From NCBI RefSeq assembly GCF_000332175.1, contig NZ_KB235910.1, forward strand, positions 248,001 through 312,000: a stretch of DNA of 64,000 nucleotides, in the 5' to 3' direction. The DNA is from Pseudanabaena sp. PCC 6802 (GTDB taxonomy: Bacteria > Cyanobacteriota > Cyanobacteriia > Pseudanabaenales > Pseudanabaenaceae). Below the pieces are notes generated by a model. It saw only the letters and a program-made list of their open reading frames with translations. It ran no database searches and was not told where the DNA came from. Both the position numbers and the translations under genes were made by a program. Shown piece by piece: positions 1 to 64,000 of the stretch; position 1 is the first letter of the stretch, and every line of letters begins with the position of its first letter.

Positions 1-2
1 TT

Positions 3-386
3 CAGCAAGAATCTATCAAAACTCCCATTAGTGATGAAGTACTGGCCGACCCGCAAAAATTTTCCACTTTCCTCGAACAACGGAAACAACGCAAACAGCA
101 AAATGCCAAACAACAAGGCATGACAAGTCTGGCAACGAAATTTCAAGCGCTTGTGACTCAATTAGACCAAGGCCTAATTGATAGGTTACCAGAAGAGGAA
201 CAAACGCTACTCGTCAAGATACAACTGCAACACAAAGTTGAAAAAGATCCAACTTTTAAGTGGCAATTGTTGAGTGCTATCAAATCCAGAGATATTGAGA
301 AAGTAAAAGTTCTCACCAACGACCTGGTTGTCAGCATTCCTCTCGAAACTCTCAAAGGCTGGCTAGAGGCAGACCCCAAAGAATAA
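3..386 (+). CDS. Unidentified protein, C-terminal part (N-terminus outside window)
   Basis: The frame is open from the first bases of the window, so the ATG at 120 is probably internal and this is the tail of a longer gene. The visible 127 residues are hydrophilic: a Lys/Gln-rich stretch (EQRKQRKQQNAKQQ, around residues 28-41) followed by a helical, charged region ending GWLEADPKE. No transmembrane segment or recognised catalytic motif is visible. A strong hairpin follows about 85 bases downstream. I do not recognise the family and assign no function; the coding call rests on the uninterrupted frame and ordinary codon use. Confidence 0.6.
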   Translation, partial: QQESIKTPISDEVLADPQKFSTFLEQRKQRKQQNAKQQGMTSLATKFQALVTQLDQGLIDRLPEEEQTLLVKIQLQHKVEKDPTFKWQLLSAIKSRDIEKVKVLTNDLVVSIPLETLKGWLEADPKE

Positions 387-470
387 TTCTGACGATTATC
401 GCTAATGTGTTTACGGGTAAGCGATCGCTCTCCAATAGCCTAAGGCAATTAATCCCAATTGCAAAAGGGA

Positions 471-511
471 GATCCTAAAAGCCTCCTTCAAGAGTGGGGG
501 CTTTTAAGATC
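471..511. terminator. Hairpin terminator between the first two genes
   Basis: Bases 471-486 pair with 496-511 (16-bp stem, two mismatches, 9-nt loop), with a short T-rich stretch after it on the plus strand. It lies between a plus-strand gene ending at 386 and a minus-strand gene ending at 536, so it could serve both. Confidence 0.6.
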
Positions 512-535
512 TCTTTCGTGTAAGTCATAGCAATA

Positions 536-721
536 TTACTCATCTATGAAGTCTCTGGAGAAATCTTGTTTGGCAAGCTGAACAAACAAGGACTGCTGAC
601 CTAAATAGAGCAGATGTAATTCTTCCAGAAGCTTTCTTGCTGCTTCCAGGTTATTGATTCCTTTAACCTGTTGGCAAAACATCGAATGTGCAAATTGCTT
701 CTCTAGTGATAGCTCGTTCAT
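536..721 (-). CDS. NblA/Ycf18-like small protein
   Basis: This 61-residue protein resembles NblA, the small adaptor that directs phycobilisomes to Clp proteolysis during nutrient starvation. The size fits (NblA is about 54-65 residues), and so does the N-terminal pattern: LSLEKQF at residues 4-10, then FCQQV, then a long amphipathic helix (AARKLLEELHLL) and a basic/aromatic tail. The second half is more divergent than typical NblA (LYLGQQSLFVQLAKQDF). The start is supported by a GGAGGG ribosome site just upstream. It is single-gene and convergent with its left neighbour. Family assignment is by pattern only; a related NblA-like protein with another role is possible. Confidence 0.5.
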   Translation of the reverse strand: MNELSLEKQFAHSMFCQQVKGINNLEAARKLLEELHLLYLGQQSLFVQLAKQDFSRDFIDE

Positions 722-1110
722 AATAACCCTCCTGAGTTAAGTTAAGTAGTACGGTTGATAGATTTAACACGCTTAACTTTGGTAGGCTATCTACATTGGT
801 CTTATTAATTTACTGCTCCTGGCAGCTTCACCCTTGCCTAATTACCTACCTATTTCTGTTCTGCTTTTATCCTCATCGAATTTCCCATAATTTACAGCGA
901 TCGTTATCAGGATCGAGTGCGATCGTAATCAACTCACTAAAGCCTGGCAAAGTCACATGCAAGTATCGGATATTTATAGTCTCATTCTGCCCGTTTTTGC
1001 ATAGAAAGCGATCGCTCTCTATGCATATTTCCAGCAAAATCACCCGAGTGGGTGATGCTGGAGGTGCACTAACGATATAGGTCTAGCGATATAACTCTAG
1101 CGATATACCT
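722..1110. other. Intergenic region without a supported gene
   Basis: About 390 bases that should hold the promoter of the NblA-like gene (reading left). A plus-strand frame at 796-1080 is open, but it has low-complexity hydrophobic and basic composition, no ribosome site and no recognisable domain, so I do not call it. I see no repeat element or RNA gene. Confidence 0.4.
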
Positions 1111-1506
1111 TTAGACGGTACAAGCTGGCATATTTTGAAGAGTTTTGAGTTGTTGCCTTGCCTGCTTAGAACGGGCGATCGCCGCTGCCAAATCTCTTTT
1201 GGCTTTTTGCAATTGCACTTGGGCTAGATCTACCTGTCTTTGCGAAACCGCGCCTGCTTGCGACAACTCTGCAAGTTGTTTGACTCTCTCTTCCGCAGTT
1301 TGTAGTTGCTCTTTTGAAGCCGTTATCTCCGTATCTGTTTGATAAACTGCGCTAACCAGTTGTGCTTCATATTTTTGGCATCTGCTACTTACCGAACTTG
1401 CCTGCACCGAACTCAATCCTCCACCCCAGATCGCACCCATTGACGCGATAGATGCCAAGCAGGCAAACACGGGAACGGATTTAGCGATGTTTTTATATCT
1501 CAGCAT
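1111..1506 (-). CDS. Secreted or periplasmic coiled-coil protein, HlyD-hairpin-like
   Basis: The protein has 131 residues. An N-terminal signal sequence is visible (basic MLRYKNIAK, hydrophobic core to about residue 30, then VQASS as a likely cleavage site). The rest is almost entirely helical: a heptad-rich segment from about residue 45 to 125 with a turn at LSQAGAVSQRQVDLAQ. That pattern is the signature of the alpha-hairpin in HlyD/MFP-type membrane-fusion proteins. Lipoyl and beta-barrel domains are absent, so this is either a stand-alone hairpin or a remnant. Two cysteines (near 43 and 129) could form a disulfide. Function unknown. Confidence 0.6.
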   Translation of the reverse strand: MLRYKNIAKSVPVFACLASIASMGAIWGGGLSSVQASSVSSRCQKYEAQLVSAVYQTDTEITASKEQLQTAEERVKQLAELSQAGAVSQRQVDLAQVQLQKAKRDLAAAIARSKQARQQLKTLQNMPACTV

Positions 1507-1806
1507 AGTACTAGTATAACCAATCCAAATAGGTGACTGAGTCCTATTGAGGTGTTGGCTAGTATTCTGAATCTGTAGAGACGAGTGCGGTTCCCTTAAC
1601 GAGTGGCTTCAGTCGGCTCCGGCTGCAAAACCTGTTTGTATCGCGACATGATATGAGAAGTGCTTGGTTAAGCAGTGTCAAACCCTCTATCTTCCATCAC
1701 AGATAGATATCGCAACCGGACTGTTAAGCTTGCCGATCGAAGTGAGCCTAACAAAACCCGTTTGGTCATAACTCAGGCGATTGTGCTAGAAAGAGTCAGC
1801 AGGGTT
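1507..1806. other. Intergenic region without a supported gene
   Basis: Holds the promoter side of the hairpin-protein gene and the 3' end of the threonine synthase gene. A 61-codon plus frame (1675-1860) overlaps the threonine synthase end in antisense and is not supported. No terminator of convincing strength and no repeat family member is visible. Confidence 0.35.
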
Positions 1807-3117
1807 TTAAACCGAGACAGGTTGCCATTCCAGGCGTTCGAGAGTTTGAGAGCGTTCTAGTGCCCGCTCGAAGCTGCTGAGTTTTGGCTCGATTTGTAGC
1901 GGCTCGCCCACGTAACCCTGTACTGCTTCCTGGGTCTTGAGTCCATTCCCTGTGATGTAAGCAACCGTAGTTTCGTCCGGATCGATCTTGCCTGCTTCTA
2001 CTAGCTTCTTGAGTACGGCGATAGTCGTGCCACCTGCGGTTTCGGTGAATATACCTTCGGTTTCTGCCAGTAGCTTGATACCTTCAATAATTTCATCGTC
2101 TGTGACAGACTCGATACTGCCGTTGGTCTTGCGCGCGATATCGATCGCGTAAACACCGTCAGCCGGATTGCCGATCGCGATGCTCTTGGCAATAGTTTTT
2201 GGCTTAACGGGAGCAATAAAATCGCGACCTTCCCGGAAGGCAGAAGCAATGGGCGAGCAACCTTCGGCTTGGGCACCGCTAAAGCGGACTGATTTCTCAT
2301 CTACCAGGCCAACTTTGACAAACTCTTGGAAGCCCTTGTAAATCTTAGTGAATAGAGAGCCAGATGCCAACGGAGCCACAACACGATCGGGTAGCTGCCA
2401 GCCAAGCTGTTCGATCGTCTCGTAAGCCAGTGTTTTAGAACCTTCGGAATAGTAGGGGCGCAAGTTAATGTTCACAAAGCCCCAACCGTGGGTGTTGGCT
2501 ACTTCCGAGCAAAGGCGGTTGACCTGATCGTAATTGCCCTGTACCGCAAATACCTTGGGTGCGTAGATCACAGTACCTAATACCTTGCCTGCTTCTAGAT
2601 CGGATGGAATAAATACGCAGCAATCCAAACCAGCATGGGCAGCGATCGCTGCCGTAGAATTCGCCAGATTGCCAGTACTGGCACAGGCAACCGTATTAAA
2701 GCCTAATTCCCGCGCGCGACTGAGGGCAACCGAAACCACGCGATCTTTGAAACTGAGCGTGGGCATGTTGATGGCATCGTTTTTGATGTAGAGGTTTTTG
2801 ATGCCGAGTTTCTTAGCCAGGCGGTTTGCCTTGAGTAGTGGGGTCATACCCGTCCCCACATCGATATAGTTATCGGTTTGTACGGGTAAAAAATCGCGAT
2901 AGCGCCAGATGGACAGTGGGCCAGCTTCAATGGTGGCGCGGCTGACCTTAGAGGCGATCGCATCGTAGTCGTAGTCTACTTCCAGAGGTCCAAAACACAA
3001 CTCACATACGTGCATAGCCTTAGGCTCATACGTAGTACCGCATTCTTTACACTTGAGACTGTTGAAAGTGGTTGTAACTTTCTCGCAGGAGTAGGTAGAT
3101 GTGGTTGCTGTGGTCAT
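1807..3117 (-). CDS. thrC: Threonine synthase
   Basis: Converts O-phospho-L-homoserine to L-threonine using pyridoxal phosphate, in the cytoplasm. The 436 residues match the usual length. Near the N-terminus is a CKECGTTYEPKAMHVCELC zinc-ribbon-like segment typical of the cyanobacterial form. The PLP lysine lies in SFKDR (about residue 122), followed by the ASTGNLANS phosphate-binding loop, and ITGNGLK near residue 390 is conserved. The start codon is clear, with no other good ATG upstream. It is monocistronic as far as visible. The assignment is secure. Confidence 0.95.
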   Translation of the reverse strand: MTTATTSTYSCEKVTTTFNSLKCKECGTTYEPKAMHVCELCFGPLEVDYDYDAIASKVSRATIEAGPLSIWRYRDFLPVQTDNYIDVGTGMTPLLKANRLAKKLGIKNLYIKNDAINMPTLSFKDRVVSVALSRARELGFNTVACASTGNLANSTAAIAAHAGLDCCVFIPSDLEAGKVLGTVIYAPKVFAVQGNYDQVNRLCSEVANTHGWGFVNINLRPYYSEGSKTLAYETIEQLGWQLPDRVVAPLASGSLFTKIYKGFQEFVKVGLVDEKSVRFSGAQAEGCSPIASAFREGRDFIAPVKPKTIAKSIAIGNPADGVYAIDIARKTNGSIESVTDDEIIEGIKLLAETEGIFTETAGGTTIAVLKKLVEAGKIDPDETTVAYITGNGLKTQEAVQGYVGEPLQIEPKLSSFERALERSQTLERLEWQPVSV

Positions 3118-3193
3118 GATATCGCGTGCGTTTTTAGGAGTTGACTAACTTGCTTTGAACCATAACACAGTCTTTGGAACAGCGTCAAACATA

Positions 3194-3212
3194 CCCGACT
3201 TATTTAGTCGGG
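3194..3212 (-). terminator. Small hairpin downstream of the VOC gene
   Basis: CCCGACT (3194-3200) pairs perfectly with AGTCGGG (3206-3212) around a 5-nt loop. It lies 30 bases downstream of the minus-strand VOC gene. The T-run on the minus strand is weak, so terminator function is only likely. Confidence 0.4.
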
Positions 3213-3242
3213 ATTGATTGAAGTTAGCACTGGGTAAGATAT

Positions 3243-3611
3243 CTAGGCAGTTGGAGGGGCTGATAGCTCTACTATATTGCCATCAGGATCTTGCACGAAC
3301 AGGGCGGCACGACCGGAAGCACTCATTTGGATGGGGTAATTATGTTCCTGCAACTGCTTTTTGGCTTCATCAAGATCGGCAACCGCAAACGCAATGTGGC
3401 GATCGCGTCCCCATTTTTCTGGCAGCTCGCGGGCGCGATCGCAATGGCCAAGCATAAGATGGATTTGGTAATCGCCTACCTGATACCAAGCACCAGGGAA
3501 ACGCAGTTCTCGGCTGACTTTACTTAAACCCAGTACCGCGCCGTAAAAATATTCTGCTCTAGTTAGATCGGAAACTAAAATGGCAGCGTGCAGGCATTTA
3601 AGGATTTGCAT
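3243..3611 (-). CDS. VOC-family (glyoxalase/bleomycin-resistance fold) protein
   Basis: A 122-residue metalloenzyme-fold protein of the vicinal oxygen chelate superfamily. Two beta-alpha-beta-beta-beta units are visible: LKCLHAAILVSDLTRAEYFY...LGL at the N-terminus and RHIAFAVADLDEAKKQL...FVQDPDGNIVELSAP at the C-terminus. Likely metal ligands are the His of CLHA, the His of RHIAF and the Glu of NIVEL. I chose the ATG at 3611 (MQILKCLHA), which has GAGAGT just upstream, over an in-frame start 14 codons earlier. The substrate cannot be read from sequence. A second VOC gene lies 0.8 kb away (4453). Confidence 0.85.
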   Translation of the reverse strand: MQILKCLHAAILVSDLTRAEYFYGAVLGLSKVSRELRFPGAWYQVGDYQIHLMLGHCDRARELPEKWGRDRHIAFAVADLDEAKKQLQEHNYPIQMSASGRAALFVQDPDGNIVELSAPPTA

Positions 3612-3734
3612 GGGTGGTCTACTCTCAGTAAAATATTCGTCGTAAAATTTCAAACTAACAAAGAATTCAACGGCGTAAAATAGCTTGAGAAATAGTTAAA
3701 ATTATTTGCATAGATTTCAAGGTTCCCATCGGTG

Positions 3735-4430
3735 ATGGAAGATCCGTCCAGTTACAGTGACAGCTCATCTTCAGGATCGCACCAATTTATGCATTCCGCC
3801 GGGCGCATACTCAGACGCAAGCAGGGAATGCCTATCTGGGCAATTGTCGCGATCGCGCTGCTAATGCTTGCCCTCTGGAATTGGCAGCTTGTGGTGGCCA
3901 CAATTGCTGGCGTAGTCGTAATGAGCTTGGTATACGTCGGGCAAGATTGGAATTGGAGCAGTCTAATTTTGCGCTGGCAGAGACTGTTGAATCATCCCAA
4001 TCGCCAGTTTACAGTTGCAGTAGTCGCGGGTGCGGTAGCAGTATGCTTTACATACATGGTGGCAGCCATTTGGCACGGGATTGATAATCACTGGCTGGCT
4101 AGCGCCGGTATTTTGCAACTGATCGCAACATTGGCAGTGTTGGGGCTACTGTTTAAGCAGGCGATCGACAAGTGGATTGAAACTCAACGGTCTAACGTTG
4201 ATGCCTTAGTCGCACAATTTACTGCTAGCGACGATCTAGAACGCTTAATTGCCGTCAAACAACTGGCCCAACACCTGCAACAACAGCGATTGCCGCTCAA
4301 CCAGGAAATAGCGATCGCCCAGTATTGCCAGGTCTTGCTCGGCAGAGAAACCGTTCCAGCGATTCAGGATGCGGCTTTAGAAGTTTTGGAAGCAATAAAC
4401 TACAAGCAGATCAAGTCCTCAGCAAACTAA
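3735..4430 (+). CDS. Conserved-looking membrane protein with C-terminal helical domain
   Basis: 231 residues. A Ser-rich N-terminus of about 25 residues precedes four predicted transmembrane helices (IWAIVAIALLMLALWNW; VVATIAGVVVMSLVYV; TVAVVAGAVAVCFTYMVAAIW; LQLIATLAVLGLLF). After these comes a soluble helical tail of about 90 residues (DDLERLIAVKQLAQHLQQQRL) that resembles HEAT/armadillo-like helices. GTG at 3732 immediately precedes the chosen ATG. It lies 22 bases upstream of the second VOC gene, probably in one transcript. I do not recognise a named family. Confidence 0.7.
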   Translation: MEDPSSYSDSSSSGSHQFMHSAGRILRRKQGMPIWAIVAIALLMLALWNWQLVVATIAGVVVMSLVYVGQDWNWSSLILRWQRLLNHPNRQFTVAVVAGAVAVCFTYMVAAIWHGIDNHWLASAGILQLIATLAVLGLLFKQAIDKWIETQRSNVDALVAQFTASDDLERLIAVKQLAQHLQQQRLPLNQEIAIAQYCQVLLGRETVPAIQDAALEVLEAINYKQIKSSAN

Positions 4431-4452
4431 AAAATAGCCAGGAGATCCTTGC

Positions 4453-4902
4453 ATGGTAGACAATCCCCCCCACCTTGTCACTGGGAATCTGCGCCGCGTC
4501 CACCATTTTGCCTTTAACATCAAGGATATGCGGGCTTCTCGCCATTTCTATGGCAATATCCTGGGCCTGCACGAGTTGCAAGGCGACGAAATCCCCAGTA
4601 CCCTCAAAGCTTTAGTTGAAGCTGGCAAAGTTGCAAATTTTGCCTTGCCAGATGGCACAGTTATCGATCTGTTTTGGGAGCCAGAACTATCTCCGCCCGA
4701 CCCCGATCCACAACGACAGTTTACCCGCGCCAATCATCTGGCATTTGATATTGCTCCCGATTTGTTCGATCGCGCGGTTGAAGTGTTGCGATCGCATCAC
4801 GTACCAATGGAAGGCGAGCCAGTCAGTCGCCCCACTGGTCGGGGGATATATTTCTATGACCCTGATGGCTTCTTGATTGAAATTCGCTGCGATCCAGCAT
4901 AA
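4453..4902 (+). CDS. VOC-family (glyoxalase-like) protein
   Basis: 149 residues with two VOC half-domains: RRVHHFAFNIKDMRASRHFYGNILG near residue 14 and ANHLAFDIAPDLFDRAVEVL near 95. The C-terminus is GRGIYFYDPDGFLIEIRCDP, where the Glu of LIEIR is the usual last metal ligand. His residues in VHHFAF and ANHLAF are the expected partners. A ribosome site (CAGGAGATCC) sits 8 bases before the ATG. It follows the membrane protein closely. It differs enough from the VOC protein at 3243 that they are paralogues at most, not a recent duplication. Substrate unknown. Confidence 0.85.
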   Translation: MVDNPPHLVTGNLRRVHHFAFNIKDMRASRHFYGNILGLHELQGDEIPSTLKALVEAGKVANFALPDGTVIDLFWEPELSPPDPDPQRQFTRANHLAFDIAPDLFDRAVEVLRSHHVPMEGEPVSRPTGRGIYFYDPDGFLIEIRCDPA

Positions 4903-5033
4903 AGACCGCGCTTGATGTCGCTATTTTTAGCAAAAATACCTACGAAGTTTAATAAAAATGCCGATAATGCGTTACGATCGCCTAGTATTTAAAAGTAAAA
5001 ATTAGTACCTGGCACAACAGGGAGAATTTAATT

Positions 5034-5765
5034 ATGCGTTTTCAAAATTTATTAGCTGTAACAGCAACAGCCATGCTAGCCCTAGCAGCCTGTGGTACCA
5101 ACACAACTACGCCAACACCAACGACGACAACTGCAGCTACCCCAACTACAACCACTACTGCTCCAGCCTCACCCACAACCGCAGCTACTCCCACAACAAC
5201 TGAAGCTCCAGCCTCCAAATCTAAGGTTTTGAGCAAGGCAACCACACCAGCTACTGGAACTAGCTCTCCGGAGAAGTTTCTTAAAGTAAAGGCAGATAAC
5301 CTGCAATCCTACAAGCACAAAACCGGGTTATTTGAAATTGACATTCCAGAGGGCTGGACGCCTACTGATAATTCAAAACCAAATGAAACTATTGTTTTGT
5401 GGTTCGATCCTACTAAGAATTCTCTTATTTCCGTTGACATCTTCAATGCGCCAGAGGGCATTGATAGTGCCAAGATGACCGAATTACTCAAGAGCTTCCT
5501 AACTAAAACATTTGGCTCCCGACCTGGATTTTTTATGGAAGAGCCTATTTCTCAATCTGATGGTAGCGTGCAGATTGTCTGGGGCTACACGGAAACAATT
5601 CAAGGAGCCACGGGTCGGATACAAGGCAATAGCTTTATTGAGAAGATCGATGACAAGATCTCCCTGCTCACTACTGGAGTGCTAGAGCACCAATTCGACG
5701 ACCTAAAAGAGCCTATGTCCCGCGTGATCAATAGCTATAAAGTCAACGCTTCGGTCAAGCTGTAA
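5034..5765 (+). CDS. Thr/Pro/Ala-rich lipoprotein
   Basis: The 243-residue product begins with a lipoprotein signal (MRFQNLLAVTATAMLALAAC; lipobox LAAC, Cys20), so it should be lipid-anchored on the periplasmic face. Residues 21-75 are a low-complexity linker of Thr, Pro and Ala. The rest is a compact domain of about 160 residues starting YKHKTGLFEIDIPEGW, with the layout seen in PsbP-like and related lumenal or periplasmic folds, though I cannot confirm that. A GGGAG site precedes the ATG. An attenuator-like hairpin follows. The lnt gene at 25377 could acylate it. Confidence 0.8.
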   Translation: MRFQNLLAVTATAMLALAACGTNTTTPTPTTTTAATPTTTTTAPASPTTAATPTTTEAPASKSKVLSKATTPATGTSSPEKFLKVKADNLQSYKHKTGLFEIDIPEGWTPTDNSKPNETIVLWFDPTKNSLISVDIFNAPEGIDSAKMTELLKSFLTKTFGSRPGFFMEEPISQSDGSVQIVWGYTETIQGATGRIQGNSFIEKIDDKISLLTTGVLEHQFDDLKEPMSRVINSYKVNASVKL

Positions 5766-5783
5766 ATCTGCTGCATTAACTGC

Positions 5784-5810
5784 AGGGTGGGCATTGCCCG
5801 CCCTTTCTTC
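5784..5810 (+). terminator. Rho-independent terminator after the lipoprotein gene
   Basis: AGGGTGGGC (5784-5792) pairs with GCCCGCCCT (5796-5804), a 9-bp GC-rich stem with one wobble and a 3-nt loop, followed by TTCTTCT. It lies 19 bases after the stop codon. Confidence 0.75.
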
Positions 5811-5825
5811 TAGAGATAGTTATGC

Positions 5826-5936
5826 TGATTTAAACTGTGTAAGGTTACAAATGGGGGCGTTGCCCCCACGAAGGAGTTCTTTTATCCTTTTATCCCCTTC
5901 ACTCTTTCTTGTTTATCGTTCAAATTGGTGTTAGCT
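5826..5936 (-). repeat. Family H short element, diverged copy
   Basis: In reverse orientation this stretch follows the same layout as the clearer copies at 7629-7738 and 60830-60934: an AATTTAAA/CAAATTGGT end pair and a central GGGGGCGTTGCCCCC hairpin. The ends have decayed. Confidence 0.5.
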
Positions 5937-5977
5937 CTTTTGCAGAAATCGCCTTTAACAGTGTAGGTATCATCAAC

Positions 5978-6117
5978 AGGACTTACGCAAAACCGATCCC
6001 CCACCCCCCTACCCTTACGGGAAGGCAAAGCCTAGCAAAAGGGGGCTTTTGGATTTCCCCCCTTGATAAGGAGGGCTAGGGGGGATCTTGCATTTCAGCA
6101 TTCAATGCGTAAGTCCT
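5978..6117 (+). mobile_element. Family G short inverted-repeat element (140 bp)
   Basis: Begins AGGACTTACGC and ends GCGTAAGTCCT, a perfect 11-bp terminal inverted repeat. The interior holds GGGGG/CCCCC-rich stems and no coding frame. A closely similar copy lies in opposite orientation at 49451-49589. No clear target duplication is visible. Confidence 0.8.
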
Positions 6118-6126
6118 AATAAAGTA

Positions 6127-6270
6127 TAGCCATATACAGATCTGTTAGGACAGGAGGTGTGCGAGCTGCGCCCCCACGCAGGGGAGGCAGGGCGGTCTTG
6201 GGGGTTTCCCCCTAGAGCCACTGCCGTGTTTCACCCCTGCACCCCGTCCTAAGCCTGTTGGCTATAGCTA
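6127..6270 (+). mobile_element. Family A short element (144 bp)
   Basis: Flanked by TA on both sides, with imperfect inverted ends (TAGCC... and ...GGCTATAGCTA). The core carries a GC-rich hairpin with GCGCCCCCACGCAGGGG and a second GGGGTTTCCCCC stem. Copies at 34407-34550 and 50379-50522 are exactly the same length. Confidence 0.85.
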
Positions 6271-6501
6271 TATAAAGTTGGCCACATGCATTTGGGGACA
6301 ATTCCTTAGCTATTCAGCCTCCGACACAAATTTAGCAAATAAACTTTAAATTTTTGGGTATAACTGCAAATAATTGGCATTCTTAGCATAAGATGACCAA
6401 AACATACTGATGCAGAATTTGTCGCTTTGCATTCGTATACCCCCAAGTTATCTAACATTTTCTAGGAACACCCTAAATTTTTAAAAAGTTAAGAGGAAGT
6501 T

Positions 6502-6939
6502 ATGGCATCAAGACGAGGTAGAGCCGCTGCAACCGGCTTTCTAAAAGATTTTCAGACTTTTATCATTCAAGGTAATGTTGTCGATCTAGCTGTGGCAGTC
6601 ATTATTGGTGGCGCATTTGGCAAAATTGTGGAATCCTTAATTGGAGATATCATTACTCCTGCTATTTTGAAGCCAGCTTTAGAAGCAGCTAAGGTTGAAG
6701 ATTTGGCTAAGCTTTCCGCAGGTGGCATACTTTACGGCAAGTTTCTGGCTGCCGTAATCAACTTTCTGGTGATTGCCTTCGTAATTTTCTTAGTGATCCG
6801 GGCACTTGAGAAATTTAAGCGCCAGGAAGCAGCAGCGGAAGAAGCGGCAGCGGCTCCAGATCCAGTACTTGAGTCGCAGGAGCGCCTTACCAGTACAATG
6901 GAGCGCCTTGCTAGTGCGTTAGAAAACCGAGGTGTTTAA
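6502..6939 (+). CDS. mscL: Large-conductance mechanosensitive channel
   Basis: MscL forms a homopentameric inner-membrane pore that opens under membrane tension and releases solutes on hypo-osmotic shock. The 145 residues fit the family. Residues 12-40 hold the diagnostic first helix FQTFIIQGNVVDLAVAVIIGGAFGK, including the pore-constriction glycines. A short periplasmic loop (about 60-75) follows, then the second helix (AAVINFLVIAFVIFLVIRAL) and the cytoplasmic helical bundle, which is Ala/Glu-rich here. AGAGG lies before the ATG. The gene is flanked by short elements on both sides and appears monocistronic. Confidence 0.95.
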   Translation: MASRRGRAAATGFLKDFQTFIIQGNVVDLAVAVIIGGAFGKIVESLIGDIITPAILKPALEAAKVEDLAKLSAGGILYGKFLAAVINFLVIAFVIFLVIRALEKFKRQEAAAEEAAAAPDPVLESQERLTSTMERLASALENRGV

Positions 6940-7029
6940 ACTATTAGGTACCTTGTTAATCTAAGTTAAACTAGAGTATTCCTTTGATGCCATTTGCGTG
7001 AGTGAGTGGCATCAAACTTGTTTATGGGT

Positions 7030-7248
7030 TACACGAAATCCTGGTTTGTTATACCAATTCTCTAAAGTAAAATTACAGATTGCTGGAGGGGCGAACGGCC
7101 GTTCGCCCGTACGTAGATTGATATGTAGTTCGATTTTGAAGAATTGGTGTTACCCCCTTTTCTTCAAGGCTGCGCAGGCAGACTTTGTTGGTGTAGCTGC
7201 GACTTCCAGTCACCAGGCAATATAGGAGTAATGAACGCGGATTTGGTA
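7030..7248 (+). mobile_element. Family C short element, split by a family B element
   Basis: The left end (GAAATCCTGGTTTG) and right part (GCAGGCAGACTTTGTTGGTGT to CGGATTTGGTA) match the intact copy at 61059-61175. Between them lies a family B element at 7052-7149. Removing it with one TTA leaves about 118 bp, against 117 bp for the intact copy. TTA follows the right end. Confidence 0.75.
7052..7149 (+). mobile_element. Family B short element (98 bp) nested in family C
   Basis: Ends are TACCAATTC and GAATTGGTG, with TTA on both sides. The centre holds the palindrome GGCGAACGGCCGTTCGCC. The second copy (50297-50540) is also 98 bp after removal of the element inside it. Confidence 0.8.
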
Positions 7249-7283
7249 TTAGGGTGTTGCATTGATTGATTGAATGGAATGCT

Positions 7284-7625
7284 ATGAATTTAACTAGTGA
7301 TTGGATCGATCGCCTGAAATTCGATGCGAATGGTTTAATACCAGCGATCGCTCAGGATTACCGTGATGGTGCCGTGCTGATGATGGCGTGGATGAATAGA
7401 GAAGCGATCGCTCGGACGATAGAAACCAGAGAAGTCCACTATTGGAGCCGTTCGCGCCAGGAACTATGGCACAAAGGGGCAACTTCCGGGCATATTCAAA
7501 AGCTCCAGGAAATGTATTTCGACTGCGATGCTGACGTACTGCTATTAAAAATCGAGCAGGTAGGAGATATTGCCTGTCATACTGGAGTGAGAAGCTGTTT
7601 TTTTAATCAAGTGCAGCTAGGGTAA
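7284..7625 (+). CDS. hisI: Phosphoribosyl-AMP cyclohydrolase (HisI domain only)
   Basis: Opens the adenine ring of PR-AMP in the third step of histidine synthesis. The 113 residues carry the conserved [10 protein letters not shown] (about residue 30), [19 protein letters not shown] (55-73), the metal-binding [12 protein letters not shown] (82-93) and the cysteines in [15 protein letters not shown] chose the ATG at 7284 rather than an in-frame TTG at 7266. Many cyanobacteria carry a HisI-HisE fusion of over 200 residues; here the protein stops straight after the HisI domain, so PR-ATP pyrophosphohydrolase must be encoded elsewhere. Confidence 0.92.
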
Positions 7626-7628
7626 TTA

Positions 7629-7738
7629 TACCAATTTGAATAGTAAACATGACAGATCTAAGGGGGGAAGGGGTGGAACCCCTTCGTGGAGGCAACGCCC
7701 CCACACCCCATCTGTAACCCGAACAATTTAAATTGGTA
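7629..7738 (+). mobile_element. Family H short element (110 bp)
   Basis: Ends TACCAATTT and AAATTGGTA form a perfect 9-bp inverted repeat, flanked by TTA on both sides. The interior is a GGGGTGG...CGTGGAGGCAACGCCCCC hairpin region without coding capacity. Related copies are at 5826-5936 and 60830-60934. Confidence 0.8.
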
Positions 7739-7790
7739 TTAGATTGACTCGTAGACTTATCGGCTGAAGTTCACCATTGGAGGTAGCTCC

Positions 7791-8541
7791 ATGACAACAA
7801 CATTACCAATACTCACGGAAGAGCAAATTAGAGCCAGGCAATTTATTGAACTGAAGGGCATTAGTTGGCAGACTTACAAGGAACTAATGGCCCAGTTGGG
7901 TGACGATCGCGTGTGGAGAATTGCCTACGACCAGGGTGTGCTGGAGATTAGAATGCCGTTAACAGAACACGAAGAACCAAAAATTATAATTGCTGACCTC
8001 GTTACAGCTCTAGCTGAAGAACTAGAAATTGAAACAAGACAGCTTGGAGCCTTGAAGCTAGAGCGTGAAGACCTCACCCGTGCTGTCGAACCCGATACTT
8101 GTTTTTATATTCAAAGTGAGTTAGCAGTGAGGGGAGTTAGAAGTATTCACCTATTGCTCCGGCAATAATACAGCCTGCATTTTTTAGGTAGTGACCCTTG
8201 AAACAACCGTATCTCCTGTAATATCTCAGGCTGCCGGAGCAATACCTGAGAATCCACCACCAGATTTAGTAGTTGAGTCCGACTATAGGCATTCTTCGAT
8301 CGATAAATTCTCCCTATACGCTGCGCTTGGCGTGCCCGAGTTGTGGCGATATCGCAAAAAGAATCTGGAGGTATATCAACTCATTGATGGAAAATATGAG
8401 CAAGTAACATGTAGTGCTGCCTTACCTACGTTCCCAATTGCCGAGGTTACAACTTACATCGAACAAAGTTTTGAGATCGGGCAAAGGGCAGCAGTGCGCT
8501 TATTTAGGGAGCGTATTCGAGAAATTTTGCCTCAAAAATAA
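7791..8541 (+). pseudogene. Uma2-family endonuclease gene interrupted by an 89-bp element
   Basis: Uma2 (DUF820) proteins have a PD-(D/E)XK nuclease-like fold; their biological role is not established. The first frame (7791-8168, 125 residues) carries the N-terminal half through EPDTCFYIQ. The second frame (open from 8191) carries PPPDLVVESDYRHSS and the LGVPELWRY motif. They are offset by one base. Deleting 8154-8244 (an element plus one TA) joins them as ...RSIHL-PENPPPDLVVE... and gives one frame of 220 codons including the stop, the normal family size. As it stands, translation stops four codons into the insertion, leaving the presumed active site split. An intact Uma2 gene lies at 30240. 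Confidence 0.85.
8154..8242 (+). mobile_element. 89-bp inverted-repeat element inside the Uma2 gene
   Basis: Ends are TTGCTCCGGCA and TGCCGGAGCAA, a perfect 11-bp inverted repeat. TA directly flanks both sides (8152-8153 and 8243-8244). No coding frame. Insertion size with target duplication is 91 bp, which explains the one-base frame offset of the host gene. Confidence 0.85.
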
Positions 8542-8565
8542 ACCGACAACAAGCCCAGGGTACAT

Positions 8566-10368
8566 ATGAAGGATCGACGCGGCAAGAGTTGGAACTACGC
8601 GCTGCTGGCATTGCAGTTGGGATTAATTCTCTCTCTAACTTTTAGCTTTTTTGTTGCGAGTGCTTTTGCTGGTGCGATCGCAAAAGTAATTGCCCAAGAG
8701 GTTCCCCAGGAGTTTACTCAAGTACTCGCCCAGGCAACTACGCGCAAAGCCTCTGCGAATCAGGAGGGTTGGCAGCTCTACAAAGCCCAAAAATACGAAG
8801 AGGCAGTAGTGAAGTTCCAACAAGCTGTGCGGGAAAAGCCCGACGATCCTAAACCACATTGGGGGTTAACTTTAGCGTTCAACCAACTGAAACGCTATCA
8901 GGAAGCTAAGAAATCCCTAGATCGAGCAGTAAAACTAGATCCCAACATTACATTTACGAATCGCCAAACCTACAACAAGATTCGACAAACTATTAACAAA
9001 AAGATCGGCCAAGATCGAGGCACTATCCTTCAGCCACCAAATCCCTCACCTCCTCCCAAACAAGGCACCGATTTAGAGTTGATTGCGCTGAAAACTGACG
9101 CTGTGGTTGTAGATGCCTCAATGTCAAAGTTAGTGGATATCGCCCAGCTAAGACAGGTCGCGAATGAGGCGCAACCGTTTACGATCGAATTTATTGTTAA
9201 AAAGAGCATTCCAGGCGATCGCCTGGAATATGCCAAAAAAATATTTACTTATCTCAATCTTAAAAATGGTGCCGTAATTGTTGCCACTCAGCGGGGAGTG
9301 GATGTTTATTCCGATCGATTGACGAGCGATCGCGCCGTGGAACTTAGTAAAGCGAGTCGAATAGAATTCGCACCTGATAATTACTCGCCAGGACTGGTAG
9401 TTCTTGCCCGATCTGTAGTGGCAGAGGTGCAAAGGCAAGAGGGGCAAAATAAGGGCTTGGGATTTGTGGCATTGACTTGCCTGGCAGGAGGTAGCGCTGC
9501 CTTTTTCATCCATCGTCGCTATAAATGGAAGGAGAGAGTAACGCAATTGCAAGAGCTACGCTATCAGGTCAGCACTAATCTCGATGACGTTGATAGTTAC
9601 ATCAAAGTTTTACCGCAAGGAGATGCAGCGAGTCAGGCAAGCGCTCTTTACCAACAGGCTGTTAGTGAATTTGTCCAGGCTTCAGAAATTGTGGACGCAC
9701 CGCCTAAAAATCTTACCCAGCTAGAGCGAGCAGAAAGTTCGCTGGAGTTAGCACGCCAACACTTGCAAGAGGCTCGTAAGTGGATCGATCGCTCCACAGG
9801 CGTTACTGCGCCTCCAAGCGCTCCGACAATAGTAGAGCGAGAAAGCGAGCGAGAAGAATATGTCGCATGTTTTTTTACTTCTCAACCTCTACGCATCTCA
9901 GAAGCCCAAACTAGAACCATCGATGTTGATGGCGTACCGCAGCGCGTGCTGTGCTCTCCTGCCTGTGCCGCTCAGATCGATCGCGGTCAAATTCCCAACA
10001 TTAGAGCAGTACGCCAATACAATACTTACATTCCCTGGTACCGTTACCCTGACTACAATCCTTACCGCGATTACTACAGCTACGATCGCGAATGGATTGT
10101 CGTGTCCTACCGCGATATCCAACCGGAATATCGCCAGAGCGAAACTATAGTCATTACGCCCGATCGCTCGCAATATCGCGATCGTAACATCCAGCAAATA
10201 GAACAACAAATTGATTGGAGCGCCCAGGCTAACTCGGCAGTTAGCTTCAATGCCGGAGCAGAAAGCCAAAGCGATACGGACTTCTACAGTAGAGAAGACA
10301 TAGGAGATGCCTCTATAGATGAGACTCCACGGGAGACAGATTTCTTCTTTACGGGCGATCGCTCGTGA
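8566..10368 (+). CDS. TPR-containing membrane-anchored protein
   Basis: 600 residues. The first 40 residues hold a signal or anchor helix (LLALQLGLILSLTFSFFVASAFAGA). Two TPR-like repeats (GWQLYKAQKYEEAVVKFQQAVREKP and GLTLAFNQLKRYQEAKKSLDRAVKLDP) span about 65-130. A domain of about 140 residues (175-310, AVVVDASMSKLVDI...GAVIVATQRGVDVYSD) resembles TPM-type folds. A second transmembrane helix (LGFVALTCLAGGSAAFFI) precedes a coiled coil, then a segment with paired cysteines (VACFFTSQPL, VLCSPACAAQ) and a Tyr/Arg/Asp-rich tail. Its stop overlaps a possible GTG of the next gene. The TPM likeness is tentative and the function unknown. Confidence 0.75.
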   Translation: MKDRRGKSWNYALLALQLGLILSLTFSFFVASAFAGAIAKVIAQEVPQEFTQVLAQATTRKASANQEGWQLYKAQKYEEAVVKFQQAVREKPDDPKPHWGLTLAFNQLKRYQEAKKSLDRAVKLDPNITFTNRQTYNKIRQTINKKIGQDRGTILQPPNPSPPPKQGTDLELIALKTDAVVVDASMSKLVDIAQLRQVANEAQPFTIEFIVKKSIPGDRLEYAKKIFTYLNLKNGAVIVATQRGVDVYSDRLTSDRAVELSKASRIEFAPDNYSPGLVVLARSVVAEVQRQEGQNKGLGFVALTCLAGGSAAFFIHRRYKWKERVTQLQELRYQVSTNLDDVDSYIKVLPQGDAASQASALYQQAVSEFVQASEIVDAPPKNLTQLERAESSLELARQHLQEARKWIDRSTGVTAPPSAPTIVERESEREEYVACFFTSQPLRISEAQTRTIDVDGVPQRVLCSPACAAQIDRGQIPNIRAVRQYNTYIPWYRYPDYNPYRDYYSYDREWIVVSYRDIQPEYRQSETIVITPDRSQYRDRNIQQIEQQIDWSAQANSAVSFNAGAESQSDTDFYSREDIGDASIDETPRETDFFFTGDRS

Positions 10369-10376
10369 CATCGCGC

Positions 10377-11480
10377 ATGAATAAGAAGCGCTGGCTGTTC
10401 TACGCGGTCAATGGTTTGGGCTTAGGGCATCTCACCCGTCTCATGGGACTAGCCCATCAACTGCGGCAGCGATCGCCGGAATCGCAGTTCCTATTTCTAA
10501 CTTCGTCGGAAGCAGAATCTCTACTGTGGCAAGAAGGCTTTGCTAGCGTCAAAGTCCCATCACAAGCGGCATGTCGCCGCAGCGGTTTAAACTACAGCAC
10601 TTACGTCTGCCTGTTGCATACAGTGGTAACCAATGCGATCTCTGCCTTCCGCCCGCACGTTCTGATTGTCGATACTTTCCCAGCGGGTTCAGCGCAGGAA
10701 CTCTTGCCCGTCCTGCGGTGGGAGGGACGGCGAGTATTTATCTATCGCGAGCAAAAATCGGCGGTATGCGGTGAAAAATGGTTTCAGGATTTGCTGGCCA
10801 TGTACGACCTGATTTTGGTACCCCATACCAAAGGCGAGGTAGAATTGCCCGTGCCGCCGCACGTCCCAGTAGAGTGGGCGGGTCCCATGCTGTTGCGATC
10901 GCAAATGGAGGCACTCGACCCCAAACAAGCCCGCTCGCGCTTGCAGCTCCCCCTGGAGGGGCAGTTGCTATACGTTGGGTTTGGCGGTGGCGGCGATCCG
11001 GAATACGAACAGTTACTGGCATGGGTGTTGGCACAGGCAGAATGCTTGCCACAGTGGCAGTTTGTCTGTGCTCGCCCGCCCTTAGGCAATATATCGGCAG
11101 TGGCAGCCAATTTGTCGAACGCGCCTAACGTGCAGCAAATTAGCTACTATCCGCTGGCGGAGTGCTGGGGTGCTTTTGATGCCGCGATCGCCGCAGCGGG
11201 ATACAACACTGCCGCCGAATTATTACACAATGGTATACCAACTATTTGGGTTCCCTTACCGCGACAGGTTGACGATCAGGTATGCCGCGCCCAGCGTATT
11301 GCTGAAAGTCAGGCAGGTTGGATGGTAAATCCATACGATAGCGAAACGCTGCGGGCAACTTTGTTGCAGCTAAATGATGCATCGGTGCGATCGCGCGTTG
11401 CCGCTAAAGCCAAACAAATAGTTACTGGCAATGGTGCGGCATATGCAGCCGATTACTTGCTAAGCTGGATAAGATCTTAG
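10377..11480 (+). CDS. GT-B fold glycosyltransferase, MurG-like
   Basis: 367 residues. The N-terminal GLGLGHLTRLMGLAHQLRQR is the glycine-rich loop of MurG/GT28-type enzymes. The C-terminal half has GFGGGGDPEYEQLL and AAIAAAGYNTAAELLHNGIPTIWVPLPRQVDDQ, which is the donor-nucleotide site. It probably transfers a sugar from a nucleotide donor at the membrane surface, but donor and acceptor cannot be told from sequence. It is not MurG itself, because the acceptor-side loops differ. An alternative GTG at 10365 overlaps the upstream stop by 4 bases, which suggests translational coupling. cysS follows after 21 bases. Confidence 0.8.
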   Translation: MNKKRWLFYAVNGLGLGHLTRLMGLAHQLRQRSPESQFLFLTSSEAESLLWQEGFASVKVPSQAACRRSGLNYSTYVCLLHTVVTNAISAFRPHVLIVDTFPAGSAQELLPVLRWEGRRVFIYREQKSAVCGEKWFQDLLAMYDLILVPHTKGEVELPVPPHVPVEWAGPMLLRSQMEALDPKQARSRLQLPLEGQLLYVGFGGGGDPEYEQLLAWVLAQAECLPQWQFVCARPPLGNISAVAANLSNAPNVQQISYYPLAECWGAFDAAIAAAGYNTAAELLHNGIPTIWVPLPRQVDDQVCRAQRIAESQAGWMVNPYDSETLRATLLQLNDASVRSRVAAKAKQIVTGNGAAYAADYLLSWIRS

Positions 11481-11501
11481 GAGATTTCTCATTAGCCAAT
11501 C

Positions 11502-12980
11502 ATGACCTTCCGTATCTACAACAGCATCACGCGCAAGAAAGCAGAATTTCATCCCCTAGAGGCGGGAAAAGTCAAAATGTATGTTTGCGGGGTGACTGTG
11601 TACGACTACTGCCATCTCGGTCATGCCCGTGCCTATGTGGTATGGGATATGGTACGGCGCTATCTATCCACTAAATATCAGGTGCGCTACGTCCAGAATA
11701 TTACGGATATAGACGACAAAATTCTCAATCGAGCCAAAGAACGCGGCAAGACGATGGAGGAGATTGCGGAGGAATACATTCATGCCTATAACGAGGATAT
11801 GGCAAGGCTGAATATCCTACCTGCGGACGAATATCCCCGCGCTACAGAATCTATTCCCGCCATTATCGATCTAATCGAGCAGTTGATTGACAGCGAACAC
11901 GCCTACGCCGTTGATGGCGATGTCTATTATGCCGTGCGTCGATTCCCCAGCTACGGCAAGCTATCCGGTCGCAAATTAGAAGACATGCAAGCAGGAGCCA
12001 GCGGTCGCGTTGATGCCACCGAACTGCACAAGCGCTATCCGTTTGATTTTGCGCTCTGGAAAGCAGCAAAGCCTGGCGAGCCTTTTTGGGAATCACCTTG
12101 GGGTAAGGGGCGACCGGGCTGGCATATTGAATGCTCGGCAATGGTGCGATCGCGCCTCGGCGACAGTATCGACATCCACGCTGGTGGTGCGGATTTGCAG
12201 TTCCCCCACCACGAAAATGAAATCGCGCAATCGGAAGCAATAACGCATAAGCCTTTAGCAAATTACTGGATGCACAATGGTTTCGTGAATATTGAGGGCG
12301 AGAAGATGTCAAAATCCCTCAATAATTTCACGACAATTCGCGCTCTGCTAGAGCATTACGATCCGATGGCAGTGCGCTTATTCATCCTGCAATCCCACTA
12401 TCGCCAACCAATTGATTTTACTGAGGATGCGATTAATGCGGCGACTAAAGCATGGGAAACAATTCAAGATGGCTTGCTATTCGGGTCTGAGTTTGGCAAA
12501 CAATTAGGATGGAAGGATATTCCAGAGAAACTATTAAATAGCGAATATGTAACGCGATTCACCGAAGCAATGGATGACGATCTCAATACCTCGGTGGCGA
12601 TCGCCACAATTTTCGAGCTAGCCAAAACCCTGAAGACCGAGCGCAATATTCTCATCCATTCTGGTAAAACCGAGATCGCACCTCGCGAATTAGCTCAGAT
12701 TTGGCAAACCTTATTACACCTTACTCAAATATTGGGCTTAGAAGCTCATCATAGGGAAGCAACTTCTAGTACTACCTTATCAATTAATAAGGGGATTCAA
12801 CCTGAAGCAGAAGTTATCAAAGCTAGTGAAAGCCAAAGGGTTGAATTGTTAATTCAGCAACGCAAGGAAGCAAGACAAGCCAAGCACTGGAAAGAAAGCG
12901 ATCGCATCCGCGACGAACTAAAAGCAATGGGAATTACACTAATCGACCAGCCTGATGGTTCGACTCGCTGGCATCGCTGA
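11502..12980 (+). CDS. cysS: Cysteinyl-tRNA synthetase
   Basis: Charges tRNA-Cys with cysteine in the cytoplasm. The 492 residues match class I CysRS: zinc-binding [17 protein letters not shown] with the HIGH-type HLGH (about 28-45), [24 protein letters not shown] (210-233), KMSKSLNN (268-275), and a C-terminal anticodon-recognition tail ending [11 protein letters not shown]. It closes a tight plus-strand run with the two upstream genes. The last 85 bases recur almost unchanged 931 bases downstream in a stray gene fragment. Confidence 0.96.
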
Positions 12981-12981
12981 G
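12897..12981 (+). repeat. Direct repeat: cysS 3' end, copy 1
   Basis: These 85 bases match 13828-13912 with four mismatches by eye. The similarity begins at AGCGATCGC and ends at the stop codon. Upstream of it the two copies are alike only at the protein level. Confidence 0.85.
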
Positions 12982-13039
12982 AAGGCAAGCTAAATAATGT
13001 CTGCAATTGTACGATATCATGAGATGAGACGAGCTGTAT

Positions 13040-13357
13040 ATGTTAGCTAACAACACAGATAGGGAAAAAGAGTCTACGGATATGGAAAAAGCAATGGTTG
13101 CACATTTTCGTGAATTACCATCCGCTCAACAACGTGAAGTTCTAGACTTTGTGGAATTTCTGGCTCATAAGTTAGCCACAACAAAGCAACAAACATTAAC
13201 TCTGCTTGAAATTGCCAAACTTCCCATTGCAGAACGACATAAACTGCTCGCTCCATCAATCTCTGCTACGGCTGATGATTTTTTATACGACCCTGAACTG
13301 ACTGAGTTCTCAATACTAGACGGAGAAGACTGGGAGATCGAGCATGAACGATCCTAA
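13040..13357 (+). CDS. DUF2281-type antitoxin
   Basis: 105 residues. The core MEKAMVAHFRELPSAQQREVLDFVEFLAHK (about 15-44) is the DUF2281 pattern of small antitoxins, usually paired with PIN or MazF-type toxins. The acidic C-terminus ([12 protein letters not shown]) would be the toxin-neutralising tail. An alternative ATG at 13082 begins exactly at that core and may be the real start. It overlaps the toxin gene by 14 bases, as expected for a co-translated pair. Autoregulation by the antitoxin is usual for such pairs but no operator is identified. Confidence 0.82.
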   Translation: MLANNTDREKESTDMEKAMVAHFRELPSAQQREVLDFVEFLAHKLATTKQQTLTLLEIAKLPIAERHKLLAPSISATADDFLYDPELTEFSILDGEDWEIEHERS

Positions 13358-13697
13358 AAGAGGAGATATTTGGCTAGTACAACTCGATCCAACTAGAGGC
13401 CAAGAGATTCAAAAAACAAGACCTGCATTGATTGTGAGTTCCGATCTGTTCAGCACTATCCCTATGAGAATTATTATTCCCATCGCTACATGGCAACCGA
13501 AATTCCAAAATCGCCCTTTCATGGTTCCCATTCTCAAAACAGAACAAAATGGTCTGGACGTGGACTCAGCAGGAAACGTGTTACAAGTGCGTAGCGTGAC
13601 TACAGAAAGATTTGTGCGATGTTTAGGCAGTGTTTCAGTAAAAGTTCTCAAGGAAGTGGTGGCTGGATTAATTATTTGTGTTGACTATGAATTGTAA
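13344..13697 (+). CDS. MazF/PemK-type endoribonuclease toxin
   Basis: 117 residues with the MazF hallmark N-terminus ([29 protein letters not shown]), where the Arg and Thr of KTRPALI are the conserved active-site region, then IIIPIATW and the C-terminal [15 protein letters not shown]. The family cleaves mRNA at short sequence motifs; the target motif here is unknown. It is paired with the DUF2281 gene upstream. The pair lies in the 931-base interval between the two cysS tails. Confidence 0.9.
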
Positions 13698-13911
13698 TTC
13701 TTGTTTGGTAAACAAACCGGACAGTAGCCCAACCTCGGATACTGCGTCAGATAAAATCTCAGATGAGCAAATCGAACAGGCGATCGCGCGAAGACTAGCT
13801 GCTAGAAGAGCTAAGAATTTTGCCGAGAGCGATCGCATTCGCGACGAACTAAAAGCAATGGGAATTACCCTAATCGACCAGCCTGATGGTTCCACTCGCT
13901 GGCATCGCTAA
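13687..13911 (+). pseudogene. Stray C-terminal fragment of a cysteinyl-tRNA synthetase gene
   Basis: From about residue 24 this frame reads [22 protein letters not shown] and then the CysS tail [10 protein letters not shown]... to the stop. It has no catalytic domain. The first ~20 residues overlap the toxin end and are probably not CysS-derived. Its first homologous part looks more like a typical cyanobacterial CysS tail than the one now on cysS itself. It is probably a displaced remnant of the old gene; whether it is translated is unknown. Confidence 0.8.
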
Positions 13912-13912
13912 G
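13828..13912 (+). repeat. Direct repeat: cysS 3' end, copy 2
   Basis: Partner of 12897-12981, same orientation, 931 bases apart, four mismatches by eye, and likewise ending at a stop codon. Confidence 0.85.
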
Positions 13913-13915
13913 CAT

Positions 13916-13945
13916 TATAGCGGTTTTCATCTGAAAACCGCTATA
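13916..13945. terminator. Perfect 14-bp palindromic hairpin between convergent genes
   Basis: TATAGCGGTTTTCA, two bases, then its exact complement. It lies between the plus-strand cysS fragment and the minus-strand ppsA end, so it may act as a bidirectional terminator. Its arm is the same as the end of the family E element at 49101, so it may be a minimal form of that element. Confidence 0.6.
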
Positions 13946-13956
13946 TACAGTTTACT

Positions 13957-16407
13957 TTAGAGAGTTTGGTTAACTTGCTCCTCCACCTTAGCTAATTCCA
14001 GGATTGTCTTCAACACCGAATCAGGATTCAGGCTGATCGAGTCAATGCCCTGTTCTACCAGGAACCTGGCGAATTCGGGATAATCGCTGGGAGCTTGGCC
14101 GCAGATCCCGATCTTGCGATTGTTTTGCTTGGCTTTGGCGATCGCCATAGCGATCGTTTGCATCACAGCCTCATTGCGTTCGTCAAAAAGACCTGCAACT
14201 AGAGCCGAATCGCGATCGAGACCGAGAGTTAGCTGCGTGAGGTCGTTGGAGCCAATCGAGAAGCCGTCAAATACCTCACTAAATCGATCTGCTAAGATCG
14301 CATTGCTGGGAATCTCGCACATCACGTAGACTTGCAGTCCATTCTCGCCGCGCCTTAAACCGTGTTTCTCCATCTCAGCCAGTACCTTCCGTCCCTCCTC
14401 TGGGGTGCGACAGAAAGGAATCATGGGAATTACGTTAGTCAAACCCATCTCATCTCTGACGCGCTTCAGGGCTTGGCACTCCAATCCATAGGCTTCCCGA
14501 TACTTGGGATCGTAATAGCGCGACGCACCCCGCCAACCTATCATGGGATTCTCTTCTTCAGGCTCAAATTGCCTGCCACCTTGTAGATTGGCGTATTCAT
14601 TGCTCTTGAAATCAGACATCCTTACCACTACAGGATTGGGGTAAAAGGCTGCCGCGATCGTGCCGATCCCGTGGGCGAGCTTATCGACAAAGAAATCTGA
14701 TTTGCGATCGTAGAGAGCGGTAAGCGTGGCAATCTCTCGTTTGACCTGTGGATCTGAGATTTCATCGAAATGGATGAGTGCCAGCGGATGCGTCTTAATA
14801 TGGTTGGCAATAATGAACTCTAATCTCGCTAAGCCCACACCATCGCAGGGAATTGACGACAGACCGAATGCCTCTTCGGGATTGCCCACATTCATCAAGA
14901 TCTTCGTCTTCAGTTTCGGTAGTCGATCCAGCGTAGTTTCCTGGACGTGGAATCCCAGGCGACCAGCATAAACTTTGCCTTCCTCTCCTTCAGCACAGGA
15001 TGCCGTTACGGCTTGACCGTTGGTCAACCGCTGCGTGGCATCGCCACAGCCCACGATCGCAGGGATACCCATTTCACGGGCAATGATCGCGGCATGGCAC
15101 GTACGCCCTCCCTGGTTGGTAATAATGGCACTTGCCTTCTTCATGATCGGTTCCCAGTCAGGGTCGGTTTTGTTGGTAACCAGTACCTCGCCAGCTTGAA
15201 ATTCGTCAATTCTATGTACGTCTAAGATTACTCGTGCTTCGCCTTGCCCGATCGCTTCGCCTACCGCACGTCCCCTGACCAGAACCTCACCGCGATCGTC
15301 GAGCTTATAGGTACGCAGCACGTTACCCGATTTCTGCGATTGGACGGTTTCGGGGCGCGCCTGCACGATAAATAGCTCGCCTGTAATGCCATCCTTTGCC
15401 CATTCGATATCCATGGGTGTAGGTTTACCCCTCACGTTCGAGTAGTGCGTTTCGATCGCGCACGTCCATCGGGCTAACTCTAGAATTTCATCATCGCTAA
15501 TCGCATATTTACACCTTTCCGATTCTGGCACTAAGATATTTTTGGTTTGCTTCGTACCGCCGATGTCGTAGATCATTTTGATCTCTTTTGTGCCCAGGCG
15601 CTTTTCGATAATGGGACGGAATCCTTGCATCAATGTGGGTTTAAATACGAAGTATTCATCGGGATTCACTGCCCCCTGTACGACATTTTCGCCCAGACCA
15701 TAGGCAGCAGTGACTAACACGGCATTCTTAAACCCTGTTTCCGTATCGATCGAAAAGATCACGCCAGAGGCGGCAAGATCGGAACGTACCATCTTCTGCA
15801 CCCCTACGGATAGGGCGACATCGAAATGATCGAAGCCCTTAAGCGTGCGATAGGAAATCGCACGATCGGTAAATATAGAAGCAAAGCAACAATGACAGGC
15901 ATCCAACACGGCTTTTAACCCGTGCACGTTTAGATAGGTTTCCTGCTGCCCTGCAAAACTGGCATCGGGTAAATCTTCTGCCGTGGCGCTGGAACGTACT
16001 GCCACGTCGGTATCAGCACCGTAAATCTGGCAGAGTCGATCGTAGGCTTCCGCGATCGCATCTTGCAGATCTTGAGGGAATGGTGTCTGTAACATCAACA
16101 ATCGCGCCTGTCTGCCAACCGATCGCAAGCTGTTGAGATCTTCAACATCGAGATCTGTGAATAGTAGCTGTAATTTCTCTCCTAACCCCGCAGCTTTGAT
16201 AAAGTGGCGATAGCTATAGGCAGTAGTGGCAAACCCGTTTGGTACGCGCACGCCCTGAGGTGATAGCTGTTGCAGCATTTCACCTAGAGACGCATTTTTA
16301 CCGCCGACGAGCGGTATATCAGCAATTCCTACTGTTTCTAAGGGTAGTACGAGTGCCTGTTCCTTGGGGATGCTAGGTAACTCACTGCCCGCAACTGCTT
16401 GCAACAT
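13957..16407 (-). CDS. ppsA: Phosphoenolpyruvate synthase (pyruvate, water dikinase)
   Basis: Makes PEP from pyruvate and ATP. The 816 residues match the family: N-terminal ATP-grasp PEP-utilising domain (GGKNASLGEML at about 35-45, VAVRSSATAEDLPDASFAGQ near 137), the central phosphohistidine domain with GGRTCHAAIIARE (catalytic His), and a C-terminal TIM barrel with GIGSNDLTQLTLGLDRDS-like (here SIGSNDLTQL) and GICGQAPSDYPEF. The start has a clean AGGAGG ribosome site 10 bases upstream. Two 20-bp direct repeats lie further upstream and may be regulatory. Confidence 0.95.
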   Translation of the reverse strand: MLQAVAGSELPSIPKEQALVLPLETVGIADIPLVGGKNASLGEMLQQLSPQGVRVPNGFATTAYSYRHFIKAAGLGEKLQLLFTDLDVEDLNSLRSVGRQARLLMLQTPFPQDLQDAIAEAYDRLCQIYGADTDVAVRSSATAEDLPDASFAGQQETYLNVHGLKAVLDACHCCFASIFTDRAISYRTLKGFDHFDVALSVGVQKMVRSDLAASGVIFSIDTETGFKNAVLVTAAYGLGENVVQGAVNPDEYFVFKPTLMQGFRPIIEKRLGTKEIKMIYDIGGTKQTKNILVPESERCKYAISDDEILELARWTCAIETHYSNVRGKPTPMDIEWAKDGITGELFIVQARPETVQSQKSGNVLRTYKLDDRGEVLVRGRAVGEAIGQGEARVILDVHRIDEFQAGEVLVTNKTDPDWEPIMKKASAIITNQGGRTCHAAIIAREMGIPAIVGCGDATQRLTNGQAVTASCAEGEEGKVYAGRLGFHVQETTLDRLPKLKTKILMNVGNPEEAFGLSSIPCDGVGLARLEFIIANHIKTHPLALIHFDEISDPQVKREIATLTALYDRKSDFFVDKLAHGIGTIAAAFYPNPVVVRMSDFKSNEYANLQGGRQFEPEEENPMIGWRGASRYYDPKYREAYGLECQALKRVRDEMGLTNVIPMIPFCRTPEEGRKVLAEMEKHGLRRGENGLQVYVMCEIPSNAILADRFSEVFDGFSIGSNDLTQLTLGLDRDSALVAGLFDERNEAVMQTIAMAIAKAKQNNRKIGICGQAPSDYPEFARFLVEQGIDSISLNPDSVLKTILELAKVEEQVNQTL

Positions 16408-16454
16408 AGCTTTGTTCCTCCTAGTTTTCCGCTATACCTTATATTATCTGTTTA

Positions 16455-16505
16455 AAATTTGAGGAACTCATGAGGATCTAGATCGAAATTTGAGGAACTC
16501 ATGAG
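16455..16505 (-). promoter_or_regulatory. Two 20-bp direct repeats upstream of ppsA
   Basis: AAATTTGAGGAACTCATGAG occurs at 16455-16474 and again at 16486-16505, a spacing of 31 bases (about three helical turns). Each holds the palindrome CTCATGAG. They sit 48-98 bases before the ppsA start and also upstream of the divergent CAP gene. A paired binding site is plausible but unproven. Confidence 0.45.
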
Positions 16506-16546
16506 AAATTTACAAAGTCACTGCAATCGATGCTATTGAGCCAAGT

Positions 16547-16617
16547 AATACCAATTCTTGTGGGCGAACAACTATGTGCCTCTGCAAAAATCTGTAAATT
16601 TACTTTAGAGACTTGTG
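16547..16617 (+). repeat. Family B-like element remnant
   Basis: Begins AATACCAATTCTTG, contains GGGCGAAC and AATCTGTAAATTTACTTTAGAGA in the order seen in family B, but lacks the second end. A decayed partial copy in the CAP-gene promoter region. Confidence 0.5.
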
Positions 16618-16640
16618 ATAACACTTAATTACGGAGAATA

Positions 16641-17162
16641 ATGAGTCAGAAATTACAGAAATTAACGATTTTTGTCATTAGCTTAGCTAGCGGGCTGTCA
16701 AATATTTGGATTCCCTCAGCGATCGCGCAATCACCGCATTTACCAGATCGTGCGATCGCTCAAACGGACGATAGTATAGCGATCGAGCGAGCCATCCACA
16801 ATCGCATCAACCAGTACCGCAGTAGAAATGGCTTGTCACCCTTACGTTTAGACGAGCGCCTCAGCCAAATGGCGCGATCGCACAGCGAAGCAATGGCTGA
16901 TAGGCGTGTTGCATTTGGGCACCAGGGATTTGAACGTCGCCGCAAAGCCGTTCAAAAAATGATGGAATATAGCGATATAGCTGAAAATGTTGCCTATAGT
17001 GGCGGAATCCAGCGACCGACGCAGCAAGCAGTTGAAGTATGGCTAAACAGCAGCTCTCACCGCGCCAATATAGAGGGTCAATACGATACGACAGGCATAG
17101 GAGTTGCACTCAGTCCTAATGGCAGGTACTATTTCACTCAGATTTTTGTGAAGAGGAGATAG
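16641..17162 (+). CDS. CAP (SCP/PR-1) domain secreted protein
   Basis: 173 residues. A signal peptide covers about 1-29 (SGLSNIWIPSAIAQ). The CAP domain follows: HNRINQYRSRNGLSPLRLDERLSQMARSHSEAMADR, FGHQGFERR, and AENVAYSGG, then VEVWLNSSSHRANIEGQYDTTGIGVAL, the conserved W-x-SxxHR-x-N signature. The usual cavity His/Glu set is present (HSEAM, SHRAN). The product is exported; bacterial CAP domains have varied or unknown substrates. A ribosome site GGAGAA precedes the ATG. Confidence 0.88.
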   Translation: MSQKLQKLTIFVISLASGLSNIWIPSAIAQSPHLPDRAIAQTDDSIAIERAIHNRINQYRSRNGLSPLRLDERLSQMARSHSEAMADRRVAFGHQGFERRRKAVQKMMEYSDIAENVAYSGGIQRPTQQAVEVWLNSSSHRANIEGQYDTTGIGVALSPNGRYYFTQIFVKRR

Positions 17163-17393
17163 GCTAAATGCAATCTCCGCAACGGTCAATCGAATTAGTT
17201 ATCTGGCTTCAGTTATGGGTGGTGGTGCTATTTAGCATTAATCGATATCTGACGAAATATCTGTTGCTCACCCCATGCACTCGGCTCTCCAGCGATCGCA
17301 GTGGCGATCGTCAACCCCAACGAAAGTTTACGCTGCATGTGCCTTATCCCTCCATAATCTCTTTCGACTTTGTTTTTGCCATAGCTAGAGTTG

Positions 17394-19253
17394 CTAGTTT
17401 CTACCCTTACTGATTTCGCGCTCTAATTTACGGATCTCGTCTTTAATTTCATCACTATCCTCATTATTACTCAAAGCTAGCTTATATTCTGCCAGAGCCT
17501 CTTTCAGTTTGCCTTGTTGCTTCAGGATCTTGGCAATCGATACGTGCAATGAGCCTGGCTCTTCAGGATTAAGTTCTAGAGATTGGCGATAGGCGGCGAT
17601 CGCCTCATCTTTCTTCCCTAACTCAGCTAAGACGTTGCCCAATAGCTCATAGGTGTAGGGATTGCGATCGGGATCGTTGGCGATGCCCTGACGGTATATG
17701 GCTGCTGCGTCGTTGAGCTTGCCGTTCTTTTGCAACAATTCGCCTAGATCCCAATAATGCTGGTATTCTTTGGGATCGAGTTCGATTACCTTGCGATATT
17801 GGGCGATCGCCTCATCTATTTTTCCTTGATTTTGCAAAATCTCTGCTAGGAGAGAATAACCTTCATGCTTTTGGGGCATAGCAGCAATAGCTTGTTTAGC
17901 GATCTGCACTGCTTCACCTAGTCTGCTTTGTTCGCTCAAAAAGATAACTAGTTGGTAATATGGTTGAATCTCTTGAGGCTGAGAATTGATTAATTTGCGA
18001 TAAATTGCGATCCCTTCGTCATATTTCTTAGCAGCCTTAAATGCATCCGCTAAAAACACATAATATCTTAAATCCTGTGGAGAGAGTTCGATTAGCTTCT
18101 GATAGATTGCGATTACCTCATCATACTTATGAAGCGAACCTAAATGTTTCGCTAGCCTACTATAGGCTTCAGGCTTATTGGGGTTTTTGACGATCGCTTC
18201 CCGATAAATTGCTGTAGCATCTTCCGCGCCTAGATAGGCACTAGCTAAATTAGAAAAGTGAGATTCTTGGGCAATCAAAGTCGCAAAGATTGATCGTAGT
18301 TCATCCTTTTTGCCTTTAGCATGTAGGATTTGAGCTAAGTAGATATATCCCATGTCATCCTTGGGATTTAATTGAATAAAACTACGATAAATGCTTTCTG
18401 CTTTATCTAGTTGACCTTGTTGCTGGAGAAGCATTCCATAAAAAAGGTACACAAAACCATCTTTTGAATCAAGATCTATCGCTTTACTATAAGCGTTAAG
18501 AGCTTCACTTAGCTTGCCTTGCTGTTGAAGAGTGAGTCCTAATAGAGAATACAAACGACTATTTCTCGGGTTAACTTCAATTCCCCGACGATACAGAACA
18601 ATAGCCTCATCCAACTTCTTCTGACGTTGCAATATAATAGCTAATTTTGAGTATGCTGCTTCATCCGTAGGTGATTTAGCAATTCGTTGTCGATATAACT
18701 CAGCAGCACGATTGTAAGCAGCTTCGGCTTCTTTTTTTCGTTGCTGGGTATCTAACACGCAGCCCAACAACTCGTATCCTTTGGGATTATTCGGATCGAG
18801 GGCGATGCTTTTTTGATACTGGGCGATCGCTTCGTCATACTTTTGTTGGTGTTTGAGGATATCCCCCGCTAGGAAATACCCAAACGTCCATTTGGGATCG
18901 TGTGCGATCGTGCGTTGCACTAGCTTGTTGGCAAGTGCCATATCGCCATTGATATGTTGCCAGAGATAACAGGAAAAGTTGTCGTCTTTTTCCCCATTGC
19001 GTCGATAGCTCAAGATCTCTTCAAATAGCTCGTCCTCTTTGTTGCGATCCTTATTGCTATTGCATTCCCTTGATTTAGTCGTTGGGTTGGCAGCAGGCGT
19101 ATCGGCTTGGGGTTGTTCTGCGGCGGGGCGATCGCTTACTTGCGGCGACTGCGGCGGTAGTTCGGCATTGTCACCCCATACCTTAGGCACTCCGACTGTA
19201 ACCGTGGCGATCGCGCTAGTAATTGCCAGCACAGTAGCAAATTTACGACTCAT
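17394..19253 (-). CDS. Exported TPR-repeat protein
   Basis: 619 residues from the ATG at 19253 (MSRKFATVLAITSAIATVTVG), which gives a proper signal peptide; an in-frame start 12 codons earlier would put extra residues before it. After an Ala/Pro/Gln linker the protein is about 13-14 consecutive 34-residue TPR units, many with the YDEAIAQYQKSIALDPNNP pattern. It ends in a charged tail. TPR arrays mediate protein contacts; the partner is not evident. A family A element (19356-19455) lies in its upstream region. Confidence 0.85.
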   Translation of the reverse strand: MSRKFATVLAITSAIATVTVGVPKVWGDNAELPPQSPQVSDRPAAEQPQADTPAANPTTKSRECNSNKDRNKEDELFEEILSYRRNGEKDDNFSCYLWQHINGDMALANKLVQRTIAHDPKWTFGYFLAGDILKHQQKYDEAIAQYQKSIALDPNNPKGYELLGCVLDTQQRKKEAEAAYNRAAELYRQRIAKSPTDEAAYSKLAIILQRQKKLDEAIVLYRRGIEVNPRNSRLYSLLGLTLQQQGKLSEALNAYSKAIDLDSKDGFVYLFYGMLLQQQGQLDKAESIYRSFIQLNPKDDMGYIYLAQILHAKGKKDELRSIFATLIAQESHFSNLASAYLGAEDATAIYREAIVKNPNKPEAYSRLAKHLGSLHKYDEVIAIYQKLIELSPQDLRYYVFLADAFKAAKKYDEGIAIYRKLINSQPQEIQPYYQLVIFLSEQSRLGEAVQIAKQAIAAMPQKHEGYSLLAEILQNQGKIDEAIAQYRKVIELDPKEYQHYWDLGELLQKNGKLNDAAAIYRQGIANDPDRNPYTYELLGNVLAELGKKDEAIAAYRQSLELNPEEPGSLHVSIAKILKQQGKLKEALAEYKLALSNNEDSDEIKDEIRKLEREISKGRN

Positions 19254-19355
19254 AGATATCTTTAACCCAAATACGATTGAATATTGCACGTACTATAGAT
19301 GCGCATCCAACCTGGGCATCTATGTTAATCATGCTACCCAAAAACAACGGATATA

Positions 19356-19455
19356 TAGCTATAGCCAACAGGCTTAGGACGGGGTGCAGGGGTGAAACCC
19401 CTGCGTGGGGGCGCAGCCCCCACACCCCCTGTCCTAACAGATCTGTCTATGGCTA
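19356..19455 (-). mobile_element. Family A short element, 100-bp internally deleted form
   Basis: Ends and TA flanks match family A (TAGCTATAGCC... to ...CTATGGCTA), but the central GAGGCAGGG...CACTGCCGTG block present in the 144-bp copies is missing. It lies between galE and the TPR gene start. Confidence 0.8.
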
Positions 19456-19476
19456 TATATCGACTATCTATAAAGA

Positions 19477-20472
19477 TTAATTGCCATGTCTAAATTGATG
19501 CCATTGCCAAGCATGGGTCAGGATTTGTTCGAGGTCGGCATACTGCGGTTGCCAGCCCAGAATATCAATCGCCTTGGCACTGCTGCCCACCAGTACGGGC
19601 GGATCTCCAGGGCGGCGATCGCTCTCTACTACGGGAATCTCTTTGCCAGTTACTCGCCTCGCTGTATCGATAACTTGCTTCACGGAAAAGCCATTGCCAT
19701 TACCCAAATTAAATACATCGCTCTCTCCGCCTTTAAGCAGATACTCCAGACCCAAGACATGGGCTGTAGCTAAATCGGTGACGTGGATGTAGTCTCGAAT
19801 GCAAGTACCGTCAGGAGTAGGATAATCCAATCCGAAAATCGATACCGATTCTCGCTTACCCATTGCCGCCATCAATACCAATGGAATCAAATGCGTCTCA
19901 GGATTGTGATCTTCTCCCAATCTACCCTCAGGATCGGCACCAGCCGCGTTAAAGTAGCGGAAGCAAACCGATCGCAACCCATAGGCAACATCAAAATCCT
20001 TTAAGATCCTCTCTACCATCAGTTTAGTAGCACCATAGGGATTGATGGGATTTTGGGGACGATCTTCGGTCAAGGGGATTTTCTCGGGATTGCCGTAGGT
20101 GGCACAGGTAGAGGAAAACACAAATTGCTTAATGCCAGCATCTCGCATAGCTTCCAGTAGGGTCAGCGTTCCCACTACGTTGTTGCGATAGTATTTATCA
20201 GGAGCTTGAACCGACTCCCCCACATAGGCATAGGCAGAAAAGTGCATCACCGCCGCAAAATCGTGTTTCTGGAATAAACCGTCCAGCAGAGCGCGATCGT
20301 TTGTATCCCCCACAACTAACTCTGTCTGCAACACGCGATCGACCAGATCCTGGTGCCCGTAGACAAGATTATCTAAAATTACCACCTCGTACCCCGACTG
20401 TTGCAGTGCTAATACGGCGTGGGAGCCAATATAGCCAGCCCCACCCGTTACTAAAACCTTTGTCTTTGCCAT
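19477..20472 (-). CDS. galE: UDP-glucose 4-epimerase
   Basis: Interconverts UDP-glucose and UDP-galactose. The 331 residues are standard. The NAD-binding GGAGYIGSH lies at about 10-18, the catalytic Ser/Tyr/Lys set is in VFSSTCATYG and NPYGATKLMVE (Tyr about 146), and YFNAAGADPEGRLGE and GTCIRDYIHVTDLA are the GalE-specific sugar-binding stretches. It supplies galactose units for surface polysaccharide. It is monocistronic as far as visible. Confidence is high, although the enzyme could also accept N-acetylated sugars. Confidence 0.94.
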   Translation of the reverse strand: MAKTKVLVTGGAGYIGSHAVLALQQSGYEVVILDNLVYGHQDLVDRVLQTELVVGDTNDRALLDGLFQKHDFAAVMHFSAYAYVGESVQAPDKYYRNNVVGTLTLLEAMRDAGIKQFVFSSTCATYGNPEKIPLTEDRPQNPINPYGATKLMVERILKDFDVAYGLRSVCFRYFNAAGADPEGRLGEDHNPETHLIPLVLMAAMGKRESVSIFGLDYPTPDGTCIRDYIHVTDLATAHVLGLEYLLKGGESDVFNLGNGNGFSVKQVIDTARRVTGKEIPVVESDRRPGDPPVLVGSSAKAIDILGWQPQYADLEQILTHAWQWHQFRHGN

Positions 20473-20653
20473 TTGCCAAAATCGATAAACGTTTACGCAC
20501 AGCGTTCAATAAGAACCCTAGCAAAGTATACCGTTTCGCGACTAAACTATTAAAGATTGCAGGTTCTAATCTGCTTTCTTTCCTTTGTCTTGTAAGATCG
20601 AAATGAATCTACTTCTCGTCGCATTTGGACTTCTATTTACCAACCCTCTAACC

Positions 20654-20684
20654 AAAAAAATAGAGCCTACTTGCGCAGGCTCTA
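20654..20684 (-). terminator. Rho-independent terminator of the Hlip gene
   Basis: On the minus strand TAGAGCCT pairs with AGGCTCTA (20661-20668 with 20677-20684), loop of 8, followed by seven T residues (20654-20660). It lies 58 bases downstream of the Hlip stop. Confidence 0.85.
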
Positions 20685-20741
20685 AAGGGATTACTTTTTT
20701 CTAGACTTGGAGATGAAACTAGCTTTTACCGAGGATTGCGC

Positions 20742-20885
20742 CTACAGCAAGCCAATTTGAGACAGAATGCCATGACCAGTGAGTAATTCGGTGGCAAGAC
20801 CGATTACGAAACCAAGCATTGCCAAACGACCGTTCCAAGTTTCTGAGAAGTTGTTAAAGCCGAATTTAGGTTCTGTGTTTTCCAT
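20742..20885 (-). CDS. High-light-inducible protein (Hlip/SCP), 47 residues
   Basis: A single-helix chlorophyll-binding protein of the thylakoid membrane, related to plant LHC helices. Family members protect photosystem II assembly and chlorophyll intermediates during light stress. The signature [19 protein letters not shown] (residues 15-33) is complete, including the Glu and Asn/Arg that ligate chlorophyll. The product ends [15 protein letters not shown], the usual GxGxxxQ-type tail. The ribosome site CGGAGG lies 9 bases before the ATG, and a strong terminator follows. It is short enough to be missed by length-filtered gene finders. Expression is probably light-regulated, as in the family. 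Confidence 0.93.
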
Positions 20886-20962
20886 GACCGATGAGCCTCC
20901 GCTTAAAATTTGTGTGAAGAAATGTATACCTGATTCCTTAACAATAATTCATAATTTTGGGC

Positions 20963-20990
20963 TTGACATACCGCCCAGGGTAGATAATCA
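20963..20990 (+). promoter_or_regulatory. Candidate sigma-70 promoter of the glycerate kinase gene
   Basis: TTGACA at 20963-20968, a 16-base spacer and TAATCA at 20985-20990, 19 bases before the ATG. The short leader makes this tentative. Confidence 0.35.
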
Positions 20991-21008
20991 AATTATATCG
21001 TATTGATA

Positions 21009-22220
21009 ATGAGCAGTTATACTTATGCTAAAACCATGCTAAAAAATGCAGAAGAGCGCAGGCGCAGGCTAGATTTGTTGAACGATCGATGTGAGATGCG
21101 GCGGGACGCATCCCGAAGGGAATCGCCACTTACGCAAGCACAGTACGAGTTTCTAGAATCGCAGCTACTAAAAGATCTCCCAGAGGTAAAAGCGTTCGCG
21201 GCAGCATTTGGTATAACTCAGCAAAATGTTACCGAGTATGTACGAAGACACCTGGAGTTACTGCCAGATGTCTATACGTCATTGATACAAGCACATCCAG
21301 CTTTTAGTCGCGATCGCGATCGCACCCTCAATACTCTATGGGATTTGTGGCTACCCTTAGCCACGCGGCTGGCAGATCGGCAAAAGGCCAGATCGCGTCC
21401 TTTCGTACAGGGGATTTTAGGCGGGCAAGGTGCGGGTAAAACGACATTGGCGATCGCTCTAAAAATCCTATTGGCTCGCATGGGTCTGAGCTGCATTGGC
21501 ATATCTCTCGACGATCTCTACAAAACCCATGCCGAGAGAGAGGAATTGCAACGACAAGATCCGCGTTTGATTTGGCGCGGGCCACCCGGCACGCACGATA
21601 TAGATCTGGGCATACAGGTATTAGATCGATTGCGACAAGGGTTAGGGCAGGCACAAGGCGCTGTCCCTACAACAACCCCCACCCCCGAAGACCAGCAGCC
21701 CCCCATCTTCATCCCCCGGTTTGACAAGTCTAAGTATGGTGGCGATGGCGATCGCGCGGAACCAGAAGCGATAACAGGCGCAGATATCATCCTGTTTGAA
21801 GGTTGGTTTACGGGAGTGCAACCTGTAGATCCGGCAATATTTGCAACAGCACCAGAACCAATTATTACTGAAGCGGATCGTCAATTTGCGATCTCCACTA
21901 ACGAACGCCTCAAAGCCTATCTGCCCCTTTGGCAAAGACTGGATAGCTTAATGCTGCTCTATCCCTCAGACTATCGCTATAGCAAGCTTTGGCGACTACA
22001 GGCCGAGCACGAGACGATCGCCAAAGGTGGTGATGGTATGAGCGATGAGGATGTTGAAAAATTTGTGGAATATTTCTGGCGAGCGCTCCACCCTGAATTA
22101 TTCATTACGCCATTGATGCGCAGCCCCGATCTATGCGATCTTGTGGTAGAAATTAATATCGAGCACCAACCCGAACGCATCTATGCCCCACGCGATCGGC
22201 GATCGCGATCGAACAAGTAA
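21009..22220 (+). CDS. glyK: D-glycerate 3-kinase (plant/cyanobacterial GLYK type)
   Basis: Phosphorylates D-glycerate to 3-phosphoglycerate, the closing step of photorespiration that returns carbon to the Calvin cycle. 403 residues. The P-loop GGQGAGKTTLAIAL lies near 140, followed by GISLDDLYKTHAEREEL and the GPPGTHDIDLG motif shared with the P-loop kinase family that includes uridine kinase and phosphoribulokinase. FEGWFTGV and a helical C-terminus complete it. The ATG at 21009 is preferred over a TTG two codons upstream. A low-complexity Pro/Thr loop (about 225-235) is unusual. The bestrophin gene follows after 8 bases. Confidence 0.88.
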   Translation: MSSYTYAKTMLKNAEERRRRLDLLNDRCEMRRDASRRESPLTQAQYEFLESQLLKDLPEVKAFAAAFGITQQNVTEYVRRHLELLPDVYTSLIQAHPAFSRDRDRTLNTLWDLWLPLATRLADRQKARSRPFVQGILGGQGAGKTTLAIALKILLARMGLSCIGISLDDLYKTHAEREELQRQDPRLIWRGPPGTHDIDLGIQVLDRLRQGLGQAQGAVPTTTPTPEDQQPPIFIPRFDKSKYGGDGDRAEPEAITGADIILFEGWFTGVQPVDPAIFATAPEPIITEADRQFAISTNERLKAYLPLWQRLDSLMLLYPSDYRYSKLWRLQAEHETIAKGGDGMSDEDVEKFVEYFWRALHPELFITPLMRSPDLCDLVVEINIEHQPERIYAPRDRRSRSNK

Positions 22221-22228
22221 GCGAGGAT

Positions 22229-23152
22229 ATGCATACAGAAAAGCGGAATTGGGTCAAAATTGCCCTTAGCTATCGAGGTTCGGTAATCCCTGAGATTTTG
22301 CCACGTGCTACATTTTGTGGTGTGTTTGGCCTTGTAATTCATCTGCTCCATACAAAAGGGTTTCCAGTATCCCTCCCCGCCCTGGACAGTCTCATTCCCA
22401 ATATTGTCATGGGGCTATTGTTAGTATTTCGCACTAATACCGCCTACGATCGCTTTTGGGAAGGACGTAAAGCCTGGGGTAGTATCGTTAACTCAGTACG
22501 CAATCTGGCGCGATCGATGCTGATTGCAATTACAGAAAAGGATCCGGAAGATTTCGAGCAAAAAACAGCTACTCTGCGTTTGTTGGCAGCATTTGCAGTT
22601 TCTATGAAGCTGCATCTACGGCACGAACCCCTCAATACTCAAATAGAAGCACTCCTATCGCCATCGCAGTACGTTCAGCTTCAGAAAATGAATCACCCAC
22701 CCTTAGAAATTGCTTTTTGGATTGGTGACTATTTGCAAAAGCAGCAAGAGTTGGGCAATTTGGACAGATACCAATTAACTGCCATGCAAAAGCTCCTCAA
22801 TTATTTAGTGGATGCACTTGGTGTCTGCGAACGCATTCAAAAAACACCGATGCCACTCGCTTATTCCATTCATCTCAAGCAATTGTTATTAATTTATTGT
22901 CTATCGCTACCATTTCAGATGGTCAGCGCCGTGGGGTGGTTGACTGGTCCCACCGTAGCTCTCATTAGTTTTACAGTCTTTGGTATTGAAGAAATCGGCA
23001 TCCAAATCGAAGATCCATTTGGACTCGATGCCAACGATCTACCTTTAGATAATATTTGCCAGAATCTACATCGCAATATCGAGGATTTAATTACGCTGGA
23101 ACCAAGTCGCAGAAAATATCTCAAAGATCCTTTGGGTTCCTACCAGACCTGA
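22229..23152 (+). CDS. Bestrophin-family (UPF0187) membrane protein
   Basis: 307 residues with the bestrophin pattern: N-terminal SYRGSVIPEILPR, a helix with GVFGLVIHLL, then LLLVFRTNTAYDRFWEGRKAWG, the most diagnostic stretch (about 62-83), and paired C-terminal helices (LLIYCLSLPFQMVSAVGWLTGPTVALISFTVFGIEEIG) ending in IEDPFGLDANDLPLD. Bestrophins are pentameric anion channels; algal members carry bicarbonate to the thylakoid. Whether this protein moves chloride, bicarbonate or something else cannot be read here. It is next to a photorespiratory kinase, which would suit a role in carbon metabolism (inference). Confidence 0.88.
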   Translation: MHTEKRNWVKIALSYRGSVIPEILPRATFCGVFGLVIHLLHTKGFPVSLPALDSLIPNIVMGLLLVFRTNTAYDRFWEGRKAWGSIVNSVRNLARSMLIAITEKDPEDFEQKTATLRLLAAFAVSMKLHLRHEPLNTQIEALLSPSQYVQLQKMNHPPLEIAFWIGDYLQKQQELGNLDRYQLTAMQKLLNYLVDALGVCERIQKTPMPLAYSIHLKQLLLIYCLSLPFQMVSAVGWLTGPTVALISFTVFGIEEIGIQIEDPFGLDANDLPLDNICQNLHRNIEDLITLEPSRRKYLKDPLGSYQT

Positions 23153-23194
23153 TTTTGAGTTATGATTTGGACGTTCGCGATTTTCAATAAACAT

Positions 23195-23545
23195 ATGCCT
23201 CTAATCAAAGTGCAAACTTCTGCAACTGCTCCGGCGCAATCTGAAGTGGAAACCATGCTCAAAAGTCTTTCTGCCGCTCTCGCTAAGCATTTAGGGAAAC
23301 CCGAGTCGTATGTCATGACGGCTTTGGAGTCCGATGCTACGATGACCTTTGGCGGCACGAGCGCTCCAACTTGTTACGTCGAGATTAAAAATGTGGGTAG
23401 CATGAGCCCTCAACAAACCAAAGCAATGAGCCAGGACTTCTGCCAAAAGCTAAGTGAAGGTTTGGGCGTTCCATCTAATCGCATTTACATAGAATTTGCC
23501 GATTCTAAAGGCTCCATGTGGGGTTGGAACGGCTCTACTTTCTAG
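23195..23545 (+). CDS. MIF/tautomerase-superfamily protein
   Basis: 116 residues. The catalytic Pro1 left after Met removal is visible in MPLIKVQTSA; the start at 23195 was chosen over an in-frame ATG 11 codons upstream because the tautomerase mechanism needs that proline. SYVMTALESDATMTFGGTSAPTCYVEIKNVG matches the macrophage migration inhibitory factor fold, and NRIYIEFADSKGSMWGWNGSTF matches its C-terminus. Bacterial members have phenylpyruvate/dopachrome tautomerase activity in vitro; the natural substrate is unknown. It overlaps the convergent WD40 gene by 11 bases. Confidence 0.9.
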   Translation: MPLIKVQTSATAPAQSEVETMLKSLSAALAKHLGKPESYVMTALESDATMTFGGTSAPTCYVEIKNVGSMSPQQTKAMSQDFCQKLSEGLGVPSNRIYIEFADSKGSMWGWNGSTF

Positions 23546-24671
23546 TAGAGAGGAAGGCTAAGTCCCATATCCTTACAGTAAAGTCGGCGGATGAGGTGGC
23601 AAGGGATTTGCCATCGGGACTGAAACTCAAACCGATCGCCCAATCGCTATGACCTTCCAACTTGGCGATTTGCTTGCAATTTAAATCCCAGATGCGAGCC
23701 GTTCCATCTTGGGATGTTGTGGCGAGATATTTACCATCAGGACTAAAGGCGACATTGCGCACTACGCTAGTATGTCCTTTGCACTGGGCAATCTCTTTGC
23801 CATTGATATCCCACAGGCGAGCCGTATTATCCGAGGATGCGGTGGCGAGATACTTGCCATCGGGACTGAAGGCTACGCGCCTGACCCAATCCTGGTGCCC
23901 CTTAAACGTGGCGATTCCCTTCGGGATGCGTCCCGCCGCATTTCCTTGCAAATCCCAAAGTTTAGCGGTATTGTCAGAACCTGCCGTGACAATATATTTG
24001 CCATCGGGACTAAAGATGGCCTGCCAGATTTGCCCCTCACCTGCTTTAAAATCTTTAATTATCTCTCCCTTAAGATTCCATAACTTCACCGTGCTGTCAG
24101 AGGAGGCAGTGAGAATGAACTGACTGTCGGGGCTGAAATAAGCACTATTTACCCAGTCTTTATGTCCCTTAAATTCCTGGATTAGTTTCCCCTGGAGATC
24201 CCAGAGGCGGGCGATTTTATCCTGCGCTCCGGTCAAAATAGTTTTCCCATCTAGGCTAAAGCTAGCACTCCAGATAATACTATCGTCGGGTCTAATCTCA
24301 ATTACGACCTTACCTTGTCTGCTCCAGACCTTGGTGGAGCCATCCGATGATGAAGTCAGAAGCAGATTGCCATCGGGACTAAAACTGACATTCAGAACGC
24401 TGGTTTCATGGGCTTGAAATGCTTTAGTTTGTACGGACTTAGCATCTGATTTAGAATTCGGGCTATTTCCAGCCCAGAAGTTACCTGTTCCAGAAGTACA
24501 ATTTATAGAGTGGGCGTTGACCACCCTACAGTTATTTGGGAGTTCTATATCTCTATTTAAAGGTGTAGCAGAGCGCAAGTCGGCACTGGCTGAGAAAGGC
24601 TTATAGGCAAGAATAGAGAGTGACAGTAAACTAGTGCAAAAGGTGAAAAATGGGATATTGAGCCTTGTCAT
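23535..24671 (-). CDS. Secreted WD40-repeat beta-propeller protein
   Basis: 378 residues. An N-terminal signal peptide (FFTFCTSLLSLSILAYKPFSASA) suggests export. From about residue 88 to the end there are seven WD40 blades with the repeating phrase FSPDGKYLATASSDNTARLWD, enough to close a seven-blade propeller by themselves. A short linker with two cysteines precedes them (NNCRVVNAHSINCTSG). Such exported stand-alone WD40 proteins are common in cyanobacteria and act as binding platforms. Internal near-repeats at the DNA level reflect the blade duplication. Confidence 0.88.
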   Translation of the reverse strand: MTRLNIPFFTFCTSLLSLSILAYKPFSASADLRSATPLNRDIELPNNCRVVNAHSINCTSGTGNFWAGNSPNSKSDAKSVQTKAFQAHETSVLNVSFSPDGNLLLTSSSDGSTKVWSRQGKVVIEIRPDDSIIWSASFSLDGKTILTGAQDKIARLWDLQGKLIQEFKGHKDWVNSAYFSPDSQFILTASSDSTVKLWNLKGEIIKDFKAGEGQIWQAIFSPDGKYIVTAGSDNTAKLWDLQGNAAGRIPKGIATFKGHQDWVRRVAFSPDGKYLATASSDNTARLWDINGKEIAQCKGHTSVVRNVAFSPDGKYLATTSQDGTARIWDLNCKQIAKLEGHSDWAIGLSFSPDGKSLATSSADFTVRIWDLAFLSTRK

Positions 24672-24745
24672 TATGAATTTTTTTTAGCGTGAACGTAAAC
24701 AACAACTTTTTATACCAAATCTAAGCTAAAAATCGCTATCTTCAA

Positions 24746-25003
24746 CTATTCGTAATGAGACCAAACAGACACAACTCTAATCGTTTGAGCCTGGTCGTCA
24801 ATTGAGTAAACCAGTCGATGTTTGATGTTGATTCGCCTTGAATAATAACCCTTTAAGTTGCCTGAAAGTTTTTCATACGGTGGTTCGTAGGGGTTGCGTT
24901 TCAGGATCTCCAGTAAAGAGGCAAGATTGGCTGCTAAATTCGCAGATTTCAACTTATGAGCGTCCCTGAGTGTCTGCCGACTAAATTCAATTTCCCATTC
25001 CAT
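24746..25003 (-). CDS. Txe/YoeB-type mRNA-interferase toxin
   Basis: 85 residues: the RelE-fold pattern MEWEIEFSRQTLRDAHKL, a middle with NPYEPPYEKLSGNLKGYYSRRINIKHRLVYSID, and the C-terminal VVSVWSHYE. The Arg of YYSRRIN, the HR of KHRLVY and the terminal HYE correspond to the YoeB ribosome-associated active site. Such toxins cut mRNA at the ribosomal A site. It overlaps the antitoxin gene by 17 bases. All family residues appear intact, so it is probably functional. Confidence 0.9.
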   Translation of the reverse strand: MEWEIEFSRQTLRDAHKLKSANLAANLASLLEILKRNPYEPPYEKLSGNLKGYYSRRINIKHRLVYSIDDQAQTIRVVSVWSHYE

Positions 25004-25250
25004 TTAATACGTGCAAAAATTCTTCTTCAGACACCCAATCATTTTCTCGCTCAGCCTCTCTAATGGTCTCAACTAAACCAGGTATAGATTGCAAATAAAT
25101 TGTTTCCTGTATGCTTTCCCAATCTTCTTTAGATATTAAAACAGCATCGCCTTTCCGGCTGGTAATCACTCGCGGTAAGTGGTCTTTATTAACTTGCTCT
25201 ACCAGGCTAAACAAATTAGCTCTAGCCTCACTCGTGCTGATAATTTCCAT
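24987..25250 (-). CDS. Phd/YefM-type antitoxin
   Basis: 87 residues. The N-terminal DNA-binding fold is typical: MEIISTSEARANLFSLVEQVNKDHLPRVITSRKGDAVLISKEDWESIQET. The acidic tail (REAERENDWVSEEEFLHVL) would wrap the toxin. It precedes and overlaps the YoeB-type gene, as in the canonical pair, and probably represses its own promoter. The pair stands alone between lnt and the WD40 gene. Confidence 0.9.
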   Translation of the reverse strand: MEIISTSEARANLFSLVEQVNKDHLPRVITSRKGDAVLISKEDWESIQETIYLQSIPGLVETIREAERENDWVSEEEFLHVLNGMGN

Positions 25251-25376
25251 ATAATATCCTTAAACGCGTACGACTTATTGTACCACATGTTCGCCGATCG
25301 CTCGATCTTTACTCGATGGGATCGGCTACTCTCAGGGGAGGAAGTACACCTCATAGACCGACAATACTCAGAAATC

Positions 25377-26936
25377 TTATTTCCTGGTTAGTGGGATGTA
25401 AGTTCTGAGCAATATACCTGCACTTAACAAACTCAGTAAAGGTGTGAGCCAATCGCCCCACTTCACATAAAGCGTTTGGGTTTGGCGCAGGTAGACTGTA
25501 TCGCTATGGGTTTCGTAGGTATTGATGCCGGAGAGCCAGATCGTGCGCCCATTCGGATCGACAATGCCGGAATAACCCGTGTTAGTGGCGCGTACGGCCC
25601 AGCGATCGCTTTCAACCGCACGAGCAACATCCTGAGCGTGGTGCTGGGCTGGCATCGTCTCGGCATAGTGAGCGTTATTAGAAGCGGTAAAAATTAGCTG
25701 GCCGCCGGCGGCGGCCTGATAGCGGAAATGACTGGGATAAGCCGATTCGTAGCAAATGCCCATAATCACTCGCCCCCAAGGCGTATCGACGATTTGATCG
25801 CTTTTGCCAGCTTCCACTTCCCCCCTAAGAGGCGACAACCGCTTAATTAGACCTCCTAAAATCGCTTTAAAGGGAATGTATTCCCCCACGGGAACGAGTC
25901 TAACTTTGTCGTACTGAGCCAAGGTTTTGCCAGTACCGTCCAACAAAAAGAGACTATTCGTATAACCAAAGGGATTGCTCCCATCATCCGGGTGCCGCAA
26001 TCTCCCAAAACCTCCCATCCAGGTAGGGACTTTATATTTTTGGACGGCTAGATCGAACGGCGATCGCCGAGGATCGCTATCGGGATATAGAAATGGCAAG
26101 GCTGTTTCCGGTGTAAGAACGATCTCCGAGCCTGCTCGCGCCAGTTGCTCGTATCCTTGGGTATAGCGCTCTACGCCCAGCTTCAATCCATCAAACTTGA
26201 GCTTTACGGGATTGGGAATATTGCCCTGGATAATGCCCGCCTTAATCGCTCTGCCATTATCCGCAGCCATTCGATCGCTTTGCATAGCATAGGCACCGTA
26301 TAAACCTACGCACAGCAACAATCCTAGTGCGATCTGAGCGTATCTCCATTTATGGCGCGTCGATTCGCTCCGAAAACGGAGAATCGTTTCAGCTAATAAG
26401 CCATTAACCGCCACGATCGCCGCCGTAACTGTTTGCTGCCCCGATAGTTTGGAAATTTGCAGCATGAGGAGGTCGTGCGGACTTTGAGTGTAGCCCAGAG
26501 CCGTCCAATATAGCGGTCCCCAACTCCAAATGACTTCCAAACCGCAAAACATGGCACATGCCACGATGACGCGACCGGGAACAGAGAGCTTGGGAGTCAG
26601 CCATGCCATCCCTCCTGCCCACAGACCGGACAGCACCAAACCCACGCACGTAATAATGAGCCAGACTGTAATAGCGATCGCCAGGCTTGCCAACCAGGGT
26701 ACGCCCAGCCAGGTCATCGGATGCACGCCGGTAATCCAGAACAGTGCCATCCCGTGATAGAACAAACCCCAAACGGCACCCATGCGCATAGCATCGCGAA
26801 CTTTGAGGCGTTGCGTTTGCAACCACAGGGGAATTAGCGCTATCCAAGCCAGGATCCAGAGGCTAAATGGGTCGGGGGTTAACCCCATGAGAATGCCGCC
26901 GAAAGCGGCAAAAGCAACATTGCGCCAGAAATGCAT
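25377..26936 (-). CDS. lnt: Apolipoprotein N-acyltransferase
   Basis: Adds the third acyl chain to lipoproteins in the inner membrane. 519 residues. The first half holds about six transmembrane helices and the second half a nitrilase-like domain. The catalytic triad is visible: Glu in VLTPETALPF, Lys in YDKVRLVPVGEYIPF and Cys in GICYESAYP. NNAHYAETMPAQHHAQDVARAVE and the final transmembrane helix complete the family layout. It appears monocistronic. It would act on lipoproteins such as that encoded at 5034. Confidence 0.93.
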   Translation of the reverse strand: MHFWRNVAFAAFGGILMGLTPDPFSLWILAWIALIPLWLQTQRLKVRDAMRMGAVWGLFYHGMALFWITGVHPMTWLGVPWLASLAIAITVWLIITCVGLVLSGLWAGGMAWLTPKLSVPGRVIVACAMFCGLEVIWSWGPLYWTALGYTQSPHDLLMLQISKLSGQQTVTAAIVAVNGLLAETILRFRSESTRHKWRYAQIALGLLLCVGLYGAYAMQSDRMAADNGRAIKAGIIQGNIPNPVKLKFDGLKLGVERYTQGYEQLARAGSEIVLTPETALPFLYPDSDPRRSPFDLAVQKYKVPTWMGGFGRLRHPDDGSNPFGYTNSLFLLDGTGKTLAQYDKVRLVPVGEYIPFKAILGGLIKRLSPLRGEVEAGKSDQIVDTPWGRVIMGICYESAYPSHFRYQAAAGGQLIFTASNNAHYAETMPAQHHAQDVARAVESDRWAVRATNTGYSGIVDPNGRTIWLSGINTYETHSDTVYLRQTQTLYVKWGDWLTPLLSLLSAGILLRTYIPLTRK

Positions 26937-27097
26937 AGGCTAGGCTACTGCAACAGGTAATAGCATAGACTTTGACGGGATATGAAAGCAAGCCTTTCTA
27001 TTCTAGCCTTTTCTCTTGCTGTTAATTGTAAAAATGTCCATTACAAGACATTATTAAAGCTAATCTTGAAATATCCAGAAAGCAAGGATTACAGAAA

Positions 27098-28822
27098 ATG
27101 TCCGATCGAGGAAGCGAAAAAATAAATATATCAGAACTGATTGGGCTGTTGTTAGTACTATGTGCGCTGGGAGCATTTCTATTCTTTCTATATTCAAAAC
27201 AGAATGAAAGTATCTCTAAGCTCGAGAACAATATCGATCAGCTAAGCAGGGATATTGATGCTTTACGATCGGAAGCAATTCATAGAGATGAACTAAATCA
27301 AAAAGTTGTTGCGTTGGAAAGTCAGATTAACGCAATATCGGATATCAACTTAAAAAAACAACTAAACGAGGGTTTAGCGAAGTTAAGACAGCAAATAAGT
27401 GCTCTCCCTGCTACAGTTGCTACAAAAGACCGAATTTCTCTACAGAAAGATCGAATTGCTTTAGAGAAAGACTGGATTAACACTCGTAATGCTGTAGTTG
27501 GCGGGTTGCTTCAAGCTGGAGGCTTATTTTTCTTCACTATAACAGCCTATCTTACTTTTCGTAATCTTAAAGTTGCAGAGGAGAATCTTAGAGTTTCAGA
27601 AGAGAAGCAAGTTACCGAGAGATTCAACGCACAGGAGAATCTTAGGGTTTCAGAAGAGAAGCAAGTTACCGAGAGATTCAGCAAAGCAGTAGATCAATTA
27701 GGAAGTGACAAGATAGAAGTTCGGCTAGGTGGAATTTATGCACTGGAACAGATTACTAAAGACTCCAAGGAGAAAGACTACGGAATTATGAATATTTTGG
27801 CGGGCTTTGTACGCGAACGCTCTACAGCACGATGGAAGAAAACAGAAAACACTCCGTCCAACACGCAGACGACAGGCAATTCGCCAACTCTAGAGCAAAA
27901 GATATTAACTCTCCCCCCAACAGATATTCAAGCTGCACTGAATTTTGTTCTAAAACAGGACAAAATTAAAAATCTCGATTTACGCAGTGCAGATTTTAGT
28001 TGGATGATATTAACTCATTTCATCTTCAAAGGAAAGAATCTTCAAAGAGCTAACTTTAACAATGCCGATCTGAGCTATGCTGACTTTAGTAGAGCCGACC
28101 TGAGCTATGCTAACTTTAGTAACGCAAATCTAAGCGATGTTACATTCCAGGAAACCATCCTCAACTTTGCCAACTTTAGTGGAGCTATTCTCCAACGAAC
28201 AAGATTTGCTGGTAAAGACTCTAAGACAGGCGAGCCTATTAAGGTATCTGAGCTCAAGTATGTAAAATTTAGCGAAACAGATCCTCAGACAGGACAGCTC
28301 AAAACAGCCGACTTTAGCAATGTCGACTTCGGTGGAGTTGACCTCAGTGGAGTTAGTCTTCCAAGCACAAAATTTGTCGGAGCCATTCTCACTGAAACAA
28401 AATTTGTCGGAGCGGATCTTAGAGGTGCCAATTTCACTGAAGTGAACCTCAGTAAAGCAGACTTTAGTGGTGCCAATCTCAGTGATGCTGACTTCAGTAA
28501 TAGTATTGTCACTGAGACAAAGTTTGATGGTGCCAACCTCAAGAACGCTAAGCTTAGGAATGTTGCTCTCAACAAAACCGACTTCACTAAGTTTCCCAAA
28601 GGAGAAAAAACTCATCTCACAAGGGTCAATCTTGAAAATACCGATCTCACAGGGGCTGACCTCAGTGGCATTAATCTGGAAACCGTGTATAACTTAACCC
28701 AAGACCAGCTTGATAAAGCTTCCACATACACTAATACTAAACTACCTAACTATCTACCTAACATTTCACCGATAGAATTAGTTTCACCTCAACAAAAACA
28801 ACCAAACCAAGAAGAGGCTTAA
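27098..28822 (+). CDS. Membrane-anchored coiled-coil and pentapeptide-repeat protein
   Basis: 574 residues. An N-terminal transmembrane helix (LIGLLLVLCALGAFLFFLY) is followed by a coiled coil (35-130) and a second helix (GLLQAGGLFFFTITAYLTF). A duplicated 17-residue stretch (ENLRVSEEKQVTERF twice) leads into FSKAVDQLGSDKIEVRLGGIYALEQI, a motif often seen before pentapeptide arrays. The C-terminal half carries A(D/N)LxX repeats (SADFSWM, ADLSYADFSRADLSYANF), interrupted near 365-400 by less regular sequence. Such arrays fold as a right-handed square beta-helix. Function unknown. The exact DNA duplication near 27587-27675 suggests recent internal expansion. Confidence 0.85.
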   Translation: MSDRGSEKINISELIGLLLVLCALGAFLFFLYSKQNESISKLENNIDQLSRDIDALRSEAIHRDELNQKVVALESQINAISDINLKKQLNEGLAKLRQQISALPATVATKDRISLQKDRIALEKDWINTRNAVVGGLLQAGGLFFFTITAYLTFRNLKVAEENLRVSEEKQVTERFNAQENLRVSEEKQVTERFSKAVDQLGSDKIEVRLGGIYALEQITKDSKEKDYGIMNILAGFVRERSTARWKKTENTPSNTQTTGNSPTLEQKILTLPPTDIQAALNFVLKQDKIKNLDLRSADFSWMILTHFIFKGKNLQRANFNNADLSYADFSRADLSYANFSNANLSDVTFQETILNFANFSGAILQRTRFAGKDSKTGEPIKVSELKYVKFSETDPQTGQLKTADFSNVDFGGVDLSGVSLPSTKFVGAILTETKFVGADLRGANFTEVNLSKADFSGANLSDADFSNSIVTETKFDGANLKNAKLRNVALNKTDFTKFPKGEKTHLTRVNLENTDLTGADLSGINLETVYNLTQDQLDKASTYTNTKLPNYLPNISPIELVSPQQKQPNQEEA

Positions 28823-28889
28823 TTACTCAGTCCCTAATAAGTGCTAAAACTTTCTACCTCCCCTGATATCGCCGATCGTTTCTCGTCAT

Positions 28890-29417
28890 CTACCCCACAC
28901 TGGCAGCAGATCGGTCAAAGTAAGACGCTAACTCAGCAAGCAAAACCGATAAATTCTGCTGCTCGTCAGCAAAAAGATCTAGAGTAAGGCGTTTCATATT
29001 TTGCACAGCACGTGCGACGGAAGCACCGGGAACACCCAGAGCTGAATAGGTTTCGCGGAGACCATTCAAGCAGCGATCGTCTAGAACGCTGGAATCTCCT
29101 ACAAGCATGGCATAGGTGATATAAAGCAGGATATACTCCATGTCACGCAAACAAGCAGCCATCTTGTGACTGGTATAAGCATTGCCACCAGGAGCAATAA
29201 GATGTGGCTGCTCGGCAAACAGAGAACGAGCACTGTCGGCGACGATAACCTTTGCATTGCTGGTTATGCGTTTAACAATATCTATTCGACTCTTGGATTC
29301 AGATGCTAAATCTTGTATGGCGCTTAGGGTGCTAAACTCCTGGTTGCTTAAAAATCGACCTGAACCTGAACCAGCCTCAGCCGCCTTACTTACAGCTTCA
29401 GAAAGGGCGCTAAGCAT
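28890..29417 (-). CDS. Orphan phycocyanin-like phycobiliprotein beta chain
   Basis: 175 residues of the phycocyanin beta type: [89 protein letters not shown]. The bilin-binding Cys82 (AACLRD) and the Asn72 (PGGNAY) that is usually methylated are present. The second bilin cysteine (normally in a GDCS segment near residue 153) is absent: the protein reads [17 protein letters not shown] there. No alpha chain, linker or lyase gene is adjacent. It could be a modified rod component carrying one bilin, or a regulator. The start has a GGAGGAG site. Confidence 0.88.
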
Positions 29418-29539
29418 GACAACTCCTCCTTCTCTGATAACAGATAGATTGTAGCATTGGTAAATGTCGGCTCTTCCCTAATCCACAACTCAAGTTAATA
29501 TGGTTTGTAAATTTGTTCTGTCGAATTTACAAAAATTAC

Positions 29540-29992
29540 ATGGCTGTTGAAATAGGTCAAAAAGCTCCGGATTTTACTTTGCCTAGCGATCGCGGCGATA
29601 TTACACTCAGTCGCTACCAGGGCAAAACCAATGTTGTACTGGCCTTTTATCCTGGTGACTTTACTCCTGTTTGCACCAGCGAAATGCAGTGCTTTGCCGA
29701 CGATTGGACCAAGTTTCGAGAGTCGGGTGCTGAAATTTTGGGCATCAGTGCCGATCCGATCGAGAAGCACATCGAATTTTCTAAAAAACTCGGTCTAGAA
29801 TTTCCCCTACTTAGCGATCGCAATAAGCAGGTCAGCCAGCTATATGGTGTTGCCGGACTATTCGGTAGCAAGCGCGCCTACTTTATCATCGATGTCCACG
29901 GCATCGTCCAGTACAAGCACATCGAGTTTCTTCCCGTATTTAAGCGCGAAGATAGCGAACTCCTGGTAGCGCTACGCAAATTGAAAAGTTAA
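29540..29992 (+). CDS. Peroxiredoxin (AhpC/TSA family)
   Basis: 150 residues. Reduces peroxides with a peroxidatic Cys in the FTPVCTSEMQ motif (about residue 47). The thioredoxin fold is clear: APDFTLPSDRGDITLSRYQGKTNVVLAFYPGDFTPVC, then LGISADPIEKHIEFSKKLGLEFPLLSD and RAYFIIDVHGIVQYKH. No second (resolving) cysteine is present, so it would work as a 1-Cys enzyme or use a partner thiol. The ATG at 29540 was chosen over an in-frame start nine codons upstream. It is transcribed divergently from the phycobiliprotein gene. Confidence 0.9.
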   Translation: MAVEIGQKAPDFTLPSDRGDITLSRYQGKTNVVLAFYPGDFTPVCTSEMQCFADDWTKFRESGAEILGISADPIEKHIEFSKKLGLEFPLLSDRNKQVSQLYGVAGLFGSKRAYFIIDVHGIVQYKHIEFLPVFKREDSELLVALRKLKS

Positions 29993-30073
29993 AACTGACA
30001 TGTCGCTAACAATCGCTCGAGTTGTAACTCTATCGGCGATCGCGTCCTGAGCGGACTGGGCTTAAGCGCTCTA

Positions 30074-30112
30074 GCCCTTGCCAAAGCGCAAGGGCAAATT
30101 GCGGATTTGCCC
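30074..30112. promoter_or_regulatory. Two overlapping, mutually exclusive hairpins
   Basis: GCCCTTGC (30074-30081) can pair with GCAAGGGC (30088-30095). GGGCAAAT (30092-30099) can pair instead with ATTTGCCC (30105-30112). They share bases 30092-30095. No open gene lies immediately on either side, so a role is unclear. Confidence 0.3.
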
Positions 30113-30239
30113 AATGGGAACTATCGCTCAAAGCAGCCTCCCAAAAGTTGCAACCCCACTTAAAATTGTCCGGCAGCGATCGCAAGCTGTTCGATCGTAA
30201 GGGTTAAATCTGGGATGCGAACTACCTGCTAAATTGTGA

Positions 30240-30860
30240 CTAGCAATTCCGTTTGACTTCGTCATCTTTCCATAAAATTTGGGCTGCGGTTAGTTGCAAC
30301 CCAGGAAATGTGGGAGAGATAATACGCTCGCGATCGCGAAAGCGGTTAACTTGATAGCCCCCATTCACCAATGAATAGACGCTTACGGTCGGGCGCTTGG
30401 GAGAACCGATATACTTTGCTGCCCCGAACGGATCGGGGTCGGCAATCCAGTACTCTTGAATTCCTCTATTCTGATACTCTGTTACCTTTTCCCGGTAATC
30501 CTGCAACGCAGTGCTATCGCTCGCAATTTCCACAACCAAAATCGCAGCAACCGTCAGAATAGCAGTCCGATCGAGACAGTCTGAAATGGCATCAAAGGGC
30601 ACGATCGCAATATCTGGCAAGCGTGAAGTGTCATTCATTGTCTGCAAGCCAGCCCCTTGCACGACAATCCAGGGGCGATCGTTTTGGGCGATTTCTTGCT
30701 TAAAGGCAGTGACTAGACGATCGGCAATGAGGAAATGCAGCCAGGCAGGTGGAGTCATCAGATGCAATTCCCCTCGAACTAATTCGTAGCGCTCTTGACT
30801 CGTTTCACAGAGGTTCAGGTATTCCTCAAAGGTTAGCTTTTTTGTAGTTGCGATAGTCAT
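30240..30860 (-). CDS. Uma2-family endonuclease-fold protein
   Basis: 206 residues from the ATG at 30860 (MTIATTKKLTFEEYLNL). The PD-(D/E)XK-like core is visible: RLPDIAIVPFD with the Asp, then ILVVEIASDSTALQDYREKVTEYQNRGIQEYWIADP with Glu and Lys. The family is expanded in cyanobacteria and often associated with mobile DNA; its role is not established. It is last in the DUF2839/GIY-YIG/ispD group, 41 bases after ispD. It is distinct from the interrupted relative at 7791. Confidence 0.88.
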   Translation of the reverse strand: MTIATTKKLTFEEYLNLCETSQERYELVRGELHLMTPPAWLHFLIADRLVTAFKQEIAQNDRPWIVVQGAGLQTMNDTSRLPDIAIVPFDAISDCLDRTAILTVAAILVVEIASDSTALQDYREKVTEYQNRGIQEYWIADPDPFGAAKYIGSPKRPTVSVYSLVNGGYQVNRFRDRERIISPTFPGLQLTAAQILWKDDEVKRNC

Positions 30861-30901
30861 TTGCGATCGCGCCTCCCATAATGAACCCAAGGTAACACAT
30901 T

Positions 30902-31609
30902 TTATAGATCGCTACTTCTATGGGTATTGCCACGAGATTTGAGGATAAACTCGGCGATCGCTAGATCCTGTGGCGTAGTAATTTTCAGGTTGGTTTCTTC
31001 ACCCATGACGATTTGCACTGGTAAACCGACTTTTTCAAACAAAGCGGCATCGTCAGTTACCTCCCATCCCTGTGCCTCTGCTCGTTCGTGAGCGGCAATT
31101 AGTTTATCGACAATAAATCCCTGGGGGGTTTGGGCTGCCCAAAGGTACTCGCGGCTGGGCGTATCCGTTACTACACCCGCATCCACAATTTTGATGGTGT
31201 CTTTGACTGGCACTGCCGCAATAAACCCCAAACATGTGTCTAGCGCCGTAACGCAGCGCTGTAATAATTCTGGCGTGGCTAAACAGCGGGCACCATCGTG
31301 TACCAGTACGCGGTTGGCATGGTCGGGCAGCGATCGCAAGCCATTGAATACCGATTCTTGACGAGTAGCCCCACCTTGAATCCAGGCAATTGGTTTAGCG
31401 CGCTCCAATCGATCGAAAATTTGTTGAAAGCCTTCGCGATCGCAGGGTTGACCGACTACGCCAATCCAGTCGATGGCAGTGGCGGCGATCGCCGCTTCTA
31501 GAGTCCACTGCAAGATTGGTTTACCTAAAAGTTCCAGGAGTAGCTTGTTGCGATCGCTACCCATACGCTTACCACTTCCCGCCGCCGGAATCAGCAGATA
31601 ACAGCTCAT
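30902..31609 (-). CDS. ispD: 2-C-methyl-D-erythritol 4-phosphate cytidylyltransferase
   Basis: Makes CDP-methylerythritol in the MEP isoprenoid pathway, which feeds carotenoids, phytol and quinones. 235 residues. The nucleotide-binding signature LLIPAAGSGKRMGSDRNKLLLELLGKPILQWTL covers residues 5-37; LVHDGARCLATPELL and the C-terminal VTDDAALFEKVGLPVQIVMGEETNLKITTPQDLAIAE are diagnostic. The start at 31609 was chosen because it places this signature at the N-terminus; longer in-frame starts add unrelated residues. It follows the GIY-YIG gene by 7 bases. Confidence 0.95.
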   Translation of the reverse strand: MSCYLLIPAAGSGKRMGSDRNKLLLELLGKPILQWTLEAAIAATAIDWIGVVGQPCDREGFQQIFDRLERAKPIAWIQGGATRQESVFNGLRSLPDHANRVLVHDGARCLATPELLQRCVTALDTCLGFIAAVPVKDTIKIVDAGVVTDTPSREYLWAAQTPQGFIVDKLIAAHERAEAQGWEVTDDAALFEKVGLPVQIVMGEETNLKITTPQDLAIAEFILKSRGNTHRSSDL

Positions 31610-31616
31610 AGATCGC

Positions 31617-32132
31617 TCACTTAATATCCAATATCCCCTCACTCTTGCGTTTAGGATTAAATCGCACCTCAAATGCTGCACCTCGTTCGGCAAGTTGGGC
31701 GAGAATATCTTTCTCTACGCGACGGGCAACATTTTTCAGTACCTTCTCCTGTTCTGCTTCATTAATTGCCTGCTCTAGTTGATGCTTCTCATCGTCATTC
31801 ATCAATCGGCGACAATCCAGGGGCTGCTCCCACAAGTCAGTATCTGCAGTCAGATCGTCGAACCAGGCCGCTTGTATTTCACTTAAAACCGTACGGCTGG
31901 GCTTAGTAACGGTGGTAAATTTTAGCCAATGGCACTGGGACGGCACGCGAACTATATGCAGCTTGAGGCTGCTGGCAATATCGCGAGAGATGCCTACATA
32001 TCGCAAGCACTTATCGGCATCGAAAATCGCATAGACCCCGATCTTGCCTTCTAAAGCCGGTGAAATATTGCCGGATTCATCTAAATAGGGCGCAAAAGGA
32101 ATTTCAGTTAGAGGGGGAATAACGTCTGCCAA
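31617..32132 (-). CDS. GIY-YIG-fold nuclease-like protein
   Basis: 171 residues from a TTG at 32132, directly after the upstream DUF2839 stop. Longer in-frame starts run antiparallel through that gene and are unlikely. The fold signature is GKIGVYAIFDADKCLRYVGISRD (the GIY and YIG elements), followed by AAWFDDL. The C-terminal half is helical and acidic/basic, ending in FNPKRKSEGILDIK. The conserved arginine of active GIY-YIG nucleases is not obvious, so activity is doubtful. It is tightly spaced with DUF2839 and ispD. Confidence 0.75.
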   Translation of the reverse strand: MADVIPPLTEIPFAPYLDESGNISPALEGKIGVYAIFDADKCLRYVGISRDIASSLKLHIVRVPSQCHWLKFTTVTKPSRTVLSEIQAAWFDDLTADTDLWEQPLDCRRLMNDDEKHQLEQAINEAEQEKVLKNVARRVEKDILAQLAERGAAFEVRFNPKRKSEGILDIK

Positions 32133-32133
32133 C

Positions 32134-32352
32134 TTATTGCACCACTTCCCACCAACCAAAACTGGGGCCAATAAATCGCACCACGATCCAGAACGCAACC
32201 ATGACACCGATGCCAATCCAGGCACCAGTAGACGTAATCTGGACAAACTGCTCTGCTTTTTGCTTGGTCAAGAAAGGTAGCCATGACGCTATAGGCTCTG
32301 ACTTACCATAGTCATCTCCTAATGCTTGCTTGCGACGCTTAGATTCACCCAT
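32134..32352 (-). CDS. DUF2839 small membrane protein
   Basis: 72 residues starting MGESKRRKQALGDDYG, the diagnostic N-terminus of DUF2839, found in cyanobacteria. A single transmembrane helix (GIGVMVAFWIVVRFIGPSF) lies near the C-terminus. It heads a minus-strand group with GIY-YIG, ispD and Uma2. Function unknown. The basic N-terminus and one helix suggest a small membrane-bound accessory protein (inference). Confidence 0.88.
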   Translation of the reverse strand: MGESKRRKQALGDDYGKSEPIASWLPFLTKQKAEQFVQITSTGAWIGIGVMVAFWIVVRFIGPSFGWWEVVQ

Positions 32353-32444
32353 GATCTTTCAAAATTAGCTCTGCTAGATTCAGACTTAATTGTAGAGGCT
32401 TAAGGTTTAATTCTCCAACATGATTCGCGCATACTTAGTTCCTT

Positions 32445-32957
32445 TTAAAAAGGCCGAAAGGAAGGGTAGCGAATTGGGGCACCGGGTTCTTTGTCAAGGT
32501 CGAAATTGACAACTCTCCAGCGGGGTTCTACGTCTTCGTGAGGGCTAAATTCCACAACTAAGCCGTACAAGCGCAGAGTACTGCTATCGTCACTGCGTTC
32601 AAGATAGTTACTGACTAGATTCTTATAGCGATGCGCAATTGTAATTTTAGTGGCGCGGTAGCCTTGCGTATACAGCTTATCGAGATATTCGTGAATTTCA
32701 AAGCGAATCGTGTCGGGGTGAGTGTGCTGCCTGTACCATTCACCATCCCAAAGCCGCCACTGACGCTCTGATTGCAGATGTATGAGGTCTTTGGTGGCAG
32801 ATTTAACTTCAAATGCCCCATGCCTAGGGCACAAATAAGTATCGGTTAAGATTAGTGCCTGAATCGTCTGTCTACAATGGGGACACCTAATTTCTGGGCC
32901 AAAAATTGGATATTGCGAAGGTGACATGACATTGTGCATGGCAGACTCAACTAGCAT
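32445..32957 (-). CDS. TIGR02652-family cyanobacterial protein
   Basis: 170 residues, the length typical of the family. It carries the family's CxxC-x14-CxxH motif (CPHCRQTIQALILTDTYLCPRH, about 25-46), which probably binds zinc. The rest is a conserved domain with WRLWDGEWYRQHTHPD and VVEFSPHEDVEPRWRVVNFDLDKEPG. No function is known. Later in-frame ATGs (32939, 32927) cannot be excluded as the start. It is upstream of the DUF2839 group by 92 bases and downstream of prk. Confidence 0.85.
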   Translation of the reverse strand: MLVESAMHNVMSPSQYPIFGPEIRCPHCRQTIQALILTDTYLCPRHGAFEVKSATKDLIHLQSERQWRLWDGEWYRQHTHPDTIRFEIHEYLDKLYTQGYRATKITIAHRYKNLVSNYLERSDDSSTLRLYGLVVEFSPHEDVEPRWRVVNFDLDKEPGAPIRYPSFRPF

Positions 32958-33032
32958 AATAGGTACCGAGACTACCTTAATTCAGCACTCAGTACCTATC
33001 GAATTTTATCACGCCTTAGATTGCAATCTGGT

Positions 33033-34043
33033 CTAAGAGGCAGCTACAGCGACTTTTTCAGGAGCTTTTTGGGTGAGACGCTCGTAGGTAGCGCGCATCT
33101 TCAGACCGACTATTACTTGTAGTAAACCAGTGCCGTTGTTTGAGCCTGGATAGTCGGGATGCTTGAGCAGCAATTGAGTTAATTCGCCGTACTCCTTAGT
33201 AGAAAGGTTGCTGAGGTGATTTTCTATGTAGATAACTTCATCAAGGCGATCGAATTGGCCGTCAACTTCCAGAACGGTAACGGGATGACCGTAGTAGCTG
33301 TCGGAACCATAGTAAAGTTGAATGCCAGGGTAGGAGCAAGTTAGTTTCTTGCCGCAGGGAGTCCAACTGATGGTGGAGCCTTCGTCAAATAGGTAAGCTG
33401 GTTCTAGACCTTCAATACCTTCCCTTTGCACCATGCGAACTCGCAATACCTTCCGATCCTTGTCATCCTTAATCAGGTTAGTCGGGAGAATTTGAATGAC
33501 AACGTCAGCATGGGCTTTTTGAGGATCGATGTAAGCATCAAAGTCAGGGCGACGGGCTTCGATCGCTTGCATAACATCCGCTAGAGTATGACCCCGCTCT
33601 GCCATGTCGCGCTGGATTTTCCACGCCACTTTCACTTCATCGCTGAGGTCGAGATAGACGCTAAAGTCTAGCAAAGTACGCACCCTTTCATCGTAAAGGG
33701 GATGCAAGCCCTCGATGACGATGACGTGATTGGGCTCGATCCGCTCGGGGGGATCGATCGCGCCAGTCTCGTGATTGTAAATGGGCTTCATAATTGACTC
33801 GCCACTCTTGAGGGCTTTGATCTGCTCGTACATCAGATCGAAATTGTTGGCGCGGGGATCGAGGGCGGTGATGCCCGTTTCTTTACGTTGCTTGCGATCC
33901 AGGGAATGATAATCGTCTAAGCAAATGACAGTCATGAATTCTTCGCCAAACAAGTCTTTTAATCTACGCAAGAAAGTAGACTTACCGCATCCAGAGTCTC
34001 CGGCTACTCCAATTAAAACAACGCGACCTGGCTTAGTGCTCAT
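33033..34043 (-). CDS. prk: Phosphoribulokinase
   Basis: Makes ribulose 1,5-bisphosphate, the CO2 acceptor of the Calvin cycle. 336 residues. The P-loop GVAGDSGCGKSTFLRRLKDLF (12-32) contains regulatory Cys19, and TVICLDDYHSLDRKQR contains the partner cysteine near 41. A second cysteine pair is in TPCGKKLTCSYPG. These are the features that let CP12 and thioredoxin switch the enzyme off in the dark. VIEGLHPLYDERVR and LDPRANNFDLMYEQ are conserved. It is divergently placed from an element-rich spacer and probably monocistronic. Confidence 0.97.
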   Translation of the reverse strand: MSTKPGRVVLIGVAGDSGCGKSTFLRRLKDLFGEEFMTVICLDDYHSLDRKQRKETGITALDPRANNFDLMYEQIKALKSGESIMKPIYNHETGAIDPPERIEPNHVIVIEGLHPLYDERVRTLLDFSVYLDLSDEVKVAWKIQRDMAERGHTLADVMQAIEARRPDFDAYIDPQKAHADVVIQILPTNLIKDDKDRKVLRVRMVQREGIEGLEPAYLFDEGSTISWTPCGKKLTCSYPGIQLYYGSDSYYGHPVTVLEVDGQFDRLDEVIYIENHLSNLSTKEYGELTQLLLKHPDYPGSNNGTGLLQVIVGLKMRATYERLTQKAPEKVAVAAS

Positions 34044-34175
34044 AGAACTGACTCGATCCCTTTTTCTTAATCTTTGCTTATTACGTATTTAATACTACTT
34101 TATAGGGGTATCATCTAGCAAAAATACCGATCGTAAAATACCGATACTCGACTCTGCGATCCCCAATAATGCTTA

Positions 34176-34298
34176 GGAGATTGCTATGAAAAAATATACC
34201 GATAATTGTAAGGGCAACCCCCCTGTGGGTGCCCCGATCGATCAATGGCAGGCATGGGTGCGCTGCCCCTGCGGGTATTTCCTTTACCAGAAATCTCC
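34176..34298 (+). mobile_element. Family D short element (123 bp)
   Basis: Ends GGAGATT and AATCTCC, with TTA on both sides. The interior has TGCCCCTGCGGGTATTTCC and the stretch TATACCGATAATTGTA. A second, inverted copy is at 60938-61056. Confidence 0.75.
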
Positions 34299-34406
34299 TT
34301 AAACGTTTAAGCGATCGCCCCTAACCCTCAGGTAGACGATCTGGGTCAAATCCTTGCGATCGTAAGTATGCTTTGAGGGTGTTCTTGAAAGTTTTTCACA
34401 AAGGTA

Positions 34407-34550
34407 TAGCCGTAGACAGATCTGTTAGGACAGGGGGTGTGGGGGCTGCGCCCCCACGCAGGGGAGGCAGGGCAGTCTTGGGGGTTCCCCGCTAGAGCCA
34501 CTGCCGTGTTCCACCCCTGCACCCCGTCCTAAGCCTATTGGTCATAGCTA
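34407..34550 (+). mobile_element. Family A short element (144 bp)
   Basis: TA-flanked, identical in length to the copies at 6127 and 50379. It lies in the spacer between prk and radA with a family D element. The rest of the 610-base spacer (34044-34653) shows no gene. Confidence 0.85.
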
Positions 34551-34653
34551 TACCATCGAACTCTGGCAGTTGAGTACGATCCGGTAGACTTAAGGTGGGT
34601 GGGGTGTTGGCGATCGTCATAGGTCAAGAAGTTTGATATGACTCGATCTTAAC

Positions 34654-36093
34654 TCAATCGTTTGGATCGTCAGAAGAGGAAGTAACCGTGCGAGGCAAGG
34701 CAGCAATTATCGCATCCATGACTTTCCCGACTGGGACGAGTTCTAAACCATAGTCTTGCGTGACTTGAATATTGGGAATAATGGCGCGTTTGAAGCCTAG
34801 TTTGGCTGCTTCCTTGAGGCGCAAGTCGAGTTGCGAGACCGGACGCACCTGACCGCCTAAGCCAACTTCGCCAATCAGTACCGTACGCGGGTCGACAATG
34901 CGATCGCGGAAACTAGCAGCAACGGCGATCGCCACCCCCAAATCTACGGCTGGCTCCGCTACATTAATCCCTCCCGCCGATGCTAGATAGGCATCGAGCT
35001 TAGATAGCGGAATACCGATGCGTTTTTCTAAAACTGCCAGAATTTGCAGGAACCGATTTGTTTCAAGCCCTGTTGTAGTGCGGCGCGGCGAGCTATAACT
35101 GGTAGGACTGACGAGCGCTTGCAGCTCCACGACCAGGGGGCGTGTCCCCTCACAGGCAACGATCGTGGCAGTACCGGGTGCGGGTTCTTCGCGGTTGCCT
35201 AAGAACAATTCTGAAGGATTGCTCACCTCAATCAAACCCGACTCGGCCATTTCAAAGATGCCGATTTCCTGAGTGGCACCGAAGCGATTTTTGACCGATC
35301 GCAGTAGGCGATGGGTAGCAAAGCGATCGCCCTCAAAATACAAAACTGTATCCACTAGATGCTCCAGCACCTTAGGCCCCGCGATCGCCCCTTCTTTCGT
35401 GACATGTCCGACGATCAACAGGGTAATATTTTCGCGTTTCGCCACCCGCATCAGGACGGACGTACATTCTCGTACCTGCGATACCGAACCGGGTGCAGCG
35501 TTGAGACTGGCAAAATAAAGCGCTTGAATGCTATCAATTACGGCTACGGGCGGACGCAGGGATTGCAGTTCGTACACGATGGTTTCGAGGTCGGTTTCCG
35601 GCATCAAGTAAAGATTCTGAGCGTCCCGTTCGTGCAAGCCAAGGCGTTGCGATCGCAGTTTGACCTGCTGTGCCGATTCCTCTGCACAAACGTACAGAGT
35701 TGGGTACTTACGCATTAGCCTTTGCGCTGCCCCCAACAGTAACGTACTTTTCCCAATCCCAGGCTCGCCGCCAATCAGGACGAGCGAACCGGGAACGATG
35801 CCGCCGCCAAGCACGCGATCCAACTCCTCATAGCCTGACGGTAGGCGGGTTTGATGCGAATCATCAATCTGGGTCAGGGTCAGCGACTGCATGGGAGTGG
35901 CAGGTGCTGCAGCACCTTTAGTTTGGCGCTGGGTAAGGCGGCTAGCTAAAAGATTGGGGTTCCCAGGCGCGATCGCTTCGACGGATTGCTCCAGAATGGA
36001 TCCCCAGCTACTACAGTCAGGGCACCGCCCGTACATTTGCGGAAAATCGGAACCGCACTGAGTGCATACGTAGCGTGACTTTGATTTTGCCAT
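34654..36093 (-). CDS. radA: DNA repair protein RadA (Sms)
   Basis: A RecA-like ATPase that promotes branch migration during recombination. 479 residues from the ATG at 36093. The N-terminal zinc ribbon is CTQCGSDFPQMYGRCPDCSSWG. The Walker A motif is GGEPGIGKSTLLLGAA and Walker B VAVIDSIQALYF. The RadA-specific KNRFG motif is present (SVKNRFGATQEIGIFEM), and the C-terminal Lon-like domain contains YLASAGGINVAEPAVDLGVAIA. All catalytic elements are intact. A longer in-frame start nine codons earlier is less likely. Confidence 0.95.
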   Translation of the reverse strand: MAKSKSRYVCTQCGSDFPQMYGRCPDCSSWGSILEQSVEAIAPGNPNLLASRLTQRQTKGAAAPATPMQSLTLTQIDDSHQTRLPSGYEELDRVLGGGIVPGSLVLIGGEPGIGKSTLLLGAAQRLMRKYPTLYVCAEESAQQVKLRSQRLGLHERDAQNLYLMPETDLETIVYELQSLRPPVAVIDSIQALYFASLNAAPGSVSQVRECTSVLMRVAKRENITLLIVGHVTKEGAIAGPKVLEHLVDTVLYFEGDRFATHRLLRSVKNRFGATQEIGIFEMAESGLIEVSNPSELFLGNREEPAPGTATIVACEGTRPLVVELQALVSPTSYSSPRRTTTGLETNRFLQILAVLEKRIGIPLSKLDAYLASAGGINVAEPAVDLGVAIAVAASFRDRIVDPRTVLIGEVGLGGQVRPVSQLDLRLKEAAKLGFKRAIIPNIQVTQDYGLELVPVGKVMDAIIAALPRTVTSSSDDPND

Positions 36094-36314
36094 TTTGGAA
36101 TCGAGAGCACAACCTGCCACTTTTTTGCGGCAAATTTGTCATAATATAATGTGGCTTTTTGTAACAATTATGTGGAAATTCTTGATTTCTTTGCACTATA
36201 GCAAACGATCTCGTGTTGTCACTGATATTAATCGAACAGCATTTCACGTTCAGACGCCTGCTTAGATTGTTAAAGGCAGCAGATGGTGAGGAGTTGAAGG
36301 AGTTGGAGCAGTCT

Positions 36315-37541
36315 ATGGTTAGCTTGTGTCAGGATCGACATTATTTGTCATATATCTCATGTACTGCACTAACAGTAGTAATGATATCTAGTTTGACATC
36401 TACAAGAGTTGAAGCTCAAGCATCAGTTCCTAACCGAAAAATAAGCAATAGTGCAGTCAAAGTAATACCTAGAAACAGTACGTTACCTCAAATATCGCCC
36501 AAGGTAACCGACTCAACCTCACCAGCATTACCTGCCATCCCTTACCGCGATCCTAAACTTGCTACGCCTGCCAGTACGCCAGTTGGTAGTCCCGAAGATG
36601 AATTTAAAGCCGCTTCCGACTACCTGTTAGGCCCAGGCGATGAACTTGACATCAGGGTTTTTGGCTACGATGAATATACTGGTACGCAGCTAATTTTACC
36701 TGACGGCACCATTACGCTACCCGTGGTGGGCAGAATGACAGCAGCCGGACAAACTCCTGCGTTACTAACTCAAAATATTACAGCTCAACTGCAAACCCTA
36801 CTAGTAGAACCAGTTGTAACCGTGCGAGTGTCAAGGTTGCGACCTTTACTCATCAATATCACTGGCGAGGTACAGCGACCGGGGCCAATTCAACTCAGGG
36901 CACTCACAGGCGAGGGTACGACCTCGGCGACTGGGGAAAGTGTTGTCACGGCTGGCTCTATCCCGACGGTGAGCACGGCGATCGCTTCGGCGGGCGGTAT
37001 TACCAAAAACGCTGATGTTAGGAATGTAGTACTCAAGCGCCAAAAGTTCACTGGCGAAACCGTATCGATTAAGCTTAATTTGTGGGAAGCGGTGAGATCG
37101 GCTACTAATACGCCGGATATCATCTTGCGCGATGGAGATACGCTGTTTATTCCTAAAGCAACCGAGGCAACAGAAATCGATCCAAAATTACTGAGTCGCT
37201 CTACACTTGCACCTAAGACTGTTCGGATTACAGTATTTGGTGAGGTAAAATCCCCAGGCGAACATCAGGTGGCTCCCGACAGTACCATTTCTAAGGCTGT
37301 AGGCGTAGCGGGCGGCCCCACTAAGGAGGCCAACCTGGCTGCGGTTGCCTACGTGCGTCTAAATGAGAATGGCACGATTGTAAAGCAAGGTCTGGATTTG
37401 AGTAATTTGAGCGACAACGTGCAGGTACAGGAAGGCGACGTGGTAATTGTGCCGAGAACTGATGTTGCTACCTTCGGCGATATCCTGCAAACTGCCTCAA
37501 CCATACTCAATCCACTCCTCCTGTTTCGCATTCTGCGTTAA
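36315..37541 (+). CDS. Polysaccharide export protein (Wza/OPX family, SLBB domains)
   Basis: 408 residues from the ATG at 36315, which gives a signal peptide (ALTVVMISSLTSTRVEAQA). After a Ser/Thr/Pro linker, the poly_export domain begins at SDYLLGPGDELDIRVFGYDEYTG and includes ILPDGTITLPVVGRMTAAGQT. Two SLBB-type segments follow (LINITGEVQRPGPIQL and RITVFGEVKSPGEHQVAPDSTISKAVGVAGGPTKEA). The product should be an outer-membrane or periplasmic channel component for exopolysaccharide. No lipobox is evident. An in-frame GTG at 36213 would add 34 residues before the signal. No kinase/polymerase partner is adjacent. Confidence 0.9.
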   Translation: MVSLCQDRHYLSYISCTALTVVMISSLTSTRVEAQASVPNRKISNSAVKVIPRNSTLPQISPKVTDSTSPALPAIPYRDPKLATPASTPVGSPEDEFKAASDYLLGPGDELDIRVFGYDEYTGTQLILPDGTITLPVVGRMTAAGQTPALLTQNITAQLQTLLVEPVVTVRVSRLRPLLINITGEVQRPGPIQLRALTGEGTTSATGESVVTAGSIPTVSTAIASAGGITKNADVRNVVLKRQKFTGETVSIKLNLWEAVRSATNTPDIILRDGDTLFIPKATEATEIDPKLLSRSTLAPKTVRITVFGEVKSPGEHQVAPDSTISKAVGVAGGPTKEANLAAVAYVRLNENGTIVKQGLDLSNLSDNVQVQEGDVVIVPRTDVATFGDILQTASTILNPLLLFRILR

Positions 37542-37589
37542 GAGGATTTCTAACCTACAAACCCTCTTTTTGTCACAGGTTTAGTCCGC

Positions 37590-37708
37590 TCCCAAATCCG
37601 CATTAATTACCCCTAATATCGTCTGGCGACTGGAAGTTCGGCTACACAAACAAAGTCCGCGCAGGCGGACTTCGAGTAAAAAGGGGTTGGCAACCCAGGA
37701 TTTGGCAT
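37590..37708 (-). mobile_element. Family C short element, intact-size inverted copy
   Basis: CCAAATCC at the left and GGATTTGG at the right end, with the interior (CTGGCGACTGGAAGT, GTCCGCGCAGGCGGAC) of family C in reverse orientation. It lies in the spacer before the cupin gene. Confidence 0.7.
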
Positions 37709-37825
37709 AAAAAAATTGGCCTCAACACAAATCATATTTCGATCGCTTTGGCAACATAAATTACAAATCTTAAAAATTAGATACACTAACCTAACTTTCA
37801 GCGCTACCTGATTGAGGGAATTTCT

Positions 37826-38266
37826 ATGAGTGCGATCGATGGTGTTGAAATCAAGTACCTTACCTCCATGAAAAGTGGAATGGCGGAGTTCTACACGCCG
37901 CAAAGCTGTCACGAAACAATGCTGGTACAGGTGAAACCGTGGGCAAACGACGATCTGTTCGTGCATCATTTTCAAACCGATCAGCTACTGGTAGTGCGAG
38001 GCAGCTTTGTATTGGTGATTCTGCAAAACCGCCGCTATAGCTACATTGGCATGAGCGAACATCTGCCATGCGTAGTAAAAATACCGCCTAATATTCCTCA
38101 TGCTGCTATTAACTTTAGCGAGGAGCCTTGCGTTATGGTCAATGCGGTATTGCGTCATGGCAAGGTACACGAACGAGACTACACTCCTTTACGGCGACCT
38201 TTCCCATACGACATGGCAGCGGCAAAAGCAGCATTAGAGCGTCTAGTTTCTCCTCTTAGTGCCTGA
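37826..38266 (+). CDS. Cupin-like (RmlC-fold) protein
   Basis: 146 residues. The beta-rich central part (ETMLVQVKPWANDDLFVHHFQTDQLLVVRGSFVLVIL and YIGMSEHLPCVVKIPPNIPHAAINFSEEPCVMVNAVL) follows the sugar-epimerase/cupin pattern, with His residues in FVHHFQTD and IPHAAI placed as in metal cupins. It resembles dTDP-4-keto-6-deoxyhexose 3,5-epimerase relatives, but the catalytic His/Asp pair cannot be assigned with confidence. The ATG is preceded by GAGGGAA. Neighbourhood with an export protein fits a sugar role (inference). Confidence 0.72.
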   Translation: MSAIDGVEIKYLTSMKSGMAEFYTPQSCHETMLVQVKPWANDDLFVHHFQTDQLLVVRGSFVLVILQNRRYSYIGMSEHLPCVVKIPPNIPHAAINFSEEPCVMVNAVLRHGKVHERDYTPLRRPFPYDMAAAKAALERLVSPLSA

Positions 38267-38359
38267 CCTGGTTGCAAATCTTGCCGAGTTTCATCCTCCT
38301 CTGATGTCAGCCGCCAATCTATTAACTGGCTATCTCTCCAACCGAACGTCTATTCGCTC

Positions 38360-38725
38360 TTAGTCTCGATAGATATCAAGTTCGTCAATCCTCATCTCAA
38401 AAGGATCGCCTTTACTAGGTGGAGGAGAAATGCGGATTTTGCCGATACTGACAAAGCTTTTGAGGGTAGTGGCGATCGCGAAAACTTCGTTCAGTACGCT
38501 CCAACTAGTTTTTAAGTCAGGGCAGTTAATTACTAAGGTCATGGCACTGGAATCAGTTGTAAAATACCATTCACAACTAGAGAGTAATACTTCAATCTTA
38601 TTAGGACAAGCATCGTAAAAGTTTTTGCCAATCGCTACTTCTAATTGCCTGCGCAAGAAACTATCTATTTGCGTTGTTTGAGAGGGGGGGAGATCGTCTG
38701 GCGATCGCGAAAATTCTTTTGTCAT
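38360..38725 (-). CDS. Unidentified protein, last of a four-gene cluster
   Basis: 121 residues, no signal or membrane segment. A helical N-terminal half (IDSFLRRQLEVAIGKNFYDACPNKIEVLLSSCEWYF) is followed by alternating strands (SAMTLVINCPDLKTSWSVLNEVFAIATTLKSFVSIGKIRISPP) and an acidic end. I do not recognise it. It starts 3 bases after the 217-residue gene's stop, so the two are co-transcribed and probably translated in coupling. Confidence 0.7.
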   Translation of the reverse strand: MTKEFSRSPDDLPPSQTTQIDSFLRRQLEVAIGKNFYDACPNKIEVLLSSCEWYFTTDSSAMTLVINCPDLKTSWSVLNEVFAIATTLKSFVSIGKIRISPPPSKGDPFEMRIDELDIYRD

Positions 38726-38728
38726 AGA

Positions 38729-39382
38729 TTAAAAAAACGCAAATCCAGTTTCTGCCAAATATATCTCATCCCAAGAAGGCGATCGGTAGTCGCGATTGAT
38801 GCCGCGATCGACATGACCGACAATACTTGGGAGGTCGTAGCTCGCGATTTCCTCTTTGAGAAAAGCAGCGAGCTTTTCTTCCCAACCATCGGGATAATTT
38901 CTGATAACTGGATGCTTGACGATGAGAGACTGATACTGACCTTTATCCGGATCGAGAATGACATCGAGCGCGATCGCGGCCAAAGGTCGTACGAAAATAC
39001 CAGTAGCTGCGATCTGAAATTCAGAATCAAGTCTCCTTTGTTTGAAAACAACAATAAAATGTCCGCCTTCTGGAATTTTATAAGGCACTTTGCTGGGATC
39101 CCTGACTGGTTTGACTTCGAGGTTATATCCTTTAGTTAAACCCTCTCCCAGAGTTATCCCATCATATTGTTGGTCGGGATGGGGAATAAAAATCGTAAAT
39201 TGATGCAAGTCTAACCAGGGATTGACAACTGCTTCGTCAGTTTCAGTTTTCCAGTCGCGGTATAACCCGAACATTTCTTGACCGAGATTGCTTTCGCGAT
39301 CGCAGATATTGATCGAGGCCATGTTAAGCACGCACTGGTCAAACTTATTAGTTCCCAGTATCTCTGAGGCTAAAATTTCCAT
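38729..39382 (-). CDS. Unidentified soluble protein in a four-gene cluster
   Basis: 217 residues. Sequence is acidic and aromatic, with VNPWLDLHQFTIFIPHPDQQYDGITLGEGLTKGYNLEVKPVRDPSKVPYKIPEGGHFIVVFKQRR suggesting an extended beta sheet. There is no signal peptide, no transmembrane segment and no motif I can name. It is followed immediately by the 121-residue gene and preceded after about 20 bases by the 48-codon frame. A cyanobacteria-restricted family is my guess from context. Confidence 0.7.
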   Translation of the reverse strand: MEILASEILGTNKFDQCVLNMASINICDRESNLGQEMFGLYRDWKTETDEAVVNPWLDLHQFTIFIPHPDQQYDGITLGEGLTKGYNLEVKPVRDPSKVPYKIPEGGHFIVVFKQRRLDSEFQIAATGIFVRPLAAIALDVILDPDKGQYQSLIVKHPVIRNYPDGWEEKLAAFLKEEIASYDLPSIVGHVDRGINRDYRSPSWDEIYLAETGFAFF

Positions 39383-39400
39383 AATTCCATAAAAAGAAGA

Positions 39401-39547
39401 TTATTTACGCGCAACAGCTAATTGATTTTGACATTCGATCGCGATCGCATTGGCAATACTCTCTGGATATTCAGCTAAAAAGTGTAGCTCGGGTCGTACT
39501 CGCTCGCCATTATTGTAGACTTGAATTATCCATTTATCTCTGGCAAT
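39401..39547 (-). CDS. Small 48-residue protein with possible ATT start
   Basis: The frame reads IARDKWIIQVYNNGERVRPELHFLAEYPESIANAIAIE and ends CQNQLAVARK. It looks genuinely coding: balanced composition, a strand-strand-helix pattern, and in-register codon use. There is no ATG, GTG or TTG in frame near its beginning. The first codon after the upstream stop is ATT, overlapping it as TAATT, so coupled initiation at ATT is possible. The alternative is that it is the tail of a frameshifted longer protein. Confidence 0.4.
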   Translation of the reverse strand: MARDKWIIQVYNNGERVRPELHFLAEYPESIANAIAIECQNQLAVARK

Positions 39548-39807
39548 TAAGTTTCTAACTGTTGGGTTGGTTGTTCGGGAAATAATCCTAATTGTATTGC
39601 TAATTCCCGAGCAACATGGACTAAAAATTTAGCGCTATCGGGGTTATCGTGATGAGCGAAATATGCTGCTACTTTAGTCATAGTTTGGACTAAACCAGCA
39701 TCAATTAATTCCATGTTGCTATCCAATATTTCGGGTTCTTTTCCATTCGGACACGCAAGCAGTTGGTTTATGACCTCCATATAGAGATCTTCGCGTTGTG
39801 CTGTCAT
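39547..39807 (-). CDS. Stand-alone copy of the N-terminal module of CHAT/TPR proteins
   Basis: 86 residues. EVINQLLACPNGKEPEILDSNMELIDAGLVQTMTKVAAYFAHH matches, from memory, the N-terminal stretch that precedes TPR and CHAT-protease domains in many cyanobacterial proteins (INQLLxCPxGxExEIL...LVQTMxxVA). Here it stops after ARELAIQLGLFPEQPTQQLET, with no TPR or CHAT part. It heads the cluster of four minus-strand genes. It may be a deliberate small adaptor or a truncated remnant. Function unknown. Confidence 0.65.
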   Translation of the reverse strand: MTAQREDLYMEVINQLLACPNGKEPEILDSNMELIDAGLVQTMTKVAAYFAHHDNPDSAKFLVHVARELAIQLGLFPEQPTQQLET

Positions 39808-40199
39808 AGTGAAATTTCCGCCAGCTTAGTAGGAGAAAAATTATTTACGCAGAGAGGTACCATACCCTTGAACATAAACGCGATCGATTTTTGTATTTGT
39901 TGCTGCTGTTACAAGTTGCTAAAAAGCAACTCGTTAGGTTTAAGAATTAAGCTTTTTTTCCAGTTTTAGTGGCGAACTTCGTATTTGCTGGATTGGTCGC
40001 TATTCCCATAGCATCGTTACCCGGTCAGTAAAGCGATCGCCGTCCAAAATATTCGTACTGGCCCTAATAATCGATTCGGATCGCCTACCTTTAGTTACGG
40101 ACTTATCGATCCCATTTAAAACTAGTTAAGAACCAGTTGCACTCAGAAGATCCCGACGATGTTATGGTGGGATTAGCTAGTTCGTTAAATTTGGGTGCA
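39808..40199. other. Spacer between divergent transcription units
   Basis: About 390 bases containing the promoters of the four-gene cluster (minus) and the cyclophilin gene (plus). A small hairpin (GTTGCT...AGCAAC, 39915-39930) is the only structure I see. The in-frame extension of the cyclophilin gene to a TTG at 40137 is possible but unconvincing. Confidence 0.35.
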
Positions 40200-41306
40200 A
40201 TGTTTAGCAAAAAGTTTTCCGTAAAGCGGCTGTTAGGCATGTTTGCTGTTGCCTTTGCTGTAGTCATGTCAGCAGTATTATTCTACGCACAGCCCAGTGA
40301 GGCGGCACTAATTGCAGCCTTGCCATCTACAACTGCAATCAAAGATCCCAGAATTCTCCTGCGCCAAGCGCTGCCAATTGAAAACTCGCAAATACGCGAC
40401 GTGCAGCAAAAACTAGAAAAATTGCCCCGTCAAACTAACTTGAAGCGCTGGGGTAACATATCTAGTGATGTCGATAACGTCGTTCAAACGCTGACACAGC
40501 AAAGTGACAAAATCTTAGCTAGCGTTGCTCCTGCTCAAAAAGAAGCAGCGATCGCTACCCTTGCGGATTTAAATAAAACACTCATCCCTCTACAAGAAGC
40601 AGTCGCTGCCAAGGACCGCAACAAAGTTAAGCCTCTGGTAGAGAAGTCATTAGAGTATGTTGGCTTATTAGAAAGTCAAATGGTACAGAATTTCCCTTTC
40701 CAAGTGCCAGATGCCTATGCTAATTTACCTCAGCTTAAAGGCAGGGCGATCGTGGAGATGGAAACCGAAAAAGGAGCGATCGCAATGACCCTAGATGGTT
40801 TCAGCGCTCCTGTAAATGCAGGGCAATTTGCCGATCTCGTGCAACGGGGATTTTACAATGGCTTAGTGTTTAACCGCGCTGACGATAACTATTTCTTGCA
40901 AGCAGGCGATCCGCCTGGCGATGCCGATGGCTTTGTTGACAAAAAAACTGGCAAAGTCCGTACAGTACCGCTAGAAATTCGCATTCCCAGTAAAAAAGAA
41001 CCCATATATGGCAAGCCTCTTGCCGATGCGGGCTTCGATCGCGTCACCCCTGTCCTGCCCTTCTCTGCCTATGGCACGCTAGCAATGGCACATCCCGGCA
41101 ACGATCCTAATGGTGGTTCTTCACAGTTTTTTATCTACCTGTTTGAATCTGACCTTACGCCTGCGGGTTTGAACTTGATTGATGGCAACTACACGGCATT
41201 TGGCTACGTTACCGAAGGGGAAGAGGTTTTGCGCAACCTCAAACTAGGGGACAAAATTATCTCTGCTAAGTTGGTAGCTGGAGCCGAGAATCTGGTGCAG
41301 CCATAG
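40200..41306 (+). CDS. CYP38/TLP40-like lumenal peptidyl-prolyl isomerase
   Basis: 368 residues from the ATG at 40200 (MFSKKFSVKRLLGMFAVAFAVVMSAV), which gives a signal for the thylakoid lumen or periplasm; ATG at 40164 is an alternative. A helical N-terminal domain (about 40-190, leucine-rich) precedes a cyclophilin domain (GAIAMTLDGFSAPVNAGQFADLVQRGFYNGLVFNRA ... GTLAMAHPGNDPNGGSSQFFIYL). This two-part layout is that of plant CYP38, which supports photosystem II assembly. The cyclophilin active-site residues are divergent, as in CYP38, so isomerase activity may be lost. phoH follows after 9 bases. Confidence 0.88.
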   Translation: MFSKKFSVKRLLGMFAVAFAVVMSAVLFYAQPSEAALIAALPSTTAIKDPRILLRQALPIENSQIRDVQQKLEKLPRQTNLKRWGNISSDVDNVVQTLTQQSDKILASVAPAQKEAAIATLADLNKTLIPLQEAVAAKDRNKVKPLVEKSLEYVGLLESQMVQNFPFQVPDAYANLPQLKGRAIVEMETEKGAIAMTLDGFSAPVNAGQFADLVQRGFYNGLVFNRADDNYFLQAGDPPGDADGFVDKKTGKVRTVPLEIRIPSKKEPIYGKPLADAGFDRVTPVLPFSAYGTLAMAHPGNDPNGGSSQFFIYLFESDLTPAGLNLIDGNYTAFGYVTEGEEVLRNLKLGDKIISAKLVAGAENLVQP

Positions 41307-41315
41307 AGTCAAAAC

Positions 41316-42263
41316 ATGGACGCTCCTACAGTCATTCTTTTACCGACACCAAGCAGTGCTATGCGATTGGCGGGCGAGCGGGAGGAAAATCTCAAGCTGA
41401 TTGCCAAGCTAACTGGTGCTAAGCTGTTGCTGCGCGGCCAGGAACTCACGATTGGTGGAACTGAGCCACAGGTGGCTATCTGTCAAAAGCTAATCTACGG
41501 GTTACAACAATTATGGTTGCAGGATCGCGAGATTTCTGCCGTTGATATTGCAGCAGCCAAGCAAGCTCTCGATACGAATCGGATGCAGGAATGGAGCGAT
41601 CGCCCTACTATTGCCCGTACCCGTCGCGGCGAAATGCTTCAGTCTCGGACATTTCGACAAAAGCAGTACATGCAGGCGATCTCCAACCACGATCTGACAT
41701 TTGGTATTGGCCCGGCTGGTACGGGTAAAACCTTTTTGGCGGTGGTGGCAGCCGTGCAAGCGCTGCAAAATAATGAGGTGGAGCGTTTAATTTTAACGCG
41801 ACCTGCTGTAGAAGCAGGAGAGCGGCTGGGATTCTTACCGGGCGATCTGCAACAAAAGATCGGTCCGTATCTGCGCCCGCTCTACGATGCTCTCTACGAG
41901 TTAATCGATCCTGAGAAAATACCCCAGATGATGGAACGGGGCATCATTGAAGTAGCACCGCTTGCTTATATGCGAGGACGTACGCTCAATAACTCCTTTA
42001 TCATTGTGGACGAAGCGCAAAATACTACACCGGCCCAGATCAAAATGGTACTAACTCGTCTGGGATTCAAGTCGCGCATGGTAGTGACGGGAGACCTTAC
42101 CCAAATCGATCTGCCAGCCCCCCAAAAGTCAGGTTTAGTAGTTGCCAAGGAGCTTCTACAGAACGTGGAGGGCATTGCCTTTGTGATGTTTAATAAATCG
42201 GATGTCGTACGACATCCACTGGTGCAGCGCATCGTTGCCGCTTATGAAAAGGCGGGTAGTTGA
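41316..42263 (+). CDS. phoH: PhoH-family ATPase
   Basis: 315 residues. The P-loop is GIGPAGTGKTFLAVVAAV (about 128-145), with RPAVEAGERLGFLPGDLQQKIGPYLRPLYDAL and Walker B IIVDEAQNTTPAQIKMVLTRLG and SKMVVTGD-like (SRMVVTGDLTQIDLP). The N-terminal KH-like region (RLAGEREENLKLIAKLTGAKLLLRGQEL) is normal for bacterial PhoH. The family is linked to RNA metabolism and phosphate stress; the biochemical role is not settled. It is co-transcribed with the cyclophilin gene by spacing. Confidence 0.93.
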   Translation: MDAPTVILLPTPSSAMRLAGEREENLKLIAKLTGAKLLLRGQELTIGGTEPQVAICQKLIYGLQQLWLQDREISAVDIAAAKQALDTNRMQEWSDRPTIARTRRGEMLQSRTFRQKQYMQAISNHDLTFGIGPAGTGKTFLAVVAAVQALQNNEVERLILTRPAVEAGERLGFLPGDLQQKIGPYLRPLYDALYELIDPEKIPQMMERGIIEVAPLAYMRGRTLNNSFIIVDEAQNTTPAQIKMVLTRLGFKSRMVVTGDLTQIDLPAPQKSGLVVAKELLQNVEGIAFVMFNKSDVVRHPLVQRIVAAYEKAGS

Positions 42264-42289
42264 GAACCAAAAGTTCTGTGATATAGCGG

Positions 42290-43138
42290 TCAAATCCGTC
42301 GATAAATGGCATCGCTGACGCGACATATGTCGCGGATCTCCCTGGGATCGTGCACGCGTAGCACATTCGTTCCCCCCGCGATCGCCACAGTACAGGCGGC
42401 GGTTGTCCCCCAAAGTCGCCCAGTGGGATCGGGCTGATTGCACAGCTTGCCAATAAAGCTTTTACGCGATACCCCAACTAAAATGGGACAATCGAGTTGT
42501 TGCAGTTCGGATAGATGCCGCAGTAACTCCAGGTTATGTTCTAGGGTCTTACCAAAACCGATACCAGGATCGATGGCAATCAGATGTGGGGGAACTCCAG
42601 CCGCGATCGCCTGAGATATCCGAGCGGCTAGGTATTGCCTCACTTCAACAACTACATCCTGATAGTGGGGGTTCATTTGCATCGTGCGCGGCTCCCCTTG
42701 CATGTGCATGAGGATAATGGGAACCCGACACCGCGCGGCTAAGGGCAACATATTGACATCGAGCGTGCCAGCCGAGACATCATTGATAATGTCAGCCCCA
42801 ACCTGGATCGCCGCCTCTGCCACTGCTGCCTTAGTCGTATCAACTGAAATGGGAATATCTGGATACTTGCTGCGAATTGCCTCGATCGCTGGGAGGACGC
42901 GATCGATCTCGTCACTGGTACTTACAGCTTCCGCGCCCGGACGTGTAGACTCGCCACCGATATCAAGAATGTCTGCGTAGGGAATCAAGCGATCGGCATG
43001 GGCTAGAGCGCCACCCGCCGAATTAAACAGGCCACCATCGCTAAAGCTATCTGGCGTAACATTAATGACACCCATGAGATAAGTACGCTTATCCCACACA
43101 AAAGCGCGATCGCGGATCTGCCAGGACGGCATGCTCAT
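42290..43138 (-). CDS. folP: Dihydropteroate synthase
   Basis: Joins p-aminobenzoate to the pterin in folate synthesis (the sulfonamide target). 282 residues with TYLMGVINVTPDSFSDGG (about 19-36), DIGGESTRPGAE, ISVDTTKAAVAEAA, DIINDVSAG, MHMQGEPRTMQ, IDPGIGFGKTLEHN and the C-terminal RVHDPREIRDICRVSDA. All pABA and pterin contact motifs are intact. It is 6 bases downstream of bcp, so bcp-folP is an operon. A scrambled fragment of its sequence recurs at 48921-49022. Confidence 0.96.
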   Translation of the reverse strand: MSMPSWQIRDRAFVWDKRTYLMGVINVTPDSFSDGGLFNSAGGALAHADRLIPYADILDIGGESTRPGAEAVSTSDEIDRVLPAIEAIRSKYPDIPISVDTTKAAVAEAAIQVGADIINDVSAGTLDVNMLPLAARCRVPIILMHMQGEPRTMQMNPHYQDVVVEVRQYLAARISQAIAAGVPPHLIAIDPGIGFGKTLEHNLELLRHLSELQQLDCPILVGVSRKSFIGKLCNQPDPTGRLWGTTAACTVAIAGGTNVLRVHDPREIRDICRVSDAIYRRI

Positions 43139-43144
43139 AGTCGA

Positions 43145-43624
43145 TTAGCTCTTTTGATTAATTAGGGTGTCGAGGTCAGCAAGCACCTGCGCTGCATGGG
43201 TTTCTGGTTTAACTTTGAGATAAATCTTAGCAATTTTACCTGTCGGATCGATCGCAAAGGTGTTGCGGGTGATACCCATATATTCTTTACCCATAAACTT
43301 CTTGAGTCCATAGCTCTCGTAGGCAGTTGCCGCCGTTGCATCCACATCGCACAACAAGCGAAAGGGCAACTGAAACTTGGTGATAAATTTACTATGGGAT
43401 TTAGCGTCATCGGTACTAACTCCCAAGACTATAGCATTGTAAGCTTGATATTCCGCATAGGCATCGCGGAAGGCACATGCTTCCTTTGTGCAGCCTGGGG
43501 TGTTATCGCGGGGATAAAAGTAAAGAATTACCCAACTACCTCGTAAATCCTGGAGATTAACAACATTGCCCTCCGTATCCGGTAGGCTGAAATCAGGAGC
43601 GAGATCGCCAACTTTAAGACTCAT
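43145..43624 (-). CDS. bcp: Peroxiredoxin Q / bacterioferritin comigratory protein
   Basis: Thiol peroxidase of the thioredoxin fold. 159 residues from the ATG at 43624 (MSLKVGDLAPDFSLPDTEGNVVNLQDLRGSWVILYFYPRDNTPGCTKEACAFRDAY). The peroxidatic Cys lies in TPGCTKEAC, and the second Cys five residues on is the usual resolving one for this class. FLLCDVDATAATAYESYGLKKFMGKEYMGITRNTFAIDPTGKI matches the C-terminal half. Longer in-frame starts reach into the upstream spacer. It is first in an operon with folP. A piece of this locus is copied at 49023-49300. Confidence 0.94.
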   Translation of the reverse strand: MSLKVGDLAPDFSLPDTEGNVVNLQDLRGSWVILYFYPRDNTPGCTKEACAFRDAYAEYQAYNAIVLGVSTDDAKSHSKFITKFQLPFRLLCDVDATAATAYESYGLKKFMGKEYMGITRNTFAIDPTGKIAKIYLKVKPETHAAQVLADLDTLINQKS

Positions 43625-43786
43625 AGAAAACACAGAAACACTTGCTATAAAAATACTGCCCGGAAACGATGCAGTCAAACTTATTTGAGGGGGATTCAAA
43701 CAAAGCACTGAACGAATCGAAAGATCGAGTTTCCCCATCTAAAGCCGCAATCTGAGCAAGCTTGGCTAGTGGGTTCCCAGCGGTAT

Positions 43787-46700
43787 TTAATGGCAGATAC
43801 TTGCTCGATCGCGTCCCTGGTACTTGGCTGCATACAAGGCCCGATCTGCATTGGCAATTAGATTTTCAGTGCTTGTGTCTGGGGTGGGAATGAAGCTAGC
43901 AATCCCCAGGCTTAAAGTGACATGCTGGCTTACAGCAGAATCTGCATGGGGAATGGTGAGAGTAGCGATCGCCCTACGGATAGACTCGGCAACGGTTGAT
44001 GCACCGTCTGTGCTGGTATTGGGCAAAATCACCGCAAACTCTTCGCCACCGTAGCGAGCAACTAAATCTGTAGGTCGTTGGAGAACCTTTGCAATTGCTC
44101 GCGCCACTTGGAGCAAACAATCATCACCGCGCTGGTGTCCGTAGCAATCGTTGTAGCGCTTGAAGTAGTCGATATCAATGAGAATTAGCGCTAAAGGTTC
44201 TTGCGATCGCAGGTGTCGTTGCCATTCTCGAGCAAAATAGCGATCGAAGTGACGGCGATTGGCAATTTGGGTCAGTCCATCCAGATTTACTAAGTTTGAT
44301 AGTTCCTGATTGGCGCGTTGGAGTTCGGCAGTGCGCTCTCTAACTTTTTGTTCGAGCGTGCGGGTGTATTCAGCTTTCTCAGCATAGAGAATGGCGTTTT
44401 CCAGAGCGATCGCGGCTTGACCAGAAAGCAACTGCAAGAGTTCGATGCGATTTGCTGTAAAGGCTCCAGTGGTGAGGTTATTTTCTAGATAAATAATCGC
44501 TACTAGTTTGCCCCGATCGATTAACGGGTAGCAGAGAACTGATAGAGGTTTGGCGGATTGGATATAGGGATCGTGGGCGAAGTTGCCCGACTCCACAGCA
44601 CTATCCAGTAAGATGCTTTCCTGCGTGCGGGCGACATAATACAGGACTGACTCTGGCATAATCTCGCCAATTGATTGTGAGAGCGAAGCACGATCGGGAT
44701 CGGTACTGCTACGCGCTGCGATCGCAAATGTGCCCAACTCACCTGAATCCAACGGAGTATGCAATAGCAGACAACCTGTTTGTGCGCCAGCATTTTCTAA
44801 CAAAATTTGCATCAAAGTTTGCAAGAGTTTTTCCAGGACAATTTCCGTCGCGATCGCTTGCGATGCTTTCATCACCGTGGTCAGATCGAGTTCGGCTCCG
44901 CTTCTGCCACCAGTCGCGATCTGGGCAGTTGCAAACGGATGGGATGATGCTTGATATCCTGGAAATTTCAGTAGCTGAGGATAATGGGCATCCAGTTGCT
45001 CGACTTTGGCTATCGATCCCCAACGCAGGTAACAGTAGCGGGCATCGAGCATGTAAGTGCGGGCAATGTTTTCTTTGCCCCAATCCAAATAGAATTTGGC
45101 GGCAAGTTCGTTGGCGAGTGCTTCTTCTTGAATGTACTGCTGTTCCATCGCGCCAGCGATCACGCGATCGTAAAGTTCGATCGCTTCCAATTTTCGATCC
45201 AGCACTCGGCAAGTTTCGGCTTCTACTAACTGCCACTTATGCAAATAGTTCATGGGGGCGTGCTCTGCCCAATGGTGCAATCTGGCTTGATTTGCCTGGA
45301 CTCGTTGCCATTGGGGTGCCAACTCCGCATCCAATTTCGGTAAAGTAGCTAGCGCGATCAGGGAGTCATAGAAATAAAAAATAGCTTCGGTAATAGTTTG
45401 TACGCCAGCCGCGAGATAGAGCCTGGCTTGAGCTATATCTGCTGAGGCTAGTGCGATATCTCCAATTAGAAATCTCAAAACAGCCTTGTATAGATGGAAT
45501 TGAAATATTGCCGCTGAATTTTTGGAATCAAATATCTGCCCTTGGCTAGAGGAGAACTCAATCGCATCCGGACTGCCAAGTAGGAAGTGGATGGATTCCC
45601 AATAGATAGAACAGTAATTCGCTGCGGTGAATTGGTTATAGTCAAGGAACTGTCGATGGTATGACCGAATCTGGGTTTCCAATTCCGCTAGCGGTTTACC
45701 GCACCAGAAGGAATTGATACAAAATCCATTACCGTTATGCCCGACAAATCCAAGATTGCCAGCTTCTAACCCAGCTTGATAGCCTGCTTTAAGAATGGGT
45801 AGGGTTTCTCGTAGATGCGCCTGTCGATGGTGTAAAAAGAGTCCAACTATGGCAAAAGTTTCGGATCGCATATTTTTGGCATCGGAGATCGAGGCAAGCC
45901 GATAGGCCAGTCTGCCAAACTGACCGGATGTGCTGGCATCCTGGAGAAAGCTGTTGAGAAATAGTCCATAACAAGCATAGCCATAGGCTGAAGCAGTACT
46001 ATTACCATATCGGATCGATAAATTTACCAATAAGGCAATCAGCGGTGGAAACAGAGGCGAACCAAGCATAAAACAAGCTGGCCCAATCGCGGCAGCAACC
46101 TGCATAATTGCTAGCTTTTCACGCTCCACCATTGCTGGAAGGTGAAATAGCTCCTCAATGGTTCGATCGCCGATCGAGGAGTTAATTTCTCGTACTGCCT
46201 GCTGAATCTCTTCAGAGCTAGGGGGATTGGGCAACCGAACTCCTAATTCTGTTAGAATTGAGTGGCCGACAGATATTGCTTCTGAAAGCCTATTATGAAT
46301 CGATAATGCCTGAATTCTGACGAGGTAAACGCCCACTTGCTCTAATGGAGTCCTGGCACGATTGATCGCGGCATCCACCCATCGATTCATCTGGTCAAAT
46401 TCCCCACACAATAAAGCCACTTCTGCGGCAAGTTCGTGCAGGGCTAAGGCTGTCTCATATTGGCGTTGCCAGGCTGCACTGCCCAGCAAATTTAGCGCGA
46501 TCGCGGCATATTCGCCCGCCGCTTGATAGGCGATCGCCATTCTGGCTTTGCGGCAAGCCATGAGATTGAGTTTTGCGAGTCGATCGCGATCGATCTGGTC
46601 GGTAATCAGAGCAATCCCATGATTCAAATGATTTACGATGACAAAAATTTGCTCCTCTCTGACTTTGGGAGACCAATGTTGTCGCAGTAATTTCCCAATT

Positions 46701-48838
46701 TTGTAGTGAATGCTCTCTCTTTCTACTTTCGGAATCAGATAATAAGCAGCTTGCTGAATCCGATCGTGCCCAAATTGATAATCCTGAATCAGGAGGTTCT
46801 CATCGAGCGGCGATCGCGGCAGCAAAAAACCCCGTTCCATCGCTGTCTTAATATCGACAAAAACTTCCGCATTCATCCGTTCTTCCACCAACGCGATCGT
46901 GTCTAGATCGAACTTGGAACCCAAACAGGCCGTAAGGGACAGCACTTTCTGTACGGATGGCGGCAGTTTCTGCAATTGCCCGACCATCATCTCCACCACA
47001 TTATGCGTGAACCCCATCGCTTCGATCTGGGCTACATCCCAGTGCCATTTTCCTATGGTGCGATCGAATGCCAGTAAATTATCGCTATACAGAGTTTTCA
47101 AAAACTCATTCACAAAAAATGGATTCCCCTCAGTCTTGCGCATCACCAATTCAGCCAAACTGCTGACTGCTTGAGTCTCGCTATGTAAAGTCTCAGCCAT
47201 CAGTTGCTCGACGTGCGACAAGCGCAATGGTGTCAAGTTAATTGTTTCGAGATTGACTCTTTTTTGACGCAGTTGTGCGAGCATGTGGGTGATGGGATGG
47301 CTCTCCGATACCTCGCGATCGCGATAGGCAACTATCAGTAATAAAGAGTCGATCTGGCGATCTCCCAGCAAGCGTTCGATCGCATTCAACGTTGCCAAAT
47401 CCGCCCACTGAAGATCGTCCAGAAAAATCGCCAGTGGACGTTCTGGGCTGCAAAATGCTTGAATAAAATGTTGGAAAGCTAAGTTAAACCGATGTTGCGA
47501 TTCGCTGGCACCCAAACTGGGAACCTCAGGTTGCACGCCGATGATTAACTCCACTTCGGGGATGACATCAATTATCACCTGCCCGTTCGCGCCTAATGCT
47601 GCTAATAAGCGATCGCGCCATTGTTTTAGGATCGCTTCTGTCTCGCCGAGTAGTTGCTTCACCAGGCTGGCAAAAGCATTTACCAAAGCCGAGTAAGGAA
47701 TATTTCGCTGAAACTGGTCAAATTTCCCACTAATAAAGTAGCCCCGTTTGGCGGTAATTGGCTTGCAAATCTCCTTTACTAGCGCAGATTTACCAATGCC
47801 AGCGTAACCAGTAACGACGATCAGCCCCGCTGCTGATGTCACCTGCCCCTGGACAGTAACGCAATTGTCCTCTGGACATGCTACGCGATCGAATGCTGTG
47901 AGTAATGCGGCAATTTCCCGTTCGCGGCCATAGAGCTTTTGGGGAATTTGCAAGAGATCGGAGATATCGTTGCAGCCGAGGGTAAAGGGAGCGATCGCTC
48001 CCGTCTTTTCCCACTGCCCCAAACATTTTTCTATATCCGTTTGGAGTCCCCTAGAACTCTGATAGCGGTCTTCAGCATTCTTTGCCAGCAGTTTCATGAC
48101 TATATCTGAGATCGCTTTAGGTATTTTTGTATGAGCCAACAAATGCGGCGGCACAGGTTGTTTGGCAATGTGACAATGTACCAACTCCATGGGATCGCTG
48201 CTGGTAAATGGCAACGTACCTGTCAATACCTCGTAGAAGGTAATGCCCAAGGAGTAAAAATCCGTGCGGTAATCTAATGACCGATTCATGCGTCCAGTTT
48301 GCTCTGGGGAAAGGTAAGGGAACGTTCCCTCTAGAGCATTTGGGGTACTCGGTGTCGGGTTTTCGCGACTGAGTTGTGTAGAAATGCCTAAGTCGATTAA
48401 TTTGAGCAGTCCCGTCTTTGGATTAAAAACAAGATTAGCAGGATTGATATCTTTATGTATGATGTTTTGACTGTGCAGTTGCGCTATCCCATCCACAATT
48501 TTAAGCGCCAAAGGCAAAAACTCACCTACAGTCAGGCTTTGTTGGCGCTGCTGCAACCACTGGTCGAGCGAAATCCCGCCAAAGTCTTCCACGATCATTA
48601 CCAGAGTTTTTTGCCACTCTTCTAAGCCGTAGGCTTTGATAATGTTGGGCATTTGCAGTTGATAGGTAAGGCGATACTCCTGTCTGTAACGCCGGATCTG
48701 GCTAGGTGTAGGGTGCTCGGCTTTGAGGATTTTCAGAATCAGCGATCGCCCATCTTTGACTCGACGAGCGCGATAGACGCGCGAGTTATCGCCATCATGG
48801 ATTTGCATTAAGTCTTTAAATTCGGAAAAAGTGTCCAT
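43787..48838 (-). CDS. Multidomain Ser/Thr kinase - AAA ATPase - GAF - GGDEF signalling protein
   Basis: 1683 residues. An N-terminal protein-kinase domain (about 1-275) has Lys36, catalytic HKDINPAN (128-135) and DLG in place of DFG (149-151). An AAA/STAND-type ATPase follows, with P-loop GYAGIGKSALVKEI near 345. A long helical repeat region covers about 600-1300, then a GAF domain (1320-1490), a coiled coil and a GGDEF diguanylate cyclase ending in RYGGEEFAVILP, with an intact RxxD inhibitory site (RPTD) five residues before. No signal or membrane helix is seen, so it is cytoplasmic. It would link phosphorylation-type input to cyclic di-GMP output. The input signal is unknown. The coding frame has no stop over 5 kb. 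Confidence 0.9.
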   Translation of the reverse strand: MDTFSEFKDLMQIHDGDNSRVYRARRVKDGRSLILKILKAEHPTPSQIRRYRQEYRLTYQLQMPNIIKAYGLEEWQKTLVMIVEDFGGISLDQWLQQRQQSLTVGEFLPLALKIVDGIAQLHSQNIIHKDINPANLVFNPKTGLLKLIDLGISTQLSRENPTPSTPNALEGTFPYLSPEQTGRMNRSLDYRTDFYSLGITFYEVLTGTLPFTSSDPMELVHCHIAKQPVPPHLLAHTKIPKAISDIVMKLLAKNAEDRYQSSRGLQTDIEKCLGQWEKTGAIAPFTLGCNDISDLLQIPQKLYGREREIAALLTAFDRVACPEDNCVTVQGQVTSAAGLIVVTGYAGIGKSALVKEICKPITAKRGYFISGKFDQFQRNIPYSALVNAFASLVKQLLGETEAILKQWRDRLLAALGANGQVIIDVIPEVELIIGVQPEVPSLGASESQHRFNLAFQHFIQAFCSPERPLAIFLDDLQWADLATLNAIERLLGDRQIDSLLLIVAYRDREVSESHPITHMLAQLRQKRVNLETINLTPLRLSHVEQLMAETLHSETQAVSSLAELVMRKTEGNPFFVNEFLKTLYSDNLLAFDRTIGKWHWDVAQIEAMGFTHNVVEMMVGQLQKLPPSVQKVLSLTACLGSKFDLDTIALVEERMNAEVFVDIKTAMERGFLLPRSPLDENLLIQDYQFGHDRIQQAAYYLIPKVERESIHYKIGKLLRQHWSPKVREEQIFVIVNHLNHGIALITDQIDRDRLAKLNLMACRKARMAIAYQAAGEYAAIALNLLGSAAWQRQYETALALHELAAEVALLCGEFDQMNRWVDAAINRARTPLEQVGVYLVRIQALSIHNRLSEAISVGHSILTELGVRLPNPPSSEEIQQAVREINSSIGDRTIEELFHLPAMVEREKLAIMQVAAAIGPACFMLGSPLFPPLIALLVNLSIRYGNSTASAYGYACYGLFLNSFLQDASTSGQFGRLAYRLASISDAKNMRSETFAIVGLFLHHRQAHLRETLPILKAGYQAGLEAGNLGFVGHNGNGFCINSFWCGKPLAELETQIRSYHRQFLDYNQFTAANYCSIYWESIHFLLGSPDAIEFSSSQGQIFDSKNSAAIFQFHLYKAVLRFLIGDIALASADIAQARLYLAAGVQTITEAIFYFYDSLIALATLPKLDAELAPQWQRVQANQARLHHWAEHAPMNYLHKWQLVEAETCRVLDRKLEAIELYDRVIAGAMEQQYIQEEALANELAAKFYLDWGKENIARTYMLDARYCYLRWGSIAKVEQLDAHYPQLLKFPGYQASSHPFATAQIATGGRSGAELDLTTVMKASQAIATEIVLEKLLQTLMQILLENAGAQTGCLLLHTPLDSGELGTFAIAARSSTDPDRASLSQSIGEIMPESVLYYVARTQESILLDSAVESGNFAHDPYIQSAKPLSVLCYPLIDRGKLVAIIYLENNLTTGAFTANRIELLQLLSGQAAIALENAILYAEKAEYTRTLEQKVRERTAELQRANQELSNLVNLDGLTQIANRRHFDRYFAREWQRHLRSQEPLALILIDIDYFKRYNDCYGHQRGDDCLLQVARAIAKVLQRPTDLVARYGGEEFAVILPNTSTDGASTVAESIRRAIATLTIPHADSAVSQHVTLSLGIASFIPTPDTSTENLIANADRALYAAKYQGRDRASICH

Positions 48839-48920
48839 GGCAGGAACGACTATTTAAACTCTTGCTTAAAGAAGTTTTTGAGAGGTGAGGTGATAAATCC
48901 CTGGTGGTGCAGTCGATCCA

Positions 48921-49300
48921 GGCGATCGCCTGAGATAAATGGGAATATCTGGGTACTTGCTGCGAATTGCCTCGATCGCTGGGAGGACGCGATCGATCTC
49001 GTCACTGGTACTTACGGCTTCCGCATCGGTACTAACTCCTAAGACTATGATATTGTAAGCTTGATATCCCGTATAAGCATCAACGCAGAAAAACTTGCTA
49101 TAGCGGTTTTCAGATCGGAGGTGAGCAAGGGGTTTGGAGGCGTTGTCCCCAAGAAGGCGAGGCAGGGCGGTCTTGGGGGTTCCCCGCTAGAGCTACTGCC
49201 GCGTTCCACCTCTTCACCCCGTCAATAAAATCCGTTCTCAATTGAAAAACGCCATATCAAAATACTGCCCGGAAACGATGCAGTCAAACTTATTTGAGGG
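48921..49300 (+). pseudogene. Decayed, rearranged duplicate of the folP-bcp locus
   Basis: In plus-strand reading, 48922-48937 matches 42603-42618 and 48938-49024 matches 42848-42934 (folP with an internal deletion). 49024-49081 matches 43409-43465 (bcp) with about six differences. 49083-49100 and 49257-49300 match 43631-43690 (bcp upstream region). The pieces keep the order and orientation of the original. Frames are broken, so it makes no product. A family E element sits inside it. Confidence 0.85.
49101..49254 (+). mobile_element. Family E short element (154 bp) inside the folP-bcp relic
   Basis: Ends TAGCGGTTTTCAG and TTGAAAAACGCCA form an imperfect inverted repeat, with TA on each side. 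Compared with the original at 43649, the 154 bp plus one TA lie inside CTTGCTATAAAAATACTG. The interior carries the AGGCAGGGCGGTCTTGGGGGTT block also seen in family A. Confidence 0.75.
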
Positions 49301-49450
49301 GAGCGAGGAAATTAAAGTAAAAACCAACATCAGCCTTCACGAGTTTTTACCTATTTGTTTGGTATATAGGTTTGATAAATAAAATGGGATTTGCGAGCTA
49401 AAAAACGTCGGGCAATTTGCGCAGTTTTTATCGGCTATTTTGACAAAATT

Positions 49451-49589
49451 AGGACTTACGCATTGAATGCTGAAATTCAAGATCCCCCCTAGCCCCCCTT
49501 AAAAAGGGGGAAATCTAAAAGCCCCTTCTTTCTGGGCTTTGCCTTCCCGTAAGGGTAGGGGTTTGGGGGATCTGTTTTGCGTAAGTCCT
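49451..49589 (-). mobile_element. Family G short element (139 bp), opposite orientation to copy at 5978
   Basis: AGGACTTACGC and GCGTAAGTCCT ends; the interior (CCTTCCCGTAAGGGTAGG, GGGGGATCTTG-type arms) matches 5978-6117 when reversed. AAAATT lies within a few bases of both ends. Confidence 0.8.
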
Positions 49590-49617
49590 GAAAATTCACA
49601 CGTAGGTATTGTCAACC

Positions 49618-50286
49618 ATGGATATAAGTGAACGTCTACAGAAGAGATCCGAGCAATTGCAATTACTCGGTGCCGCGATCGCTCTTTTAGAAAAAATCGA
49701 TCTGGAGGATATCGTTAAGATTACTGATGGTAGTCGCTTAGGTAAGATTGCCAAACTCTTAAACGAGGTAAAGACAAGCTTGGGAGATATCCAAATAGAG
49801 GATCGACTTAATCAAAACCTATTAACGATCGATAAGGCTATGCCAAAATCATCTTCTAAAAGTAGGGAAACAGTCTCCAAGAATGCACTTGTACCCGCTC
49901 TAGTAGTTTCGAGGGGAACGGGTAGTAAAAATATCAAATCAGCCAAGCCTCAAGAACCAATACGACAAGTCGCCGTCAGTTCTGCTCAGCAAAACGCTAT
50001 TATCATGGATTATCTCCAGCAAGTTTTCTCCGATACAGAAACATTTCCCAGCCGCAAAAGCATAAACGAATTTTTTAAGGACTACTTTGAAATCGACTAT
50101 AACCTCAATAAGAAATCGCGAGTAGAAACTATTAAGAGATTATGCAGGTTGCTCCTCAAAAAGCAGGATAATAGAGTTGTTATTGGCGATATTTTGTTGA
50201 AAGCAACTAATTCTAAGCACGGAGCTTTTCTCAAAGCAGACGATACTGTCTTCTTGAATTCCGTCAGAAGATATCCAGGTCGATAA
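49618..50286 (+). CDS. Unidentified protein with Lys/Ser-rich linker
   Basis: 222 residues from the ATG at 49618; a TTG three codons upstream is an alternative. An N-terminal helical module (ISERLQKRSEQLQLLGAAIALLEKIDLEDIVKI) is followed by a basic, Ser/Lys-rich linker (75-125) and a second helical module (AIIMDYLQQVFSDTETFPSRKSINEFFKDYFEIDYNLNKKSRVETIKRLCRLLLKKQ). No catalytic motif or membrane segment. The pattern could fit a nucleic-acid or regulatory protein, but I do not recognise the family. The gene lies in an element-dense island between two MITE clusters. Confidence 0.7.
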   Translation: MDISERLQKRSEQLQLLGAAIALLEKIDLEDIVKITDGSRLGKIAKLLNEVKTSLGDIQIEDRLNQNLLTIDKAMPKSSSKSRETVSKNALVPALVVSRGTGSKNIKSAKPQEPIRQVAVSSAQQNAIIMDYLQQVFSDTETFPSRKSINEFFKDYFEIDYNLNKKSRVETIKRLCRLLLKKQDNRVVIGDILLKATNSKHGAFLKADDTVFLNSVRRYPGR

Positions 50287-50296
50287 CTCCTGTTTA

Positions 50297-50540
50297 TACC
50301 AATTCTTCAAAATTGAACTACAGATCGATCTATGTACGGGCGAACGGCTGTTCGCCCCTCCAGCAATCTGTAATTTTATAGCTATAGCCAATAGGCTTAG
50401 GACGGGGTGCAGGGGTTCCACACGGCAGTGGCTCTAGCGGGGAACCCCCAAGACTGCCCTGCCTCCCCTGCATGGGGGCGCAGCCCCCACACCCCCTGTC
50501 CTAACAGATCTGTCTACGGCTATACTTTAGGGAATTGGTA
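50297..50540 (-). mobile_element. Family B short element carrying a nested family A element
   Basis: Ends TACCAATTC and GAATTGGTA, flanked by TTA on both sides. It contains a complete family A element (50379-50522). The total is 244 bp; subtracting 144 bp plus one TA leaves 98 bp, exactly the length of the other family B copy. Confidence 0.85.
50379..50522 (-). mobile_element. Family A short element (144 bp) inside a family B element
   Basis: Flanked by TA (50377-50378 and 50523-50524). The host sequence AATTTTACTTTAG, intact in the reversed copy at 7052, is split at its TA. Confidence 0.85.
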
Positions 50541-50631
50541 TTACTTGAAGTCCGCGCAGGCGGACTTTGCCTGTGTAGCCGCGACTTCCAGTCGCCAGGC
50601 AATATTAGGGATAATTAACGCGGATTTGGTA
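50541..50631 (+). mobile_element. Family C element, right part only
   Basis: From TTACTTGAAGTCCGCGCAGG to CGGATTTGGTA it matches the right two thirds of family C, directly against the end of the family B element. The left end is missing. Confidence 0.7.
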
Positions 50632-50662
50632 TTACTTCAAGATCGCTACCGATTTCCGGATT

Positions 50663-52063
50663 TTAGAAATCGGCATTCAAAGGCGATCGCGGGAAGGGGA
50701 TGACATCGCGAATATTGCCCATGCCGGTGATAAATTGCACGAGGCGCTCGAATCCCAGACCAAATCCCGCGTGAGGCACTGTACCGTAACGCCGCAAATC
50801 CAGGTACCACCAGTAATCCTCAGGGTTTAGACCCGCGCTTTTTATGCGGTTTTCCAATACATCAAGCCGCTCTTCGCGTTGAGAGCCGCCGATAATTTCA
50901 CCGATGCCGGGAGCCAGAACGTCCATCGCTCTGACGGTTTTACCGGACTCGTCAAGGCGCATGTAGAAAGCTTTAATTTCCGTGGGGTAATCCATTACCA
51001 CCACTGGCTTTTGGAATAACTCCTCTGCCAGGTAGCGCTCGTGCTCGGATTGCATATCTAAGCCCCACTTCACGGGAAACTCAAAGTCCTTATCGCTCTT
51101 TTCCAGCAGCTTAATGGCCTCGGTGTAGGAAATGCGCTCGAATTTTTCATCAACAATCTTTTGAGCATTCACCATGACCCGATCGCTGATGCGTTCTTGG
51201 AAAAACGCCATATCCTCAGGGCAGGTTTCTAGAACGTAGCTAAAAATATACTTGAGAAAATCCTCCGCCAGGTCAGCGTCGCCTTCTAGATCGCAAAAAG
51301 CCATTTCCGGCTCTATCATCCAGAATTCGGCTAAGTGGCGGGAAGTATTGGAATTTTCGGCTCTAAATGTGGGGCCAAAGGTATAAACATTAGAAAATGC
51401 CATCGCCATAATTTCCGCTTCCAACTGACCGCTCACAGTTAAAAACGCCGGTTTGCCAAAAAAGTCCTGCTCGTAGTCGATCGGCTTTGATGCTCCTACC
51501 AACTTTGCTAGATCGATAGTCGTAACCGCAAACATTTCGCCTGCACCTTCACAGTCGCTGGCCGTAATTACTGGTGTATGTACCCACAGGAAATCTCGTT
51601 CCTGGAAAAATTTGTGGATAGCGTAGGAACAGGCATTTCTGACTCGAAACACGGCACCAAACGTATTGGTGCGCGGGCGCAGATGCGCGATCGTGCGTAA
51701 AAACTCGAAGGAATGCCGCTTTTTTTGTAATGGATAGGTTTCGGGATCGGCAGCACCGAAAATTTGCACTGACTGCGCCTGCATTTCAATCCGCTGACCT
51801 TTACCAGGGGAAGTGACTAAAACCCCCTCTACTCCCACAGCAGCCCCCGTACTAATTTGCTTAATTATCCGTTCGTAGTCTGGTATATCTTGGGAAACAA
51901 CTACCTGAAGCCCTTGCAAGCAAGATCCATCATTTATTTCTAAGAAGGTAAGACCTTTTGCCTCTCGCTTTGTCCTTACCCAACCTTGCACGGTAGCTAA
52001 TGATTCCGGTTGACCATCTCGCAGCAAGTTAACGATTCTAGTTGCACTCATCTCTAGCAGCAC
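50663..52063 (-). CDS. asnS: Asparaginyl-tRNA synthetase
   Basis: Class II enzyme that charges tRNA-Asn. 466 residues. The N-terminal OB-fold anticodon domain is [25 protein letters not shown]; motif 2 is around [28 protein letters not shown] and motif 3 [41 protein letters not shown] is characteristic of AsnRS rather than AspRS. The first 4 codons give [11 protein letters not shown]; a start at the second Met is also possible. gatA is also in this window, so amidation of misacylated tRNA serves at least Gln here. Confidence 0.96.
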
Positions 52064-52090
52064 GCATGGAACGATTACCTGCGATTATAT

Positions 52091-52125
52091 AGCTTTCAGC
52101 GGCCAGCTTTCAGCGGTCAGCTTTT
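52091..52125. repeat. 14-bp tandem repeat, 2.5 copies
   Basis: AGCTTTCAGCGGCC, AGCTTTCAGCGGTC, then AGCTTTT. It lies 28 bases upstream of the asnS start, in its promoter region. Confidence 0.6.
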
Positions 52126-52244
52126 GTAAAATTTATTGTGGCATTATTTCAACACCATTGAATATCCCCCCTTGGACGCTAGCATGAGGTAATTAACTAA
52201 TCCTCAGCTACCGCTTAGCTATAAGGCTAGATCCGAAACTAGTA

Positions 52245-52454
52245 TTAATATGATGTTGCTATATCGCGGATTAGTGGTAAGCGATCGCTAATATAGTTAG
52301 TCAGATCGCGCGCTTGATTGCGATCCAGGCTGGATTTTTGTTGCACCTGCTCGATCAACCAATGCAATAAGCCATCATCATCCATACGCATAAGCTGGGA
52401 TGGGTGAGCCTGATGAACCAGATCCCAAAACAGTCGCATTAGCGAAGGTGTCAT
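52245..52454 (-). CDS. Small helical protein, unidentified
   Basis: 69 residues: MTPSLMRLFWDLVHQAHPSQLMRMDDDGLLHWLIEQVQQKSSLDRNQARDLTNYISDRLPLIRDIATSY. It is all-helical in appearance, acidic/amphipathic, with no membrane segment. Composition and the clean frame support a real gene. A TTCCTTAAG-type purine stretch (complement GGAA) lies upstream, but the ribosome site is weak. I do not recognise the family. It stands alone between asnS and pgl. Confidence 0.6.
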   Translation of the reverse strand: MTPSLMRLFWDLVHQAHPSQLMRMDDDGLLHWLIEQVQQKSSLDRNQARDLTNYISDRLPLIRDIATSY

Positions 52455-52783
52455 AGAATTGCATTCCTTAAGAAATTATGAACTTTTTATAGTTTAAATT
52501 ACTGGTATGGTACCGATGTTAAAAATCACACAAAACGAAACAATTTTCACCTTCCTATAGGGTGATTGCTACGGCATCCATACATAGCTTTACATTCCTA
52601 CAATAATTGTTGCTGTAAAAATCCATTGACGTAGGCAGGTTGTGTTCGGGCGCTCAGTAATAAGCGAAAACTTGTAGCTAAACCTGCCCGTACATAAAGT
52701 CCATCAGTGAAAAATTTACAGGTTGCAATAATTTGGTACGTCTTTTGTAGAACCTAACTGAGTTTTTTCTCTCCCATAAAAAT
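52455..52783. promoter_or_regulatory. Long spacer upstream of pgl with an extended stem
   Basis: No gene is seen. GTAGGCAGGTT (52631-52641) can pair with AACCTGCCCGTAC (52681-52693) with a two-base bulge, around a 39-base loop that can form an inner CGCT/AGCG stem. It lies about 90 bases upstream of the pgl start. It may be a structured leader or an unrelated small RNA. Confidence 0.35.
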
Positions 52784-53503
52784 ATGCCAAGACAAGTTGA
52801 AATGCTACCCGATCGCTCCGCTATAGTTGCGAGAGCTTTAGAAATCGTTGTAAAAGCCTGCGAACGAGCAATCTCGGAGCGCGGTAAATTTACGATTGCC
52901 GCAGCAGGTGGCAGTACGCCTAAACCCCTCTACGAAGCCTTGGCAACTCAACCGCTCGATTGGCATAAGGTACACGTGTTTTGGGGAGATGAACGTTACG
53001 TTCCAGTTAGCGATCCCCAGAGTAATGAAGGAATGACGCGCAAAGCATGGCTCGATCGCGTATCGATCCCACCAGAGAATATTCATGCCATGCCGACTGA
53101 TGCAGCCGATCCAGCGATCGCCGCTCAAGTCTATGAATCGCACCTACAGGAATTTTTTGGGGTTAAGCCAGGTGAGTTTCCCAAGTTAGATCTGATTTTG
53201 TTGGGGATCGGTGATGATGGGCATACGGCTTCCCTATTTCCAGGCACGCCAGCGTTGAACGAGCGCGATAGAGCGATCGCCGTTGGCCAAAAAGATAGCC
53301 AGCCCAGACTGACCTTTACCGCCCCATTGATCGATCGGGCCGATCTGATTTTGTTTTTAGTGGATGGTATTGGTAAAGCCAACGCAGTTAAGGCAATTAT
53401 GGCCGATCGCGGCGATGCCAACACCTACCCCGCCCGCCTCATTCAAGGTAATGCTATCTGGCTGATCGATAAAACCGCTGGCAGTGCGATCGCAGCGCAA
53501 TGA
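52784..53503 (+). CDS. pgl: 6-phosphogluconolactonase
   Basis: Hydrolyses 6-phosphogluconolactone in the oxidative pentose phosphate pathway. 239 residues of the SOL/DevB type: TIAAAGGSTPKPLYEALA (about 35-52), VHVFWGDERYVPVSDPQSNEGM, DLILLGIGDDGHTASLFPGTPAL and a C-terminal IDRADLILFLVDGIGKANAVKAI. The conserved catalytic His of DDGHTASLF is present. No adjacent zwf is visible. It would supply NADPH at night. Confidence 0.94.
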   Translation: MPRQVEMLPDRSAIVARALEIVVKACERAISERGKFTIAAAGGSTPKPLYEALATQPLDWHKVHVFWGDERYVPVSDPQSNEGMTRKAWLDRVSIPPENIHAMPTDAADPAIAAQVYESHLQEFFGVKPGEFPKLDLILLGIGDDGHTASLFPGTPALNERDRAIAVGQKDSQPRLTFTAPLIDRADLILFLVDGIGKANAVKAIMADRGDANTYPARLIQGNAIWLIDKTAGSAIAAQ

Positions 53504-53554
53504 GAGGCTTAGATAAGCGGGGGAAAGATTAATCGGACTTATTGGGATTATTAA

Positions 53555-53863
53555 CTAAGACTGTCTGCTGAAGTTAAACGTGGGATCGACTTTCTTAGGA
53601 CTCGCTGCTTCTTCAGTTTCATCATAGATGGTAAGTTTATCTGGCTTGCAGCGCCTGGTAACTAGACCGACCACGATTGCACCTTCAGCCTCTAAATCCT
53701 CTTTATACCCAGGTATAGCCGCTTCAGCTTCTGGAAAACTAGAGAATGGTCCAAAGTAGTAGGTACAGCGAGGTGACTCGGTAACTACTTCTATCCAGAC
53801 AGCGATTCCAAGTTGCTCTAATAATAATGCGAACATATCCTTAACGTTATCAGCTAAGCCCAT
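53555..53863 (-). CDS. DUF1816-domain protein
   Basis: 102 residues from MGLADNVKDMFALL. The domain GIAVWIEVVTESPRCTYYFGPFSSFPEAEAAIPGYKEDLEAEGAIVVGLVTRRCKPDKLTIYDE matches DUF1816, a domain found in cyanobacteria and plastids and sometimes attached to phycobilisome linkers. Paired aromatics and FGPF are the family marks. Function unknown. A Met three residues upstream is a possible start. It is 70 bases downstream of rlmB. Confidence 0.88.
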   Translation of the reverse strand: MGLADNVKDMFALLLEQLGIAVWIEVVTESPRCTYYFGPFSSFPEAEAAIPGYKEDLEAEGAIVVGLVTRRCKPDKLTIYDETEEAASPKKVDPTFNFSRQS

Positions 53864-53942
53864 ATACATCACAGAGTACCTTTGTTTCTGTCTTGGACAT
53901 TTGACGATTGTGTACTTTTATATAGATTACAGTAAGTTAATG

Positions 53943-55178
53943 CTACAAACTGTTCAAACTCAACGTATTTATCCACCTCTGTCGGCAAATCTCATACAAA
54001 GCCATCCCAGTCGCTACTGAGGCGTTCAAGCAATTCACTTGACCCTCTAAAGGGATCGAAACCAGGACATCGCAGGCACGCTGAGTCAGCATGCCCAATC
54101 CCTCGTCTTCCGAGCCAACTACTAGTGCGATCGATCCCGAAAATTTAGTCTTATAGATAGGTTCTCCCTGCTCGCTGGAAGTGCCATAAATCCAAAAGCC
54201 ATGTTCTTTTAGCTTTTCCAAAGCACGGTTGAGGTTAACCACCCTCGCTACTGGTAACGTTTCTAAAGCACCGGCTGCAACCTTGGCAACAGTGGAGGTT
54301 ACTCCCACTGCGCGTCTTTGCGGAATCACGATCCCCTGTGCCCCCAAAGCTTCAGCAGAGCGGATAATCGCGCCTAAATTATGGGGATCGGTAATACTAT
54401 CGGCAACTACGATTATGGGTTGGCTGGTTTGCGCCAGTGCTTTCGCAATCAAGTCATCAAGATCTAGATATGCATAGGCAGCAACTTGAGCCACGATGCC
54501 CTGGTGTTTGGCATGATTGCTAATTTGATTGAGACGTTTGATATCCACTTCATCGACTACTGCCCCTGCTGCTTTAGCAGCGTCGATTAATGGGAGAAAG
54601 TCTGGGGCATAACGCATCTTTGGGGTTACCCAAATGCGGTTTAGCGATCGCAAGCCCAAAAGGGCAGCCTGCACGGCATGACGACCGTAAACCAAATCGG
54701 GATCGCTTTCAGTATCGGCTGGTTCGCCAAAATTGCGGGCAGCGTTGTTAGTGAAATCGTCAGTCGCACGAGTCCGATCTAAAGTTCGGGCATGACCTTG
54801 CCCCGCATAGACAGAACCTCGACGTTCAGACGAATAGCGAGAATTGCGAGACTCACGTCGTTGGTACGATCTATCCTCTCTGCGCCCTAAGGATTCTTGA
54901 GGGTCAAGTCGGGCTTCAAAAGAGTCCTGTCGCTCGACAGATTCCCTACGGTTAACCGTGACGATCCGACGCTGAGAACTGTTACGCCCAGGTCGATCGT
55001 CACTGCGATCGGATGGTTCTGTCGCTAGTTTAGGTCGTGGCAGCGGCTTTGATGCGCCTGCTTGTTTAATTATTGGCTTGGTACTCTGGCTTCTGCGTTT
55101 GGGGTTACCTGGCTTGGGCAGTTCGATACCACTTTTTCGTTCGGGCTTACCCTTAGCAGGTTTATCTCTAAATTTCAT
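53943..55178 (-). CDS. rlmB: TrmH-family 23S rRNA 2'-O-methyltransferase (RlmB-like)
   Basis: 411 residues. Residues 1-140 are a long Arg/Ser/Gln-rich, probably disordered extension unlike bacterial RlmB. Then come [28 protein letters not shown] (RNA-binding domain) and the SPOUT knot motifs: [59 protein letters not shown] and [23 protein letters not shown]. The last is the SAM-binding knot. The likely target is 23S rRNA G2251, by family. It is 8 bases downstream of mrnC. The extension may bind RNA. Confidence 0.9.
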
Positions 55179-55186
55179 GATTCGGT

Positions 55187-55549
55187 TTATTGGAGGATTT
55201 GAGCGAGGCGATCGGGGTTAGTTAAATAAAGGTAGCCGACCAGTGCCTCAAATCCTGTGGCTTTTTGATAAATATTAGGATCTAAATGACGCGAAGCTGA
55301 ACCAGCCGCATTACGCCCTCTACGCACTAAGTCGTATTCATCAGCAGTTAACTCCAGACTATCGAGCTGTTCTGCCTGACTCTCGGCTCTGACATGCGAC
55401 ACTACTAATTTATGATAACTGTTAGCAGTTCGTGGTGGTTGTAAATACTTAAGACGAATATGTAGTTCGTACACAGCATCGCCGAGATAGGCAAGCGATG
55501 CCACTGGTATTTCCGCAAGGCGATCGACATCTGGGTGAAATATTGACAT
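55187..55549 (-). CDS. mrnC: Mini-ribonuclease 3
   Basis: Processes 23S rRNA precursor ends. 120 residues: [23 protein letters not shown] (about 14-36) is the RNase III catalytic signature, with Asp in GDAVYE and the second conserved segment ERRAARRG-like ([17 protein letters not shown]). [22 protein letters not shown] carries the second catalytic Glu (FEALVG). No double-stranded RNA-binding domain, as expected for Mini-III. It forms an operon with rlmB, so two rRNA maturation enzymes are made together. Confidence 0.94.
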
Positions 55550-55590
55550 CAGCTCAAGAAGACCTTCCTACCACAAAGCCAGCTATATAT

Positions 55591-55793
55591 ATCAATCACA
55601 AATAATTCGTGAAAAAGGTGGTGTGGGGTTGTGCCCCCACGCAGAGGTTTTACCCCTGCACCCCGTTCGTAAACGATTTAGGATCGCCATATCAATCACA
55701 AATAATTCGTGAAAAAGGTGGTGTGGGGGCTGTGCCCCCCACGCAGGGGTTTTACCCCTGCACCCCGTTCGCAAACGATTTAGGATCGCTATA
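55591..55793. repeat. Tandem duplication of a 100-bp GC-hairpin repeat (family F)
   Basis: ATCAATCACAAATAATTCG starts at 55591 and again at 55691, period 100 bases. Each unit has GTGGTGTGGGG...CCCCCACGCAG and CCCCTGCACCCCGTTCG and ends GATTTAGGATCGC. The two units differ by a few bases and small indels. No gene is seen in the rest of 55550-55909. Confidence 0.85.
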
Positions 55794-55909
55794 TCCTTAA
55801 TGAAATAATTGAAGCGGTTGCATTTGCTAAACATAAGTAGCCTGGGTAGAAGCTTTTATGCTAGGGGGAATCGCAATTACGGGCTACTTGTGTTTATTGG
55901 CAGCATTAT

Positions 55910-56278
55910 TTACTTATTGGCAATATTATTTAGGGCACTTTCAACTGATGGCTGCAGTGAGAGGAATTGCTCTAACCTAACTAATTTTACAGTTTGGGTA
56001 ACGCGAGGGTTGCTAATAATCTGTAGCGTACCGCCGAGACCTTGAGTCTTTTTAGCCATCTGCACGAGGACACCTAGCCCGGAGCTATCGACAAAATCGA
56101 TCGCCGATAAGTCTAGAATGATATTCGCAGGGCCGTCGTCAATGCATTTACCGATCACCTTGCGAAACGCAGGCTCTGAAAATGCATCTAGTAGACCAGT
56201 GAGGCGAAATATTTGATAATTTTCCTTGACTTCGCGACCGCCTCTTAAACTCACAGTCAGGGTTAGCTGTTCAGGAAT
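55910..56278 (-). CDS. STAS-domain anti-sigma factor antagonist, probable ATT start
   Basis: 122 residues if initiated at ATT (56278). The STAS fold is clear: ENYQIFRLTGLLDAFSEPAFRKVIG, NIILDLSAIDFVDSSGLGVLVQMAKKTQ with the phosphorylatable Ser, and TLQIISNPRVTQTVKLVRLEQFL. A perfect AGGAGG (56284-56289) lies 5 bases before ATT. The following residues, PEQLTLTVSLRGGREV, fit the N-terminus of homologues. The first standard start is GTG at 56254, eight codons later, without its own ribosome site. It would be controlled by a partner kinase/phosphatase elsewhere. Confidence 0.82.
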   Translation of the reverse strand: MPEQLTLTVSLRGGREVKENYQIFRLTGLLDAFSEPAFRKVIGKCIDDGPANIILDLSAIDFVDSSGLGVLVQMAKKTQGLGGTLQIISNPRVTQTVKLVRLEQFLSLQPSVESALNNIANK

Positions 56279-56363
56279 AGTGACCTCCTAAGGACGACAA
56301 CCTCAATTTGCGGGTATATTGTATTTGCTTTCTATGCACTTGTCCAGCCAGTTAAACCATTCC

Positions 56364-57833
56364 ATGCTATCAATCAGGGAAATTCACCAACAATTAACTA
56401 ATCGCGATCGCTCGGCTACAGAAATTACGCAGGAGTTCCTAGATCGTATTGCAGTCCTAGAGCCGTCTTTGCACAGCTTCATTACCGTGACATCTGAGTT
56501 TGCGATCGCCCAAGCTAAGCAGGTCGATAGCCAGATCGCGGCGAATGCAGAGTTACCTATGCTAGCAGGTGTACCCGTTGGGATCAAGGACAATATGTGC
56601 GTGCCGGGAATTCCTACAACCTGTGGTTCCCGGATCCTCAAGCATTTTACGCCGCCCTACATGTCCACCGTAACCAAAAAACTTTTTGGCGCTGGTGCGG
56701 TCATGGTTGGTAAAACCAACCTGGACGAATTTGCTATGGGCAGCTCTACGGAAAATTCTGCCTTTCATCTCACGGCAAATCCTTGGGATCTCAAGTGCGT
56801 ACCTGGTGGTTCGTCGGGTGGTTCAGCAGCAGCAGTTGCTAGCGGGGAATGCGCGGTTGCCACTGGCTCGGATACTGGTGGTTCTATTCGTCAACCTGCT
56901 TCATTTTGCGGTGTGGTCGGCCTCAAGCCCACCTATGGTTTGATCTCGCGATTTGGTCTAGTAGCATTTGCTTCGTCGCTCGACCAGATCGGGCCGTTTG
57001 CCCGCACGGTTGAGGATGCTGCCATCTTACTAGAAGCAATGGCGGGTTACGATCCTAACGACTCAACCAGTCTCAAGGTCGAGATTCCTAAATATTCCGA
57101 ACTACTAACTCCAGATCTAACCCAATCTCTGGCTGGTAAAAAGGTGGGCGTGATTGCCGAAACCTTTGGCGAAGGTTTAGATGGGGAAGTAGAGGCGGCG
57201 GTCAGGGCGGCGATCGCCCACCTGGAGGACATGGGTGCCGAGATCCACGAAATTTCATGCCCTCGTTTCCGCTATGGCTTACCCACCTACTACATCATCG
57301 CGCCTTCGGAAGCATCCGCTAATCTGGCTCGCTACGATGGCGTTAAGTACGGCTTGCGCGATGCCGATGCCGAGAACCTGATTAGCATGTACTCGCAAAC
57401 ACGGGAGGCTGGATTTGGTGCCGAGGTAAAGCGCCGCATCATGATTGGCACCTATGTTTTGTCGGCGGGTTATTACGATGCCTACTACCTCAAAGCTCAA
57501 AAAGTCCGCACATTGATCAAAGATGACTTTGACAAAGCATTTGCCCAAGTTGACGTACTGGTCAGCCCCACCGCTCCCGTCACCGCATTTAAAGCAGGCA
57601 GTAAAACCGCCGATCCGCTCAGCATGTACCTCACCGACCTGATGACAATTCCAGTTAACTTAGCAGGACTACCTGGTTTGAGCTTACCCTGTGGATTTGA
57701 CAGTAAAGGTATGCCGATCGGCCTCCAGGCGATCGCTAATGTCTTGCGGGAAGACGTGTTGCTCCAGGTTGCCTATGCCTACGAGCAGTCAACCGAGTGG
57801 CACAAAAAACAACCCACTGGAATTGGGAATTAG
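56364..57833 (+). CDS. gatA: Glutamyl-tRNA(Gln) amidotransferase subunit A
   Basis: Generates glutamine for misacylated tRNA. 489 residues from the ATG at 56364 ([11 protein letters not shown]); two upstream in-frame ATGs are less likely. The amidase signature is intact: catalytic Lys in PVGIKDNM (about 79), and the Ser-cis-Ser region [14 protein letters not shown] with [52 protein letters not shown] is the C-terminal hallmark. gatB and gatC are not adjacent. Confidence 0.95.
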
Positions 57834-57962
57834 CAATCAGTCCTTGGAAGTCCAGACCACAGCGAAAGATACTGCAAGCTATGCGGCAGTGCTTTTCGAT
57901 CTGAATTGAAAAACGCTATAGCAGATCGCCTAAAAAAAGGGGATATGTTAGGGTCAGTTTGC

Positions 57963-60638
57963 CTACAAAATAAGCGGTCTTGGTTGGTCAATTACGTAAC
58001 CTTGGGCATGGTTGACCCCCAGGGCACTAATTTTTTGCAGAATCGCTTTACTGGAGACAAACTCGGCAATAGTCTGGATGCCCATTTCTTGAGCAATGCG
58101 ATTGATTGATGCCACGATCGCTTCTGCAACCGAATCTTTGATAATGTCTTTCACAAAGCTCCCATCAATTTTCAAGTAGTCGATCGGTAAGGACTTCAAA
58201 TACGCAAAAGATGACATGCCACTACCAAAATCATCCAGGGAAAACTGACATCCCATGTTCCTGAGCGCGTGCATCAATTGTATTGCTCGATTCAGATTTG
58301 AAATCGCTACGGTTTCAGTGATTTCAAAGCAAATTATTTTAGGCGGGATTTTATATATGTCAAATTGTTCGCGCACAAAATCTATAAATCCAATTTCGTT
58401 AATGCTAGCCCCTGAAAGATTGATAGAGTATTGGGATGATAGCTTATCGGTTTGACTGTTCATCCCTGACCTGAAATGACGCGCTAACATGCCGAACAAG
58501 GTGCGAATCACCCAGCGATCGATCGCTGGCATCAGTTTGAAACGTTCAGCCGTAGGAATAAACTTCATGGGGGATACTATTGTCCCATCCTCATCAATCA
58601 TACGCAGTAAAATCTCATAGTGATTTTGTGGCAATGAAGTAGATGGAGCAGTACGCTCTTTACAATCTGGGCTTTGATTAAGACAAACAATGCTCTGGTA
58701 GTAGAGGCGAAAGCCATTTTCCGCCAAAGCCCGATTAATCTTTGGCAACCATTGCATCTGTTGCCGTTGTCTGACTAACTCCCGATCGTCAGGCTTGTAG
58801 AAGCGAATTTGATTCCAACCAGCTTCCTTGGCAGCATAGCAAGCGGCATCGGCAGTACCCATAATGCTGGCTACATCCAGACTATTGGCGGAAATCTCCA
58901 CTAAGCCAATGCTAACTCCGATGTTGAAGGTTTTATTGTCCCAAACAAATCCAAACTCCTGGATAATCTGTCGAATTTCTTCGGCAAGGTGTTGAGCTTT
59001 TTCAGTCGGACAATCATAGAAAATAATACCAAACTCATCTCCGCCAATCCGTGCGAGCGTATCGGCTTTACGCATTGTTGTCTGCATCAAGGCTGCAACC
59101 TGACACAAAAGTTCATCGCCCGCTAAGTGCCCGCAGGTGTCATTAACCACTTTAAAGCGATCGAGATCCAGGTAGGCCAGTACGTGCTGTTTATCCTGGG
59201 TTTTGGCGATCGCTAGCGCCTGCCGCAAACAGCGTTCGAATTCCCGCCGATTAACCAAATTGGTGAGAGCATCGTGGCTTGCCTCCCATGACAGCAGATT
59301 CTCCATGGCACGCTCGCTAGTGACATCTCGAAATACTAAAACTGCACCAATTACCTCTCCTTCTTTAGTTAGAATGGGAGCAGCGGAATCATCAATTGCG
59401 AATTCTTGACCATCACTACCGATCAAGACTGCATTACTAGCTAGCTCTACAACGCGAGCTTCACGCAGTGCTGCTTCCACTGGGCTGGCTAAAGGCTCGC
59501 CGGTATGTCCGTCTACAATAGAAAATACTTCGGAAAGCGGGAGACCTTTGGCTTTATCATTTGTCCAGCCGGTAAGCTGTTCGGCAATCGGGTTGAGTTG
59601 TTCTACCTCACCTTTCGCATTTGTTGCGATCACTGCATCGCCGATTGAGTAGAGCGTAATTTCAGCCAGTTCTTTAGCTTGAAAAAGATTTTGTTGACTT
59701 TGCTTGAGCGCGCTGAGATAATGCTCCAGCCTGCGTAGTAAAGAAAGGGCAACTCCCCCAAATACCGAACCAAATACCAACCCTACTATCAACAGCGATA
59801 TCAATAAATATAGCAAATTTGCTAGCCCCTGCTTATAGATATCTCTGGGTATATCTACCCGCAGAATCAAAGCTGGTTTGCCATAGATATCATTGACGAT
59901 CGCATACCCACCAATCTCATCGTTACTGAGCGGGCTGACAAATTTAGTTCGATCCTGGCTTAGTGAAATCCGTGCGACTTGGAAATCGAGGGGCAACTGC
60001 GGATCGTCAAATTGCTTAACTGTCACAGATAGGTTAGTAGTGGCAGCTAAGTGCGAGACCTCACTGGCATCGAGGTAACGGGCAAAGATTAAAGTACCGC
60101 GACTTGGGCCTTTTGCCTCACTAGTAAGAATCTCCCTCGATACAAGTAGCAAGGGACTTTCCGGCAACATTAAAATCCCTAATGCTCTGATATTGCTGTT
60201 TGGCGCAACTGGTCTGAGGAGTGCATTGGGCTTGAGCTGCGATCGCAAGCTTTCAGGGATATCAATGCTCTTGGATTGGATGCGATCGAAACCTTGACCG
60301 GCAATCAGGCGATTGGCAGGATCGACAAATAGGATAAAGTTAAGCTTCAACGATAAGAAAGCCTGGGCATGAATGTTTGACTTGACAAAATTAGGATTTT
60401 TATCCTGCATAAAATTGTAGGCATCATCCCAGTTTGCCCAGTCACCACTTTTGCTATTAAGAGTAGCGGTTTCGTTGGAGACAGCCTGTAGCAAGCGCTC
60501 CACATTTTGGCGTACATCGCGTTGTTCGAGTTGGCTGCTACTTTCGAGGATAATATTTAGCGCGATTCCATATAGCAAACCTATTGGACCGATCAGGGTA
60601 AAGAAGATAATCAGTAGAATTTGTTTGCGAAAAATCAT
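57963..60638 (-). CDS. CHASE4 - PAS - GGDEF - EAL cyclic di-GMP protein
   Basis: 891 residues. A transmembrane helix (8-29) leads to a periplasmic CHASE4 sensor (about 55-230, SGDWANWDDAYNFMQDKNPNFV), then a second helix (near 290). Cytoplasmic parts are PAS (IGDAVIATNAKGEVEQLNPIAEQLTGW), GGDEF with ARIGGDEFGIIFY and an RxxD site (RKAD), and EAL. The EAL motif reads EIL (YEILLRM). The other catalytic residues are in place (INLSGASIN, FEITETVAI, LDDFGSGMSSFAYLKSLPIDYLKIDG). Both cyclase and phosphodiesterase activities are possible. Confidence 0.92.
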   Translation of the reverse strand: MIFRKQILLIIFFTLIGPIGLLYGIALNIILESSSQLEQRDVRQNVERLLQAVSNETATLNSKSGDWANWDDAYNFMQDKNPNFVKSNIHAQAFLSLKLNFILFVDPANRLIAGQGFDRIQSKSIDIPESLRSQLKPNALLRPVAPNSNIRALGILMLPESPLLLVSREILTSEAKGPSRGTLIFARYLDASEVSHLAATTNLSVTVKQFDDPQLPLDFQVARISLSQDRTKFVSPLSNDEIGGYAIVNDIYGKPALILRVDIPRDIYKQGLANLLYLLISLLIVGLVFGSVFGGVALSLLRRLEHYLSALKQSQQNLFQAKELAEITLYSIGDAVIATNAKGEVEQLNPIAEQLTGWTNDKAKGLPLSEVFSIVDGHTGEPLASPVEAALREARVVELASNAVLIGSDGQEFAIDDSAAPILTKEGEVIGAVLVFRDVTSERAMENLLSWEASHDALTNLVNRREFERCLRQALAIAKTQDKQHVLAYLDLDRFKVVNDTCGHLAGDELLCQVAALMQTTMRKADTLARIGGDEFGIIFYDCPTEKAQHLAEEIRQIIQEFGFVWDNKTFNIGVSIGLVEISANSLDVASIMGTADAACYAAKEAGWNQIRFYKPDDRELVRQRQQMQWLPKINRALAENGFRLYYQSIVCLNQSPDCKERTAPSTSLPQNHYEILLRMIDEDGTIVSPMKFIPTAERFKLMPAIDRWVIRTLFGMLARHFRSGMNSQTDKLSSQYSINLSGASINEIGFIDFVREQFDIYKIPPKIICFEITETVAISNLNRAIQLMHALRNMGCQFSLDDFGSGMSSFAYLKSLPIDYLKIDGSFVKDIIKDSVAEAIVASINRIAQEMGIQTIAEFVSSKAILQKISALGVNHAQGYVIDQPRPLIL

Positions 60639-60829
60639 GGAACTTGATTATAGTTCGTTGTAAATGAACCTCACTTTCATCATTACTTCTATACCACTAC
60701 CCATTTTTGATGAGAGGGGGGATAGGAAGGAGAGATTAGTTGCAGAGCTTTTAAATTCATATCACCTAGGTGAGATTATACCCATCTATAACATTAAGTT
60801 AAGGGATCTTGGGATATTTTTTAACTAAC

Positions 60830-60934
60830 TAGCAATTTGAACAGCAAACACGAGAGATCGAACGGGGTGCAGGGGTTCCACCTCTGCGTGGGGGCAACGC
60901 CCCCATCCGTAAACCACAACAATTTAAATTGGTA
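60830..60934 (+). mobile_element. Family H short element, left end decayed
   Basis: AGCAATTTGAACAG at the left and AATTTAAATTGGTA at the right, with the interior GTGGGGGCAACGCCCCC hairpin shared with the 7629 copy. It abuts a family D element. Confidence 0.75.
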
Positions 60935-60937
60935 TAA

Positions 60938-61056
60938 GGAGATTTCTGGCAAGGGAAATACCCGTAGGGGCAGCGCTCCTGTGCTTGCCCTCAACCAATC
61001 GGGGCGATCGCAGATTGCCCCTACAATTATCGGTATGTTTTTTCATGGCAATCTCC
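60938..61056 (-). mobile_element. Family D short element (119 bp)
   Basis: GGAGATT and AATCTCC ends; interior matches 34176-34298 in reverse (GAAATACCCGTAGGGGCAGC; TACAATTATCGGTATG). TA-containing joints link it to a family H element on the left and a family C element on the right. Confidence 0.75.
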
Positions 61057-61058
61057 TA

Positions 61059-61175
61059 TACCAAATCCTGGTTTGCTGTCCCCTTTTCTTGGAGTTTGCG
61101 CAGGCTGACTTTGTTGGTGTAGCTGCAACTTCCAGTCGCCAGGCAATCTTAGGGCTAATTAATGCAGATTTGGTA
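61059..61175 (+). mobile_element. Family C short element, intact (117 bp)
   Basis: TACCAAATCC and GATTTGGTA ends, TA on both sides, and the full family interior including GACTTTGTTGGTGTAGCTGC and ACTTCCAGTCGCCAGGCAAT. It serves as the reference copy for the split one at 7030. Confidence 0.8.
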
Positions 61176-61196
61176 TAACCTCCTAAAACAAACATT

Positions 61197-61221
61197 GCCC
61201 AACCTATTAGATAGGTTGGGC
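61197..61221 (-). terminator. Terminator of the rpmG-rpsR operon
   Basis: GCCCAACCTAT (61197-61207) pairs perfectly with ATAGGTTGGGC (61211-61221), an 11-bp stem with a 3-base loop. It lies 28 bases downstream of rpsR, followed on the minus strand by AATGTTTGTTTT. Confidence 0.85.
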
Positions 61222-61248
61222 TAATATCAAAAACTTATAAGGAATTAA

Positions 61249-61464
61249 CTAACCTTCTTTATTGATGAAGGGCAACAGAGCAATTGTCCGAGCTTGCTTG
61301 ATTGCAATCGTTAATTGCCTTTGCTGCTTTGCGGTTAGACCCGTAATGCGGCGAGGTAGAATTTTACCTCGCTCGGTAATAAACTTGCGCAGTAGATCGA
61401 CATCCTTATAGTCAATCGGTTCAGTGGGTTTGATCGGGGAAAGGCGCTTGCGATAAAAAGCCAT
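61249..61464 (-). CDS. rpsR: Ribosomal protein S18
   Basis: Small-subunit protein next to S6 on the platform. 71 residues: [62 protein letters not shown] is the standard S18 core with the conserved [10 protein letters not shown]. It follows rpmG by 5 bases, a gene order usual in cyanobacteria. Length and motifs are normal. Confidence 0.97.
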
Positions 61465-61469
61465 AGTAA

Positions 61470-61658
61470 TTACTTAATTTCTTTGTGAACTGTGTGGCGG
61501 TTGCAGTGGGGACAGAACTTCTTCAGTTCTAGCCTGGAGGTGGTGTTACGACGATTTTTGGTAGTCGTGTAGCGAGAAACACCGGGCGATCGCTTATCGA
61601 TATTAGTGCGACACTCGGTGCATTCCAAAGTAATAATGATGCGAACGCCTTTTGCCAT
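61470..61658 (-). CDS. rpmG: Ribosomal protein L33 (zinc-ribbon form)
   Basis: Large-subunit protein. 62 residues: [14 protein letters not shown] ... [35 protein letters not shown]. Two CxxC pairs (CTEC and CPHC) bind zinc, so this is the C-plus form. It is first in the rpmG-rpsR operon. Confidence 0.97.
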
Positions 61659-61716
61659 TGGTTTTATTTGAAAGCACGGTCTAACATTATGACATAGTTA
61701 ATGAACTTTACGCTAG

Positions 61717-62754
61717 TCAAAAACGCGGTTTTCGTGACTTTTTCTTTTTGTTGGGGCGGCGCGAGTTCTGCGGAGCTTCAAATCGCGGTTCCGAGCGCTG
61801 CCAGTCGCGATCGTCGTCGGTGTAAGGGTCTTCGTTGTAGTTTGCCTTGTAGCGATCGATGCCTCGATTATTTACTCTGTTTTCCCGATTGCTCTGCGTG
61901 TAAGGCTCTTCATCCCAATCGTCCCAATCATCAAATCGATCCTGTCGCTCTTGGCGTGGCGATCGCCCGTAATTTTGGTCGTAACGATCCTGCCCATAAC
62001 GGTTCCGCGCACTGCGATTTTGGCTTTGCTGCTGGTCGGGATCCTCGTCGTAGCGATCGTCATAGGGTTGACGATAATTTCTTTCTCCCCAGCCATCATC
62101 GCTGCCATACTCATCAAAATCGTCAAATTCGTCGTAGTCCTGACTGTAGCCTCGATCGTAGCCCTGGGTGTAACCCATGCGACGATCTCTACTACTTTGG
62201 TAAGCTTTGCTGGCACTGCGGCTAGCTTGACCGAATAGTTTGGTGACTTTTTGGTCGAGTTGTAATCCTTTACGGCAGGCAATCACGATCGTGCCAGCGA
62301 GGCGATCGTGCAATGTTTGCATCTTTTCGGAGTCAGCCAGGGCAATGACACCATCGGCAACGATCGGAATCAGCGCAAACAGGCCGATCGTATTGGTGAG
62401 GCCGCCATAGCTAAATCCAGCCAGTACAAAAGCCATCCCCAAGTAGATTACAGATTCGCGTTTCAGCAATTCCAGCACGCCCGCAGTTTTGCCATAGGTC
62501 ATATCTACAACCCTAATGCTCAGCAACCACCGACCCAGGCTTTGCCCCTGATTCTTGCCTGCAACGATCACGCGGTTAATTAGCCAGGCTATCCCAAAAA
62601 TTATCAAGCCCAAGCCAGAATTACCTAACCCCAAAAGTGCCTCAATTAATTGCCCCAAGAACGCACAGGCAATAAAATCCACAAACAGAGCGGCATTACG
62701 TTGAGCTAGACGTGCGAGGGCAAGTCGAGAATATGCAGGTTCGTAATCCATCAT
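61717..62754 (-). CDS. RDD-family membrane protein with long charged tail
   Basis: 345 residues from the ATG at 62754. The RDD domain is at the front: LARLAQRNAALFVDFIACAFLGQLIEALLG and QSLGRWLLSIRVVDMTYGKTAGVLELLKRESVIYLGMAFVLAGF, with three membrane helices and the conserved Arg and Asp residues. From about residue 180 there is a polar tail of about 165 residues rich in Asp, Arg, Tyr and Gln (YTQGYDRGYSQDYDEFDDF), ending in a basic patch (RRPNKKKKSRKPRF). The tail is probably disordered. Transport or osmotic roles are proposed for some RDD proteins; the function here is unknown. Confidence 0.85.
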   Translation of the reverse strand: MMDYEPAYSRLALARLAQRNAALFVDFIACAFLGQLIEALLGLGNSGLGLIIFGIAWLINRVIVAGKNQGQSLGRWLLSIRVVDMTYGKTAGVLELLKRESVIYLGMAFVLAGFSYGGLTNTIGLFALIPIVADGVIALADSEKMQTLHDRLAGTIVIACRKGLQLDQKVTKLFGQASRSASKAYQSSRDRRMGYTQGYDRGYSQDYDEFDDFDEYGSDDGWGERNYRQPYDDRYDEDPDQQQSQNRSARNRYGQDRYDQNYGRSPRQERQDRFDDWDDWDEEPYTQSNRENRVNNRGIDRYKANYNEDPYTDDDRDWQRSEPRFEAPQNSRRPNKKKKSRKPRF

Positions 62755-62853
62755 AAAAAGATGTGCTGGGCGATTGTTAAAATACTTTAAAGGCGTTTGG
62801 CATACTTGGCGCAACTCCCCTGATTGTAAACCATTGCTTCGATGCCAATACTA

Positions 62854-63004
62854 TAGTTACGACCATATTCAGATCTATTAGTACAAGGGGGTGTGGGGGC
62901 TGCGCCCCCACGCAGGGGAGGCAGGGCGGTCTTGGGGGTTTCCCCCTAGAGCCACTGCCGTGTTCCACCCCTGCACCCCATCCTAAGCCTGTTGGCTATG
63001 GCTA
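62854..63004 (+). mobile_element. Family A short element (151 bp) ending at a start codon
   Basis: The interior matches the 144-bp copies (GGCAGGGCGGTCTTGGGGG, CACTGCCGTGTTCCACCCC). The right end reads GGCTATGGCTA then TA (63005-63006), and the next gene's ATG is at 63008. Confidence 0.8.
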
Positions 63005-63007
63005 TAT

Positions 63008-63262
63008 ATGTCTAAAAAGCAAAAGTTCCCCTATCTAGTCGGCTCCAAATGGACGGCTTTACAAGAAACATTTGGTTGGCGGCATTTTGTGGTAACCAAT
63101 CGCAAAAATGAGGGCAGTTTAGTTTTTGCAGAAATGAAAGCCGCCTGCGATCGCTCGGTGAGATTCTGGCTAAATGCCAAAGCCTTGCGGGATAGATCGT
63201 TATGGTTACCTGGCTGGAAAGCCCTGGACGAACGGTTGCCCGTCATTGCTGAAGACGATTAG
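63008..63262 (+). CDS. TIGR02450-family Trp-rich small protein
   Basis: 84 residues: MSKKQKFPYLVGSKWTALQETFGWRHFVVTNRKNEGSLVFAEMKAACDRSVRFWLNAKALRDRSLWLPGWKALDE. Six tryptophans are spread evenly, and GSKWTA, GWRHF and LWLPGWKAL match the family. No catalytic motif; function unknown. The ATG lies one base after an inserted element and its TA, so no native ribosome site is left; the upstream sequence is the element's own CTATGGCTATAT. Convergent with, and overlapping by 4 bases, the next gene. Confidence 0.88.
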   Translation: MSKKQKFPYLVGSKWTALQETFGWRHFVVTNRKNEGSLVFAEMKAACDRSVRFWLNAKALRDRSLWLPGWKALDERLPVIAEDD

Positions 63263-64000
63263 GCTGGCAGGGTACCGCTGCGATCCGTGCTTAACTGTTG
63301 CAGTTTCGTGGCAAGACGGAATCCCAAGGCGATCGCAATAATCGCCTGCACGACAATCCCCACGACTAAATTTGCTTCAGAGGCTGCACCTGATGGATAC
63401 ACTGGAAGCCCGAGGATAATCCACAGTAGCGGCACGCGCTCGGGCGTAAGCGACAACAGACTCAAAAAGATAGGGGGTAAGATCGTAATACTGACAATCG
63501 TTCCCCATGCCCACACGACAGGACGCTGGATTTTTAAAGACAAGATTAACTGCACGATCGTGGCATAGACGAGCATCGTCGTGGAAAAAAGTACTAGCGC
63601 GAGGATTCCTTTCAGTTTGTAAGTGCTGTCGTTCCACAGACTTACCCAAGGGATGAGTAGAGCATTGGCGATAATGAGATTCACCGCGATCGCGATCGGA
63701 GCGGGGCTTTTATCTGCCCAGATCAAATCTCGTACCAAACCTCCTCTCTGCAAACCATAACGTACCCAGTCCAGAAGTGCTTGTCTCTGAGTTGACAGGG
63801 ACGCAATCAAAATGAGAAAACAGATGAAATTAAAAACATAGAGTCCCCCAAATTGAGCGAGGTAGATTAGCCGATCGGGGGGATTGCCGGAATATAAGCA
63901 AAAACCCAGACAGAAAACTTCTAAGAAGGCAACGGTGTAATAGCTTTGTTTTTTGCCGATCGCGGTTGCACTTGGACTATTAAAGCGTCGTTTGACTAAT
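63259..64000 (-). CDS. Multi-pass membrane protein, N-terminus outside window
   Basis: The frame stays open to the right edge, so the first codons are missing. About 247 residues are visible with roughly seven hydrophobic helices: VAFLEVFCLGFCLYSG, GLYVFNFICFLILIASL, IAVNLIIANALLIPWVSLW, LKGILALVLFSTTMLVYATIVQLILSL, AWGTIVSITILPPIFLSLL, PLLWIILGLPVYP and VVGIVVQAIIAIALGF. A cytoplasmic turn holds RYGLQRGGLVRDLIWADKSP. No transporter signature I can name. The TTG at 63810 is not the start, since the same frame continues upstream. Confidence 0.75.
   Translation of the reverse strand, partial: LVKRRFNSPSATAIGKKQSYYTVAFLEVFCLGFCLYSGNPPDRLIYLAQFGGLYVFNFICFLILIASLSTQRQALLDWVRYGLQRGGLVRDLIWADKSPAPIAIAVNLIIANALLIPWVSLWNDSTYKLKGILALVLFSTTMLVYATIVQLILSLKIQRPVVWAWGTIVSITILPPIFLSLLSLTPERVPLLWIILGLPVYPSGAASEANLVVGIVVQAIIAIALGFRLATKLQQLSTDRSGTLPA

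Follow-up and report, generated by a model that had tools for sequence, protein, structure and literature searches.

An 89 bp IS630-type miniature element interrupting a Uma2 gene at a duplicated TA in Pseudanabaena sp. PCC 6802

RUP, a non-coding element of about 100 bp in pneumococcus, has terminal inverted repeats similar to those of the resident IS630-Spn1, which has been proposed to move it in trans (PMC3049150), and the same source presents Nezha as a cyanobacterial MITE whose proposed mover is a resident ISNpu3-like insertion sequence (IS). Fifteen MITEs have been described inside disrupted genes of Anabaena sp. 90, with no IS partner having matching ends (type II) (PMC3542288). ISY100 of Synechocystis sp. 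PCC 6803 belongs to the Tc1/mariner/IS630 group, duplicates its TA target and needs only its transposase to move; cleavage takes place at the 3' ends and, for the 5' ends, two bases within the element, which is then joined to TA; repair duplicates this TA, and excision leaves a footprint (PMC2170065).

Here, a Uma2 gene in the window, i.e. the whole stretch of 64,000 nucleotides analysed from Pseudanabaena sp. PCC 6802 (C1:248001-312000; positions without a contig label are those of the window), is interrupted by a small element (Table 1). A preliminary description had reported 89 bp, perfect 11 bp inverted ends and TA on either side, all of which agree with the sequence. The element is too small to hold a transposase gene. 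As a single strand, the 93 bases comprising the element and both TAs fold far more stably than shuffled sequences (z = -4.5, 0 of 200 shuffles). A scan for promoters and terminators found none in the element.

Table 1. Features of the interrupted Uma2 locus (window positions).
Feature	Position	Strand	Remarks
5' part of Uma2 gene	7791..8153	+	121 codons including the target TA; current ORF ends at 8168, with its stop just inside the element
Left TA of duplicated target	8152..8153	none	TA flanks in family; single TA in within-genome empty sites
Non-autonomous element (MITE), IS630 type, 89 bp	8154..8242	none	14 genome copies (13 full length); ends common to the resident 1131 bp IS630 element
Left terminal inverted repeat TTGCTCCGGCA	8154..8164	+	11 bp; match reaches 12 bp (TTGCTCCGGCAA) in most other copies
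Possible transposase-binding region AATACAGCCTGCATTTTTTA	8167..8186	+	20-base stretch interior to the left end; resembles right ends of IS630 relatives
Right terminal inverted repeat TTGCTCCGGCA	8232..8242	-	Exact complement of the left end
Right TA of duplicated target	8243..8244	none	TA flanks in family; single TA in within-genome empty sites
3' part of Uma2 gene	8245..8541	+	Open frame of 98 codons plus stop, not in frame with the 5' part

The upstream ORF (7791-8168, 125 aa) runs into the element and stops immediately. On its own it reaches 20 bits (positions 2-80) against the Uma2 profile (PF05685; length 172), below the cut-off of 27 bits, and the 3' frame reaches 37.8 bits (positions 93-156). 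Joining the flanks without 8154-8244 (91 bases, one TA kept) gives 219 aa and a stop in a single 220-codon frame, as had been proposed, and the joined protein matches positions 2-155 of 172 continuously with 65.5 bits, an intact orthologue scoring 64.5 bits. Intact orthologues found in related genomes by a search with the 3' half have open frames of 230-256 codons and are 55-62% identical. The restored 219-residue protein aligns with them continuously and without a gap at the junction LPENPPPD (..RSIHLPENPPPDLVVE.. against ..RTISLPENPPPDLAIE..), indicating that the orthologues are free of the insertion. Their codon at the insertion site is TTA, TTG or CTT, the DNA being too diverged to show TA in all of them. 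An EPD motif in the 5' half and an E..K stretch (VVESDYRHSSIDK) in the 3' half, which we take to be the catalytic residues of a PD-(D/E)XK nuclease, are separated by the insertion. A structure search with Uma2 gave a weak match as the sole solved relative (PDB code 9y1l), and the nearest paralogue in the genome is 41% identical over the 3' half. The joined protein (7791-8541) also matches the PADLOC candidate family PDC-S17 (2e-39), which makes the gene a possible member of a candidate anti-phage group.

The element is not a chance arrangement, since the 5.62 Mb genome (six contigs) holds 14 copies, spread over three contigs; 13 are full length and L014 is truncated at one end. The full-length copies are 88-100% identical to the one in the Uma2 gene and have TA on both sides, except for CA on one side of L011. 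The inverted match is 11 bp here owing to a T>C change next to the right terminal repeat, found elsewhere only in the copy at C5:501001; this shared change and their 100% identity indicate that the two copies are closely related by transposition. At two other copies, a 395-codon frame runs into the element (L007) and an open frame of 155 codons begins within it (L010).

Searching the genome for the ends and for full-length relatives returned, besides the 14 copies, 11 (about a dozen) copies of a 1131 bp IS: the 13 left-end bases, where found outside the MITE, are the left ends of this IS. All 11 start exactly with TATTGCTCCGGCAAT, end with ATTGCCAAGGCAATA and are flanked by TA. With both TAs included, eight measure 1135 bp; of the other three, one exceeds this by 99 bp and one by a single base, and one falls a single base short of it. 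The left end is TTGCTCCGGCAAT and the right end TTGCCTTGGCAAT, and the TTGCTCCGGCAA of the left end and the TA flanks are the same as in the element. The transposase (345 aa, 99-100% identical among eight intact copies) belongs to the IS630 family (NF033545, 209 bits, cut-off 100; DDE_3, 113 bits). Left-end positions 5-7 read TCC in the youngest resident IS group and TTT or TTC in older copies, so that the MITE ends match the youngest group. The window itself contains no copy of the IS630 transposase, in keeping with the earlier statement that it holds no larger, transposase-bearing copy; the nearest matches on C1 lie at 97-98 kb and 581-584 kb, and there are many elsewhere in the genome. Two older IS630 copies (C5:109417-111810 and C1:580961-584303) are both interrupted at the same position of the transposase; residues 196-203 occur in the matches on either side of the interruption, which looks like the insertion of another element in each copy.

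The nearest relatives of the IS clade (64-72% identical) are found in other families of the class, and the IS630 matches in genomes of the same family were all distant. A search of 291 related genomes and plasmids found no full relative of the MITE, and a search of viral contigs found none. From this distribution of sequences, the IS clade and the MITE both appear to be lineage-specific or to have been acquired by this lineage.

Duplication of the target can be followed within this one genome. Copies of one interspersed repeat hold MITE copy L003 and the ISs L023 and L028, in each case at TGATA[TA-element-TA]GCTATAGCC, demonstrating that one target can serve both MITE and IS; five of the seven unoccupied copies of this repeat read TGATATAGCTATAGCCA, with a single TA where the occupied ones have two. 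An older MITE copy (L013, C5:2426398-2426490) splits another Uma2 gene, and joining its flanks on one TA (..RAKIRDAKPVTLPNDSEPETD.., IRDAKPVTLPN) restores the Uma2 frame as a single frame of 191 codons. The single-TA repeats, the second restored Uma2 gene and the orthologue alignment uphold the earlier reading of a TA-duplicating insertion that knocked out a Uma2 gene, an event that was probably recent.

The resemblance of one of its ends to IS630 right ends makes an internally deleted relative of an IS630 element, that is, a MITE, the most likely identity of the element. Past the 13-base terminus, one MITE end matches the right ends of the resident IS and of those in genomes G162, G168 and G043 at mostly 12-16 of 20 bases (p of about 0.01 or less for most pairs in single-test shuffles, uncorrected). 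For positions 8167-8186, 13-15 of 20 bases agree with the right ends of the ISs in G000, G162, G168 and G043 (shuffle p of about 0.001 or less per single test), and the other MITE end shows a weak likeness to a single left end (G168, 10 of 20, p of about 0.04). Direct deletion of the resident IS as the source of the MITE is weakened by these comparisons, its inner ends matching IS relatives as well or better.

The same MITE might have been moved by a different IS630 element, now lost or more distant, the resident IS having only the outer 12 bases in common with it. The ends of the resident IS are unequal (TTGCTCC.. on the left, TTGCCTT.. on the right) and the MITE has two left-type outer ends; the sub-terminal sequence of several copies is closer to the G168 and G043 right ends (14-16 of 20) than to those of the resident IS (10-13 of 20). 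Both points suggest that the resident transposase may not be the mover, and the oldest MITE copies (L011 and L014) have different bases at end positions 5-7. However, the outer ends exactly match the TCC of the youngest resident IS group and the two elements share a target repeat, leading us to regard a different mover as unlikely.

We hold it highly probable that the element is a MITE of the IS630 family (Tc1/mariner superfamily) that was moved in trans, most likely by the resident 1131 bp IS630, into the Uma2 gene at a TA. Transposase supplied in trans, most likely from this IS with its identical outer 12 bases, would bind the inverted ends; the element would be cut from another copy and joined to a TA target, here in a CTA codon of the Uma2 gene, and host repair of the two-base stagger would leave TA on either side. 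The net gain of 91 bases shifts the frame: translation of the 5' half ends within a few codons of the junction, and the 3' half lies out of frame. Given the frameshift, the early stop and the displaced 3' half, the gene is almost certainly dead, and its protein has presumably lost its function. The preliminary description stated that exact removal restores the gene; this is correct for the reconstructed ancestor but is not what one would expect of an excision product, since excision of ISY100, the best-studied cyanobacterial relative, leaves a footprint. By analogy, clean restoration of the frame by the transposase is unlikely, since excision leaves extra bases and the two overhangs here, both TT, would be unable to pair. 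Likewise, the remaining sequence, said to be a readable record of the mechanism, is one as regards the ends and the TA, and reading it also needs the full-length partner found at other sites of the genome.

The 5.6 Mb genome has 117 Uma2-domain matches (on C1, C2 and C5), which suggests that loss of one Uma2 gene is probably tolerated. Two of the 14 MITE copies lie inside Uma2 genes and a third lies 42 bases past a Uma2 domain match. In random placement, three of 14 within 60 bases has p of about 0.0006, and two or more inside domain matches p of about 0.007, for an association that was noticed after the fact and may reflect only dispensability. That the roughly 117 Uma2 genes act as a tolerated landing pad for the MITE is, in our judgement, improbable; were more than dispensability involved, it would represent a gene-family bias in MITE insertion or retention. 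Just upstream of the interrupted gene, at 7627-7740, lies a second, older repeat with imperfect inverted ends (ATACCAATTTGAA and AATTTAAATTGGTAT) and a GC-rich core, which is matched in full or in part 49 times in the genome.

One could also read the element as an insertion ancestral to the gene, or as a programmed one of intein- or intron-like type, with the gene still working; an open frame that starts at a GTG inside the element and reads into the 3' half (8191-8541) would be in keeping with this. The aligned orthologues, which have no insert, argue strongly against it, as do the stop reached when the 5' part is read on into the element, the copies at many unrelated sites and an Rfam search in which the element matched no RNA family, group I and II introns included, leaving this reading a very slim chance. 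A REP or palindromic hairpin repeat of IS200/IS605 type, to which the short, hairpin-forming and multi-copy nature of the element might point, is less credible still, since it has its terminal inverted repeats in common with an IS630 element of DDE type and lies between duplicated copies of the target TA, IS200/IS605 transposition causing no target duplication.

The case provides a well-documented MITE with a probable autonomous partner, empty sites within the genome and two knock-outs traceable to functional-looking ancestors. It would offer a clean test case for IS630 trans-mobilisation in cyanobacteria and for gene loss in an expanded family of Uma2 nucleases; the understanding of either is left unchanged by it. 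The MITE family is new and of a well-known kind, to which RUP/IS630-Spn1, Nezha and the pseudogene MITEs of Anabaena sp. 90 belong; ISY100 may be compared with it. RUP is of the same size class, has terminal inverted repeats like those of a resident IS630-family IS and is likewise proposed to move in trans, but it inhabits another host at high copy number, compared with 14 copies here, and is likened by description, not by sequence. Nezha is also a cyanobacterial MITE with a proposed resident IS mover, again likened by description and not by sequence. ISY100, a cyanobacterial IS630-type element, duplicates TA in the same way, but is autonomous and its excised donor closes with TATATA; this likeness too is one of description. 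The MITEs of Anabaena sp. 90 also disrupt genes, and are of type II, whereas the element described here has an IS partner with matching ends and is thus of type I.
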